Source: Chlorobiota bacterium (lineage in GTDB: Bacteria > Bacteroidota > Bacteroidia > Bacteroidales > JAADGE01). Taken from it: DNA of 45,304 bases. The stretch lies in the NCBI GenBank assembly GCA_013152535.1, contig JAADGE010000083.1, positions 1-45,304 of the forward strand, given 5' to 3'. Below are positions 1-45,304 of this stretch, piece after piece. Under the pieces are notes generated by a model. The model was not told the DNA's origin, searched no databases, and saw only the letters and a list, made by a program, of their open reading frames with translations. Made by a program: the position numbers and the translations under genes. Each line of letters begins with the position of its first letter. Position 1 is the first letter of the stretch.

Positions 1-774
1 GTTAATTTAATTACTCAAAAATCCAATCCCTATTATAAAACCCATTTAAAAATTTGTGTCGAAAATAAAGTTCCGTTATACATAACATCATTAGGTAACC
101 CGAAAGAAGTTATAGAAAAAGCTCACAGCTACGGAGCAAAAGTATTTTGTGATGTAACAAATTTAAAACATGCCAAAAAAGTTGTCGGTCTCGGTGCTGA
201 CGGACTAATTGCGGTAGGGCAAGGAGCCGGAGGACATGCCGGACCCGAACCTTTGCAAATATTAGTTCCGATGTTAAAACAAAACTTTCCTGATATTCCG
301 ATAATTGCCGGCGGCGGTATCAGCACCGGAAACGCACTGCATTCTGTTCTTATTCTCGGTGCTGCAGGAGCATCTGTAGGAACAAGTTTTATTGCTACCG
401 AAGAAGCACCTGTTTCCGCAGATTATAAAAATGCAATCGTAAATGCAAAAACCGAAGACATTGTTATGACCGAACGTATTTCCGGAACTCCGAGCACAAT
501 TATTAATACGGCATACGCAAAAAAAATAGGTTATAAGCAAAATTGGATTGAACGTAAATTGTCTGCTAATCCCGGAACAAAAAAATATTTTAAAATGCTT
601 GTTCAAATGAAAGGCATGAAAAAATTAGAAAAATCCGTAAAACCCGGAAATTATAAAAATTTATGGATTGCCGGAAAATCAGTTCAATTTATCAACGAAA
701 TTCTAAGTATTGAAAATCTAATTTTAAAAATGAAAAATGAATTGGAAAGCAGTATTTCAGAAAATAAATTTTAG
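1..774 (+). CDS. Nitronate monooxygenase / FabK-like flavoprotein, 3' part
   Basis: The frame is open from base 1 to the TAG at 772-774, giving about 257 C-terminal residues; the start lies outside the window. The family is FMN-dependent TIM-barrel oxidoreductases that oxidise nitronates (nitronate monooxygenase) or reduce enoyl-ACP (FabK). The signature GQGAGGHAG is visible at about residues 72-80, followed by the phosphate-binding IIAGGGIST and GASVGTSF segments. The C-terminal stretch with LWIAGKSV is usual for the nitronate monooxygenase branch. The two activities cannot be separated from this fragment. It sits upstream of the ribosomal-protein promoter and is probably a separate transcription unit. 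Confidence 0.85.
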   Translation, partial: VNLITQKSNPYYKTHLKICVENKVPLYITSLGNPKEVIEKAHSYGAKVFCDVTNLKHAKKVVGLGADGLIAVGQGAGGHAGPEPLQILVPMLKQNFPDIPIIAGGGISTGNALHSVLILGAAGASVGTSFIATEEAPVSADYKNAIVNAKTEDIVMTERISGTPSTIINTAYAKKIGYKQNWIERKLSANPGTKKYFKMLVQMKGMKKLEKSVKPGNYKNLWIAGKSVQFINEILSIENLILKMKNELESSISENKF

Positions 775-855
775 CTGACAGCAGACATTATACATCTGAT
801 TATAATATACTTATGCGGCAGCCTTAACTTTATAAACAAAATATTGTTAATAACT

Positions 856-886
856 ATTGTCATTTAATAAAATAGTTATATTTTTG
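856..886 (+). promoter_or_regulatory. Bacteroidetes-type promoter of rplM operon
   Basis: A -33 element ATTG at 856-859 and a -7 element TATTTTTG (TAnnTTTG) at 879-886 are separated by 19 bp, the usual Bacteroidetes primary-sigma spacing. The word TATTTTTGCAGTCCG starting at 879 is repeated exactly at the metK promoter. The predicted leader to the GTG start at 938 is about 45 nt and could fold into a small GTCCG/CGGA hairpin. Confidence 0.7.
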
Positions 887-937
887 CAGTCCGAAAATTC
901 TTGACGGAACAGTTATAAATAAAAAAATACAAAAGAA

Positions 938-1393
938 GTGGATACTTTAAGTTACAAAACAATTTCGGCCAATAATACTACTGTAAACAAAGAGTGGTTA
1001 CTTGTGGATGCCGAAGGAGAAACATTGGGAAGATTAGCTTCAATCGTTGCAAAACTGATTAGAGGCAAATATAAAACAAATTACACACCTCATGTTGATT
1101 GCGGAGACAATGTAATTGTTATAAATGCAGAAAAAGTTCAGCTAACCGGTAAAAAATGGACCGATAAAAAATATTTCAGTCATACAGGTTATCCCGGCGG
1201 ACAAAGGATTACAAACCCGGCAGATTTATTGGCAAAAAAACCGATTGCTCTTGTCGAAAAAGCCGTAAAAGGAATGTTACCTAAAAATAAACTCGGCAGT
1301 GCTTTATACAGAAATTTATATGTTTATGAAGGTTCTGAACATAAACAAGAAGCTCAAAAACCAAAAAAAATTGACATTAATACAATAAAATAA
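938..1393 (+). CDS. rplM: 50S ribosomal protein L13
   Basis: This 151-residue protein is an early-assembling component of the large ribosomal subunit. It has the L13 core with WLLVDAEGETLGRLAS near the N-terminus, the HVDCGDNVIVINAEKVQLTG segment, the HTGYPGG loop and the KGMLPKNKLG motif. The GTG at 938 is chosen because the promoter is just upstream and no in-frame ATG precedes the conserved region. It is 3 bp from rpsI, the classic L13-S9 operon. The length fits the family. Confidence 0.97.
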   Translation: MDTLSYKTISANNTTVNKEWLLVDAEGETLGRLASIVAKLIRGKYKTNYTPHVDCGDNVIVINAEKVQLTGKKWTDKKYFSHTGYPGGQRITNPADLLAKKPIALVEKAVKGMLPKNKLGSALYRNLYVYEGSEHKQEAQKPKKIDINTIK

Positions 1394-1396
1394 ACT

Positions 1397-1783
1397 ATGG
1401 ATACAGTTAACGCAACAGGAAGAAGAAAAGCTTCAATCGCAAGAATTTATCTGAAAGACGGGAAAGGAAATATTACCATTAACAAAAGAAGTTTTGATGA
1501 ATATTTTACCGTCCTCGAATATAAATACCAAATTTTAAGACCTTTTTCAATTGTTGAAGCAGAAGGGAAATACGATATTAATGTTAATTTAAAAGGCGGA
1601 GGAATAAAAGGACAGGCAGAAGCTTTGAGATTAGCAATTTCCAAAGCATTAATAAAAATTAATGCAGAAGATAAATCAGCTTTAAAAAAAGAAGGATTTT
1701 TAACAAGAGATTCCAGAGTTGTCGAACGTAAAAAACCGGGACAACCAAAAGCTCGTAAAAAATTCCAATTCAGTAAAAGATAG
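1397..1783 (+). CDS. rpsI: 30S ribosomal protein S9
   Basis: This 128-residue small-subunit protein has a C-terminal tail that reaches the P-site tRNA. The family landmarks are clear: ATGRRKASIARIYLKDGKG at the N-terminus, GGGIKGQAEALRLAISKAL in the middle, and the basic tail RDSRVVERKKPGQPKARKKFQFSKR ends in KR. It starts 3 bp after rplM, so the two are cotranscribed. The 117-bp gap to rpsB contains a strong hairpin. Confidence 0.98.
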   Translation: MDTVNATGRRKASIARIYLKDGKGNITINKRSFDEYFTVLEYKYQILRPFSIVEAEGKYDINVNLKGGGIKGQAEALRLAISKALIKINAEDKSALKKEGFLTRDSRVVERKKPGQPKARKKFQFSKR

Positions 1784-1827
1784 AATACAAGATTTGAACT
1801 TAATAATTCATTTGAGTTTAGTATCTA

Positions 1828-1865
1828 AATTACCAAGATCGACAAATTGTCGCTACTTGGTAATT
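1828..1865 (+). ncRNA. Hairpin in the rpsB leader, possible S2 autoregulatory element
   Basis: A perfect 10-bp inverted repeat, AATTACCAAG (1828-1837) and CTTGGTAATT (1856-1865), encloses a second short stem, GACA/TGTC (1841-1851), across an internal loop. It ends 35 bp before the rpsB ATG. No U-run follows, so it does not look like an intrinsic terminator. Ribosomal-protein leaders of this kind commonly bind the encoded protein to repress translation. That role here is inferred from position and structure only. Confidence 0.5.
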
Positions 1866-1900
1866 GCTTTATTATAAGAATGTAAACTTAATTTAAAAAA

Positions 1901-2659
1901 ATGTCAAAAGTAGATTTTAAACAATTATTAGATGCAGGTGTTCATTTCGGACACCTCAAAAGAAAATGGAATCCGAAAATGGCTCCTTATATTTTTATGG
2001 AGCAAAACGGAATTCACATCATTGATTTGTATAAAACAATGGTAAAACTTGACGAAGCTGCTGCAGCTGCAAAACAAATTGCAAAATCCGGTCGTCAAAT
2101 CCTTTTTGTTGCCACAAAAAAACAAGCAAAGGAAATTGTTGAAGAAAAAGTTAAACCGACGGGAATGCCCTATATTACAGAACGTTGGTCAGGCGGTATG
2201 TTAACCAACTTCAGAACAATCAGAAAAGCCGTAAAAAAAATGAAAACCATTGATAATATGGCTGAAGACGGAACTTTTGATAAAATTTCAAAAAGAGAAC
2301 GCCTGCAAATTACTCGTGAAAGAGCTAAACTTGAAAAAAATCTCGGAAGTATTACAGATATGAAAAGAGTTCCTTCAGCAATTTTTGTTGTTGACGTTAC
2401 CAAAGAAAATATTGCCGTTGCCGAAGCAAAAAAATTAGGACTTCCTATTTTTGCAATGGTTGATACAAATTCCGATCCGAGTATTGATTTTCCTATTCCG
2501 GCGAATGATGATGCTTCAAAATCTATTGCTTTAATTATTGATGTTATTACACAAGCTGTTACAGAAGGTTTGAATGAGCAAAAAGCAGAAAGAAAAGAAA
2601 GTAAACCTGAAAATTCAGACAAAAAAGAGCATGTAAAAACAAGAGCTCGAAAAAAATAA
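1901..2659 (+). CDS. rpsB: 30S ribosomal protein S2
   Basis: This 252-residue protein is needed late in small-subunit assembly. It matches S2 from the first residues ([19 protein letters not shown]) through [14 protein letters not shown] and the [20 protein letters not shown] segment to DANSDPS-like and [11 protein letters not shown] motifs. The C-terminal 25-30 residues are a lysine/glutamate-rich tail, common in Bacteroidetes. It is followed 28 bp later by tsf, as in most bacteria. Confidence 0.98.
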
Positions 2660-2687
2660 TTAATTATAAAGATAAAACTTAATTAAA

Positions 2688-3512
2688 ATGACTAAAATAA
2701 GTGCAACAGAAGTTGCTAAACTAAGAAAAATGACCGGAGCCGGTATGATGGACTGTAAAAAAGCCCTTACCGAATCAAACGGGAATTTTGATGAAGCCAT
2801 TGATTTTTTAAGAAAAAAAGGACAAAAAGTTGCCGGTAAACGTGCCGACAGAGATACTTCCGAAGGTGCCGTTCTTGCAAAAAGCACTTCTGACGGTAAA
2901 AGAGCAGTTATAATTGCTTTAAATTGTGAAACTGATTTCGTTGCAAAAAATGATGACTTTGTAAAATTTGCCGGTCAAATTCTGGATGTTGCAGCAGAAA
3001 AAAATCCTGCAAATCTTGAAGAATTACTTAATTCGGAATTAAACGGTGTAAAAATCAGTGAAGAAATTATTAATCAAACCGGTGTAATAGGCGAAAAAAT
3101 TCAACTCGGGTACTATGATAAAGTAGAAGGAGAATCAGTTGCTTCATATATCCATACGGGAAACAGATTAGCTTCAATTGCCGGTTTTACAAAAGCAATT
3201 GACGAACATGCAAGAAAAGACGTTGTTATGCAAATTGCTGCAATGAATCCTATTGCTGTTGACAAAAATGATGTAAGCCAAAAGATAGTGGATAAAGAAA
3301 TTGAAATTGGTAAAGAACTTGCAATCCAAGAAGGCAAACCGGCAGATTTGGCCGAAAAAATTGCCCTCGGAAGACTAAATAAATTCTTTAAAGAAAATAC
3401 CCTTTTAAACCAACAATGGGTTAAAGATAATAAAAAAACTATAAGAGATTTTCTTAAAGAAGTAGATTCCGAAGTTAAGGTTACAGGATTTAAACGTTAT
3501 TCTGTTTCATAA
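2688..3512 (+). CDS. tsf: Elongation factor Ts
   Basis: This 274-residue factor exchanges GDP for GTP on EF-Tu. The N-terminal UBA-like region contains the signature KLRKMTGAGMMDCKKAL; the catalytic core contains NCETDFVAKNDDF. The length is typical. The gene ends the ribosomal-protein transcription unit, with a strong terminator about 20 bp after the stop. Confidence 0.98.
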   Translation: MTKISATEVAKLRKMTGAGMMDCKKALTESNGNFDEAIDFLRKKGQKVAGKRADRDTSEGAVLAKSTSDGKRAVIIALNCETDFVAKNDDFVKFAGQILDVAAEKNPANLEELLNSELNGVKISEEIINQTGVIGEKIQLGYYDKVEGESVASYIHTGNRLASIAGFTKAIDEHARKDVVMQIAAMNPIAVDKNDVSQKIVDKEIEIGKELAIQEGKPADLAEKIALGRLNKFFKENTLLNQQWVKDNKKTIRDFLKEVDSEVKVTGFKRYSVS

Positions 3513-3532
3513 ACTTCCGTAATGAAATATAT

Positions 3533-3560
3533 AAAAGCTGTCTTTCCGGCAGCTTTTTTT
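3533..3560 (+). terminator. Intrinsic terminator after tsf
   Basis: AAAAGCTG (3533-3540) pairs with CAGCTTTT (3550-3557), and the T-run continues to 3560. It lies directly downstream of tsf and upstream of the atpD promoter. Confidence 0.85.
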
Positions 3561-3587
3561 GTTTACAAATTTTCAACATTAAATAAA

Positions 3588-3619
3588 TTTGTTTCTGTAA
3601 GATACGAATATTATCTTTG
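3588..3619 (+). promoter_or_regulatory. Promoter of atpDC
   Basis: TTTG at 3588-3591 and TATCTTTG at 3612-3619 are separated by 20 bp and match the Bacteroidetes -33/-7 consensus. The predicted start of transcription is about 25 nt before the atpD ATG at 3652. Confidence 0.7.
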
Positions 3620-3642
3620 TGCTTAATTTTAGAAAATTTTAA

Positions 3643-5163
<1,521 letters not shown>

Positions 5164-5164
5164 G

Positions 5165-5404
5165 ATGTTTTTAGAAATCGTTACACCCGAACAAACATTA
5201 TACAGCAATGAGGTTAAATACATTAAAGTTCCCGGAAGCAAAGGACAATTCGGTATATTAACTAATCATGCACCTGTAATTTCAACACTTGAAAAAGGAC
5301 AAATAAAAATTGTTGAACCTGATAAAACCGAAAAATTCTTTGATGTAAAAGGCGGTGTAATTGAAATTCTTAAAAATAATATTATTATTCTTATTAAATC
5401 TTAA
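5165..5404 (+). CDS. atpC: F1 ATP synthase subunit epsilon, short form
   Basis: This 79-residue protein contains only the N-terminal beta-sandwich of epsilon (MFLEIVTPEQTLYSNEVKYI, GSKGQFGILTNHAPVISTL). It lacks the C-terminal helical hairpin that in other bacteria inhibits ATP hydrolysis. Short epsilon subunits are usual in Bacteroidetes. It starts 1 bp after the atpD stop and is followed by a strong bidirectional terminator. Confidence 0.95.
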   Translation: MFLEIVTPEQTLYSNEVKYIKVPGSKGQFGILTNHAPVISTLEKGQIKIVEPDKTEKFFDVKGGVIEILKNNIIILIKS

Positions 5405-5419
5405 AATTATTAATCTCAT

Positions 5420-5461
5420 AAAAAAAGGCTCATTGAAATAATATTCGATGAGCCTTTTTTT
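5420..5461. terminator. Bidirectional terminator between atpC and the large OM protein
   Basis: AAAAAAAGGCTCAT (5420-5433) pairs perfectly with ATGAGCCTTTTTTT (5448-5461). The A-run and T-run allow termination in both directions. It serves the convergent atpC (+) and the gene at 5505-8945 (-). Confidence 0.9.
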
Positions 5462-5504
5462 ATTTAGAAACCTTCAGGAAATGTAAGAATTTAAAATCCA
5501 GAAA

Positions 5505-8500
5505 TTAAAAAAAAGCACGAATACTCATTCCGCCGGTATGAATAATTTTACCGGTATCAGATTTTCTGCCGGAATAATTTAATTCGAGTTGAAGATATTT
5601 CGTAAGTTTTTTATACCATAAAACAGACCACAAAAAGTTTTTGCCCGGCAGTAAACCTTCAAGTATTTCATAAGAAACAGCTGTATTCGTTTTTCCGATA
5701 TAATTGATTTTTACAAAATCGAAATTTACTTGAAAACTACCTTTATTAACACTTGAAAAGCGATATTCACCACCGGCGGTATATGAAATTAATTTTTCTT
5801 CCCCTATTAAATTATTTTTCTTTTTAAAAATAATATTGCTTTTAATATTGCTTTTTTTATCAATTTTGAAGTTTACGGAAGTATTATTATCAATATAATT
5901 TACAGAGAAATTATTACCTGAAAAATATTCCGATTCATATTTTTTATTTCCCGATTTAAAAATATTCGCAATTATAAAACTTTTTATCGTTTTATTAAAT
6001 TCAACAGAATGAAATATGTTTTTTCTTATATCAATTCCGTTTATCAGTAAATTTTTTGTTCCTGAATTAATAAAAGTATAGGCAATTTGCATTTGATATT
6101 TTGACAGATTAAAAGCAAATCTGTTTTTTAAAGATTTATTTTGTGTAATCAGTGTCGAATCCGGTATATTAAAGTTAAAATAATTTGCACCGCTGTTAAT
6201 TTTACGATTTATTTTATACGTAAAACGATTTGAAAGCAACGATATGAATTTTTTCAATCCTTTTTCGGAAGACCATATGCGATTCGGTAATAAATTAAAA
6301 ACCTCAAAAACCGATTGATTGTAAACCGTTCGATATTCCGATGAGGGTAAAGCAATACGAATATAATTTGCTTCGTCTGAGAAATTTGCTTTTACAAATT
6401 CGTTTAACTCTTTAATTTTATCATTATTAAAATCTTTCCATGCAAAAATGCCTTGCCCGCTTTGAACTTCCAAATATGAAAATTCTTTAACAGCCTCATT
6501 TCCGCTTGTATGCTCTACAAAACTCGAACTTGAGACAGTACCTTTAAAAAAATTAAAGGAGTAATTAAACTTTCCTGAAAGAGTATTTTCAGCCGGTGTA
6601 TTCGTTAAAATACTGTCTTTTACATATAATTTTCTGAAATTTATTACGGTATTAAATTTTTGATGTCTTAATTTAAGCAATCCGGCAACAAATCTTAAAT
6701 TATGAGCTGTTGAAGCATACGCAATATGATTTTTAAAAGGTAAAAAATCTTCTCTGTTCACATAACTTACAGAAAATAAGTGCTTTGAATTCTCCGGAGT
6801 TTTTAAATAAACTTCAAATTCATTAAACCTGAAAGAGTTGACAGATAATATATTATCATTAATATTAGTAAAAATATTTTTTTCTCCGGAATTTATAATT
6901 CCTGTTTTAAAATTAGAAAATCGTCCTTCAATTTGTCCTTTATATCTTATAAATTCTGTTTTATTTACTGTATCCTTTGTTGTTAATCTGTTTGCATTTA
7001 AGTTAATTAATAACTTCTTTTTATCAATAATTACAAACAAATCATTTTTATATCCCGAATAAAAATTATTTCGTAATAATAAGTCAGAACTCAATCCGAA
7101 TTTTCCGAAATTATGATTAAAATAAGTAAAATTCACATCGGCAGAATGTTCGTCAAATGAACTTGTGCCGGGAAGCAAATTCCAATCTCGTTGAAATTCC
7201 GGTGATTTATAAGGTTCAAAAGCATCAAAATGTTTATTTGTAAATTGATAGTTTGTGTTTATTGTTAAATAGCTGTCCGATGTATCTTTTTTCAGAAAAT
7301 TTTTGGTACCGCCGCCCCTGAACGCATACCCGATGTTATCATTATCATTAATATCGGAAAACGTGTTCAAATCGTTATTTGTTAAAGCTGTTTCAAAATA
7401 ATAGCTTGTTGATTTGTTAAGCTTTCCGGATGCTCCGGCATTTATCATTTGTTTTTTTTTCGGGCTGATAAGTAATTTTATCGGTTCATAATCGCCTTGA
7501 AGAATTCCGTTTATAGGTTCAATCCATTGAAAAACTTTACCGTTTGCCCCGTTCTGAATACGCCGGTAATTGCCTTTATGTTCTCCCGTATAAGAAAAAT
7601 TTACCCTGTATTTTGCATTGTCGGGATTTGTCGAATAAATATAAACATCTTGATATACAATGCTTTGTATAACTGTATCAGTTTTTCTGTAAAGCACTTC
7701 ATTATTATTAAAAGTGTCGGTATAAACAACATTGCTGACAAAAGCATCTTTAATATCATCTCCGATATTATGAAACATTAATTTTTGCTCATCGCTCAAA
7801 TTTTGTTGTAAGCTGTTATTTTTGGCATCTTGTTCGGAAATCAGATTTAAAAAAAAGGTTGTTTTTGCAGTTTTTATTGAAATTTGGCTGCCTGCCGTAA
7901 AGCGTGCATAATTCATTTCCGAATATTCAAATTCAGCAATTATTCGGCTGTCTTTTGTAATAATACGTTTTGAAGTGAAACTTAATTCGCCTGAATTGTA
8001 ATTTATTACATAATCATTTTCATTCCCTCGGATTAGTATTTTTCCGTCAAGATAAATTTTTTCACTCCCGGATAAAATAATGATATAAAGTTCGCCGTTT
8101 TTCCCGGTCAACCGATAAGGTCCTTGATTTCCTTCCGTTCCGTTAAAAATCATTTTGTTATAACTCCCTTTGGAAACGGCAGCATTAATTTGTGTTTGTA
8201 TTTTATAATTTTTAACTGTATTAAAAGAAGTCATAAAATTTGCTCCTTTTACTTTTTTATCAAATTTCATAAAATACCCTTCTTTCGGTTTTATATTCAA
8301 ATCACCGACTTCCAGTAGGCTTTTTTTAGAAATAAGACGAATAAAAACATTATCGAATTCTCTTAAATTTTGTGAACTTCCGTCAGCTTGTATCGGAATG
8401 TTACTATCGGTAATGTTAGCCTGAATTTCAATATCCGGGCTTATTTTTCCTGATAATTGTAAATTAAAATCAGAGTTTAAAGCTGCATTTTGGTTATTTC

Positions 8501-8945
8501 CGATTGTAATTCCTCTCGAAATGCTGCCGGATTTCTTTAATCCTGAAAATGCTTTTAAATTTGGAGTATTATCAGAACCGTAATTTGAAATATATCGCCT
8601 TTGTATTGTGCTGTCGTTCAGTAATAATTGCTTATGAGAATAAGGTTCTGAAAAGTTTAACGGGAAAGTTCGGTATTTTATTTTTAATTTTTTTTGTTTA
8701 TACTTTTCAAATTCCTCCGAATTAAAAATCAATAGTGCTTTTGCATAATTTAATTTATATTTATCCGGAGAAATAAGTTGATTATTTAAAGAAATACTGA
8801 AACTTTCGGGGACAATACTTAGGGTATCAAAATAAATACTGTCGTTTGTAATAATAATATCTTTTTCAAAAAAATTGTTCAAGCTTTGTCCGAAAACGGC
8901 AAAATTTGACAGAATAAAAGATATGGTAAGTATAAAATTTTTCAA
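5505..8945 (-). CDS. Very large predicted outer-membrane beta-barrel protein
   Basis: This 1146-residue protein starts with a signal peptide that ends near VFGQS (about residue 20). The N-terminal third has a block GSISRGITIGNNQNAALNS followed by NLQLSGKISPDIEIQANITD and later an EVGDLNIKP/GYFMKF segment, a pattern I associate with large conserved Bacteroidetes envelope proteins without a named function. The last two thirds alternate short amphipathic strands rich in N, S, Y, F and K. The protein ends in an aromatic residue (SIRAFF), as outer-membrane barrels do. It stands alone on the minus strand with its own terminator. No specific function can be assigned. Confidence 0.75.
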   Translation of the reverse strand: MKNFILTISFILSNFAVFGQSLNNFFEKDIIITNDSIYFDTLSIVPESFSISLNNQLISPDKYKLNYAKALLIFNSEEFEKYKQKKLKIKYRTFPLNFSEPYSHKQLLLNDSTIQRRYISNYGSDNTPNLKAFSGLKKSGSISRGITIGNNQNAALNSDFNLQLSGKISPDIEIQANITDSNIPIQADGSSQNLREFDNVFIRLISKKSLLEVGDLNIKPKEGYFMKFDKKVKGANFMTSFNTVKNYKIQTQINAAVSKGSYNKMIFNGTEGNQGPYRLTGKNGELYIIILSGSEKIYLDGKILIRGNENDYVINYNSGELSFTSKRIITKDSRIIAEFEYSEMNYARFTAGSQISIKTAKTTFFLNLISEQDAKNNSLQQNLSDEQKLMFHNIGDDIKDAFVSNVVYTDTFNNNEVLYRKTDTVIQSIVYQDVYIYSTNPDNAKYRVNFSYTGEHKGNYRRIQNGANGKVFQWIEPINGILQGDYEPIKLLISPKKKQMINAGASGKLNKSTSYYFETALTNNDLNTFSDINDNDNIGYAFRGGGTKNFLKKDTSDSYLTINTNYQFTNKHFDAFEPYKSPEFQRDWNLLPGTSSFDEHSADVNFTYFNHNFGKFGLSSDLLLRNNFYSGYKNDLFVIIDKKKLLINLNANRLTTKDTVNKTEFIRYKGQIEGRFSNFKTGIINSGEKNIFTNINDNILSVNSFRFNEFEVYLKTPENSKHLFSVSYVNREDFLPFKNHIAYASTAHNLRFVAGLLKLRHQKFNTVINFRKLYVKDSILTNTPAENTLSGKFNYSFNFFKGTVSSSSFVEHTSGNEAVKEFSYLEVQSGQGIFAWKDFNNDKIKELNEFVKANFSDEANYIRIALPSSEYRTVYNQSVFEVFNLLPNRIWSSEKGLKKFISLLSNRFTYKINRKINSGANYFNFNIPDSTLITQNKSLKNRFAFNLSKYQMQIAYTFINSGTKNLLINGIDIRKNIFHSVEFNKTIKSFIIANIFKSGNKKYESEYFSGNNFSVNYIDNNTSVNFKIDKKSNIKSNIIFKKKNNLIGEEKLISYTAGGEYRFSSVNKGSFQVNFDFVKINYIGKTNTAVSYEILEGLLPGKNFLWSVLWYKKLTKYLQLELNYSGRKSDTGKIIHTGGMSIRAFF

Positions 8946-9020
8946 GAATATTAAATCATATTAAAACCCGATATGCAAAAAACGGAAATATTTACAAAAT
9001 AATTACTAATATTGCGATAA

Positions 9021-10166
9021 ATGTCAGAAAAAAAGAAAATATTAATTTTTATTGACTGGTTTTTACCCGGATACAAAGCCGGCGGACCGATAAGAAGTGT
9101 TGCAAATATTGTTAACGCACTTCATAAAATTTTTGATTTTTATATTATTACTTCAGACAGAGATTTTGGATGTAATAAACCTTATAAAAATATTGAAATT
9201 AATACATTTATACAAAAAAATAACTGTAAAATTCTTTATTTAAGTCCCGAAAATCAAACTAAAACAAATCTTATTAATATTATAAAAAACCTTGATTTTA
9301 ACACAGTTTACTTTAACAGTCTGTTTTCCGTAAAATACACACTTTTGCCTCTTCGATTAATTAAAAAGTACAAAAAAAATGCAAATATAATTCTTGCTCC
9401 CAGGGGAATGTTGGGACAAGGAGCCTTAAGTCTGAAAAAAGGGAAAAAAAAGCTGTTTTTAATAGTCTCAAAGTTTTTGAATTTATATAAAAATATTACT
9501 TGGCATGCAACGGATGAAGTTGAAGTAACAGATATATTAAAATATTACGGAAAACAATCAAAAACAGTATTGGTTCCGAATATTTCAGAAAAGATTAAAC
9601 CCTGCAAGACTCGCGAAAAACATATTACAAAATTTATTTTTTTATCTCGAATTGCCGAAAAAAAAAACTTACTTTCGGCAATAGAATTCTTTTTGGATGT
9701 TAAAACAAATAAAAAAGTCTTTTTTTCAATTTACGGAACAAATGAAGAAGATGACTATCTTACAAAATGTAAAATGAAAGCACAAAAAGCCGGCGAAAAT
9801 ATAAAAATCGAATTTAAAGGAGAAATACCGCATGAAAACGTACACAAAACATTAACAGAATATCATTTTTACATTTTGCCTACTTTGCACGAAAATTTCG
9901 GACATTCAATATTTGAAGCATTTTCCGCAGGATGTCCCGTAATTATTTCCGACCAAACACCCTGGCGTAATTTAGAAAAAAAAGAAATCGGCTGGGATAT
10001 TCCTTTAAATAATAAAAAGAAATTTCAGGAAATCATTCAAAGATGTATTGACATGAAACAGGAAGAGTATGATATTATTTCAAAAAATGCGTTTAATTTT
10101 GCGAAAAATTTCTCTGAAAATTCACAAGCAACAGCAGATACTGAAAAAATGTTTAAAAATGAATAA
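9021..10166 (+). CDS. Glycosyltransferase, family 4-like (GT-B)
   Basis: This 381-residue protein has the two Rossmann halves of a GT-B enzyme. The N-terminal acceptor domain begins IDWFLPGYKAGGPIRSVANI, a glycine-rich loop typical of these enzymes. The donor-binding half has FIFLSRIAEKKNLLSAIEFF and the E-x7-E motif in HENFGHSIFEAFSAGCPVI. It probably adds a sugar to a surface-polysaccharide repeat unit. The last 8 nt overlap the start of the acetyltransferase gene, so the two are translationally coupled. Donor and acceptor cannot be read from the sequence. Confidence 0.9.
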   Translation: MSEKKKILIFIDWFLPGYKAGGPIRSVANIVNALHKIFDFYIITSDRDFGCNKPYKNIEINTFIQKNNCKILYLSPENQTKTNLINIIKNLDFNTVYFNSLFSVKYTLLPLRLIKKYKKNANIILAPRGMLGQGALSLKKGKKKLFLIVSKFLNLYKNITWHATDEVEVTDILKYYGKQSKTVLVPNISEKIKPCKTREKHITKFIFLSRIAEKKNLLSAIEFFLDVKTNKKVFFSIYGTNEEDDYLTKCKMKAQKAGENIKIEFKGEIPHENVHKTLTEYHFYILPTLHENFGHSIFEAFSAGCPVIISDQTPWRNLEKKEIGWDIPLNNKKKFQEIIQRCIDMKQEEYDIISKNAFNFAKNFSENSQATADTEKMFKNE

Positions 10167-10713
10167 AACAGACCTTTCAAAATTTAATAATTCTTGGTAT
10201 AAACCGGGAGGGAATCGTGTTAAAAGAATTTTCTGGTATTTTGTTAATGTATTGTTTTTTTTAAATCCTTGGAATCCTATAAGTTTTTTAAAAGTTTTTT
10301 TATTAAGAATATTCGGTGCAAAAATCGGGAAAGGTGTTATTATAAAACCATCTGTAAATATAAAATACCCTTGGCGTCTTTCCGTAGGAAACAATGTTTG
10401 GATAGGAGAAAAAGTTTGGATTGACAACCTTGCAAATGTTGAAATCGGCAACAATGTAAGCATTTCGCAGGGAGCAATGCTGCTTTGCGGAAATCATAAC
10501 TATAAAAAATCAACTTTTGATTTAATTACCGGAGACATTAAACTTGAAGAAGGCGTTTGGATTGGAGCATTCAGTATTGTTACTCCGGGAATTACTTGTA
10601 AATCTCATTCAATTCTTGCCGTTAATTCTGTTGCAACAAAAAATTTAGAAGCATACACAATTTATCAGGGAAATCCTGCCGCAGAAATCAGAAAAAGAAC
10701 CATTGAAGAATGA
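10159..10713 (+). CDS. Hexapeptide-repeat acyltransferase, WcaF/colanic-acid type
   Basis: The real start is taken as the ATG at 10159, overlapping the previous stop as ATGAATAA. This gives 184 residues; the longer upstream frame reads across the glycosyltransferase. The N-terminus FNNSWYKPGGNRVKRIFWY is characteristic of WcaF-like O-acetyltransferases. Left-handed beta-helix hexapeptides follow (IGKGVIIKPSVNIKYPW, IGENVWIDN-like, VEIGNNVSISQGAML), and the catalytic His lies in CGNHNYKK. It probably O-acetylates the polysaccharide made by the flanking glycosyltransferases. Confidence 0.9.
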   Translation: MNKTDLSKFNNSWYKPGGNRVKRIFWYFVNVLFFLNPWNPISFLKVFLLRIFGAKIGKGVIIKPSVNIKYPWRLSVGNNVWIGEKVWIDNLANVEIGNNVSISQGAMLLCGNHNYKKSTFDLITGDIKLEEGVWIGAFSIVTPGITCKSHSILAVNSVATKNLEAYTIYQGNPAAEIRKRTIEE

Positions 10714-10836
10714 AACACCCACGGCAAAATTTTGCCACCAAAAGAAATGATTAATGCACGAACAGAACTCTGAAAAACAAAATAAATTATCATGCGGGTG
10801 TTCCTATGTGACGTTTAAAATTATTAATATAAACAC
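10714..10836. other. Intergenic region with palindrome and distant inverted repeat
   Basis: The gap between two sugar-modification genes contains a perfect 14-bp palindrome, GGCAAAATTTTGCC (10723-10736). A 7-bp inverted pair, AACACCC (10714-10720) and GGGTGTT (10796-10802), brackets the region. No coding sequence, promoter consensus or terminator U-run was seen. Confidence 0.35.
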
Positions 10837-11583
10837 ATGAAATTCTCAATAATAACAGCAACATACAACAGCAAAAATACAATTGCCGATGCAATAAATT
10901 CAGTAGCTTCACAAACTTATGACAATATTGAACATATAATAATTGACGGAAAATCAACGGATAATACACTTTCAATAATAAAAAAAACAGGCGAAAGAGT
11001 TTCAAAAATTATAAGCGAACCCGACAACGGCATATACGATGCTCTGAATAAAGGTATAAATAATGCGACAGGCGATATAATTGTTTTTCTGCATGCCGAT
11101 GATATTTTTGCCGAAAACACAATTATTGAAAAAGCGGCAAAATTGTTCAAAGAAAAACAAACCGACAGTATCTACGGAGATTTGCAATATGTTTCAAAAG
11201 AAGATACCGATAAAATTATTCGATACTGGAAATCCGGAAACTTCACTTTTTCAAAACTAAAAAAAGGATGGATGCCGCCGCACCCGACATTTCTTGTCAA
11301 AAAAACAGTGTATGACAAATTCGGCGTTTTTGATACAAATTTCAAAATTGCTGCAGATTATGACATCATTCTTCGTTTTTTGGGAAAACATAAAATATCA
11401 ACGGCATACCTTCCCGAAGTAATGATTAAAATGCGCATGGGCGGAGAAAGCAACAAAAACATAAAAAACATCATTTTAAAAATGAAAGAAGATGTGAAAG
11501 CTTTGAAAAATAATAATATCGGAAATTGGCATACGGTTATTTTAAAAAATATCATCAAAATTCCTCAACTTTTTAAAAAATAA
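10837..11583 (+). CDS. Glycosyltransferase, family 2 (GT-A, WcaE-like)
   Basis: This 248-residue protein has the GT-A fold of family 2. The nucleotide-binding start FSIITATYNSKNTIADAINS, the acidic IIIDGKSTDNT segment and the metal-binding FLHADD motif are present. The pattern DGxSTDxT and SEPDNGIYDALNKG is typical of WcaE-type colanic-acid-like transferases. The catalytic-base region is FKIAADYDIILRF. It belongs with the GT4 and acetyltransferase genes upstream. The sugar specificity is unknown. Confidence 0.92.
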   Translation: MKFSIITATYNSKNTIADAINSVASQTYDNIEHIIIDGKSTDNTLSIIKKTGERVSKIISEPDNGIYDALNKGINNATGDIIVFLHADDIFAENTIIEKAAKLFKEKQTDSIYGDLQYVSKEDTDKIIRYWKSGNFTFSKLKKGWMPPHPTFLVKKTVYDKFGVFDTNFKIAADYDIILRFLGKHKISTAYLPEVMIKMRMGGESNKNIKNIILKMKEDVKALKNNNIGNWHTVILKNIIKIPQLFKK

Positions 11584-11600
11584 TATATGTAAATTAAAGT

Positions 11601-11635
11601 TTTGATTCTTTTATTGTTTTTATTTATTATATTTG
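11601..11635 (+). promoter_or_regulatory. Promoter of the AAA/DUF4143 gene
   Basis: TTTG at 11601-11604 and TATATTTG at 11628-11635 (TAnnTTTG) are 23 bp apart, slightly long for the consensus. Their position shows that a TTG start at 11602 would lie inside the promoter and that the ATG at 11683 is the likely start. Confidence 0.5.
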
Positions 11636-11682
11636 TATGCAAATTGGAATTTAGAATTACAATTTACATAAATATATTACCT

Positions 11683-12840
11683 ATGGTAAACAGGATTATA
11701 TCAAAAGAAATATTAAGACTTTCCGAAAAGTTGCCGGTAATTACTATTACAGGACCTCGGCAATCGGGAAAAACAACTTTAGTAAAGCAAATATTTAAAA
11801 ATTATACATATATTAATCTTGAAGACGCTGCAATCAGGGATTTTGCAAAACAGGATATTATAGGCTTTTTTCAGAAATATAACAGCAAAATAATTATTGA
11901 TGAAGCCCAAAATGTTCCTGAAATATTTTCGCAAATACAAACCATTGTTGACAATTCAAAAGAAAAAGGACAATTTATTCTTACCGGCTCACAAAATTTC
12001 TTATTATTAGAAAAAATATCACAGAGTTTAGCCGGCAGAACAGCAATATTTAATTTATTACCTTTTTCCGTAAATGAATTAAAAAACACAAAATACCATA
12101 ATATAAAATACGAACAATACATCCAAAAAGGATTTTATCCTCGGCTTTACGATGAAAATCTTAATCCGGAAGATTGGTTGCCCGATTATATTAACACATA
12201 TATTGAAAGAGATGTCAGAAAAATAATTAATGTGTCTGATTTAAACCGTTTCAGAGCATTTCTGAAAATTTGTGCAGGACATACCGGGCAAATTATAAAT
12301 CTAAGTAAAATAGGAAATGAAGTAGGAATTTCACATAATACAGCACAAAAATGGTTATCAGTTTTAGAAACAAGCTTTATTATTTTTTTTCTGCACCCGT
12401 ATTATAAAAATTTCAACAAAAGAATAATAAAATCGCCGAAATTATATTTCTATGATACAGGATTAGCCTGTTCATTAATGAATATAAGAAATGCAGAACA
12501 GTTAGACTATCATTTTGCAAAAGGCAGTTTGTTCGAAACATTTATTATTTCAGAAATAAAGAAGCAGAAATTTAACGGTTTATTACAAGGAGATATTTAT
12601 TTTTGGCGAGAAAGTAATAATAACGAAATAGATTGTATTATTGACAGCGGAAATAAATTAAAAGCAATAGAAATTAAATCCGGGAGAACAATCAGAAGTG
12701 ATTTTTTCAAAAATCTGACCTTTTTTAAAAATATTACAAAAAATATTGACACTGAAACATTTCTGGTTTATGGCGGAGATGAAATTCAAGAACGAACGGA
12801 ACACACAGTTTTAAATTGGCAAAATACGGAATTAATATAA
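11683..12840 (+). CDS. AAA_14 ATPase with C-terminal DUF4143 domain
   Basis: The protein is about 385 residues from the ATG at 11683. The N-terminal P-loop ATPase has Walker A GPRQSGKTTL, Walker B IIIDEAQN and a sensor-like ILTGSQNF. The C-terminal DUF4143 part has EIDCII followed by KAIEIKSG, a D...E-x-K pattern like PD-(D/E)XK nuclease folds. Members are widespread accessory ATPases with no agreed function and are often found singly, as here between polysaccharide genes and dnaG. It ends 3 bp before the dnaG ATG, so dnaG may be read from the same transcript. Confidence 0.9.
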   Translation: MVNRIISKEILRLSEKLPVITITGPRQSGKTTLVKQIFKNYTYINLEDAAIRDFAKQDIIGFFQKYNSKIIIDEAQNVPEIFSQIQTIVDNSKEKGQFILTGSQNFLLLEKISQSLAGRTAIFNLLPFSVNELKNTKYHNIKYEQYIQKGFYPRLYDENLNPEDWLPDYINTYIERDVRKIINVSDLNRFRAFLKICAGHTGQIINLSKIGNEVGISHNTAQKWLSVLETSFIIFFLHPYYKNFNKRIIKSPKLYFYDTGLACSLMNIRNAEQLDYHFAKGSLFETFIISEIKKQKFNGLLQGDIYFWRESNNNEIDCIIDSGNKLKAIEIKSGRTIRSDFFKNLTFFKNITKNIDTETFLVYGGDEIQERTEHTVLNWQNTELI

Positions 12841-12843
12841 AAA

Positions 12844-14781
12844 ATGATACCCAAAGAAACCGTAGATAAAATATTTGATGCCGTTGACATTTACGATGTT
12901 ATAAAAGACTACGTAAATCTCAAAAGAGCCGGCGTAAACTACAAAGGAAATTGTCCTTTTCACGATGAAAAAACACCATCTTTCGTAGTTTCTCCGGCAA
13001 AAGGCATATACAAATGTTTCGGATGCGGTGCTGCCGGAAATTCGGTAAAATTTGTTATGGAACACGAAAAAGTTTCATTCCCCGAAGCGCTTAAAATTCT
13101 GGCAAAAAAATATCATATCGAAATTGTCGAAGAAGAACTCACCGAAGAAAAAATACAAGAAAACCAAACACGCGACAGTCTTTTTATAGTTACCGAATAT
13201 GCAAAAAACTTTTTCAAAACTCAACTTCACGAAACTTCTGAAGGAAAAAATATTGCATTAAGCTATTTTAAAGAACGCGGTTTCAGAGACGATATAATCA
13301 AAAAATTTGAGCTCGGGTGGAGTCCGCAAAAACGTAATACTTTAACCGAATCAGCACTAAAAAAAGGCTATAAACTCGATTTCTTAAAAACAACCGGTTT
13401 AACAATTGCAAAAGACAACGATTATCAGTTTGATCGATTTGCAGAGCGCGTCATTTTCCCTATACACACCCTTTCCGGAAAAGTAATTGCATTCGGCGGC
13501 AGAACGCTTAAAGCCGATAAAAAAATTGCTAAGTATCTTAATTCTCCGGAATCGGAAATTTATCATAAATCAAAAATTCTTTACGGAATTTATTTTGCAA
13601 AAAATGCAATTGTGAAGCTCGATAAATGTTTTATGGTAGAAGGCTATACCGATGTCATTTCAATGTATCAGTCAGGTATTGAGAATGTTGTTGCATCTTC
13701 AGGAACTTCGCTGACTGTTGAACAGATTAAACTTGTCAGGCGTTTTACGAAAAATTTAAGTATTATTTACGATGGTGATGCTGCCGGTATTAAAGCTTCA
13801 ATTCGAGGTATTGATTTGGCTCTTGCCGAAGAAATGAATGTACGAATTATAGCTTTACCGGAAGGCGAAGACCCTGATTCCTTCGCTAAAAAAAGAACCC
13901 TCGAAGAACTTCAAACCTACATTTCGAAACACGAAGAAGATTTTATAAAGTTTAAAACAGAACTTTTTGCGGAAGAAGCAAAAAACGACCCGATAAAACG
14001 TGCTCAACTGATAAAAGACATCGTAAAATCAATTTCGGTAATTCCTGACAGGATTTTACGAGAAGAATATATTCGTTCAACAGCGAAACAATTGAATGTC
14101 AGTGAGGAAGCTCTTTATTCTGAAGTAACAAGATTGCTGCGTAAGAATTTTGACGATAAGCGGAAACAAAATTACGGTAATACATATAAACAAATACCGA
14201 CAAAGCCCCAATTACCGATTGAAACTGCCGGAATTTATTCCGAAGTTATTGAAAAAGAAATATTAAACTTTTTGCTTAATTACGGAAATGAAATTATAAC
14301 AATTGATGATACCGATGAAGAAATTAGTGTGGCAGAGTTCATTATTTCTGAAATTAAAAACGACGATTTGAAATTTCACAATTTGGTTTATAAAGATATT
14401 TTTAAAGACTATGAGAAATATTTTTATGTAAATGCCGAATCGGTTCAAGATTATTTTCTGAAACACGAAAATGAAAAAATAAGTAAAGTGGCAGCCGAAT
14501 TACTCGGTCCGAAACAAGAATTAAGTAAAATTTGGGAATCTCGCGGAGCCATCGAAAATAACATCGAAAAACGCTTACACGAATTAATTCCGGAGTTGAT
14601 TGATACGTTTAAACTGAAAATTGTTCAAATTAAAATTCAAAATATAAACAAGCAACTGGTTCAATTAAAATCGTCTGAAACTTATGACGATGAACTGAAC
14701 CGATTGCTTGAAGAATTAAATTTATTTAATCAATTAAAAGTAAAACTTACTGAATTTCTTGAAAAAACAGCATTATTATAG
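12844..14781 (+). CDS. dnaG: DNA primase
   Basis: This 645-residue enzyme makes RNA primers for replication. The N-terminal zinc ribbon uses C37, H40, C58 and C61 (CPFHDEKTPSF, YKCFGCGAAGN). The RNA-polymerase basic region includes RVIFPIHTLSGKVIAFGGR. The TOPRIM domain has MVEGYTDVISMYQSG and IYDGDAAGIKA, carrying the metal-binding Glu and Asp residues. The C-terminal helicase-binding region is divergent, as usual. It lacks the usual sigma-factor neighbour and follows the AAA gene directly. Confidence 0.97.
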   Translation: MIPKETVDKIFDAVDIYDVIKDYVNLKRAGVNYKGNCPFHDEKTPSFVVSPAKGIYKCFGCGAAGNSVKFVMEHEKVSFPEALKILAKKYHIEIVEEELTEEKIQENQTRDSLFIVTEYAKNFFKTQLHETSEGKNIALSYFKERGFRDDIIKKFELGWSPQKRNTLTESALKKGYKLDFLKTTGLTIAKDNDYQFDRFAERVIFPIHTLSGKVIAFGGRTLKADKKIAKYLNSPESEIYHKSKILYGIYFAKNAIVKLDKCFMVEGYTDVISMYQSGIENVVASSGTSLTVEQIKLVRRFTKNLSIIYDGDAAGIKASIRGIDLALAEEMNVRIIALPEGEDPDSFAKKRTLEELQTYISKHEEDFIKFKTELFAEEAKNDPIKRAQLIKDIVKSISVIPDRILREEYIRSTAKQLNVSEEALYSEVTRLLRKNFDDKRKQNYGNTYKQIPTKPQLPIETAGIYSEVIEKEILNFLLNYGNEIITIDDTDEEISVAEFIISEIKNDDLKFHNLVYKDIFKDYEKYFYVNAESVQDYFLKHENEKISKVAAELLGPKQELSKIWESRGAIENNIEKRLHELIPELIDTFKLKIVQIKIQNINKQLVQLKSSETYDDELNRLLEELNLFNQLKVKLTEFLEKTALL

Positions 14782-14877
14782 AACTTTCCGAGATTTTACA
14801 GAGAATTAACAACCTTAGTTCGTATAAAACTAACTCGTATTCTAAATTACTATTTTATAAACAGATTAATATAAATA

Positions 14878-15999
14878 TTACTTCTTAATTATCTTTGAAG
14901 TAAATATTCTGTTATCTGTCAAAATATTAATAACATACATTCCCGGTTTTAGTTCAGATAAATCTATTTTTTCTTTATTCCGTAAAACCTTGTTTTCAAT
15001 TAATATTTCTCCTAAAATATTACAAACTTGAATTTTTACATTTTTACTGTTTCCCGGATTATTAATATCTAAAGTTACAAAGTCATTTACAGGATTCGGA
15101 AAAATATGTATGTCTGAACCGGTAATATCTGTAATTCCGACATACGCATTAACCAGAATATTAAAACTGCAAACTGACGAATTTCCTGCTTCATCATAAA
15201 CAGTCCAGGTAACGGTTGTTGTTCCTTCGCTTAAAGTTTCGGCAGCAAGAGTTGTTGATGAGTTAATATCATTTATAACACTTGCCACAGCACAGTTATC
15301 GTCAGTTGAAATCGGGTCAAATTCTGAACCGTTGACGGTATAATTATGATTCGCGTCTGCATCAACCGTTTGATTTCCCACACATGTTATTATCGGATTT
15401 TCCGTATCCGAATTAAAGGTAATTTGAGCATCATCAAATACTGTATTTGAACCGTCTGAAACTGTCCACCTTAAAACATAGGCATTTTTTGCATCTGCCG
15501 TAAACACAGCATTATAGGCGTGTATATCATCAAAACTGCCCGTTCCGCCTGATTGGATTGTCCATGTGCCCGTTTTTCCGGCATCCGGTTGATTTGCATG
15601 AAGCGTATATGAAAGCGAGCAAATTTCTTCGGCATCTTCTCCGGCATTTGAAGTTAAGCTCAAATTTTTATAATAAAAAATATATCCCAAATCATTTCCG
15701 ACAAATAAATCTAAATCACCGTCACCGTCAATATCGGCAAATGTAGGATCTGAATATGAACCGACCGAAATATCCGTACCGTTTGCCTGCAAAAGTCCTT
15801 GCGATGAGAATACACCGCTTCCGTTATTTGTATAATAATTTATGTTTCCGTAATTATTCCCTGCAAATAAATCCAAATCACCGTCACCGTCAATATCAGC
15901 AAATGCCGGAGTTGCATTTTGCCCGACACTAATTGAACTGCCGTCTGCCTCAACTAAAGTTCCTGATGAAAATATACCGCTTCCGTTATTTTCATAAAA
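14878..15999 (-). CDS. C-terminal part of split FG-GAP/VCBS repeat protein with T9SS sorting domain
   Basis: This is the downstream half of a gene broken by a frameshift near 15996-15999; the frame opens only about 45 nt upstream of that point. In order it has two FG-GAP/VCBS repeats with the calcium-type motif FADIDGDGDLDLF, an Ig/SprB-like region, a HYR-like domain (CVGNQTVDADANHNY... EAGNSSVCSFNILV), and a type A T9SS C-terminal sorting domain starting IFPNPVNDFVTLDI and ending in FTSKIIKK. It has no plausible independent start or signal peptide. It would be exported only if joined to the upstream half. Confidence 0.8.
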   Translation of the reverse strand, partial: FYENNGSGIFSSGTLVEADGSSISVGQNATPAFADIDGDGDLDLFAGNNYGNINYYTNNGSGVFSSQGLLQANGTDISVGSYSDPTFADIDGDGDLDLFVGNDLGYIFYYKNLSLTSNAGEDAEEICSLSYTLHANQPDAGKTGTWTIQSGGTGSFDDIHAYNAVFTADAKNAYVLRWTVSDGSNTVFDDAQITFNSDTENPIITCVGNQTVDADANHNYTVNGSEFDPISTDDNCAVASVINDINSSTTLAAETLSEGTTTVTWTVYDEAGNSSVCSFNILVNAYVGITDITGSDIHIFPNPVNDFVTLDINNPGNSKNVKIQVCNILGEILIENKVLRNKEKIDLSELKPGMYVINILTDNRIFTSKIIKK

Positions 16000-17240
16000 G
16001 TGATATTCCCCGAATAATCTCCCACGAACAAATCTAAATCACCGTCATCGTCAATATCGGCAAATACCGGAGAAACGGGGTATCCTATGCTGATATCCGA
16101 ACCGCCTGCTTGTAAATTTTCCTGAAAAGTGTATGTACCGCTTCCGTCATTTTTATAATATTTGATATGACCGTCAGGACTTCCGATATATAAATCCAAA
16201 TTGCCGTCACCGTCAATATCCGCAAATGCAGGAGACAACTGATCCCCCAAAATACTGTCTTTTACATTCGAATGAAATCCGAAAAGCATATTCCCGTCAT
16301 TTTCATAATACAGAAGATGGTTGCGAAATGTTCCGGCATATAAATCAAGAATTCCGTTTCCGTCAATATCAGCAAATGCCGGACTCATAAATCTGTTGTG
16401 TATATTGCTTGTAAGCAATTCCTGAAAATAGCTTTCTGTTGAGAATGTTCCGGCTCCGTCATTTTTATAATATTCTATAATTCCGTCTTGTTCGCCTATA
16501 AACAAATCTTTTGCTCCGTCACCGTTAATATCTGCAAAAGTGATTGACGGATAAGAATTTAAAATATTTATATCAATTCCGTCTGCCTGCATATTAACAC
16601 CTGCCGACAATATTCCGGTTCCGTCGTTTTCATAATACAAAATATTCCGATTATTACTTGCTATGTATAAATCTAAATCACCGTCATCGTCAATATCGGC
16701 AAATGCCGGACTTAAATTCGGGTTTGAAGAAGAATTGATATGAATATCGCTGCCGTTTGCTTGTAAATTTCCGTTAGCAGTAAATACTCCGCCGTCATTT
16801 TTATAATATTTAATATATCCGTATTTATTACCAAACCCACCGTCATAATAATCACCGATAAATAAATCTAAATCATTGTCTCCGTCAAGGTCGGCAAAGG
16901 TAAATTTGGTAGTTCCCGAAACACCGATATCTGCAGAATCAGCCTGTAAGAATCCTGCAGATGTAAAAACTCCGTTTCCGTTGTTTTGATATACACCTAT
17001 TTTTCCGTTAACAGTGCCAAGATATAAATCTAAATCGCCGTCATTATCAAGATCGGCAAATACCGGAGTTGCATAACTTCCCAGATTAATATTCGCCCCG
17101 TCAACCTGCAAACTGTCAATCATAGTATATACCCCGTTTCCGTCATTTTCATAATGAATGACTTCGCCGTATTTATTTCCTACATACATATCTGCATCAC
17201 CGTCACCGTCAAGATCAGCAAATACAGGTGTTGAATTAAA
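14920..17240 (-). repeat. Tandem FG-GAP/VCBS coding repeats (10 units)
   Basis: From about 15660 to 17240 the minus strand encodes ten degenerate repeats of roughly 50-65 residues (about 150-200 bp). Each contains a FADIDGDGDLDL-type core and a YYENDGSG-type strand. On the plus strand they appear as recurring CCGTCAATATCGGCAAATGC words. The non-repeat sorting and HYR domains occupy the 14920-15650 part. Confidence 0.75.
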
Positions 17241-17546
17241 AGAAACATCAATATCTTTGCTGATTCCTTTTAAAGTATCCTGAGATGCAAAGTCCTGAGA
17301 TTTTGCCGTACTTGCCGAAAGTATAATTGCCAAAACTGTTCCGGCAATTCTGATACCGACTTTATACTGCATTTTTTCAAGACGTTTATAAAGCTTTTGC
17401 ATTTTTTCTCTTAATCGAGAATATTCTCGCTCTGTAAGTTTGTCGGTTAAATTTAACAGTCTCATTCTTTTGTACAGCTTGTAAAATTTATAAACCAAGC
17501 TGTTCCACTTGGTAGCTCCGTTAATAAAAAGATAATTTTTTTTCAT
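15954..17546 (-). CDS. N-terminal part of split FG-GAP/VCBS repeat surface protein
   Basis: The first roughly 60 residues are basic and predicted helical (KLTEREYSRLREKMQKLYKR). A late membrane segment/signal peptide, GIRIAGTVLAIILSASTAKSQ, follows at about residues 64-84. Eight FG-GAP/VCBS repeats come next, each with FAD(I/L)DGDGDLDLY-like acidic calcium-type loops, likely forming blades of a beta-propeller. After VGDYSGNITF the frame changes and reads 11 unrelated residues to a stop. One extra T in the T4 run restores FYENNGSG and continues into the 14878-15999 part. The intact product would be a secreted T9SS adhesin-like protein of about 890 residues. Confidence 0.85.
   Translation of the reverse strand: MKKNYLFINGATKWNSLVYKFYKLYKRMRLLNLTDKLTEREYSRLREKMQKLYKRLEKMQYKVGIRIAGTVLAIILSASTAKSQDFASQDTLKGISKDIDVSFNSTPVFADLDGDGDADMYVGNKYGEVIHYENDGNGVYTMIDSLQVDGANINLGSYATPVFADLDNDGDLDLYLGTVNGKIGVYQNNGNGVFTSAGFLQADSADIGVSGTTKFTFADLDGDNDLDLFIGDYYDGGFGNKYGYIKYYKNDGGVFTANGNLQANGSDIHINSSSNPNLSPAFADIDDDGDLDLYIASNNRNILYYENDGTGILSAGVNMQADGIDINILNSYPSITFADINGDGAKDLFIGEQDGIIEYYKNDGAGTFSTESYFQELLTSNIHNRFMSPAFADIDGNGILDLYAGTFRNHLLYYENDGNMLFGFHSNVKDSILGDQLSPAFADIDGDGNLDLYIGSPDGHIKYYKNDGSGTYTFQENLQAGGSDISIGYPVSPVFADIDDDGDLDLFVGDYSGNITFMKITEAVYFHQEL
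15996..15999 (-). other. Single-base frameshift site
   Basis: On the coding strand the run is CACTTTTATG. With four T the upstream frame reads TFMKITEA; with five it reads TFYENNGSG, which matches the ENDGSG/KNDGSG consensus of every other repeat. This is either a one-base deletion in the genome or an assembly error in a homopolymer. Confidence 0.8.
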
Positions 17547-17573
17547 AATTAATAATTTTAATTAATAAACCCG

Positions 17574-19592
17574 TTATTTTACAGTGTCTTTTGTTTTGTA
17601 ATATTTTCTTGATGCAATTGTATAAAATTTATTATCAATTGCGTCATTTTCGGCAAATAAATTATTCAAATAATTAATAATAATTTTATCATCATATTCT
17701 GCTTGATATACAGTATTTTTTATATTTTTCATATCAGAAAATGCTCTTGCCATAAGTTTTTTGCTTATGAGTTTCTCTCTGTATTCAGGAAAAACAAATA
17801 AAGCACTGCATTGAAGCGTTTCCTCATTTACATTATGCAAAATACACCATCCGACAATTTTGTTTTTATATTTTGCAATTTTACTGATTTTAGTGTTTAT
17901 AAATTCCGGCATTTGAAACGGTTTCAAATACATAGGAATTCTTTTTTGTTTTTCTAATATTGAAAGTTCATTTTTATCAGCTTCCGAAAGTTCGGAAAAA
18001 TCAAAAATTTCAATATCCTGTTCTTCTTTTACAAACTCCTTTATCCAACCGGCTTTCATTACATTATGAATATTAAGTTTAATATTCTGTACGGTCCGTT
18101 TCGGATTTAAATAACCTGCTTTCTTAATAAGTTTCTCTATAATTTCCGTGTCTTCATAAATATCCGAATACACTATATCCGTATATTTAATATTATTCTT
18201 ACTTAATATTTCATCTGTCAGTTTCAAAATATTTCCGGCTAATCCTTTTCTTCTGAATTCCTTTTTAGTCATCACGGAATGTAACTCGGCAGTTTTGTCG
18301 GGACGTATCTCTGTAATTGACAAAGCAACAACATTTCCGTTGTATAATGCTGCAAGATTAATAAAATTCCCCGGCACTCTTCTTTTCTCTGTTTTTTTTA
18401 AGAAAGGGGGAAATATTAAACTCGGAAATTGTTTTGCCAAACTTTTTATTGAAACATTTTTTATTATTTTATAACTAAATTTTTCATTTTCTGAATTTGA
18501 TGTCGTTTTTTCAACATTTGTATGTTTTTTACCTTTTTCAGACGGCTGTGCCCAGAACGTTTGTCCGGGAACAGATAAAGCCAACTCATGCACCTCCGAA
18601 GAATCCGAAAGAATTGACGGTCGTTTCAAACCTTCCAGAACTTTTACGTCATAAATTTCATCAACAGACATAGTGTATTCAAGCTGTCCTGCAATACTTC
18701 CGTAGGGCAGATATACTGCAACGACTCCGGCAAAAGATTTTTCTGCAATAGGTAAATCACGAAAAACAGCAGAATTATGCCTGAGTTTTGATACCCCTAT
18801 AAATAAATAATCTCCGTATCTGCTCATTCCGCGTGCAAAACCGCCTAAATTACAAATAACTTCAGAAGTTCCGTTTTTGGTATTTATTCGTATAAGTTCT
18901 CCTTGTGCAGAATTCAGAACATATAATTTACCGTCATAAACACGCGGAGAGTGCGGCATTCCCAAACCTTCGGTTATTATTTCTCCTGACGGATATTCCA
19001 TTATTATTCCGCCGCTCATTTTATTATTTCGCCACCCTTGCAAGGTATTTGTTTTTCCGAGAGCCGTAACATATTTTATTGAATTATTTTCTGTTGCTGT
19101 TCCGTTGAGATGACAGCGATCTTCAGATACTAATTCACTTATAAAAGGAGGTTTCCAAAACGGTGTAAAACTGTATTTGTCATCAATATTACACAGGCAT
19201 GAAAATAAGGTATTTACTCCTGTAATTTTATTGGCAATAAATTCCATATCGTGCATTGCAATATTACCGGTATAATATTTTGCACGAGGAACAAAAATTC
19301 CGTCATATTTGCCGGGGTTTAGCGGATATCTCTTGCCTAATCCGTCGGCATTTCGCAGTACAACGACTTCATTTTTTGTTGCAATTGCTAATGCTTTTTT
19401 TTCAACAGCAATTCCCATAGGATTATCAAATGTCCGAGGTAACTGTATGAGTTTGTCTTTTTCAACGGAACTTAAAATTATTACTTTTCCTGCCTGGTAA
19501 GTGCTTATGATAAGTGATATTCCCAAATTGTGCAAAAGTTCTGCAAATTGAGGAGAGTAACTGCAATCAAAAGGTGTCGGAGCTTTATTCAT
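17574..19592 (-). CDS. TIGR03032-type propeller protein fused to two GNAT acetyltransferase domains
   Basis: This protein has 672 residues. Residues 1 to about 340 match the TIGR03032/DUF4915 family: FAELLHNLGISLIISTYQAGK, FDNPMGIAVE, VPRAKYYTGNIAMHDMEF, GMPHSPRVYDGKLYVLNS and GFARGMSRYGDYLFIGVS. Beyond a low-complexity linker (about 355-385) lie two GNAT-like units. The first has acetyl-CoA-binding motif A, TKKEFRRKGLAGNILKL; the second is weaker, with VFPEYREKLISKKLM. The TIGR03032 function is unknown. The gene is 27 bp downstream of no other minus-strand gene and precedes the VCBS gene by 27 bp, so both may be cotranscribed. Confidence 0.8.
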   Translation of the reverse strand: MNKAPTPFDCSYSPQFAELLHNLGISLIISTYQAGKVIILSSVEKDKLIQLPRTFDNPMGIAVEKKALAIATKNEVVVLRNADGLGKRYPLNPGKYDGIFVPRAKYYTGNIAMHDMEFIANKITGVNTLFSCLCNIDDKYSFTPFWKPPFISELVSEDRCHLNGTATENNSIKYVTALGKTNTLQGWRNNKMSGGIIMEYPSGEIITEGLGMPHSPRVYDGKLYVLNSAQGELIRINTKNGTSEVICNLGGFARGMSRYGDYLFIGVSKLRHNSAVFRDLPIAEKSFAGVVAVYLPYGSIAGQLEYTMSVDEIYDVKVLEGLKRPSILSDSSEVHELALSVPGQTFWAQPSEKGKKHTNVEKTTSNSENEKFSYKIIKNVSIKSLAKQFPSLIFPPFLKKTEKRRVPGNFINLAALYNGNVVALSITEIRPDKTAELHSVMTKKEFRRKGLAGNILKLTDEILSKNNIKYTDIVYSDIYEDTEIIEKLIKKAGYLNPKRTVQNIKLNIHNVMKAGWIKEFVKEEQDIEIFDFSELSEADKNELSILEKQKRIPMYLKPFQMPEFINTKISKIAKYKNKIVGWCILHNVNEETLQCSALFVFPEYREKLISKKLMARAFSDMKNIKNTVYQAEYDDKIIINYLNNLFAENDAIDNKFYTIASRKYYKTKDTVK

Positions 19593-19816
19593 TATCTTTG
19601 TTATAGAAGCCGAATAAACTGTTCAATAAATTCGGTATATTGCTTGTTCAAAGGTATTAATTTTTTTTTCAATAATAAACAAACAAGTTGCTTATTCATA
19701 AAAAAATATCGTAATTACTCGGAAAGTAAAGTATAAAAAAATGAAACCTGATTAAACAAAAATAACATTCATATTTAATGCACGTTAAGGAGGAGATTTT
19801 TTTGAACGAATTCGTT
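19593..19816. other. Intergenic region upstream of the TIGR03032 gene
   Basis: On the minus strand TACCTTTG (complement of 19650-19657) fits the -7 consensus for the TIGR03032 gene. An imperfect inverted repeat CCGAAT...ATTCGG spans 19610-19635 between it and the start codon. A 12-bp palindrome AACGAATTCGTT (19805-19816) abuts the stop codon of the Crp/Fnr gene. A strong AAGGAGGAGA (19787-19796) precedes only a 9-codon frame. Confidence 0.4.
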
Positions 19817-20494
19817 TTAAACAGCACTTAATCTTTTCAAAGCATCAACATCTAAAATTTCAATTTCTTTTCCTTTTATTTTAATCATTTTGTCAGTATC
19901 AAGTTCTGTTAAAACCCTGCTGACACTTTCGCGCGTTATATTAATAAAGTTACCTAATTCTTCTCGTGATAAAGGTAAGTGAAAAGAATTCGATTCGTAT
20001 ATCTTTTCCTGAAAAAATAAAAGAGCATGAGCCAATCTACCGTACACATTATTTTTGGTACGATTGACACATTTTCGAAACAGTTCTAATTCACTGTTAC
20101 ACAGCTCAACAATAATTTCATAAGCAAATTTTTTATTTTCTTCAATAAATGATTTGAAAATATCGGTATGAATAAAGCAAATATGCGAATCTTCTAATGC
20201 CGTTGCAGAATAATGATTAATTTTTTCTTCAAATGTTGTCGGAATCCCCAAATATTTAGGACCTTTTGTAATCTTTAAAATTTGAGATGCTTTCCCTTCA
20301 GTATGTAATTTCACAACACCTTCTCTGAGATATGTAATATTAACCGAAAAAGTTCCTTCTTTAAAAATAACATCTCCTTTTTTAAAATCAATTTGGACAC
20401 AATTCTCTCCCAATTCACTCAGTTGTTCAGGATTTAAAGCTTTGGCAGCCGAGGATTTAATAATACATGTACTGCAATTAATATTTGATGTCAT
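19817..20494 (-). CDS. Crp/Fnr-family transcription regulator
   Basis: This 225-residue protein has an N-terminal cyclic-nucleotide-like beta-roll (FKKGDVIFKEGTFSVNITYLREGVVKL), a dimerisation helix around LCNSELELFRKCVNR, and a C-terminal winged helix with the recognition helix INITRESVSRVLTEL. The E-SR residues are those that read TGTGA or TTGAT half-sites. Cysteines at positions 7, 10 and 32 are reminiscent of, but do not match, the FNR iron-sulfur pattern, and no cAMP-specific residues are evident. A Crp/Fnr-like site lies about 80 bp upstream. It may control the anaerobic respiratory genes at the right end of the window; that link is inference. Confidence 0.92.
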   Translation of the reverse strand: MTSNINCSTCIIKSSAAKALNPEQLSELGENCVQIDFKKGDVIFKEGTFSVNITYLREGVVKLHTEGKASQILKITKGPKYLGIPTTFEEKINHYSATALEDSHICFIHTDIFKSFIEENKKFAYEIIVELCNSELELFRKCVNRTKNNVYGRLAHALLFFQEKIYESNSFHLPLSREELGNFINITRESVSRVLTELDTDKMIKIKGKEIEILDVDALKRLSAV

Positions 20495-20570
20495 CTGTTT
20501 TTTATGAAGTGCAAAAGTAATATAAATGTGCGTTTTTCAGTCATAAAAAGATGATTTCTTCAAGATAAAA

Positions 20571-20584
20571 TGTGATTTGCATCA
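20571..20584. promoter_or_regulatory. Crp/Fnr-like site upstream of the Crp/Fnr gene
   Basis: TGTGATTTGCATCA has the form TGTGAT-N4-ATCA. On the minus strand a -7 box TACTTTTG (complement of 20512-20519) puts transcription start near 20505, so the site is centred at about -72, a class I activator position. It suggests autoregulation. The same TGTGAT-N4-ATCA pattern occurs at 44476. Confidence 0.45.
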
Positions 20585-20608
20585 TTTGTAAATGAGAATA
20601 AAATCAAA

Positions 20609-22102
20609 TTATTTACGAATTTTAATGAAAAGGAATAATTTTTCTTTGATTGAAACAAAAGCAAGAAATGAAATAAACAGCAGAGTATGAACAACATACA
20701 TTTTAGTCCCTGACAGATGAGCAAAACGACTGAAAAAGAAAATAGTGAGAGCAAAAACGGTATAAAGAAATATCTTTTTTATCGGATAGCTAATTTTAAA
20801 ATGTTTTCTTCCCCAAAAATAAGAAACAATCATCATTGTAAAATAACAGAAAAAAGTTGCCCATGCAGAACCGAGATAACCGATTTTGGGAATTAAAATA
20901 AAATTTAAAATAATTGTTACAAAAGCTCCTATACCCGCAATGTATGCACCATATCTTGTTTTATCGGTTAATTTATACCAAACAGACAAATTATAAATAA
21001 CTCCGAGAAATAAGTTTGCAAACAGTAAAATCGGAACAATTTTTAAACCCGACCAATAATTTTTATTAATAAAGTGTTTGGCAACATTAATATAAAGCAT
21101 AATTCCGAGAAAAATAATTAAGCCGAATATAACAAAAAAGTTCATCACTTTTGCATAGGTTTCTTTGGCATTTTTTTCTTTTTGCTGACTGAAAAAGAAA
21201 GGTTCTGCGGCATATCGAAACGCTTGAATAAACAGTGTTATAAGAATAGATAACTTGTAATTTGCCCCGTAAATTCCGATTTGAGAGAAAATGTATTTAT
21301 CAGCATTAGCAATACCTGCAGGAACAACAATCAAGTATTTTAATAAAATACGATCGATGACTTCGTTTATCATTCCGGCAAGACCGGCAAAAAGAAGCGG
21401 AGAGCCGTAGATTAAAAGTTGTTTTAAAATTGCTTTTGAAAAAGTATATTTTATTTTGAAAAAATCGGGAACAAACAGAAGTAAGGTAACAGCACTTGCA
21501 ATTAAATTGGAAATAAAAATATAACCGATTCCTATATTTCCGGAATAAAATACAGAGACAAAAGAGTTCGGATTATTTTTCAACAAATAGGGACAAAGTA
21601 AGAGAAAAAACAGGTTAAAGCCGATGTTCAAACCAATGTTAATGAATTTAAAAACGGCAAATTTTACGGCTTTATTTTCACGTCGTAATTTTGCAAAAGG
21701 GAGAGTTGTTAAAGTATCTAAACTAATAATCAGGGCAAACCAAATAATATATTCTTTATGATCCGGATATCTTAAAATATTTGCAATCGGTTGTGCAAAA
21801 ATGATAATTGCGGATAAAAAAACAGAAGTTGTAATAAGAAACGGACTGATAGCTGTCGTAAAAATTTTTTCCGGATTTTGATGTTTTTCAGAGAACCTGA
21901 AATAAGACGTTTCCATTCCGTAAGTAAGCAATACAAACAGGAATCCGGCATACGCATATAAATCGGTAACAATTCCGTATTGTGAAGTTAAAAATAAATT
22001 GGTGTAAAGCGGAACCAACAGATAGTTCAAAAATCTGCCGATAATACTGCTGAAGCCGTAAACAGCTGTTTGCCCTGCCAGTTTTTTTATTTGACTTGCC
22101 AT
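20609..22102 (-). CDS. Polysaccharide flippase, Wzx/MOP superfamily
   Basis: This 497-residue integral membrane protein has about 12-14 hydrophobic helices. The N-terminus KKLAGQTAVYGFSSIIGRFLNYLLVPLYT is the classic O-antigen flippase start. It probably moves undecaprenyl-linked repeat units across the inner membrane for assembly of the polysaccharide whose transferases lie at 9021-11583. The ATG at 22102 is almost at the predicted transcription start (TATTTTTG on the minus strand, complement of 22111-22118). It is divergent from ompH. Confidence 0.93.
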   Translation of the reverse strand: MASQIKKLAGQTAVYGFSSIIGRFLNYLLVPLYTNLFLTSQYGIVTDLYAYAGFLFVLLTYGMETSYFRFSEKHQNPEKIFTTAISPFLITTSVFLSAIIIFAQPIANILRYPDHKEYIIWFALIISLDTLTTLPFAKLRRENKAVKFAVFKFINIGLNIGFNLFFLLLCPYLLKNNPNSFVSVFYSGNIGIGYIFISNLIASAVTLLLFVPDFFKIKYTFSKAILKQLLIYGSPLLFAGLAGMINEVIDRILLKYLIVVPAGIANADKYIFSQIGIYGANYKLSILITLFIQAFRYAAEPFFFSQQKEKNAKETYAKVMNFFVIFGLIIFLGIMLYINVAKHFINKNYWSGLKIVPILLFANLFLGVIYNLSVWYKLTDKTRYGAYIAGIGAFVTIILNFILIPKIGYLGSAWATFFCYFTMMIVSYFWGRKHFKISYPIKKIFLYTVFALTIFFFSRFAHLSGTKMYVVHTLLFISFLAFVSIKEKLFLFIKIRK

Positions 22103-22157
22103 TGAAAATGCAAAAATAGTTATTTCACAATCATTATCAAAATAAAGAATTTATATT

Positions 22158-22165
22158 TATATTTG
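22158..22165 (+). promoter_or_regulatory. -7 element of the ompH promoter
   Basis: TATATTTG fits TAnnTTTG and places transcription start about 26 nt before the ATG at 22198. No clear TTTG -33 element is visible, so confidence is moderate. Confidence 0.45.
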
Positions 22166-22197
22166 TGCGTTTTAAATAAAAAGTAAAATTTACTGAT

Positions 22198-22698
22198 ATG
22201 AAAAAAATAACTTTATTGACACTTGTTTTGGTTTTGGTTTTTTCCGGAATGAATGCACAAAAATTTAAGTACGGACATATTGACGGACAAGCGGTTTATA
22301 AAATGATGCCCGAAACCCAAAAAGCCGATACATTATATGCACATTTTGTAAAGCAATTAGAAGATCAAATTAAAAATATGCAAGATGAATACAATGCAAA
22401 AGTAAAAGAATATAAGGCAAATGAGGCAACACTAAGTGATATTATAAAACAAACCAAAGCCGATGAAATAAATTCTTTGGGTAAGCGCATTCAGAAATTT
22501 CAAGTTTCAGCACAAACCGAAGCCGGTAAAAAACAAAAGGAACTGTACGAACCCGTAAAAAAGAAATTTGATGAAGCATTAAAAGCCGTTGCAAAAAAAT
22601 ACGGATATAAATTTATTATTGATAAAAATGTTTTATTGTATTCTGATGATGCTGATGATGTTACAAAATTGGTAAAAACTCAACTCGGGATAAAATAA
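22198..22698 (+). CDS. OmpH/Skp-family periplasmic chaperone
   Basis: This 166-residue protein starts with a signal peptide (MKKITLLTLVLVLVFSG, cleavage near NAQ). The mature part begins FKYGHIDGQAVYKMMPETQKA, the OmpH/Skp start, followed by a long charged coiled coil (about residues 45-125) and a C-terminal strand KKYGYKFIIDKNVLLY. Skp-like trimers hold unfolded outer-membrane proteins. It is monocistronic with a strong terminator. Confidence 0.92.
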   Translation: MKKITLLTLVLVLVFSGMNAQKFKYGHIDGQAVYKMMPETQKADTLYAHFVKQLEDQIKNMQDEYNAKVKEYKANEATLSDIIKQTKADEINSLGKRIQKFQVSAQTEAGKKQKELYEPVKKKFDEALKAVAKKYGYKFIIDKNVLLYSDDADDVTKLVKTQLGIK

Positions 22699-22718
22699 AG
22701 TTTCTTTTTAACTTACAG

Positions 22719-22750
22719 AAAAACCCTGCATTGATATTTGCAGGGTTTTT
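22719..22750. terminator. Terminator after ompH
   Basis: AAAAACCCTGCA (22719-22730) pairs perfectly with TGCAGGGTTTTT (22739-22750). It is symmetrical and may also stop transcription from the minus-strand response-regulator remnant. Confidence 0.9.
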
Positions 22751-22776
22751 CGTTTGATAATTGTAATATAAAATTG

Positions 22777-23151
22777 TTAATTTATTATGTTTACCGCTAA
22801 ATTACCGGTTATATTTAAAGTTTCTTCAATAATGCTTAGCAGGTCTTCTTTTCTGTAGGGTTTAAAAATAATATGATCAATACCTGCCGAATGAATTTCA
22901 TCAGTTTTGCTTTTGTCGGTATAAGCTGTTTGTGCAATTACTCTGATTTGTTTGTGCGTTTTCTTAATTTCTTTATAGGCATCAATAACATTCATTTCAG
23001 GCATTAAGATATCGGTTAATATTAGGCCAACAGCATGATTACCGCAAAATTCAATTGCTTCTTTTCCGTTATTTACACTATATATATAAGCATATTTCTT
23101 TTTCAAAAATTCTTTCAGTAAGATAACTGAATATGAATCATCATCAACTAC
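22777..23151 (-). pseudogene. Response-regulator receiver domain, 5'-truncated remnant
   Basis: The frame runs from VVDDDSYSVILLKEFLKKKY (ending at 23151) through the phospho-acceptor segment LILTDILMPEM, the conserved Thr/Ala loop VIAQTAYTD and the lysine in FKPYRKEDLL. It therefore has nearly a whole CheY-like domain, but the first beta-strand and any start codon are missing. The wording RVIAQTAY...AGIDHIIFKPY resembles the C-terminal receiver of Bacteroidetes hybrid histidine kinases. Its 5' side runs in the same frame into an IS1595-like transposase remnant. It is probably the 3' stub of a lost kinase. An internal TTG at 23106 might start a nonfunctional 109-residue product. Confidence 0.75.
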
Positions 23152-23492
23152 TTTTCTTTGAAACAGCCATGCGGTCTTTTGTCGTAATTAAAGTTTGCAG
23201 CTCAGTTCAGTTTAACTTATTCTTTTTTTACTTGTTGACATATAATATATTATCCAAAAAAAAATTAATACTGGAAATTTTAACTTATGAAATAGAGTCC
23301 TCGTTGTCGGACTTTCAACATAATGACACCGTGTGCATTGTCGGTCAAATTCCTTATTGCCCTTACAATAATATGTATGTCCGCATTTCTTGCAAACCAA
23401 ATTATTTCTGAAAAATATTTCATACAATTTCTGTCATCCGAAAACATCTGTTGAAACTCAAATATTGACATGCTTTTAAACTTTGACTCCAT
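23149..23492 (-). pseudogene. IS1595-family transposase fragment, decayed
   Basis: Reading down from 23492: the conserved start SMSIFEFQQMFSDDRNC and KYFSEIIW, then a -1 frameshift near 23405, then the zinc ribbon LVCKKCGHTYY...FDRQCTRCHY, the TLFHKLKFP and WIIYYMSTSKKRIS segments, stop codons at 23212-23214 and 23188-23190, and finally KTAWLFQRKV. These pieces follow the order of IS1595-family transposases (ISXO2-like). The catalytic DDE/DDN-K region is absent. It ends exactly where the receiver domain begins. Dead mobile DNA. Confidence 0.75.
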
Positions 23493-23584
23493 ATCTAAAT
23501 TTTTTCTCCAAATTTACGGGTTCTTTCGATATTTACAAAACGCCTAATTCAATTAGTTTATTACTAAAAACCTGTAGCAAATAT

Positions 23585-24817
23585 TTAGAACTTGTCAATT
23601 TTTTTAGATAATTTGAATGTCACAGGAATCGAGAACCAAACATTTACTTTTTTGCCGTTTTGTTCTCCCGGTTTAAATTTCGGCAGGGTTTTAATAACTC
23701 TAACAGCTTCGTCATCAAGTAAAGGATTTACACCTTTTTGAAGTTCGATTTTACCGACTTTGCCTGTTTTTGTAATTTCAAATCTTACAAACACAGTACC
23801 TTCTATTCCGTTTTTTTTAGCAACGACGGGATAAACAGTACGAGTTGCAAGATAGCGTCTTAATTCAATATTGCCGCCGGGAAATTCCGGCATATTTTTA
23901 ACATATACAAAAATTGTATCATTTACCGAAAAAGATTCTTTTTTATTAGTAATTTTTTTATTATTTGAGAATGAGAATAGTACAGTCATTAATCCGATAA
24001 GCGGAATTATCAGCAAAACTTTTAGCTTTGCAATTTTTTTTGATTTTAGCTTATTTATCATGTTTATTCTTTTTAATGTTAATGATTTGTTAAAATGATT
24101 TGCAAATTCAAATTGCTGACCAACTTGTTGTTTAATTAAGAGCATCTTATATTTGTCAGCTTCAAAGCCCTGCAGGATTACTTTTTCGTCTGACAAATAT
24201 TCGTGGAGCATTTTCAAATAACTTTTATAAATATATATCATAGGATTAAACCACATGAAAATTATTGCGATTTCAGACAGCAAAATATCTAAAGAATGTT
24301 TCTGTTTTGTATGTGCAAGCTCATGTTGCAGAATATTTTCAAAATTTGCTTTATGTATATCTTCTTTATTAAAAAATATATAATTTATAAAAGAAAACGG
24401 AGAAATTTGTTCATTACATACATATACTTTAGTCCCGTTAAAAATTCTAAGTTCACATTTATTTTTGAATTTTATTATTGAAATTAGTTTAAATAAAAAT
24501 CGTAATAATAGTATTAAGGAAATAGACGAATATAAAATTTCCGATAATTGAATTGGAAAAAATGAGTTACTTTTCGGTTTAACAATTATATCATTAAGTT
24601 GTATTGTTTCTGTAATTTGGTAAAGAAAATCGGTTTGATTTATAGTCTGTAAATTTATATTTACCAACGGAAGAATAAATGAAAGAATAAATGATGCTAA
24701 TAAAAAAATACGCTGTAATTTATTAAAAGTTTCTTTTTGCAAAAAGATTTTCCACACTGCAAAAAATAAAAACATTGAAATTGCAACCTCTGATGAATAG
24801 TACAAAAAGTTTGTCAT
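23585..24817 (-). CDS. M56 (BlaR1/MecR1-like) membrane peptidase with C-terminal TonB domain
   Basis: This 410-residue protein has four or five N-terminal membrane helices, the zinc-protease motif HELAH at about residues 165-169 followed by KQKHSLDIL, and a further helix (LKVLLIIPLIGLMTVLFSF). The C-terminal TonB-like domain has GTVFVRFEITKTGKVGKIEL and a LPKFKPGEQNGKKV motif. In this family the peptidase senses an envelope signal and cleaves the BlaI-type repressor. The repressor gene is 5 bp upstream in the same operon. The signal is unknown; the usual penicillin-binding sensor domain is replaced by the TonB domain. Confidence 0.9.
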   Translation of the reverse strand: MTNFLYYSSEVAISMFLFFAVWKIFLQKETFNKLQRIFLLASFILSFILPLVNINLQTINQTDFLYQITETIQLNDIIVKPKSNSFFPIQLSEILYSSISLILLLRFLFKLISIIKFKNKCELRIFNGTKVYVCNEQISPFSFINYIFFNKEDIHKANFENILQHELAHTKQKHSLDILLSEIAIIFMWFNPMIYIYKSYLKMLHEYLSDEKVILQGFEADKYKMLLIKQQVGQQFEFANHFNKSLTLKRINMINKLKSKKIAKLKVLLIIPLIGLMTVLFSFSNNKKITNKKESFSVNDTIFVYVKNMPEFPGGNIELRRYLATRTVYPVVAKKNGIEGTVFVRFEITKTGKVGKIELQKGVNPLLDDEAVRVIKTLPKFKPGEQNGKKVNVWFSIPVTFKLSKKIDKF

Positions 24818-24822
24818 AATTA

Positions 24823-25203
24823 TTAATTATTTTGTTTTCTGTTCCGGATTATTCTGTTCATTTCTGCTTGCAATTCTTCTAACTCACTAATAGTCAAATC
24901 TTCTTCATCTGTAAAAAAAGATACCATTTGTTTTATTGAACCGCTGAAATAATTTTTAATAAATTTTTCAGCAAACTTTTTGGTATATTCTTTTTTGCTG
25001 ATTACCGGAAAATATTGATATGTTCTGCCATAAGATTTATGATTTATAAAACCTTTATTTTCTAAAATCCGTATAATCGTTGAAATTGTGTTGTATGCCG
25101 GTTTCGGTTCAGTAAAATGTTCAATAATTTCTTTTACAAAACCTTCCTTGACTTTCCAAAAGATTTGCATTATTTGTTCTTCTGCTTTTGTAAGCTCTTT
25201 CAT
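24823..25203 (-). CDS. BlaI/MecI/CopY-family repressor
   Basis: This 126-residue protein has the family winged helix (LTKAEEQIMQIFWKVKEGFV, PAYNTISTIIRILENKGFINHKSYGRTYQY). The C-terminal dimerisation helices follow, with the proteolysis-sensitive linker region between. It is the first gene of the operon with the M56 sensor. Half-sites matching a BlaI-type dyad overlap its promoter, pointing to autorepression. Confidence 0.95.
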   Translation of the reverse strand: MKELTKAEEQIMQIFWKVKEGFVKEIIEHFTEPKPAYNTISTIIRILENKGFINHKSYGRTYQYFPVISKKEYTKKFAEKFIKNYFSGSIKQMVSFFTDEEDLTISELEELQAEMNRIIRNRKQNN

Positions 25204-25221
25204 TCTTTTTTATTTACAATG

Positions 25222-25258
25222 CAAATGTACAACTAACATTTTAGTTATACAACTATAA
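25222..25258 (-). promoter_or_regulatory. Promoter and operator dyads of the blaI-M56 operon
   Basis: On the minus strand TACATTTG (complement of 25222-25229) is the -7 box, and a GTTG at about 25250-25253 serves as -33 with about 20 bp spacing. Two overlapping dyads cover the promoter: TAGTTATACAACTA (near-perfect, within 25241-25256) and GTACAACTAA...TTAGTTATAC (25227-25250, one mismatch). This is the arrangement expected for BlaI autorepression. Confidence 0.6.
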
Positions 25259-25458
25259 CCTTAGTTTAGCAGTGTTGGCTAAAAACATTATTAATGGAAT
25301 ATCAATATTTTTTAAAAATCTTAATTACATATTTACAAGTTTAATTCTTTATTATAAAGCAAGTTAATATGTATGAGAGATAGCCTTTATTTGTATTTTA
25401 AATTCTATAAAATTTTTTGTAAAATTTTTTCGATATTGATATTTGACCGGCTTTTTTG

Positions 25459-27057
25459 TTATAATTTTACAATAATATCATTACTTCTTTTGCTTTCTCT
25501 GTTATTTTTTCCGGTTGCTGTTATCACAACAGTATATTTTTTTCGGAAAGTATATTTTTTTCGGAAAAACGGTAGGCGTTTGCGTTGCATTATAATAAAT
25601 TTATCTTTTGTAGTTTTATATATGTCTTTTTCATCGGCATATTTAAAATCGTAGCCCCTGAATTTATAAATTTTATATATAATATCAGAAGTTGGTTCAA
25701 CATTTTCCCAAGAAATCATTAATTTGTTTCCGAGTTTTGTAATAAAAATATTTATCGGACTTTGTGTAGCAGTAATAATTCCGGGATTAGTATCCGCAAC
25801 AATTGTTGTGTCAACAGCAGCAAGATACGGAATTTCCGGCGGCAATGCAGGAACGGTATAAAAATGGAATCTCAAACTGTCGCTAAATCCAAGGGGATTT
25901 GCCGTTAAGGAACTTGCCCTATAAAAGATACTGCCCAAAACATTCGGATTTTGTCGATTGATGTGCATTTGCTCAGGAAGTTCATTCGGATTTCTCCAAG
26001 CCGGTGATGCTGCATCTTTTCCTGCATTGTAAACAGCCATACCTATATAAAGTTGTTTGCCGTATGTGTGATTGCTCCACCAATTTACAAGGGTAATATA
26101 ATCGGCATATTTATTCCCTACGGGCCAATAAATTTGCGGTACAACATAATCAATCCATCCGTTTTTTAACCATTTTACAACATCGGAATACAGATAATCG
26201 TAATGAGCCAAACCTCTTGTGTCGGAACCGTCCGGGTCTTTGCTTTTATTACGCCATACGCCCGACGGAGCAACCCCGAATTTCACAAAAGGTTTCTCGG
26301 ATTTTACTGCATCATAAACATCTTTAATGAATATATCCATATTGTTTCGCCGCCAATCGGCAATATTATCAAATTCGGTATTATAGGTTTTATAGGTTTG
26401 AAAGTCAGGAATGGGAATAATCCTGTTGTGTTCATCTTTAATCGGGTAAGGATAAAAATAGTCATCAAAATGAATTCCGTCAATATCGTATCTGTGCACA
26501 ATGTCTTTTATAATCTTTGTAACGTATTTCCTGACTTCCGGAATACCGGGATCAAAAAATTTATTAATGCCGTAAGTGAAAAACCACTCCGGTTTTCTGT
26601 TTATAATATTATTTTCGGCAATATCGGCATATTCAATTGTAGCAACTGCACGAAACGGATTAATCCATGCATGAAATTCTATATTTCTTTTATGACATTC
26701 TTTAATCATAAATTTTAAGGGGTCATAATACGGAACGGGAGCCTTACCTTGTTTTCCGGTAAGCCATTCCGACCAGGGTTCATATTTTGAATCGTAAAAA
26801 GCATCAGCTGCGGGTCGAACTTGAAAGAAAACGGCATTAATACCGATTTCAGAAAAATAATCCAGCATATCAGTAAATTCTTGTTTTTGTTCTTTTACGC
26901 TTAAAAACCCGCTGCTCGGATAATCTAAATTTTTAACGGTAGCTATCCACACACCGCGCATTTCTTTACCGTCCGGGGTTTGCCCTGAAAGATAAACAGT
27001 TAATGAAAAGTTTAAAATAAAAAACATTAAAAAGTTCAGAAAATGTTTCGGTTTCAT
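25459..27057 (-). CDS. GHL10-type (DUF187/YngK-like) glycoside hydrolase-like lipoprotein or secreted protein
   Basis: This 532-residue protein starts with a signal peptide (MKPKHFLNFLMFFILNFSL..., cleavage near SGQ). The TIM-barrel GHL10 domain begins EMRGVWIATVKNLDYPSSG and includes FFQVRPAADAFYDS, HAWINPFRA and the acidic DGIHFDDYFYPYP, where the catalytic Asp pair is expected. The C-terminus carries an FN3-like region. The last part holds a perfect 18-bp in-frame tandem duplication encoding FRKKYT twice. The family acts on polysaccharides, perhaps peptidoglycan-like glycans; substrate is not shown. Confidence 0.88.
   Translation of the reverse strand: MKPKHFLNFLMFFILNFSLTVYLSGQTPDGKEMRGVWIATVKNLDYPSSGFLSVKEQKQEFTDMLDYFSEIGINAVFFQVRPAADAFYDSKYEPWSEWLTGKQGKAPVPYYDPLKFMIKECHKRNIEFHAWINPFRAVATIEYADIAENNIINRKPEWFFTYGINKFFDPGIPEVRKYVTKIIKDIVHRYDIDGIHFDDYFYPYPIKDEHNRIIPIPDFQTYKTYNTEFDNIADWRRNNMDIFIKDVYDAVKSEKPFVKFGVAPSGVWRNKSKDPDGSDTRGLAHYDYLYSDVVKWLKNGWIDYVVPQIYWPVGNKYADYITLVNWWSNHTYGKQLYIGMAVYNAGKDAASPAWRNPNELPEQMHINRQNPNVLGSIFYRASSLTANPLGFSDSLRFHFYTVPALPPEIPYLAAVDTTIVADTNPGIITATQSPINIFITKLGNKLMISWENVEPTSDIIYKIYKFRGYDFKYADEKDIYKTTKDKFIIMQRKRLPFFRKKYTFRKKYTVVITATGKNNRESKRSNDIIVKL
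25531..25566 (-). repeat. 18-bp perfect tandem duplication inside the GHL10 gene
   Basis: The unit AGTATATTTTTTTCGGAA occurs at 25531-25548 and again at 25549-25566. It adds six residues (FRKKYT) in frame in the C-terminal domain. A slippage event that keeps the frame. Confidence 0.9.
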
Positions 27058-27275
27058 GTAAAAATATTTATTACTTAGTTATTCTTTTTTTTAATAAATG
27101 CACAAAATACGGATTAAAATCCATAATTCACTAACTTAATGGTGTTTATACAATCACAATCAAGACATTTTGAAGTCCTGCCGGACGTTCAAAAGTCAAC
27201 ATAAATGAGTTCAAAATATCCGAAGAATTTTTGAACATTTTTATAAAAATGACAAAAATGATAATCATTACTAAA
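27058..27275. repeat. Two inverted repeats 3' of galE
   Basis: TTTTGAAGTCC/GGAC-G-TTCAAAA spans 27168-27194, and GTTCAAAA (27209-27216) pairs with TTTTGAAC (27229-27236). The two share the GTTCAAAA arm, so alternative pairings are possible. Neither has a clean T-run after it on the galE strand. No gene is supported here; a longer frame in the region lies within galE antisense. Confidence 0.4.
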
Positions 27276-28301
27276 TTATGTAATGTTTCTGTATTTTTTC
27301 TCCCAGTTCCAAGCCGACAAAAGAGCATCTCCCAAAGATTTTTCAGTTTTACTGCGGAGGTTTTTTTCCGAATAACTTGTATCTGCCCAAATCTGTTCAA
27401 TATCGCCCGGACGCCGATTTACAATTTTGTAATTTAATTTAATACCGGTAACTTTTTCAAATGTATTGACCACTTCTAAAACAGAATCTCCTTTTCCTGT
27501 TCCGATGTTAAATACTTCATAATTTGTTTTATTTTCATTATTCACAAGTCGGCTTAAAGCTGAAATATGTGCTTTTGCCAAATCCGTAACATGAATATAA
27601 TCCCTGATTGCCGTACCGTCAGGTGTATTATAATCATTCCCGAAAATTCTTAATTGTTTTCTGATACCTGCGGCTGTTTGTGTAATATAAGGTACCAAAT
27701 TATTCGGCTCGCCAATCGGTAATTCTCCGATTTCGGCACTTTCGTGAGCACCTATCGGATTAAAATACCGTAAAGAAATTGCTTTTAAATTTTCCGTGCT
27801 GTTAATTGTATCATAAATAATTTCTTCCGAAATTTGTTTTGTATTGCCGTAAGGCGAATCTGCTTTAATAATCGGCGATTGTTCTGTTACCGGAAGTTTT
27901 TCGGCTTGACCGTAAACCGTACATGATGAGGAGAATATGAGATTTTTAAAACTTTTTCCCTGCATGGTTTCAAGAATATTAATCAATGAGTTAAGATTAT
28001 TTTTGTAATATTTCAAAGGAAGGCTAACTGACTCACCAACAGCTTTATAGGCTGCAAAATGAATAACTCCCGAAATATTGTTAATTGTATCGAAACAACG
28101 TAAAGTTTCTTTTGCATTTGCCAAGTCAATTTTATAAAACTCCGGTTTTATTCCGGTTATTTTCTTTATTCCGTCAAGAACTTCAATTGTTGAATTTGAT
28201 AAATCGTCTATAATAATAACTTCAAAACCAGAATTAATAAGCTCAACACAGGTATGAGATCCGATATAACCTGTTCCGCCGGTAACAATTATTTTTTTCA
28301 T
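27276..28301 (-). CDS. galE: UDP-glucose 4-epimerase
   Basis: This 341-residue SDR enzyme interconverts UDP-glucose and UDP-galactose. The NAD-binding TGGTGYIGSHTCVELINSG, the Ser/Thr pair in FSSSCTVYG, the catalytic YGNTK (Y-x3-K) and the C-terminal RPGDIEQIWAD segment are present. It supplies UDP-galactose for surface glycans and galactose use. Length is typical. It is divergent from the HU/SPOR gene, with a 10-bp inverted repeat in between. Confidence 0.96.
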   Translation of the reverse strand: MKKIIVTGGTGYIGSHTCVELINSGFEVIIIDDLSNSTIEVLDGIKKITGIKPEFYKIDLANAKETLRCFDTINNISGVIHFAAYKAVGESVSLPLKYYKNNLNSLINILETMQGKSFKNLIFSSSCTVYGQAEKLPVTEQSPIIKADSPYGNTKQISEEIIYDTINSTENLKAISLRYFNPIGAHESAEIGELPIGEPNNLVPYITQTAAGIRKQLRIFGNDYNTPDGTAIRDYIHVTDLAKAHISALSRLVNNENKTNYEVFNIGTGKGDSVLEVVNTFEKVTGIKLNYKIVNRRPGDIEQIWADTSYSEKNLRSKTEKSLGDALLSAWNWEKKYRNIT

Positions 28302-28379
28302 AAATATTTATAAGATTTCAAAAATATATAATATTATGCTAAAAATACACAGAAAGGTAAACATTGTATAAGTTTTCAA

Positions 28380-28440
28380 AATTCAGAATATGATTTTTTC
28401 ATTCTGAATTTACGAATTTTAAAAATTTTCATTAACTTTG
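28380..28440. promoter_or_regulatory. Inverted repeat and -7 box upstream of the HU/SPOR gene
   Basis: A perfect 10-bp inverted repeat AATTCAGAAT (28380-28389) / ATTCTGAATT (28401-28410) with an 11-bp loop precedes TAACTTTG (28433-28440), a -7 box for the plus-strand gene. The repeat may be an operator between divergent galE and the HU/SPOR gene. The -7 box rules out the TTG at 28438 as start. Confidence 0.45.
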
Positions 28441-28458
28441 TTATCAAAATACTTTTTT

Positions 28459-29640
28459 ATGGAAATCAGTCAACATATTAAAAATTTACTGCTCACAAAC
28501 GAACGGGTAATTTTGGGCGGTTTCGGTGCCTTTGATTCAAAACATATTCCTGCTCAAATCAATAAGGAAACCAAAACGATGACGCCGCCGTATAAAGTTG
28601 TTGTTTTTAATCCTGAATATACACAAGATGAAGGATTATTGGTACAACATTTAGCGGAAAAAGAAGGAATTTCCGATGATAGTGCAAAAGAACAAATTTC
28701 AGAATACGTAAAAACAATAAAAACTCGATTAAATTCCGGAGAAAAAGTACTGTTCCCGGAATTGGGTGAATTGATAAAAACAGCTGACGGGAAGTATGAA
28801 TTTTCATATATCTCAAAAGATAACCTTTTAGTTGATTCATTCGGATTACCGAAAGTTTCATTAACAGAACAAGAAATCTCTAAACCCGATCCTAAAAAAA
28901 ATCCAAGAAAAGAACCTTTACAAAAATCCCCGGTTAAACCTGCAACCCGCAAAGAAAAACCAAAGCCTGTAAAGAAAACTCCTATAGCCAAAAATCAAAA
29001 ACCCGTAAAATTGCAAAAAGAAAAACAGGTGAAGAAAAAGTTTTGGCCGGTATTGCTGATAATTTTCGGTTTAATCGGAATTTTATTGGTTGCCGTATAT
29101 TTCTTCAAACCCGATTTATGGAAAAAAGGGTATGACTTTTCTTCTGAAAAAATTGCTTATGTCAAAGAAAATGTTTTCGGCAGTAATGATGATCTTGAAA
29201 TTATTACTCCCGACCAAGAAAATAATCAAACAGAAGAAATTGCAGATAATAATATCGATACAACGGATCAGACTACAAACAATGCTGTTGATTCATCTGC
29301 AACAGAAGAGGTATCAAATGAAGAAGTTCAGGAAAATAAGGCACAAGAAGTTGTTAAAGATAATACTCAAAATGCGGAAGTTAATGCAACACCGAATTCT
29401 GCACAAAGAGGAAAATATTATATTATTATCAGTAGTGTAAAATCGGAAGCATCGGCAAAAAAAGAGCAAAAACGCTATGCTGTAAAAGGTATTTCTACAA
29501 ACGTTCTTTATGTTCCGAATCCTGACAGATATCGGATATCAATCGGTGAATTTTCTTCGGCAAAAGCCGCACAGAAATTTTTTTCTGATTTTGAAAATCA
29601 ACACGGAAAGACAAATGCCTGGGTTTGGGAGAAAAGATAG
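28459..29640 (+). CDS. HU-CCDC81 and SPOR domain membrane protein
   Basis: The protein is 393 residues from the ATG at 28459. The N-terminus holds two HU/IHF-like CCDC81 domains (EISQHIKNLLLTNERVILGGFGAF, and a second ending FPELGELIKTADGKYEF). A Lys/Pro-rich segment follows, then one membrane helix (FWPVLLIIFGLIGILLVAVYFF), an acidic Glu/Asn/Thr-rich linker, and a C-terminal SPOR domain (KYYIIISSVKSEASAKKEQKRY...). SPOR domains bind denuded septal peptidoglycan. The topology suggests a cytoplasmic HU half and periplasmic SPOR half, typical of Bacteroidetes cell-division proteins. Confidence 0.92.
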   Translation: MEISQHIKNLLLTNERVILGGFGAFDSKHIPAQINKETKTMTPPYKVVVFNPEYTQDEGLLVQHLAEKEGISDDSAKEQISEYVKTIKTRLNSGEKVLFPELGELIKTADGKYEFSYISKDNLLVDSFGLPKVSLTEQEISKPDPKKNPRKEPLQKSPVKPATRKEKPKPVKKTPIAKNQKPVKLQKEKQVKKKFWPVLLIIFGLIGILLVAVYFFKPDLWKKGYDFSSEKIAYVKENVFGSNDDLEIITPDQENNQTEEIADNNIDTTDQTTNNAVDSSATEEVSNEEVQENKAQEVVKDNTQNAEVNATPNSAQRGKYYIIISSVKSEASAKKEQKRYAVKGISTNVLYVPNPDRYRISIGEFSSAKAAQKFFSDFENQHGKTNAWVWEKR

Positions 29641-29668
29641 GTATTTCTTATACCGAATTCATATTAAT

Positions 29669-29700
29669 AAAGCGGGATAGTTAATTTTATCCCGTTTCTT
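29669..29700. terminator. Terminator between the HU/SPOR gene and the carboxyltransferase
   Basis: AAGCGGGATA (29670-29679) pairs with TATCCCGTTT (29689-29698) with one G-T pair, followed by CTTTT. It sits between two convergent genes. Confidence 0.8.
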
Positions 29701-31248
29701 TTATAAAGGAATATTTCCGTGCTTCTTTTTCGGCAGTTTATCAACTTTATTTTCCAACATTTTAAAACCTTTAATTAATCTGTTTCGAGTATCTTCAGGT
29801 TTAATAACTTCGTCAACGTAACCTCTTGCAGCTGCAATATAAGGATTTGCAAATATTTTATTAAATTCGGTTTCTTTTTCTTTAAGTTTTTCTTCCGGTT
29901 TTTCTGCTTTTGAAATTTCTCGTTTAAAAATAATTTCAGCGGCTCCTTTAGCTCCCATAACCGCAATTTCTGCCGTAGGCCAAGCAAAATTCAAATCTGC
30001 TCCGATATGTTTTGAGTTCATAACGTCATAGGCACCGCCGTATGCTTTGCGAGTAATTACAGTAATACGCGGAACCGTTGCCTCCGAAAAGGCATATAAT
30101 AATTTTGCACCGTTGGTAATAATGGCTCGCCATTCCTGATCCGTTCCGGGAAGAAAACCGGGAACATCCTCAAATACTAAGAGAGGAATGTTAAAAGCAT
30201 CGCAAAAACGAACAAAACGAGCACCTTTTTTTGAGGATTCTATATCCAGTACACCGGCGAGATACATAGGCTGGTTAGCAACAATACCGATACTTCTTCC
30301 TGCAAGTCGAGCAAAACCGACTACAATATTTCCGGCATAATTTTCATGTACTTCAAAAAAACTTTCTTTATCTATAATTTTGTAAATTACATCTCTTATG
30401 TCATAAGGCTGATTCGGATTCTCCGGTACCACATCATTAAGTTTCGGATTTGCCCCGTTATCGGTGTCATAATCTGTTTCAGGTACTGTTTCTTCGCAAT
30501 TTTGCGGGATATAACTTAATAATTTTTTAATTTTATTAAGTGCATCTAAGTCATTTTCTGCCGTAAAATGTGCAACACCCGATTTTGTTGAATGTGTGCT
30601 TGCTCCGCCGAGTTCTTCTGATGTTACTTCTTCGTGAGTTACAGTTTTTACAACATTAGGACCCGTTACAAACATATAGGATGAATTTTCAACCATAATG
30701 TTAAAATCGGTAATTGCAGGAGAATAAACAGCACCGCCGGCACAAGGACCCATAATTGCCGAAATTTGCGGCACAACACCTGATGCTAAAGTGTTTCTGT
30801 AAAAAATATCGGCATAGCCGCCGAGAGAAATAACGCCTTCCTGAATTCTGGCACCGCCGGAATCGTTTAATCCGATAACCGGAGCTCCGTTTTTCATTGC
30901 CAAATCCATTATTTTTACAATTTTTTCGGCATGTGCTTCAGCAAGTGAACCTCCGAAAATGGTAAAATCTTGAGAGAAAATATAAATTAATCTTCCGTTT
31001 ACGGTTCCGTAACCGGTAACAACACCGTCACCGAGCGGAATGTTTTTATCTAAACCGAAATCTTGCGAACGATGGGTTACAAAACGTCCGAGTTCTTGAA
31101 AAGAACCTTTATCAAGCAGTAATTCAACACGTTCTCTTGCAGTCAGCTTTCCTTTTTCGTGTTGTTTTTTTATACGTTCTTTTCCGCCGCCGACAAATGC
31201 CTCTTTGTTTTTTGCTTCAAGAAGATTAAATTTTTCCTTATTTATCAT
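29701..31248 (-). CDS. Propionyl/methylmalonyl-CoA carboxylase, carboxyltransferase subunit
   Basis: This 515-residue protein carries the two crotonase-like halves of a biotin-dependent carboxyltransferase: [67 protein letters not shown] and, in the second half, [16 protein letters not shown] and [12 protein letters not shown]. It could be the beta subunit of propionyl-CoA carboxylase (PccB) or the MmdA subunit of methylmalonyl-CoA decarboxylase; the two are not separable by sequence alone. It is encoded alone here, without the biotin carrier subunit. The role is in propionate/succinate metabolism. Confidence 0.92.
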
Positions 31249-31331
31249 ATCCGAATATTTAAGTCTGTTTTATTGTTCAAAAATAGAAAAAATCTTCTGA
31301 AAACAGAAACATATCCGGATATGCTGTTCAA

Positions 31332-34300
31332 TTAACGGATATAAAGATTTATTAAATTTGTCAGTTTTTTCGATAAATCAAGTTGATTATATTTTTTTGC
31401 CAATTCCGCAAATTGATTTGTAACGGCTATTGTTTGTGATTTATCCTGAATAATATCATTTTTGAATTTTTCAGAAAATCCTGCATAATATTTTAAAAAT
31501 TGAACCGCATTATTATAAATAACATTAATAATTTGATTTGCTTTTTCGGTTTTGCCTATTCGGTAATATGCCTCAGCAATGTCAAACATTTCATAATCAT
31601 ATGTGAAGTTATAATCCGGCGTTATTTCAACACAACGATCTAATACTTTTTCGGCTTTATCATTTTTCCCTTCATTTATAAGTTGGTTTGCAAGCAGTGC
31701 AAATGTTTGCCTTATATTTAAAATGCGTACTGTTCTTAATACATAATTATCGACATTAACATTTTTTTTGTCAATATTGCCCCATTTTCCTTTGTTCATC
31801 AAATTATCATAAAGAATATCGCTGTTAATATAAGTATCATTCTCATTTGTTTTATAAGGAACAAGTCGCAATGCAAAACCTTCTAATCGTAAATAATCTT
31901 GCAATCCGTTGTAACTGCTTTTAGGAACACTTGTTGCAAAATATATCGGTCGTTTCCAATTATTTCGGGCAATTATTTCCAAAACAGCCATATCATTTTT
32001 AAAAATATATGTTTTTTTCAGTTTCCATTTTATATATTTTTCAAATAAACTCATTTCTTTAGTTGTAAAAATGCCGGCTTTTGCCGCTTCGGGCCAAGGA
32101 ACCAGAAGTGATAACTTTTTAGAAGGTATGTAATTTATGAGGTCTCCTTTTGATGATTGTAATTGTGTATTTTTTTTATCGGAAGCCACAAAATCCATGG
32201 CATTTTTTAAAGGTAAATAGTCTTTTGAAACGGTGTCGATTAAAGTTTGAACATTATTATAAAATTTGTTAACTTTTTCTTTATTAAGTTTATATTTAGA
32301 AATAAATCGTTCATCGGAAAGCCCTCCGGTTACGCCGGCAACATCAGTTAAGGATAATGTATCTAATGCCGATATCAGTTTTTTATATTCACCGGCATTT
32401 CGCTTCGGGTATTCGGAAGCAGAAAGAATCTTAATCAAGTTTGTTTTAATTGATTTTAATGACTTTGCATATTTTAAACTGTTTGATTGATATTTCTCGT
32501 TGATAAAAATATCCGGATTTTCAGTAACGTAAATTGCATCGCGTGTACCTTCACGATATTTTTCGTGTTTCATTTTAAAGGGAACAGGATCTGCCTCGTA
32601 TGTTTTTCTTCTGACTTGATCAATGTACCAATCAGCACCAAGCAGACTTAAATTCACAACTTTTATATCCGTTCTTACGCCTTCAACTTCTTGTAAATAC
32701 CAAAGAGGAAAGGTATCATTATCGCCGTAGGTAAACAGTATTGCATTTTTCTCACAGGAATTTAAATAATCTTCGGCAAAATCACGTGCGGTATATCTGT
32801 CAGAACGATCGTGATCATCCCAATTTTGAGAAGCCATAAGAACAGGAATCGGCAATGTTAACAGTGCTGTAAAAATAATTATAATTTTCCGCTTTGATTT
32901 CTCGGAAAAATAACTGTATATACCGGCAACTCCCAGACCTGCCCATATTGCAAACGCATAGAATGAACCTGCATATGCATAATCTCTTTCACGCGGCTGA
33001 TACGGTGTTTGGTTTAAATACATAACAATAGCAATTCCGGTAAAGAAAAATAGTAAAGCAATTATCGTAAAATTTTTCTTATCTTTTGATAATGAGAATA
33101 TTAGCCCGATAATTCCAAGTATAAACGGTAATAAATAATAAACATTTCTGCTTTTATTATTTTTAATTTTATCAGGAAGATTTTTCTGATTTCCTATCAT
33201 TATTTCATCCAAAAACGGAATACCGCTTATCCAGTTTCCTTTAGTTATTCCGCCGTATGATTGCAAATTGTTTTGTCGTCCGACAAAGTTCCACATAAAA
33301 TAGCGAAAATACATATGCCCCAATTGATATTTAATAAAAAAATTTAAATTATCTGCAAATGTCGGGTTTTCACCGGGAGCAATACCTGCCCACGACTTAT
33401 AAGCTGATATATGATTTTTATCTCTGCTGTACATTCTCGGAAAAAGCGTTTTTCCGGAAGATTTATAAAGATATTCCGGATTTGTTTTTTCAATTTTTAA
33501 ATATTTTCCTTTTACCGGAATGTAAGTATATAATTTTTTAACTTTTATTTCACCGGATTTATCTTTTTGAAATTCAGCATTATAATAATTTCCGTAAATT
33601 AAAGGACGCGACCCGTATTGTTCTCTGTTAAGATATGATAACAGAGCAAAAACATTTTCCGGATTATTTTCATCCATCGGCGGATTTGCATGAGAACGAA
33701 TCACAATAACAGCATAAGAAGAATATCCGATAAGTATAACAGTAATCATTGTCAGGGCTGTATTTAACAGAATTTTTTTCTTTTTATAAGAATAATAAAT
33801 ACCGTAAATTAACAATCCGAAGCTGAGAATGATATAGGTAAAAAGTCCGCTGTCATACGGAAGTCCGAAAGAGTTAACAAACAGCAGTTCAAATTTTGAA
33901 GCAATAACGACATAACCGTCAATAATACCGTACATTACAAATGCAAGCAGAGCAACAGAAATTAATGATGCGTAGGCAATGCCCTTTTTGCTTGTTTTAT
34001 ATTTTTTAAAATAATATACAAAAACAATTGCCGGAATTGCCAAAAGATTAAGAAGATGCACACCTATTGAAATCCCCATCAATAAAGCAATAAGGATGAG
34101 CCAACGGTCGGCATATTTTTGTTCGGAGATTGTTTCCCATTTTAAAATTGACCAAAATACAACTGCCGTAAACAGTGATGAACTTGCATAAACTTCTGCT
34201 TCAACAGCAGAAAACCAAAAAGTATCAGAGAATGTGTAAATCAGCGACCCGACAATACCGCTTAAAAGAACAGCAACAGCATTGTTTGAATTAAAATCGT

Positions 34301-34631
34301 CTTTTTTTATTAAAATTTTATCTGCAAAATAAGTGATTGTCCAAAACATAAACAAAATAGTGAAAGCACTTGCTGTTACCGATATCGTATTAATCATAAA
34401 TGCAACATGTTGCACCGATGATGTAAACAAAGCAAAAAAGCGTGCTAACAGCATAAAAAAAGGTGCTCCGGGCGGATGCCCGACTTCAAGTTTAAAGGAA
34501 GATGCAATAAATTCTCCGCAGTCCCAAAGACTTACCGTTGGTTCTACCGTTAAATAATAGGTGATAAAAGCAATCAAAAATACGAGCCATGCAAGTATGA
34601 TGTTATATTTTTTGTAGGTTTTATGGGTCAT
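31332..34631 (-). CDS. DUF2723 (TMEM260/protein O-mannosyltransferase-like) membrane protein
   Basis: This 1099-residue protein has a DUF2723 N-terminal domain beginning VSLWDCGEFIASSFKLEVGHPPGAPFF, the family signature with its acidic catalytic-type residue, and about 12 membrane helices in the first 600 residues. The second half is soluble, with tetratricopeptide-like stretches at the end (KAEKVLDRCVEITPDY). Relatives are predicted protein O-mannosyl- or other GT-C sugar transferases. It may glycosylate exported proteins; sugar and target are unknown. Confidence 0.9.
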   Translation of the reverse strand: MTHKTYKKYNIILAWLVFLIAFITYYLTVEPTVSLWDCGEFIASSFKLEVGHPPGAPFFMLLARFFALFTSSVQHVAFMINTISVTASAFTILFMFWTITYFADKILIKKDDFNSNNAVAVLLSGIVGSLIYTFSDTFWFSAVEAEVYASSSLFTAVVFWSILKWETISEQKYADRWLILIALLMGISIGVHLLNLLAIPAIVFVYYFKKYKTSKKGIAYASLISVALLAFVMYGIIDGYVVIASKFELLFVNSFGLPYDSGLFTYIILSFGLLIYGIYYSYKKKKILLNTALTMITVILIGYSSYAVIVIRSHANPPMDENNPENVFALLSYLNREQYGSRPLIYGNYYNAEFQKDKSGEIKVKKLYTYIPVKGKYLKIEKTNPEYLYKSSGKTLFPRMYSRDKNHISAYKSWAGIAPGENPTFADNLNFFIKYQLGHMYFRYFMWNFVGRQNNLQSYGGITKGNWISGIPFLDEIMIGNQKNLPDKIKNNKSRNVYYLLPFILGIIGLIFSLSKDKKNFTIIALLFFFTGIAIVMYLNQTPYQPRERDYAYAGSFYAFAIWAGLGVAGIYSYFSEKSKRKIIIIFTALLTLPIPVLMASQNWDDHDRSDRYTARDFAEDYLNSCEKNAILFTYGDNDTFPLWYLQEVEGVRTDIKVVNLSLLGADWYIDQVRRKTYEADPVPFKMKHEKYREGTRDAIYVTENPDIFINEKYQSNSLKYAKSLKSIKTNLIKILSASEYPKRNAGEYKKLISALDTLSLTDVAGVTGGLSDERFISKYKLNKEKVNKFYNNVQTLIDTVSKDYLPLKNAMDFVASDKKNTQLQSSKGDLINYIPSKKLSLLVPWPEAAKAGIFTTKEMSLFEKYIKWKLKKTYIFKNDMAVLEIIARNNWKRPIYFATSVPKSSYNGLQDYLRLEGFALRLVPYKTNENDTYINSDILYDNLMNKGKWGNIDKKNVNVDNYVLRTVRILNIRQTFALLANQLINEGKNDKAEKVLDRCVEITPDYNFTYDYEMFDIAEAYYRIGKTEKANQIINVIYNNAVQFLKYYAGFSEKFKNDIIQDKSQTIAVTNQFAELAKKYNQLDLSKKLTNLINLYIR

Positions 34632-34885
34632 AATAAAAAAATATAGTATAAAGAAAGAATATATTATTGAGATACAAACATAAAAAGTTTTATTTTATTA
34701 TTTAAATTTCTGTAAAATTTCGATTTTTATAAATTTACTTTTTGTTAAGTTTCAAAAGTTTGAAGCAGAAAATTGGTTTAAAACTATAATATTTTTGTTA
34801 CATCAGTATCTGTATTTTTGAGATTATTTCTTTACATAAAAAGCGTTTTTACTTCGGATAAAATATTTTGTAAAATCGGGTTTTA

Positions 34886-34916
34886 TTTGTCGTTTATTTT
34901 TTATTCTTTATTTTTG
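34886..34916 (+). promoter_or_regulatory. Promoter of metK
   Basis: TTTG at 34886-34889 and TATTTTTG at 34909-34916 are 19 bp apart. The -7 box and next seven bases are identical to those at rplM (TATTTTTGCAGTCCG). Transcription would start near 34923, just at the 5' edge of the riboswitch-like stem. Confidence 0.75.
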
Positions 34917-34921
34917 CAGTC

Positions 34922-34980
34922 CGGCGGAAAAATTTGATTGCTTGCAACCGCAGAAAAAAATGCTAAAACATTCCTTCTGC
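34922..34980 (+). ncRNA. Probable SAM-II-type riboswitch upstream of metK
   Basis: The leader begins at the predicted transcription start with GCGG (34924-34927) pairing to CCGC (34948-34951). The enclosed loop has AATTTG and GCTTGCAA; the stem is followed by an A-rich run and GCTAAAA (34962-34968). This order (P1, loop with AUUUG and GCUUGCA, then GCUAAA) is the signature of SAM-II and the related SAM-V fold. SAM-II is known from alphaproteobacteria and Bacteroidetes upstream of methionine genes. I could not confirm the pseudoknot P2 by eye. A competing hairpin GCAGAA/TTCTGC (34950-34955/34975-34980) overlaps P1 and could be the off-state partner. Confidence 0.6.
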
Positions 34981-35028
34981 TCGTATTTTTCTTCCCGGTA
35001 TATTTTTATAAACTAAAATTATTGAAGA

Positions 35029-36306
35029 ATGTCATATTTTTTCACATCGGAGTCCGTATCTGAAGGACATCCGGATAAAGTAGCAGATCAAATTTCAGAT
35101 GCATTATTAGATGAGTTTTTAAAACAAGACTCTGAATCGAAGGTGGCTTGCGAAACATTGGTAACAACCGGATTAACTGTTTTAAGCGGTGAAGTCAGAA
35201 CAAAAGCATGGGTAGATACTCAGGAAACTGCGAGAAAAGTTATTAAAGAAATCGGTTATACAAAAGGCGAATATAAATTTGAAGGAGATTCTTGCGGTGT
35301 TGTTTCTGCAATTCATGAACAATCTCAGGATATTAACAGAGGTGTTGTCAGACAATCGGAAGAAGAACAGGGTGCCGGTGACCAAGGAATGATGTTTGGT
35401 TATGCCAATAACGAAACCGAAAATTATATGCCTTTGCCGATTGATTTATCACACAAATTATTACTTGAACTTTCCGATATCAGAAAAAAAGGAAAGCAAA
35501 TGACTTATTTACGTCCCGATTCAAAATCGCAAGTTACGGTTGAATATGATGATAACAATAAACCTTTAAGAATTGACACAATTGTCATATCTACTCAACA
35601 CGATGAATTTATTGAAGCGAAGGGCATTTCTCAGGAAGATGCTGACAAACAAATGCTTGAAACAATCTTTGATGATATTAAGACTATTTTAATTCCGAAT
35701 GTAAAAGCACAACTTCCGGAAAGTATTAAGAAATTATTTAAAGGCGATTTTAAATTGTTGGTAAATCCTACCGGAAAATTTGTAATCGGCGGACCGCACG
35801 GAGATACAGGTCTTACCGGACGAAAAATTATTGTTGATACTTACGGAGGCAGAGGTGCACACGGAGGCGGTGCATTCAGCGGAAAAGACAGTTCAAAAGT
35901 TGACCGTTCGGCAGCTTATGCAACAAGGCATATTGCTAAAAATCTGGTAGCGGCAGGTATTGCTAATGAGGTATTAGTACAAGTTGCTTATGCCATAGGT
36001 GTTGCACAACCCGTTGGTTTATATGTGAACACATACAGAACGGCAAAAGTGAAATTTTCAGATAGTGAAATTGCAGAAAAAGTGAACGAACTTTTTGATA
36101 TGCGACCGGCAGCAATTGTAAATCGTTTCGGGCTGAAAAATCCGATTTTCAGAGAAACCGCAGCATACGGACATATGGGAAGAGAACCTTTTACGAGAGA
36201 AGTTACCTTTTCAACTAACGGAGATTCTTATACCAAAGAAGTTGAGTTTTTTGCTTGGGAAAAATTAGATTATGTTGATAAAATAAAACAAGCTTTTAAT
36301 ATTTAA
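35029..36306 (+). CDS. metK: S-adenosylmethionine synthetase
   Basis: This 425-residue enzyme makes SAM from methionine and ATP. The N-terminus [21 protein letters not shown], the [13 protein letters not shown]-loop-like motif, [21 protein letters not shown], and [19 protein letters not shown] are the family signatures. It is longer than the E. coli enzyme, as in other Bacteroidetes. The SAM-II-like leader upstream would give product feedback. It ends with a terminator. Confidence 0.98.
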
Positions 36307-36331
36307 AAAATATCTGTATATGATTATTATA

Positions 36332-36372
36332 AAGGTATCATTATTTTAATTAATTTTGATACCTTAATTTTA
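36332..36372 (+). terminator. Terminator after metK
   Basis: AAGGTATCA (36332-36340) pairs with TGATACCTT (36357-36365), followed by AATTTTAT. It separates metK from gmd. Confidence 0.7.
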
Positions 36373-36383
36373 TATTGAAAATT

Positions 36384-37502
36384 ATGTCCAAAATTGCTTT
36401 TATAACCGGAATTACCGGACAAGACGGTGCATACCTTGCCGAATTTCTTCTTAAAAAAGGGTATATTGTTCACGGATTAAAACGCAGAAGTTCTATGTTT
36501 AATACCGACAGAATTGATCATTTATATCTGGATCCTCATATAGAAAATCGAAATTTTATTCTGCATTACGGTGATTTAACCGATTCAACCAATCTTATTC
36601 GCATCATTCAGGAAGTACAACCTGATGAAATATATAATCTGGCAGCAATGAGCCATGTAAAAGTGAGTTTTGAAACTCCTGAATATACAGCAAATGCTGA
36701 CGGAATCGGCACTTTACGATTGCTGGAAGCCGTAAGACTTTTGGCCTTAACGAAAAAGACAAAAGTTTATCAGGCATCAACCAGCGAGCTGTTCGGTTTG
36801 GTGCAGGAAGTTCCGCAAAAAGAAACTACGGCTTTTTATCCGCGAAGCCCTTACGGTGTTGCTAAATTATATGCCTATTGGATAACTGTTAACTATCGCG
36901 AAGCATACGGAATGTTTGCTTGTAACGGTATTTTATTTAATCACGAATCACCCGTAAGAGGCGAAACTTTTGTAACGCGAAAAATTACCAGAGCAACGGC
37001 AAAAATTGCTCTCGGATTACAAGATGTTTTATATGTAGGAAACCTTTCCGCAAAACGCGACTGGGGACATGCAAAAGACTATGTACGAGCTATGTACCTG
37101 ATGATGCAACAGGAAAAACCTGAAGATTTTGTTATTGCAACCGGAAAAACGACTTCTGTTCGGGATATGATAAAGGCATCTTTTCGAGAAATAGGTGCGG
37201 AACTTGAATTTACGGGTAACGGGAAAAATGAGAAAGGAATAATAAAAGCGGTAACAGGTAATTTTAAAGAGCATTTGCAAATCGGAAAACCGGTTGTAAA
37301 AGTTGACCCGACTTATTTCCGTCCCACAGAAGTTGATTTATTAATCGGTGACCCTACAAAAGCAAATACAAAACTCAATTGGAAACCCGAATATACATTT
37401 GAAGAACTGATTAAAGAAATGGTTCAAAGCGACCTTAAATTAATGCAAAAAGATAAGTTCTTAAAAGATTCGGGTTATACTATTAAGAATTATTTTGAAT
37501 AG
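36384..37502 (+). CDS. gmd: GDP-mannose 4,6-dehydratase
   Basis: The protein is 372 residues from the ATG at 36384; the TTG nine bases upstream overlaps the metK terminator. The SDR NAD(P)-binding motif [17 protein letters not shown], the substrate-loop [12 protein letters not shown], the catalytic YGVAK and the [15 protein letters not shown] segment are present. It converts GDP-mannose to GDP-4-keto-6-deoxymannose, precursor of GDP-fucose, GDP-rhamnose or GDP-perosamine. The usual partner fcl is not adjacent. Confidence 0.95.
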
Positions 37503-37552
37503 AATAATTGTCCCCAAAAAAGACATATTTTAAAATATGAAAATTAATTTAT

Positions 37553-39010
37553 TTAAGAGTTATGAAAATTTGCTTTTTTTGAAAAAATAAACAATCCCAA
37601 ATAAGTTAAAGCACCGTTTACAATTAATAATTCAAAACCAAACTTATAACCGAAAAGAAATTTTTCCGAATACATATTAATAAGGTATATCAAAATAGGC
37701 GAAATAACGGCAATAAACGGCACAACTTTGTCTTTAACTTTGCGTTTTGAAATTAACCCGAAAGCAAATAAGCCTAAAATAGGTCCGTAGGTATATCCTG
37801 CAACTTTAAAAACAGCAGAAACAACACTTTCGTCATTCAATGCTTTAAACAAAATAATTACCCCAAAAAGCAATAATGAAAAACCGATATGAACCAAGCG
37901 TTTTATTTTATTAATATTTTTATTGTCTTCGTTAATTTTCAAATTTAAAAAATCAATACTGAAAGATGTTGTCAAAGCCGTTAATGCCGAATCGGCACTG
38001 GAAAAAGCTGCTGCCGTAATTCCGAGCAGAAAAATAATACCGGCAAATACCGATAAATGATTTAATGCTAAAAAAGGAAAAACATCATCAGATTTAACGG
38101 GAAGTGTAATGCCTGTTTGTGCTGCATAATAATACAAAAGAACTCCGAGAGACAGAAAGATTAAATTAACAGGAACCAAAGTAATACTGAACCAAAACAT
38201 ATTTTTTTTTGCATCTTTTATATTTCTGCAAGTCAGGTTTTTTTGCATCATATCTTGATCCAAACCGGTCATTACAACGGCGATAAAAGCACCGGCAATA
38301 AATTGTTTAAAAAAGTTGCTTTTCGATTGCCAATCCCAATTAAATACCGTTGAATAATCGCTGTTTTTTATTACGGAAATCACTCCCGAAATATTTAAAT
38401 CTAATTTATCGGCAATGATAAAAAAAGTTACGATTACAGCTGTTAACATAAATAATGTTTGCAGTGTATCTGTCCACACAATGGTTTTTATTCCGGCTCT
38501 GAACGTATAAACCCAAATTAATGAAATCGTTACTAAAACAGTAATCCAAAACGGAATATGAAAAGCATTAAAAAAACCGATTTGTAATACGCCGGCAACT
38601 AAAAATAAACGAAACGAAGCTCCGATAACGCGCGATAAAAGAAAAAATGCAGAACCTGTTTTATACGACCAAAAACCCAAACGTTTTTCCAAATAAGTAT
38701 AAATAGTTATCAGATTTAATCTGTAATACAAAGGCATTAAGACAGTTGCAATAACAAAATAACCGACCAAGTAGCCGAGTACCATTTGGAAGTAATAAAA
38801 ATTTGTATCGACAACCCAACCGGGAACAGAAATAAACGTTACCCCGGATAAGGACGCACCTATCATTCCGAAAGCAACCAAATACCACGGCGATTGCTTG
38901 TTTGCGGTAAAAAAACTTGCCGTGTTACTTTTTCTTCCGGTAAGCCAAGAAATAAATATTAATAAGGTAAAATAAGATGATATTACAATAAATACAAGTT
39001 CAGGCGACAT
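37553..39010 (-). CDS. Sodium:solute symporter (SSS family)
   Basis: This 485-residue protein has about 13 hydrophobic helices. Signature regions are FFTANKQSPWYLVAFGMIGASLSGVTFISVPGW (GASLSG near the second helix) and the sodium-binding helix around GITAAAFSSADSALTALTTSF. It probably couples sodium entry to uptake of an organic solute. The substrate cannot be told; neighbours give no hint. Confidence 0.92.
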   Translation of the reverse strand: MSPELVFIVISSYFTLLIFISWLTGRKSNTASFFTANKQSPWYLVAFGMIGASLSGVTFISVPGWVVDTNFYYFQMVLGYLVGYFVIATVLMPLYYRLNLITIYTYLEKRLGFWSYKTGSAFFLLSRVIGASFRLFLVAGVLQIGFFNAFHIPFWITVLVTISLIWVYTFRAGIKTIVWTDTLQTLFMLTAVIVTFFIIADKLDLNISGVISVIKNSDYSTVFNWDWQSKSNFFKQFIAGAFIAVVMTGLDQDMMQKNLTCRNIKDAKKNMFWFSITLVPVNLIFLSLGVLLYYYAAQTGITLPVKSDDVFPFLALNHLSVFAGIIFLLGITAAAFSSADSALTALTTSFSIDFLNLKINEDNKNINKIKRLVHIGFSLLLFGVIILFKALNDESVVSAVFKVAGYTYGPILGLFAFGLISKRKVKDKVVPFIAVISPILIYLINMYSEKFLFGYKFGFELLIVNGALTYLGLFIFSKKANFHNS

Positions 39011-39316
39011 TTTTGAGTGTAAAAATAATAATTATCGACAAAATACGACTTTTTTCTGCTGCAAAAATATATCCGAAACGGAACAGAAATATTGAGAATA
39101 CCGATGGTGTTGCAGATTCTGCAGATCATCGGATAGAATTTTTCAATTAATAAATAACGTTGGTATAAGAAAAGCAGTAAAATTTTGGATTTTTGACCTC
39201 TTAAATTATTATAAAAAGCAAAATTGCAAAGATTTTACGGTGTTAATTAATTGCACCTGTTTTCAAATCAATATTTTACCCTTATTTTTTTATACGGTTT
39301 TATGTAATGTTTGTTT
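39011..39316. other. 306-bp gene-free gap
   Basis: No open frame, hairpin with T-run, palindrome or repeat of note was seen. It lies between the start of the symporter gene and the end of the higA antitoxin gene, so it should contain only the symporter promoter. Confidence 0.4.
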
Positions 39317-39766
39317 TTAAATCGAAACTGCGTTATCAATATTTTTTGTTGTATTCATTAAATTTGCATTTTTAAAGTTGCGATTAATTCCATTAATAAG
39401 TTTATATGGTCTGTTAAAAGCTTCTTGTGAAATTTTAAAATGATTTGCTAAAATCCTAATCGTTTCTTTTGATAAACCTTTACGATAATTTAAAATCTTT
39501 GAAACAGTCCCTTTTGATAAACCTAAAATCACAGCTAAATCTTTTGATTTTAAATTATTTTCCCTCATTAATGATTTAATTAATTCAATTGGAGATAAAT
39601 CAGATAATGAAGTGTGGTCGCTATCCCATTTTTCAATTAACAATCCTAATAATTCAATTTCATCTTGTGAGTTTTCACCCCCATTATCAACAAGTCTTTC
39701 TAAAATATCACAATATTCAATATACTGTTTTTTTGTCTTTATTATTCCGTATTTTAAAGTTTCCAT
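39317..39766 (-). CDS. higA: HigA-type antitoxin
   Basis: This 149-residue protein has a helix-turn-helix domain in its C-terminal half (LIKSLMRENNLKSKDLAVILGLSKGTVSKILNYRKGLSKETIRILANHFKI). The N-terminal half is acidic and includes the SDLSPIELI region that usually contacts the toxin. It lies 14 bp downstream of the toxin gene, the toxin-first order typical of HigBA. It binds and represses its own promoter in this family. Confidence 0.9.
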   Translation of the reverse strand: METLKYGIIKTKKQYIEYCDILERLVDNGGENSQDEIELLGLLIEKWDSDHTSLSDLSPIELIKSLMRENNLKSKDLAVILGLSKGTVSKILNYRKGLSKETIRILANHFKISQEAFNRPYKLINGINRNFKNANLMNTTKNIDNAVSI

Positions 39767-39780
39767 TTTATGTTTTTTTA

Positions 39781-40113
39781 TTAAAAAGTATTTACAGCGT
39801 ATTGCTTATTTTCTTTACATAATTTTGTATATTCTGCATGGGTTCCAATCCATTTTATAAATAGGTGAACCTTATTAATACCAAAATGGTACTGACAAAT
39901 CATTCTATAATTATTCCCGCCAATATTAAATACAACACGATTTGAACTTTCTCCCAAGATGTCAGTACTGTTAAATGTTAAAATTATCTCATTAGGTTCT
40001 TTCCAATCTACTCTTTTTAATATTGAAAACCATATTTCAAAAGATGATTTACTTCTTGCATTTTTGATAATATAATCCTCAATTGTTTGCTTCTTTATTA
40101 AATGGACTTTCAT
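39781..40113 (-). CDS. higB: HigB-type toxin (mRNA interferase)
   Basis: This 110-residue basic protein matches the HigB_toxin family: MKVHLIKKQTIEDYI, ARSKSSFEIWFSILKRVDWKEPNEI, NRVVFNIGGNNYRMICQYHFGINKVHLFIKWIGTHAEYTKL. The RelE-like catalytic residues are the His and Lys/Arg in the C-terminal strands. It cleaves mRNA, usually on the ribosome, until neutralised by HigA. It is the first gene of the pair. Confidence 0.93.
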   Translation of the reverse strand: MKVHLIKKQTIEDYIIKNARSKSSFEIWFSILKRVDWKEPNEIILTFNSTDILGESSNRVVFNIGGNNYRMICQYHFGINKVHLFIKWIGTHAEYTKLCKENKQYAVNTF

Positions 40114-40114
40114 C

Positions 40115-40129
40115 TCTTTGGCAAAGATA
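40115..40129 (-). promoter_or_regulatory. Promoter -7 box and probable HigA operator
   Basis: The dyad TCTTTG-G-CAAAGA (40115-40127) overlaps TATCTTTG on the minus strand (complement of 40122-40129), the -7 box, and lies 2 bp from the higB ATG. HigA binding there would block both transcription and the start region. Confidence 0.55.
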
Positions 40130-40367
40130 CAAATAAAGTTTCACAAATGGAAACATTTTTTGTTTTTTATATTGTACAACAAAAAAGATATATGTGGCAT
40201 ATCAAAAAATAACCAAAAAACAATATCGTATTCTTATGCAACCGAACCCACAAAATTCATTAAATTTCTGAGAGTTTATTTCAGTAAGCAACTGTTTAAT
40301 TTTTTCATATTAATTTGGAAATAATAAAAATTGTTATCGGCAGGCATTAGTAATATTTTGAAAATTC

Positions 40368-41096
40368 ATGAATAATTCGTACTTTAGAGAAATTTTAAAT
40401 TCGTTTAATATGAAAGGTCTTGCTTGTCTTCAAAAAGAAGAATTTTTAACTGTTTGCGATAAATGTAAAAAGGGATTGGTTTTGCGAAGTGAAAGTCCGT
40501 ACGGTGCATATTATTCCGAACATCCGGAAGTGCAAAAAACTCCCGATGTTCTTTATATTGCGGTTAAATCGTTTAATGAATGTATGGAAACAAAGGTTAT
40601 TCGATTGAGGCAGGAACTTAAAAAAGATGATGCAGAATTAAAAATGAATTATGCACATATAACATTATTTAATAAGGTTATTCCGGTTGTTGCATTTCAT
40701 GCAAGTCATATTTCTGAAGGTGATTTAATAATTGAAAAATTAATTAAAACAGATATAAAGATTTTAAAAAAACAGAATATTAATCCTTATGTCAGCCTTG
40801 TTCAAATCAGAAAATTTGTTGATTTAAATGAAATTAAAGAAGGTGTTTTTAAATCGCATGAAAAATTTCATTATTACCTTTCCGTACCGGATAAAATTGA
40901 ATGGGAAGAATTTCGCAAATGTGTAAATACTTGCAGAAATTCTCATAACTTTCCTCATTTCGATGCTGCCCAACTATCTCTTTTTCAGTATGATAATATT
41001 GAAGAATTCGTCAGGATTTATTCTCAAACAGCAACTGAAAATGATTTAATAAAAATGAAAGAAGAACTGAATAAAATATATTTAAAATATGTATAA
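40368..41096 (+). CDS. Unrecognised 242-residue protein
   Basis: I do not recognise a family. It has no signal peptide or membrane segment. Three cysteines lie near the start (C20, C30, C33; the last two form CDKC), suggesting a possible metal or redox site. The rest is mixed alpha/beta with a charged middle (METKVIRLRQELKKDDAELK) and a helical acidic end. Codon use matches its neighbours. It is monocistronic with a bidirectional terminator and has no obvious partner. It precedes the octaheme/cytochrome operon in convergent orientation. Confidence 0.7.
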   Translation: MNNSYFREILNSFNMKGLACLQKEEFLTVCDKCKKGLVLRSESPYGAYYSEHPEVQKTPDVLYIAVKSFNECMETKVIRLRQELKKDDAELKMNYAHITLFNKVIPVVAFHASHISEGDLIIEKLIKTDIKILKKQNINPYVSLVQIRKFVDLNEIKEGVFKSHEKFHYYLSVPDKIEWEEFRKCVNTCRNSHNFPHFDAAQLSLFQYDNIEEFVRIYSQTATENDLIKMKEELNKIYLKYV

Positions 41097-41105
41097 TTGT
41101 ATTAC

Positions 41106-41139
41106 AAAAAAAGCACATTAATTTGAATGTGCTTTTTTT
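41106..41139. terminator. Bidirectional terminator between the unknown gene and the cytochrome b-PAS gene
   Basis: AAAAAAAGCACATT (41106-41119) pairs perfectly with AATGTGCTTTTTTT (41126-41139), with A- and T-runs for both directions. Confidence 0.92.
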
Positions 41140-41149
41140 GGTAACAGTA

Positions 41150-42472
41150 TTACTTTTCTTCAGGTAAATTTAAAATAAATCCCTCCATCCCGATTATTTT
41201 ATCTTGTTTATAAACCGGATTTGCAGATAAAAGATGTTTTCCTTTAGTTCCGTCTTTGCATTTTCTTGTTGCAATAATGCTTGAAATTGTTTCTCCGTTT
41301 ACGGTAACTCGTTTAAAAATATCATCCAAATTTTTCAAATCTTCTTCACATCGACTAAATGAATAATGTTTTCCTATAACGTCTTTCTTATCTTCGTATT
41401 TGTATAATTCTAACCATGCTTTATTAACATCCTCAAAATATCCGTCAGAATTTAACCTGTAATACCCTGCCCTGCTGTTTCTTACAGCATCATACATGTG
41501 TTGAGAATAATCATCCGATTCATTAATATCCAAAACAAAACCTTCTAATCCGGTAATTTCTCCGCCTTCAGTAATCGGATTTGCTGATAAAATATGCTTA
41601 CCCGAACTTCCGTCTTTGTTTTTTCGAATTGCAGGGATTCCTATAATTTTATTACCTTTCAGAACATTTGCAACAAGCTCGTCAAGCCTATTCATATATT
41701 TTTCTTCACGAACAATAGAATAATGTTTACCGATGACCTCGTCTTTATTTTTATAACCGAACATTTTAAGCCAAGCAGCATTAACATCCGTAAAAATACC
41801 GTTTTTGTCCAATCTGTAATAACCGGCAACACTTTTTTCAACAGCATCTTTCATATGTTTAATATGTTCTTCTTTTTCATCTACATCTACAACTTCCCAA
41901 CCTGTCAACATAGCCTTTATGCTTGTAAAAACAGTTTCTCCGGTTGTTGTCAGATAAACATGTGCTATAACAAAAAGAATTAAAGTAAAGGCACCGATTG
42001 TATGAATAACGGCGATTGTTCCCATACTTGAATGTATCGGATTATTAGGATAAATATAATACATATATATAAAACCTGAGAGCACTTGTACGGGAATAAC
42101 CAATAATTTTAAACCCAAATAAATTAATCGTTGAAGAGGATTTAATTTATTATATCTGGTTTTTTTTGTCGGATGCGGAGCACCTTTAAAAATACCCGAA
42201 ATATAGTATCTGAATTGTTCCTTTACAAATTTTGATGTCGGAATATATTGCTTCCATTCTCCTGTTACAAAATGCCAGAAAATTGCAAATATTATCAGAA
42301 CTAAAAATGCCCATGCAGCCATATTATGCCATTTAACGGCATTTTGAAAACCCATTAATTTATATGAACTGTGGATTTCGAAGCCGGTCAGCATTAAGAA
42401 AAAAATTAATAATGCTTGAGACCAATGCCAAAACCTTTCAAAACTTCGGTATATATATGTTTGTTTTTTCAC
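41150..42472 (-). CDS. Membrane b-type cytochrome fused to two PAS domains
   Basis: This protein has 440 residues. Residues 1 to about 190 are a b-type cytochrome domain like the Ni/Fe-hydrogenase or thiosulfate-reductase b subunit. It has four to five helices; candidate haem-ligand histidines are H16 (FWHWSQ), H49 (WHNMAAW), H67 (FWHFVTGEW), H157 (IHTIGAF) and H171 (HVYLTTTGET). Two PAS domains follow (about 203-318 and 322-437), each starting AGYYRL and containing DVN-AWL and GKHYS, so they arose by internal duplication. No kinase, GGDEF or DNA-binding output follows. It is cotranscribed with the octaheme gene, 28 bp upstream. Proposed role: quinone-side electron transfer with self-sensing. 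Confidence 0.85.
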   Translation of the reverse strand: MKKQTYIYRSFERFWHWSQALLIFFLMLTGFEIHSSYKLMGFQNAVKWHNMAAWAFLVLIIFAIFWHFVTGEWKQYIPTSKFVKEQFRYYISGIFKGAPHPTKKTRYNKLNPLQRLIYLGLKLLVIPVQVLSGFIYMYYIYPNNPIHSSMGTIAVIHTIGAFTLILFVIAHVYLTTTGETVFTSIKAMLTGWEVVDVDEKEEHIKHMKDAVEKSVAGYYRLDKNGIFTDVNAAWLKMFGYKNKDEVIGKHYSIVREEKYMNRLDELVANVLKGNKIIGIPAIRKNKDGSSGKHILSANPITEGGEITGLEGFVLDINESDDYSQHMYDAVRNSRAGYYRLNSDGYFEDVNKAWLELYKYEDKKDVIGKHYSFSRCEEDLKNLDDIFKRVTVNGETISSIIATRKCKDGTKGKHLLSANPVYKQDKIIGMEGFILNLPEEK

Positions 42473-42500
42473 GATATTAATATTTAGAATAAATAAATTA

Positions 42501-44231
42501 TTAATGTGTTGTTTTCTTTCTGTTTATAATACGTATTATTGCATGTATAAGTACAGCAATAAGTGCAAGAATAATTAGGATTACACCTCCTTTATCAACG
42601 ATAACTGATCGGTCTCTGCCGGGCAGATAAAAGCCGGTAAGTGCTGCTAATCTGCTGTTATGGGAGTGGCATTCTTCACAAGTTAAACTTTTTTCTTTCG
42701 GTGAAACCATATGATTTATCGGCCAAATACTCTCTGTTTCTATAAAAGAATATTTACCGCTGTAGGGCAAATTTAAATATTTCATACCTTCACTTGCAGA
42801 TGCTTGCCAATCAAAATCTACCCAATAAGCACCGCTTCCTTTAATTTTTCCTGCCAATTTAGGTTGAATTAAATTCATATTTCCTTTGTCATAAATTTGT
42901 TTTCCTCTCATTATTTTAACAGGAATTATTTTTGAAGGATGTTTCTTATCCGAAGGATACCTATTGTCTTTATATGAGCCGAACGGTTTATTTAATATTA
43001 AAGGATGAATAGTATCTGTAATTTTATCAGAAATAAATTGATGGTCAAAATATCCGTTAGACCAAATATACTCCGGTTTCAAATTATTTGCAAATACGGC
43101 AGTCCCGTGTTTACCGTTGTATTCTAACTTAACATTTTCAAAATTATCTCGTGATTTTAAATTAGGTAAATCTTCGGCTAAAATATAATCGCCGCTTTTG
43201 CATATTGTATCATCAGCAGTTATTTCTTTTTCATACTGCAAAGTTTTTCCGTTTTTTAATTTTCCGGCTGACGACCAATCCCAATATATTTTTGTCGGAT
43301 TTACTTTAGCATAAGTCGGAATATGACAAGTTTGACAGGCAACTTGCCTGAAGTGATTATTCAATAATTTGTCCGTATGAGGATGATCCGTATGGCAATC
43401 AACACAAGAAATACCGTTTTTAGGAGATGATGAAACCATTGCCAATTCTCCTTTTATGTTATGATTTGTTGTTCGGTGACACTTTTGACAACTCATATTG
43501 TTATCTTTTGCGTCTTTCGATGCCATATGAACATCAATATCACGAGTACATTTATTTAAAGCCATTTCCAAATCACCATGTTTTACATTATTTCCGCCGC
43601 CGCCAACACCATGACATGATAAACAATTATTACGTTTCGGAAATCCGACATGTTGAGCAACTGCTGATAAATTAACTCCGGGAGACGGATTTCCTGCACC
43701 GGGTAAATTAGGTCCTGCACAAGGATTTGACTTTTTATATGTTCCCGTATTATCATGGCAAATTAAACAGTCTTCATTATCCTGATTTGTAAAATCAAAA
43801 TTTTTATTTCCGTAACCATAGCCGGCATGACACATTGAACATAATTGTTCATTTGAATTTATTCCGATACAAAAATTATTTAAAATATTTCTTTTCCCCA
43901 TTTCAAAATTACCTCTTCCGGGAATTGAATCTTTTTTTAACCATTGGAAATGTTCTGTATGCATAAACTCTTTTCCTCTGTTATTATGACAAGAAAGACA
44001 CGTTTCTGTAACTTCTTGAGGACTTTTAAAATCCTTTTGCAGTTCCTTAAATTTACTGTGATCTGCTCCTGTCAAAGTATCTGTATTGTAATTTTGAACC
44101 ATAATTTTTGCCTGATAAGGATCCTTTTTATAATAAACATTATATATCAATGCAAATAACCATGGCAACATAATAAATATAAATGTTGCTAATAACTTAT
44201 AAAAATCATATTTTGATTTCATATATTTCAT
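42501..44231 (-). CDS. Octaheme c-type cytochrome, tetrathionate-reductase (OTR) family
   Basis: Eight CXXCH haem motifs are present (CLSCH, CSMCH, CLICH, CLSCH, CQKCH, CVDCH, CQTCH, CEECH). The NNFCIGINSNEQLCSMCHAGYG, NEDCLICHDNTGTYKK and NNVKHGDLEMAL segments match the octaheme tetrathionate-reductase family. There is an N-terminal helix (FYKLLATFIFIMLPWLFALIYN) and a C-terminal one, so it is membrane-anchored with a periplasmic domain. The ATG at 44231 (MKYMKSKY) is preferred over the one at 44267 because the latter overlaps the -7 box. Relatives reduce tetrathionate, nitrite or hydroxylamine in vitro; the substrate here is not shown. Confidence 0.9.
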   Translation of the reverse strand: MKYMKSKYDFYKLLATFIFIMLPWLFALIYNVYYKKDPYQAKIMVQNYNTDTLTGADHSKFKELQKDFKSPQEVTETCLSCHNNRGKEFMHTEHFQWLKKDSIPGRGNFEMGKRNILNNFCIGINSNEQLCSMCHAGYGYGNKNFDFTNQDNEDCLICHDNTGTYKKSNPCAGPNLPGAGNPSPGVNLSAVAQHVGFPKRNNCLSCHGVGGGGNNVKHGDLEMALNKCTRDIDVHMASKDAKDNNMSCQKCHRTTNHNIKGELAMVSSSPKNGISCVDCHTDHPHTDKLLNNHFRQVACQTCHIPTYAKVNPTKIYWDWSSAGKLKNGKTLQYEKEITADDTICKSGDYILAEDLPNLKSRDNFENVKLEYNGKHGTAVFANNLKPEYIWSNGYFDHQFISDKITDTIHPLILNKPFGSYKDNRYPSDKKHPSKIIPVKIMRGKQIYDKGNMNLIQPKLAGKIKGSGAYWVDFDWQASASEGMKYLNLPYSGKYSFIETESIWPINHMVSPKEKSLTCEECHSHNSRLAALTGFYLPGRDRSVIVDKGGVILIILALIAVLIHAIIRIINRKKTTH

Positions 44232-44264
44232 CTGTTCGTTATTTAAAATTAGTGAAATTCTAAA

Positions 44265-44282
44265 CAAAAGTAGATATATATC
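44265..44282 (-). promoter_or_regulatory. Octaheme promoter -7 box with adjacent palindrome
   Basis: TACTTTTG on the minus strand (complement of 44265-44272) fits the -7 consensus. The palindrome GATATATATC at 44273-44282 lies directly upstream, in the -33/-7 spacer. The same 10-bp palindrome occurs at 44479-44488 near the divergent molybdoenzyme start. Confidence 0.5.
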
Positions 44283-44475
44283 TTCTTAAATATTCTTGGC
44301 ATAGCTGTTTTGCAACACATTAATCATTTTATAATAATTCTAAATAACACTCTAACTATCTGGATATAAAAGAAATATAGAGGTCGTATTTTTAACAACA
44401 TTTTATTGTTTGAGATTATCCATCCCAAAACTCTGTGTTTTATTATAAATATATTTAATTTTGATTAAAATTTAA

Positions 44476-44491
44476 TGTGATATATATCATA
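44476..44491. promoter_or_regulatory. Crp/Fnr-like site next to the molybdoenzyme start
   Basis: TGTGATATATATCATA is a near-palindrome (TGTGA-N6-TCATA, two mismatches) and contains GATATATATC. It ends 16 bp before the ATG at 44508. That is too close for ordinary activation of the plus-strand gene; it may repress it, or act on the divergent octaheme operon from about 200 bp. Confidence 0.5.
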
Positions 44492-44507
44492 TTTAAAAGT
44501 GATTAAA

Positions 44508-45304
44508 ATGAAAACAACAAGACGTGATTTTATTAAGATTACTTCGATGGGAGCCGGAGGACTTGCAATTGCCACAACACCCTTATTAAATTGGATACCC
44601 GGTTTTTTAAAAGATGACAGTGAAATTCCTGATGATGCAAAATTAAAGAGAACAGCAACTTATTGCGAAGTTTGCTTTTGGAAATGTGCAGCTTGGACCT
44701 ATACCGATAAAAAAGGTAAGATTATTAAACTTATCGGGAATAAAGACGATCAACAAAGTAACGGTCGTTTGTGTCCCAGAGGTACCGGCGGTCTCGGAAT
44801 GTATTATGATAATGACCGTTTGAAAAAACCTTTAATAAGGCGTAAAGGAAAGAGAGGCGAAACAGATTATTTTGAGGAAGCATCATGGGATGAAGCTCTA
44901 GATTTAATTGCTGATAACATGCAAAGAATAAAAGAAAAATACGGACCGGAATGTGTAGCTTTATTTTCACACGGTTCCGGAACATCTCATTTTGCACATA
45001 TGTTAAAAGCATTCGGGTCAACAAATATTGCAGCTCCGTCTTATGCACAATGTCGCGGTCCTCGCGAAGTCGGTTTCGATGCAACATTCGGCGAAAGTGT
45101 CGGCTCACCGGAACCTTTGGATATAAGAAATACAAAATGTATGGTTCTTATCGGTTCGCATATTGGTGAGAATATGCACAACGGACAAGTTCAGGAAATG
45201 TCGCAAGCAATTGAAAACGGAGCAACAATTATTACGGTCGATCCCAGATTTTCTACGGCTGCAAGTAAATCTAAAATTTGGTTGCCGATAAAACCGGCAA
45301 CAGA
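44508..45304 (+). CDS. Molybdopterin oxidoreductase catalytic subunit (PsrA/PhsA/TtrA-like), 5' part
   Basis: The gene runs off the window; 265 codons are seen. A Tat signal with TTRRDFIKITSMGAGG starts the protein, so it is exported folded. The 4Fe-4S cluster ligands are C53, C56, C60 and C89 (YCEVCFWKCAAW, RLCPRG). The molybdenum ligand is probably C182 in SYAQCRGPREVGF, the cysteine type found in polysulfide, thiosulfate and tetrathionate reductases. The Rossmann-like MVLIGSHIGENMH follows. It is divergent from the octaheme-cytochrome operon and likely works with it. Substrate cannot be assigned. Confidence 0.9.
   Translation, partial: MKTTRRDFIKITSMGAGGLAIATTPLLNWIPGFLKDDSEIPDDAKLKRTATYCEVCFWKCAAWTYTDKKGKIIKLIGNKDDQQSNGRLCPRGTGGLGMYYDNDRLKKPLIRRKGKRGETDYFEEASWDEALDLIADNMQRIKEKYGPECVALFSHGSGTSHFAHMLKAFGSTNIAAPSYAQCRGPREVGFDATFGESVGSPEPLDIRNTKCMVLIGSHIGENMHNGQVQEMSQAIENGATIITVDPRFSTAASKSKIWLPIKPAT

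Follow-up and report, generated by a model that had tools for sequence, protein, structure and literature searches.

An octahaem cytochrome, a PAS-tailed cytochrome b and cysteine-tailed rhodaneses in a probable sulfur-compound respiration island

The question raised by this locus of a Bacteroidota genome is whether three redox genes packed together at the end of a contig belong to one respiratory system, and which compounds such a system would reduce. The window, i.e. the whole stretch of 45,304 nucleotides that was analysed, is one whole contig, and its end is the end of the contig and not of a gene. A sequence-only reading had placed here an OTR-family octahaem cytochrome, a cytochrome b with two PAS domains and the start of a divergent molybdoenzyme. 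All three were confirmed at the coordinates given, with the refinements that the ATG of the molybdoenzyme is at 44508 and that the stretch stops at the contig end. The reading which we prefer, and hold to be probable, is that the locus is one half of an island for respiration of sulfur compounds, consisting of OTR, a PAS-adjusted cytochrome b, PsrABC, YeeE and Cys-tailed rhodaneses.

The octahaem cytochrome c (588 aa; 42501..44267, minus strand) belongs to the OTR family, scoring 499.4 bits against NCBIfam TIGR04315 (cut-off 375). It contains eight CXXCH motifs (residues 90, 143, 167, 215, 260, 288, 311 and 530) and two hydrophobic stretches, one N-terminal and one C-terminal. Lys229 aligns with Lys153 of the Shewanella oneidensis OTR (1SP3; motif VKHGD), which we take to be the axial lysine ligand of the active-site haem, and it is invariant in all 12 aligned OTRs. 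The protein is like the S. oneidensis OTR in family, in its eight haem sites and in this lysine, but differs from it by having a hydrophobic stretch at both ends, a PAS-tailed cytochrome b as partner and carrier-like rhodaneses.

The cytochrome b gene (41150..42472, minus strand) codes for 440 aa with four long helices followed by two PAS domains. Its cytochrome part, residues 1-195 (41888..42472, minus strand), matches Pfam PF01292 (Ni_hydr_CYTB) over residues 8-191 with 93.3 bits (cut-off 30.1) and stays below the equivalog cut-off of PRK15006, thiosulfate reductase cytochrome B (107.9 against 204 bits). Four membrane helices with b-haem histidines are the ligand pattern of cytochromes b of the Ni_hydr_CYTB/PhsC type. 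The structure model predicts helices at residues 10-34, 42-69, 112-139 and 151-175, and His16, 34, 49, 67, 100, 157 and 171 are invariant across the 22 aligned fused cytochromes; of these His16, 49, 157 and 171 are candidate b-haem ligands. Pfam finds PAS downstream of the cytochrome b domain, and NCBIfam finds two PAS stretches. PAS 1 comprises residues 205-318 (41519..41860, minus strand) and PAS 2 residues 324-436 (41165..41503, minus strand); they are 51% identical, and at E<=1e-5 each matches only the other within the genome. The PAS fold is matched with Z up to 17.1, and in the model residues 211-320 and 331-430 form blocks with a pLDDT of 74-91.

The pairing of OTR with cytochrome b is widespread and has already been described. 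In Thermosulfurimonas dismutans OTR adjoins a cytochrome b (TDIS_1882/1883), which was proposed as the membrane link of OTR (PMC4911364; papers given by PMC number are cited from the parts available to us). These are the same two genes with the same proposed link as in the window, but the PAS domains found here go unmentioned for the T. dismutans pair in that part of the paper. Cytochrome b-PAS beside OTR was sought elsewhere and is found again in further genomes of the phylum; OTR is present in all 54 fetched loci that were located through cytochrome b, PAS-fused or PAS-less. The distant cytochrome homologue of locus L064 (29% identity, the only distant one fetched) has no OTR match within 16 kb. 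In the clade of the PAS fusion 62 of 63 cytochromes contain a whole or partial PAS domain, the copy number ranging from 1 to 3, and outside it none of 76 does; the tree needs at least 2 changes between the fused and plain states. With a dN/dS of 0.06-0.13 in the six comparisons with usable dS, the PAS domains are under purifying selection, the dS of the seventh comparison (PAS 2 of L050) being saturated. Most simply the PAS pair arose once and was kept by selection, with a varying copy number.

The proximal haem ligand of FixL is a His preceding Asp. In both FixL alignments, for which PAS 1 but not PAS 2 was aligned on its own, Leu263 is found at this place in PAS 1, and it is invariant in the 22 aligned fused proteins; the haem pocket that had been envisaged is thus absent from PAS 1 in its FixL form. 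Flavin-binding PAS domains of the LOV type have a photoactive Cys. None was recognised here, PAS 1 being without Cys and the only two, Cys375 and Cys405, lying in PAS 2, with Cys375 outside the columns conserved among the 22 proteins. Fold matches to the FAD-type redox PAS class (NifL, MmoS, Aer) exist, but any PAS would give these. Loop 2-3 of the cytochrome b has 9 K/R against 2 D/E, and loops 1-2 and 3-4 have 1 and 0 K/R; the chain after helix 4, with 2 K/R against 5 D/E, is alone no argument for an inside location. We place the PAS domains on the cytoplasmic side because the loop charges and the four helices put both ends of the cytochrome inside.

The divergent gene (44508..45304, plus strand) is the 5' part of a psrA-like molybdoenzyme which runs off the window; it has a Tat-like N-terminus (MKTTRRDFIK), a 4Fe4S domain, a molybdopterin domain and Cys182. 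Upstream of it, in the divergent promoter region, lies the FNR/CRP-like palindrome TGATATATATCA (44478..44489). The last 91 bases of the window (45214..45304) are identical to one end of contig G000:C49 in reverse orientation, and that contig completes the enzyme to 755 aa. On it (locus L004) the remainder of psrA is followed by psrB and psrC, by the genes of two YeeE halves and by those of three periplasmic rhodaneses with a GGC tail. The join is supported by the exact overlap and by locus L049 of a same-genus genome, where the whole array is found on a single contig with protein identities of 89-100%. The PsrB/PsrC-like partner looked for after the molybdoenzyme was accordingly found on C49, where a 4Fe4S B subunit and an NrfD-like C subunit are encoded beside psrA. 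The psrA orthologue of L049 (97% identical) is homologous to the Psr of Thermus thermophilus (2vpw) over 741 residues (E 1.3e-203) and remains under the cut-off of the PhsA equivalog NF012032 (491.6 against 694 bits). Its Cys182 aligns with Cys173 of T. thermophilus Psr, presumably the position of the Mo-ligand Cys. The operon thus resembles PsrABC/PhsABC in its catalytic subunit, the kept Cys173 position and the B and C subunits that follow, but has a split YeeE and three rhodaneses in addition. PmpA and PmpB (PMC11582611) are likewise a pair of half-size YeeE proteins with neighbouring genes; here, in contrast, each half is 195 aa, and in other loci they are fused to a GGC-tailed rhodanese.

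In the neighbourhood of OTR or psr genes 160 rhodaneses were found, with a profile which was grown from the genome's own three tailed proteins and therefore favours relatives of these; 134 of the 160 have a GC-type tail, mostly GGC, 139 have a Cys within the last six residues and 21 lack the tail Cys, kinship inflating the tail counts. A GGC terminus was found in none of 4469 non-rhodanese ORFs. The tail Cys is present in 23 of 50 rhodaneses without a cassette gene in the fetched stretch, many such stretches being short, and two RHO3 relatives (L206, L214) have no tail. No further Cys follows from the first rhodanese domain onward in 58 of the 157 GC-tailed proteins; all 16 proteins of the RHO1 set have the tail Cys, and no Cys column of the domain is invariant or nearly so. 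Residues 184-217, the tail, are unstructured (pLDDT<50) in a model that is poor overall (mean pLDDT 59.9). Sud, the polysulfide-sulfur transferase of Wolinella, is a periplasmic single rhodanese serving Psr. The psr operon of Desulfurivibrio dismutans codes for a secreted three-rhodanese protein, and periplasmic sulfurtransferases were proposed to feed Psr or YeeE (PMC12142623); the likeness lies in Psr with periplasmic sulfurtransferases, but the C-terminal Cys arm and the link to OTR seen here are unmentioned in the excerpt of that paper. A C-terminal Gly-flanked Cys on a flexible tail is what characterises the arm of SoxY, and by this analogy the rhodanese tail resembles a sulfur-carrying arm and is predicted to carry sulfur. 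The SoxYZ carrier ends in GGCGG (PMC6067878), and in lucinid symbionts otr even adjoins soxY (SoxY-S3; PMC11237559). The arm described here differs in sitting on membrane-anchored proteins of rhodanese fold; no SoxY domain was found in ten GGC proteins scanned with Pfam at 0.01, and the two from L004 match Rhodanese only.

The mechanism we propose is as follows. The four-helix cytochrome b would oxidise menaquinol and send the electrons outward to the membrane-anchored OTR in the periplasm, which, judged from its family and neighbours, would reduce a sulfur oxyanion or a sulfur-sulfur bond. The PAS pair would hang from the cytoplasmic end of the cytochrome; our guess is that it binds a cytoplasmic ligand or redox cofactor and so adjusts quinol oxidation, and gating of this step is the leading guess for its action. 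The divergent operon would provide PsrABC for reducing sulfane sulfur or polysulfide, together with a YeeE-type importer in two halves and rhodaneses that are anchored to the membrane in the periplasm and whose C-terminal, glycine-flanked Cys would most likely shuttle sulfur between the enzymes as the arm of SoxY does.

Respiration of sulfur or nitrogen oxyanions had been suggested, and of this the sulfur part stands: we favour sulfur since the YeeE pair and the rhodaneses are nearby and neither NrfA nor the sulfite/nitrite reductase family PF01077 (NIR_SIR) was found in the genome. We find it unlikely that OTR here reduces nitrite or hydroxylamine, or serves only to conduct electrons, instead of being a sulfur enzyme. 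In vitro the S. oneidensis OTR does reduce both of these nitrogen compounds (as cited in PMC4911364 and PMC7887784), and the OTR-related MmcA is an electron conduit (PMC11024163); however, sulfur genes surround OTR here, the lucinid otr has soxY beside it, and the lack of NrfA and NIR_SIR points the same way, although OTR itself could then be the nitrite reductase. The suggestion that the redox genes form one system is only partly supported, because the psr operon is separable from OTR, and a joint pathway is therefore not required. The psrABC-YeeE-rhodanese operon occurs without a cytochrome match in six relatives (G395, G398, G399, G402, where a contig end cuts it, G406 and G423), OTR-cytochrome b and psr genes are on different contigs in G410 and G424, some OTR loci have YeeE and rhodanese without psr genes (e.g. 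L061-L063), and psrB/psrC lie within the fetched stretch in only 9 of 79 OTR loci. Two independent respiratory modules whose only tie, in this lineage, is a divergent promoter region common to both are thus a real possibility, although we lean towards a single island: the divergent arrangement is kept in six loci (window/C49, L049, L050, L051, L052 and L058), and GC-tailed rhodaneses and YeeE halves are common to both modules.

Instead of a gate the PAS pair could be a sensor platform which signals the redox state of the cytochrome b or of the quinone pool to another protein in the cytoplasm; a candidate is the uncharacterised 242-aa protein whose gene lies at 40368..41096 (plus strand; no Pfam family over cut-off). 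The sensor platform we consider rather unlikely but worth keeping in mind, for cytochrome b-PAS has no output domain among its Pfam or NCBIfam matches, as had been noticed from the sequence, and relatives of the 242-aa protein were found in 14 of 46 PAS-fused loci against 0 of 47 PAS-less ones (Fisher p 1.6e-5, kinship uncorrected). Their gene is upstream on the OTR strand in L092, L093, L094, L096, L097, L114, L117 and L145 and convergent and downstream in the window and L049, and two Cys and one Lys are invariant in 11 sequences of the family. On the other hand no relative was found in 32 of the 46 PAS-fused loci as fetched, some with short flanks, one adjoins psrA in G406 (L210), a genome without cytochrome match, and the protein has no known signalling domain. 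We hold it improbable that the GGC tail, instead of carrying sulfur, is a signal for anchoring, sorting or metal binding. Its C-terminal position would suit such a signal, 127 of the 157 GC-tailed proteins ending in the Cys itself, but by eye the rhodaneses have a membrane helix or lipobox at the N-terminus already, YeeE-rhodanese fusions bear the tail too, the listed tails show no hydrophobic stretch at the C-terminus, and the variants GGCE, GGCS, GGCA, GGCD, GGCG and SGCGG retain the Cys and lose its terminal place.

The bare cysteine "hook" of the rhodaneses suggests an unrecognised route of sulfur transfer to enzymes. OTR is widely annotated as tetrathionate reductase, yet what it reduces physiologically is uncertain: the excerpts of the literature name tetrathionate, nitrite and hydroxylamine alike. 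Building on the sulfur island we put forward, as a speculation more likely to fail than to hold, that OTR of this kind in the cell acts on thiosulfonate or persulfide sulfur on the Cys arm of dedicated periplasmic GGC-tailed rhodaneses and not on free tetrathionate, in a swinging-arm relay between OTR, PsrABC and the YeeE importer, the quinol-oxidising cytochrome b of one clade being throttled by cytoplasmic PAS sensors. If true, the relay would be the equivalent of SoxYZ in reductive sulfur respiration; the conserved Cys-arm partner offers a concrete proposal for how the substrate is presented to OTR, and the idea can be tested in cultured strains, e.g. Marinifilum breve. Genome surveys in which otr or psr genes are counted could take GGC rhodaneses as a further marker. 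With its PAS tail the cytochrome b would be a respiratory electron carrier that bears a sensor itself, in place of a kinase or transcription factor bearing it, and a single clade with 1 to 3 PAS copies makes this a tractable test case.

The right end of the window carries three genes, arranged as the sequence-only reading had described them. An octahaem cytochrome of the octahaem tetrathionate reductase (OTR) family, recognized by profile match and haem sites, occupies 42501-44267 on the minus strand; downstream of it lies a gene (41150-42472, minus strand) that encodes a cytochrome b with two PAS domains, and divergent from this pair is the 5' part of a molybdoenzyme gene with its ATG at 44508 on the plus strand. 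The OTR has eight CXXCH sites, scores 499 bits against TIGR04315 (cut-off 375) and aligns with S. oneidensis 1SP3 at E 1.4e-98. Its Lys229 is found at the position of Lys153 in 1SP3, a Lys that serves as haem ligand, and this column is invariant in 12/12 aligned OTRs. Elsewhere in the window there is a HigBA-type pair consisting of a HigB-like toxin gene and a helix-turn-helix gene (39317-40113, minus strand), and a 1146-aa ORF (5505-8945) that has no Pfam match at 1e-5.

Extension of the contig had been proposed as a way to find PsrB/C-like partners of the molybdoenzyme, and both are indeed present. The window comprises all of contig C58. Its last 91 bases are identical, in reversed orientation, to the end of another contig of this genome (C49), and read across this overlap the PsrA-like protein has 755 aa. 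It is followed on C49 by psrB (177 aa), an NrfD-like psrC (336 aa), two 195-aa proteins of the YeeE/YedE type and three rhodaneses (9046-11519 of the fetched C49 stretch, L004), each of which ends in EEEGGC. The junction is supported because a genome of the same genus (G397, locus L049) has the same array in the same order and orientation on a single contig, with 89-100% protein identity; the L049 stretch cuts the outermost rhodanese, the complete frame of which is found on the same G397 contig. The orthologous PsrA of L049 aligns with 2vpw, the Psr of T. thermophilus, at E 1.3e-203, with its Cys182 matching Cys173 of that chain, the Mo ligand, and it falls below the NCBI PhsA cut-off.

It had been suggested that these redox proteins form one system. 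The divergent arrangement of the psr operon and the OTR-cytochrome b pair is found in six loci (window/C49, L049, L050, L051, L052 and L058), which speaks for this, but the psr-YeeE-rhodanese operon occurs without any cytochrome match in six genomes (G395, G398, G399, G402, where the operon is cut by a contig end, G406 and G423), and in G410 and G424 both modules are present on different contigs. In the OTR loci from named genomes, which are the best 79 of 585 confirmed matches and lean towards close relatives, psrB/psrC were found in 9 of the 79 as fetched. The psr operon and OTR-cytochrome b are best seen as two modules sharing carriers, linked often, not always. An FNR/CRP-like palindrome, TGATATATATCA, is located at 44478-44489 before psrA. 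Such a site is found at a similar place in five of the six divergent loci (window, L049, L050, L051 and L058) and only elsewhere in L052; in L206 and L210 it is close to psrA, in L213 a long way from it, and L207 and L215 have none. With a background of 50 sites per 503,514 bases we regard it as a lead only.

By Pfam match the cytochrome b part belongs to the Ni_hydr_CYTB family. An AlphaFold2 model (mean pLDDT 72.7, pTM 0.49) gives four long helices and then two PAS folds, where the blocks at residues 211-320 and 331-430 have pLDDT values of 74-91. The loop between helices 2 and 3 has nine K/R against two D/E. Because of the four helices and this positive loop both ends of the cytochrome b are placed in the cytoplasm, and the PAS domains are therefore most likely on the cytoplasmic side; the stretch after helix 4 (two K/R against five D/E) adds nothing to this placement.

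A phylum-wide search of 395 genomes found the cytochrome b in 53, and among the matches listed only the window's own continued past query residue 218. When 60 relatives were searched it was matched in 22. The full cytochrome b-PAS-PAS protein is present in eight of these (G397, G405, G412, G414, G410, G396, G409 and G424) in addition to the window's genome; of the other matches two are truncated at contig ends, two carry a single PAS domain, three are close plain (PAS-less) forms, and six genomes have distant matches only, at 28-37% identity. An order-wide search of 393 genomes matched the cytochrome b in 83, and the matches listed include 20 one-piece matches, the window's among them, that reach query residue 316 or go past it. 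The architecture recurs beside OTR in other genomes, where the sequence-only reading had proposed to look for it, and OTR was found in 54/54 loci examined from the phylum- and order-wide searches; the fetched locus of a distant homologue (L064, 29% identity) gave no OTR match. The 149 cytochrome b genes from all loci have 0 (80), 1 (28), 2 (37) or 3 (4) PAS domains and 148 have OTR in the locus, in a collection whose component sets overlap and of which more than half of the loci were found through OTR. The lone locus without OTR (L053) starts at a contig end that falls within its cytochrome gene. Two loci each hold two different cytochrome b-PAS genes, each near an OTR (L102, 9483-10571 and 13432-14592; L103, 3619-4719 and 6821-7945). 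Of the cultured environmental strains, Marinifilum breve JC075 (L111) combines an OTR with a cytochrome b bearing one PAS domain and a GGC rhodanese, while the cytochrome b of Mariniphaga anaerophila (L127) is of the plain form.

In a tree of the cytochrome part with 139 different rows, the branch splitting fused from plain cytochromes has an SH-aLRT of 96 (short tree search). All 76 rows on one side are plain, and the 63 on the other side comprise 31 two-PAS, 26 one-PAS and 4 three-PAS proteins, one with a partial PAS at a contig end, and the plain cytochrome of locus L099. This closed gene without PAS (1620-2381, three frames read) lies inside the fused clade and is likely due to loss of the PAS part. 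The fewest fused/plain changes on the tree are two, a count that cannot separate gain from loss. On the simplest reading the PAS fusion has a single origin, after which it was duplicated, trimmed and, in L099, lost. Repeated independent fusions were dropped as needless, since two changes suffice with L099 as the plain exception; an artefact of gene calling or assembly is ruled out by the eight other genomes with the full-length protein and the additional ones from the order-wide search, and recent borrowing of PAS within the genome by the observation that PAS 2 matches only PAS 1 at E<=1e-5. Between the window and L049, L050, L053 and L058 the PAS domains have a dN/dS of 0.06-0.13 in the six comparisons that could be used; one further comparison was saturated.

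The closest solved PAS by sequence is that of FixL (E 5.9e-5), although the position of the FixL haem histidine is taken by Leu263 in PAS 1, invariant in 22 fused proteins, which rules out a FixL-type haem there. PAS 1 has no Cys and is therefore not a LOV domain, so a LOV flavin is ruled out as well. Searched against the PDB, the profile of the fused proteins had no match at E<=0.001. Fold comparison, in which the membrane part of the model was barely covered, returned ordinary PAS matches with Z up to 17.1, the redox sensor MmoS and Aer among many others; as these are general PAS structures no cofactor can be named. No output domain was found in the protein, and a first guess is that the PAS domains adjust quinol oxidation according to a cytoplasmic ligand or redox state. 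They might instead signal to a separate partner, for which one candidate is a 242-aa protein encoded at 40368-41096. Relatives of this protein occur in L049, L051, L053, L092-L094, L096, L097, L102, L104, L114, L117, L145 and L210. By count they were found in 14/46 PAS-fused loci vs 0/47 plain loci (Fisher p 1.6e-5, kinship ignored), the fused set holding at least two duplicate pairs (L050/L090 and L052/L107) and the flank lengths being different. Cys20, Ser41, Lys67, Cys72 and Tyr218-Ser219 are invariant in 11 sequences of the family, and five members scanned against Pfam had no match above cut-off.

The three C49 rhodaneses share a C-terminal cysteine. Of the closed ORFs that they match 28/29 end in GGC, L047 and L061 being one locus counted twice. 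In the OTR loci of named genomes (best 79 of 585) 71 of 2935 closed ORFs have this ending; ten GGC proteins were scanned, eight of those 71 and two of L004, and nine match the rhodanese family, four of them being YeeE proteins as well. Of 4469 closed ORFs that are not rhodaneses, none has GGC as its last residues. Rhodanese ORFs lying no more than 5 kb from an OTR, cytochrome b or psr gene number 160 when those with identical last 90 residues are counted once, and in 139 of them a Cys is among the last six residues; the tails are GGC in 106, GC plus up to three residues in 28 and of other kinds in five, and 21 have no Cys there. Where the fetched stretch shows no such cassette gene (n=50) the tail is present in 23 and absent in 27, many of these stretches being short; longer stretches of L181, L186, L195 and L202 show a psr or OTR cassette. 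It should be noted that the search profile was grown from the genome's own three proteins and favours their kin. In the window's genome the tail is found in 3/3 cassette rhodaneses and 0/2 others; relatives of one C49 rhodanese (set RHO3) in L206, within a psr operon, and in L214 are without it. Plain OTR-cytochrome b pairs together with tail-Cys rhodaneses were also seen in L130, L131, L132, L133, L147, L148 and L154, on contigs labelled Planctomycetales, Acidobacteriota, Holophagaceae, Fibrobacteria, LCP-89 and Chthonomonadia.

We considered that the tail reflects chance or shared ancestry alone, and kinship does inflate the counts. The tail is, however, retained in rhodaneses of single, double, membrane-anchored and YeeE-fused form, and pseudo-rhodaneses without the catalytic Cys have it too. 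The rhodaneses with an exact GGC end on C49 and in many related loci include pseudo-rhodaneses that have the last residue as their sole Cys. In 58/157 rhodaneses with a GC-type tail there is no further Cys between the start of the first rhodanese domain and the tail, and in an alignment of 16 members of another set (RHO1) the tail Cys is invariant, with no domain Cys column among the conserved ones. For one RHO1 relative a mediocre model puts residues 184-217 below pLDDT 50, and residues 185-217 have no secondary structure in it. Since the N-termini, judged by eye, have a membrane helix or a lipobox-like start, we infer that the rhodanese domain is periplasmic.

OTR and Psr are already known, as is the cytochrome b partner of OTR, and an OTR with a neighbouring cytochrome b is described for Thermosulfurimonas (PMC4911364). 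Searches of open-licence papers turned up neither the PAS-tailed cytochrome b clade nor GGC-tailed rhodaneses that frequently accompany it or OTR, and no title or abstract opening among the papers listed describes a cytochrome b fused to PAS or a rhodanese C-terminal Cys or GGC arm.

In the genome (98% complete) neither NrfA nor a PF01077 sulfite/nitrite reductase was found. This agrees better with sulfur than with NrfA-type ammonification, and nitrite may still be an OTR substrate. What the sequences show directly is the set of genes, the order and conservation of these and the rhodanese tails. As families, cytochromes b of the Ni_hydr_CYTB type exchange electrons with quinones, Psr enzymes are reductases of polysulfide or thiosulfate, and YeeE imports thiosulfate. 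SoxY carries sulfur on the Cys of a C-terminal GGCGG (PMC6067878), and a soxY gene adjoins otr in lucinid symbionts (PMC11237559). Nearer still to the SoxY sequence are the rhodanese tails DGCG and SGCGG of one locus (L211, G403:C32), which lie beside a weakly YeeE-like 422-aa protein in a stretch with no OTR or psr match. For Desulfurivibrio dismutans periplasmic rhodaneses have been proposed as sulfur donors to Psr or YeeE (PMC12142623). In the working that we propose, electrons would pass from quinol through cytochrome b and OTR to a sulfur compound, and the tailed rhodaneses may move sulfur between OTR, Psr and YeeE.
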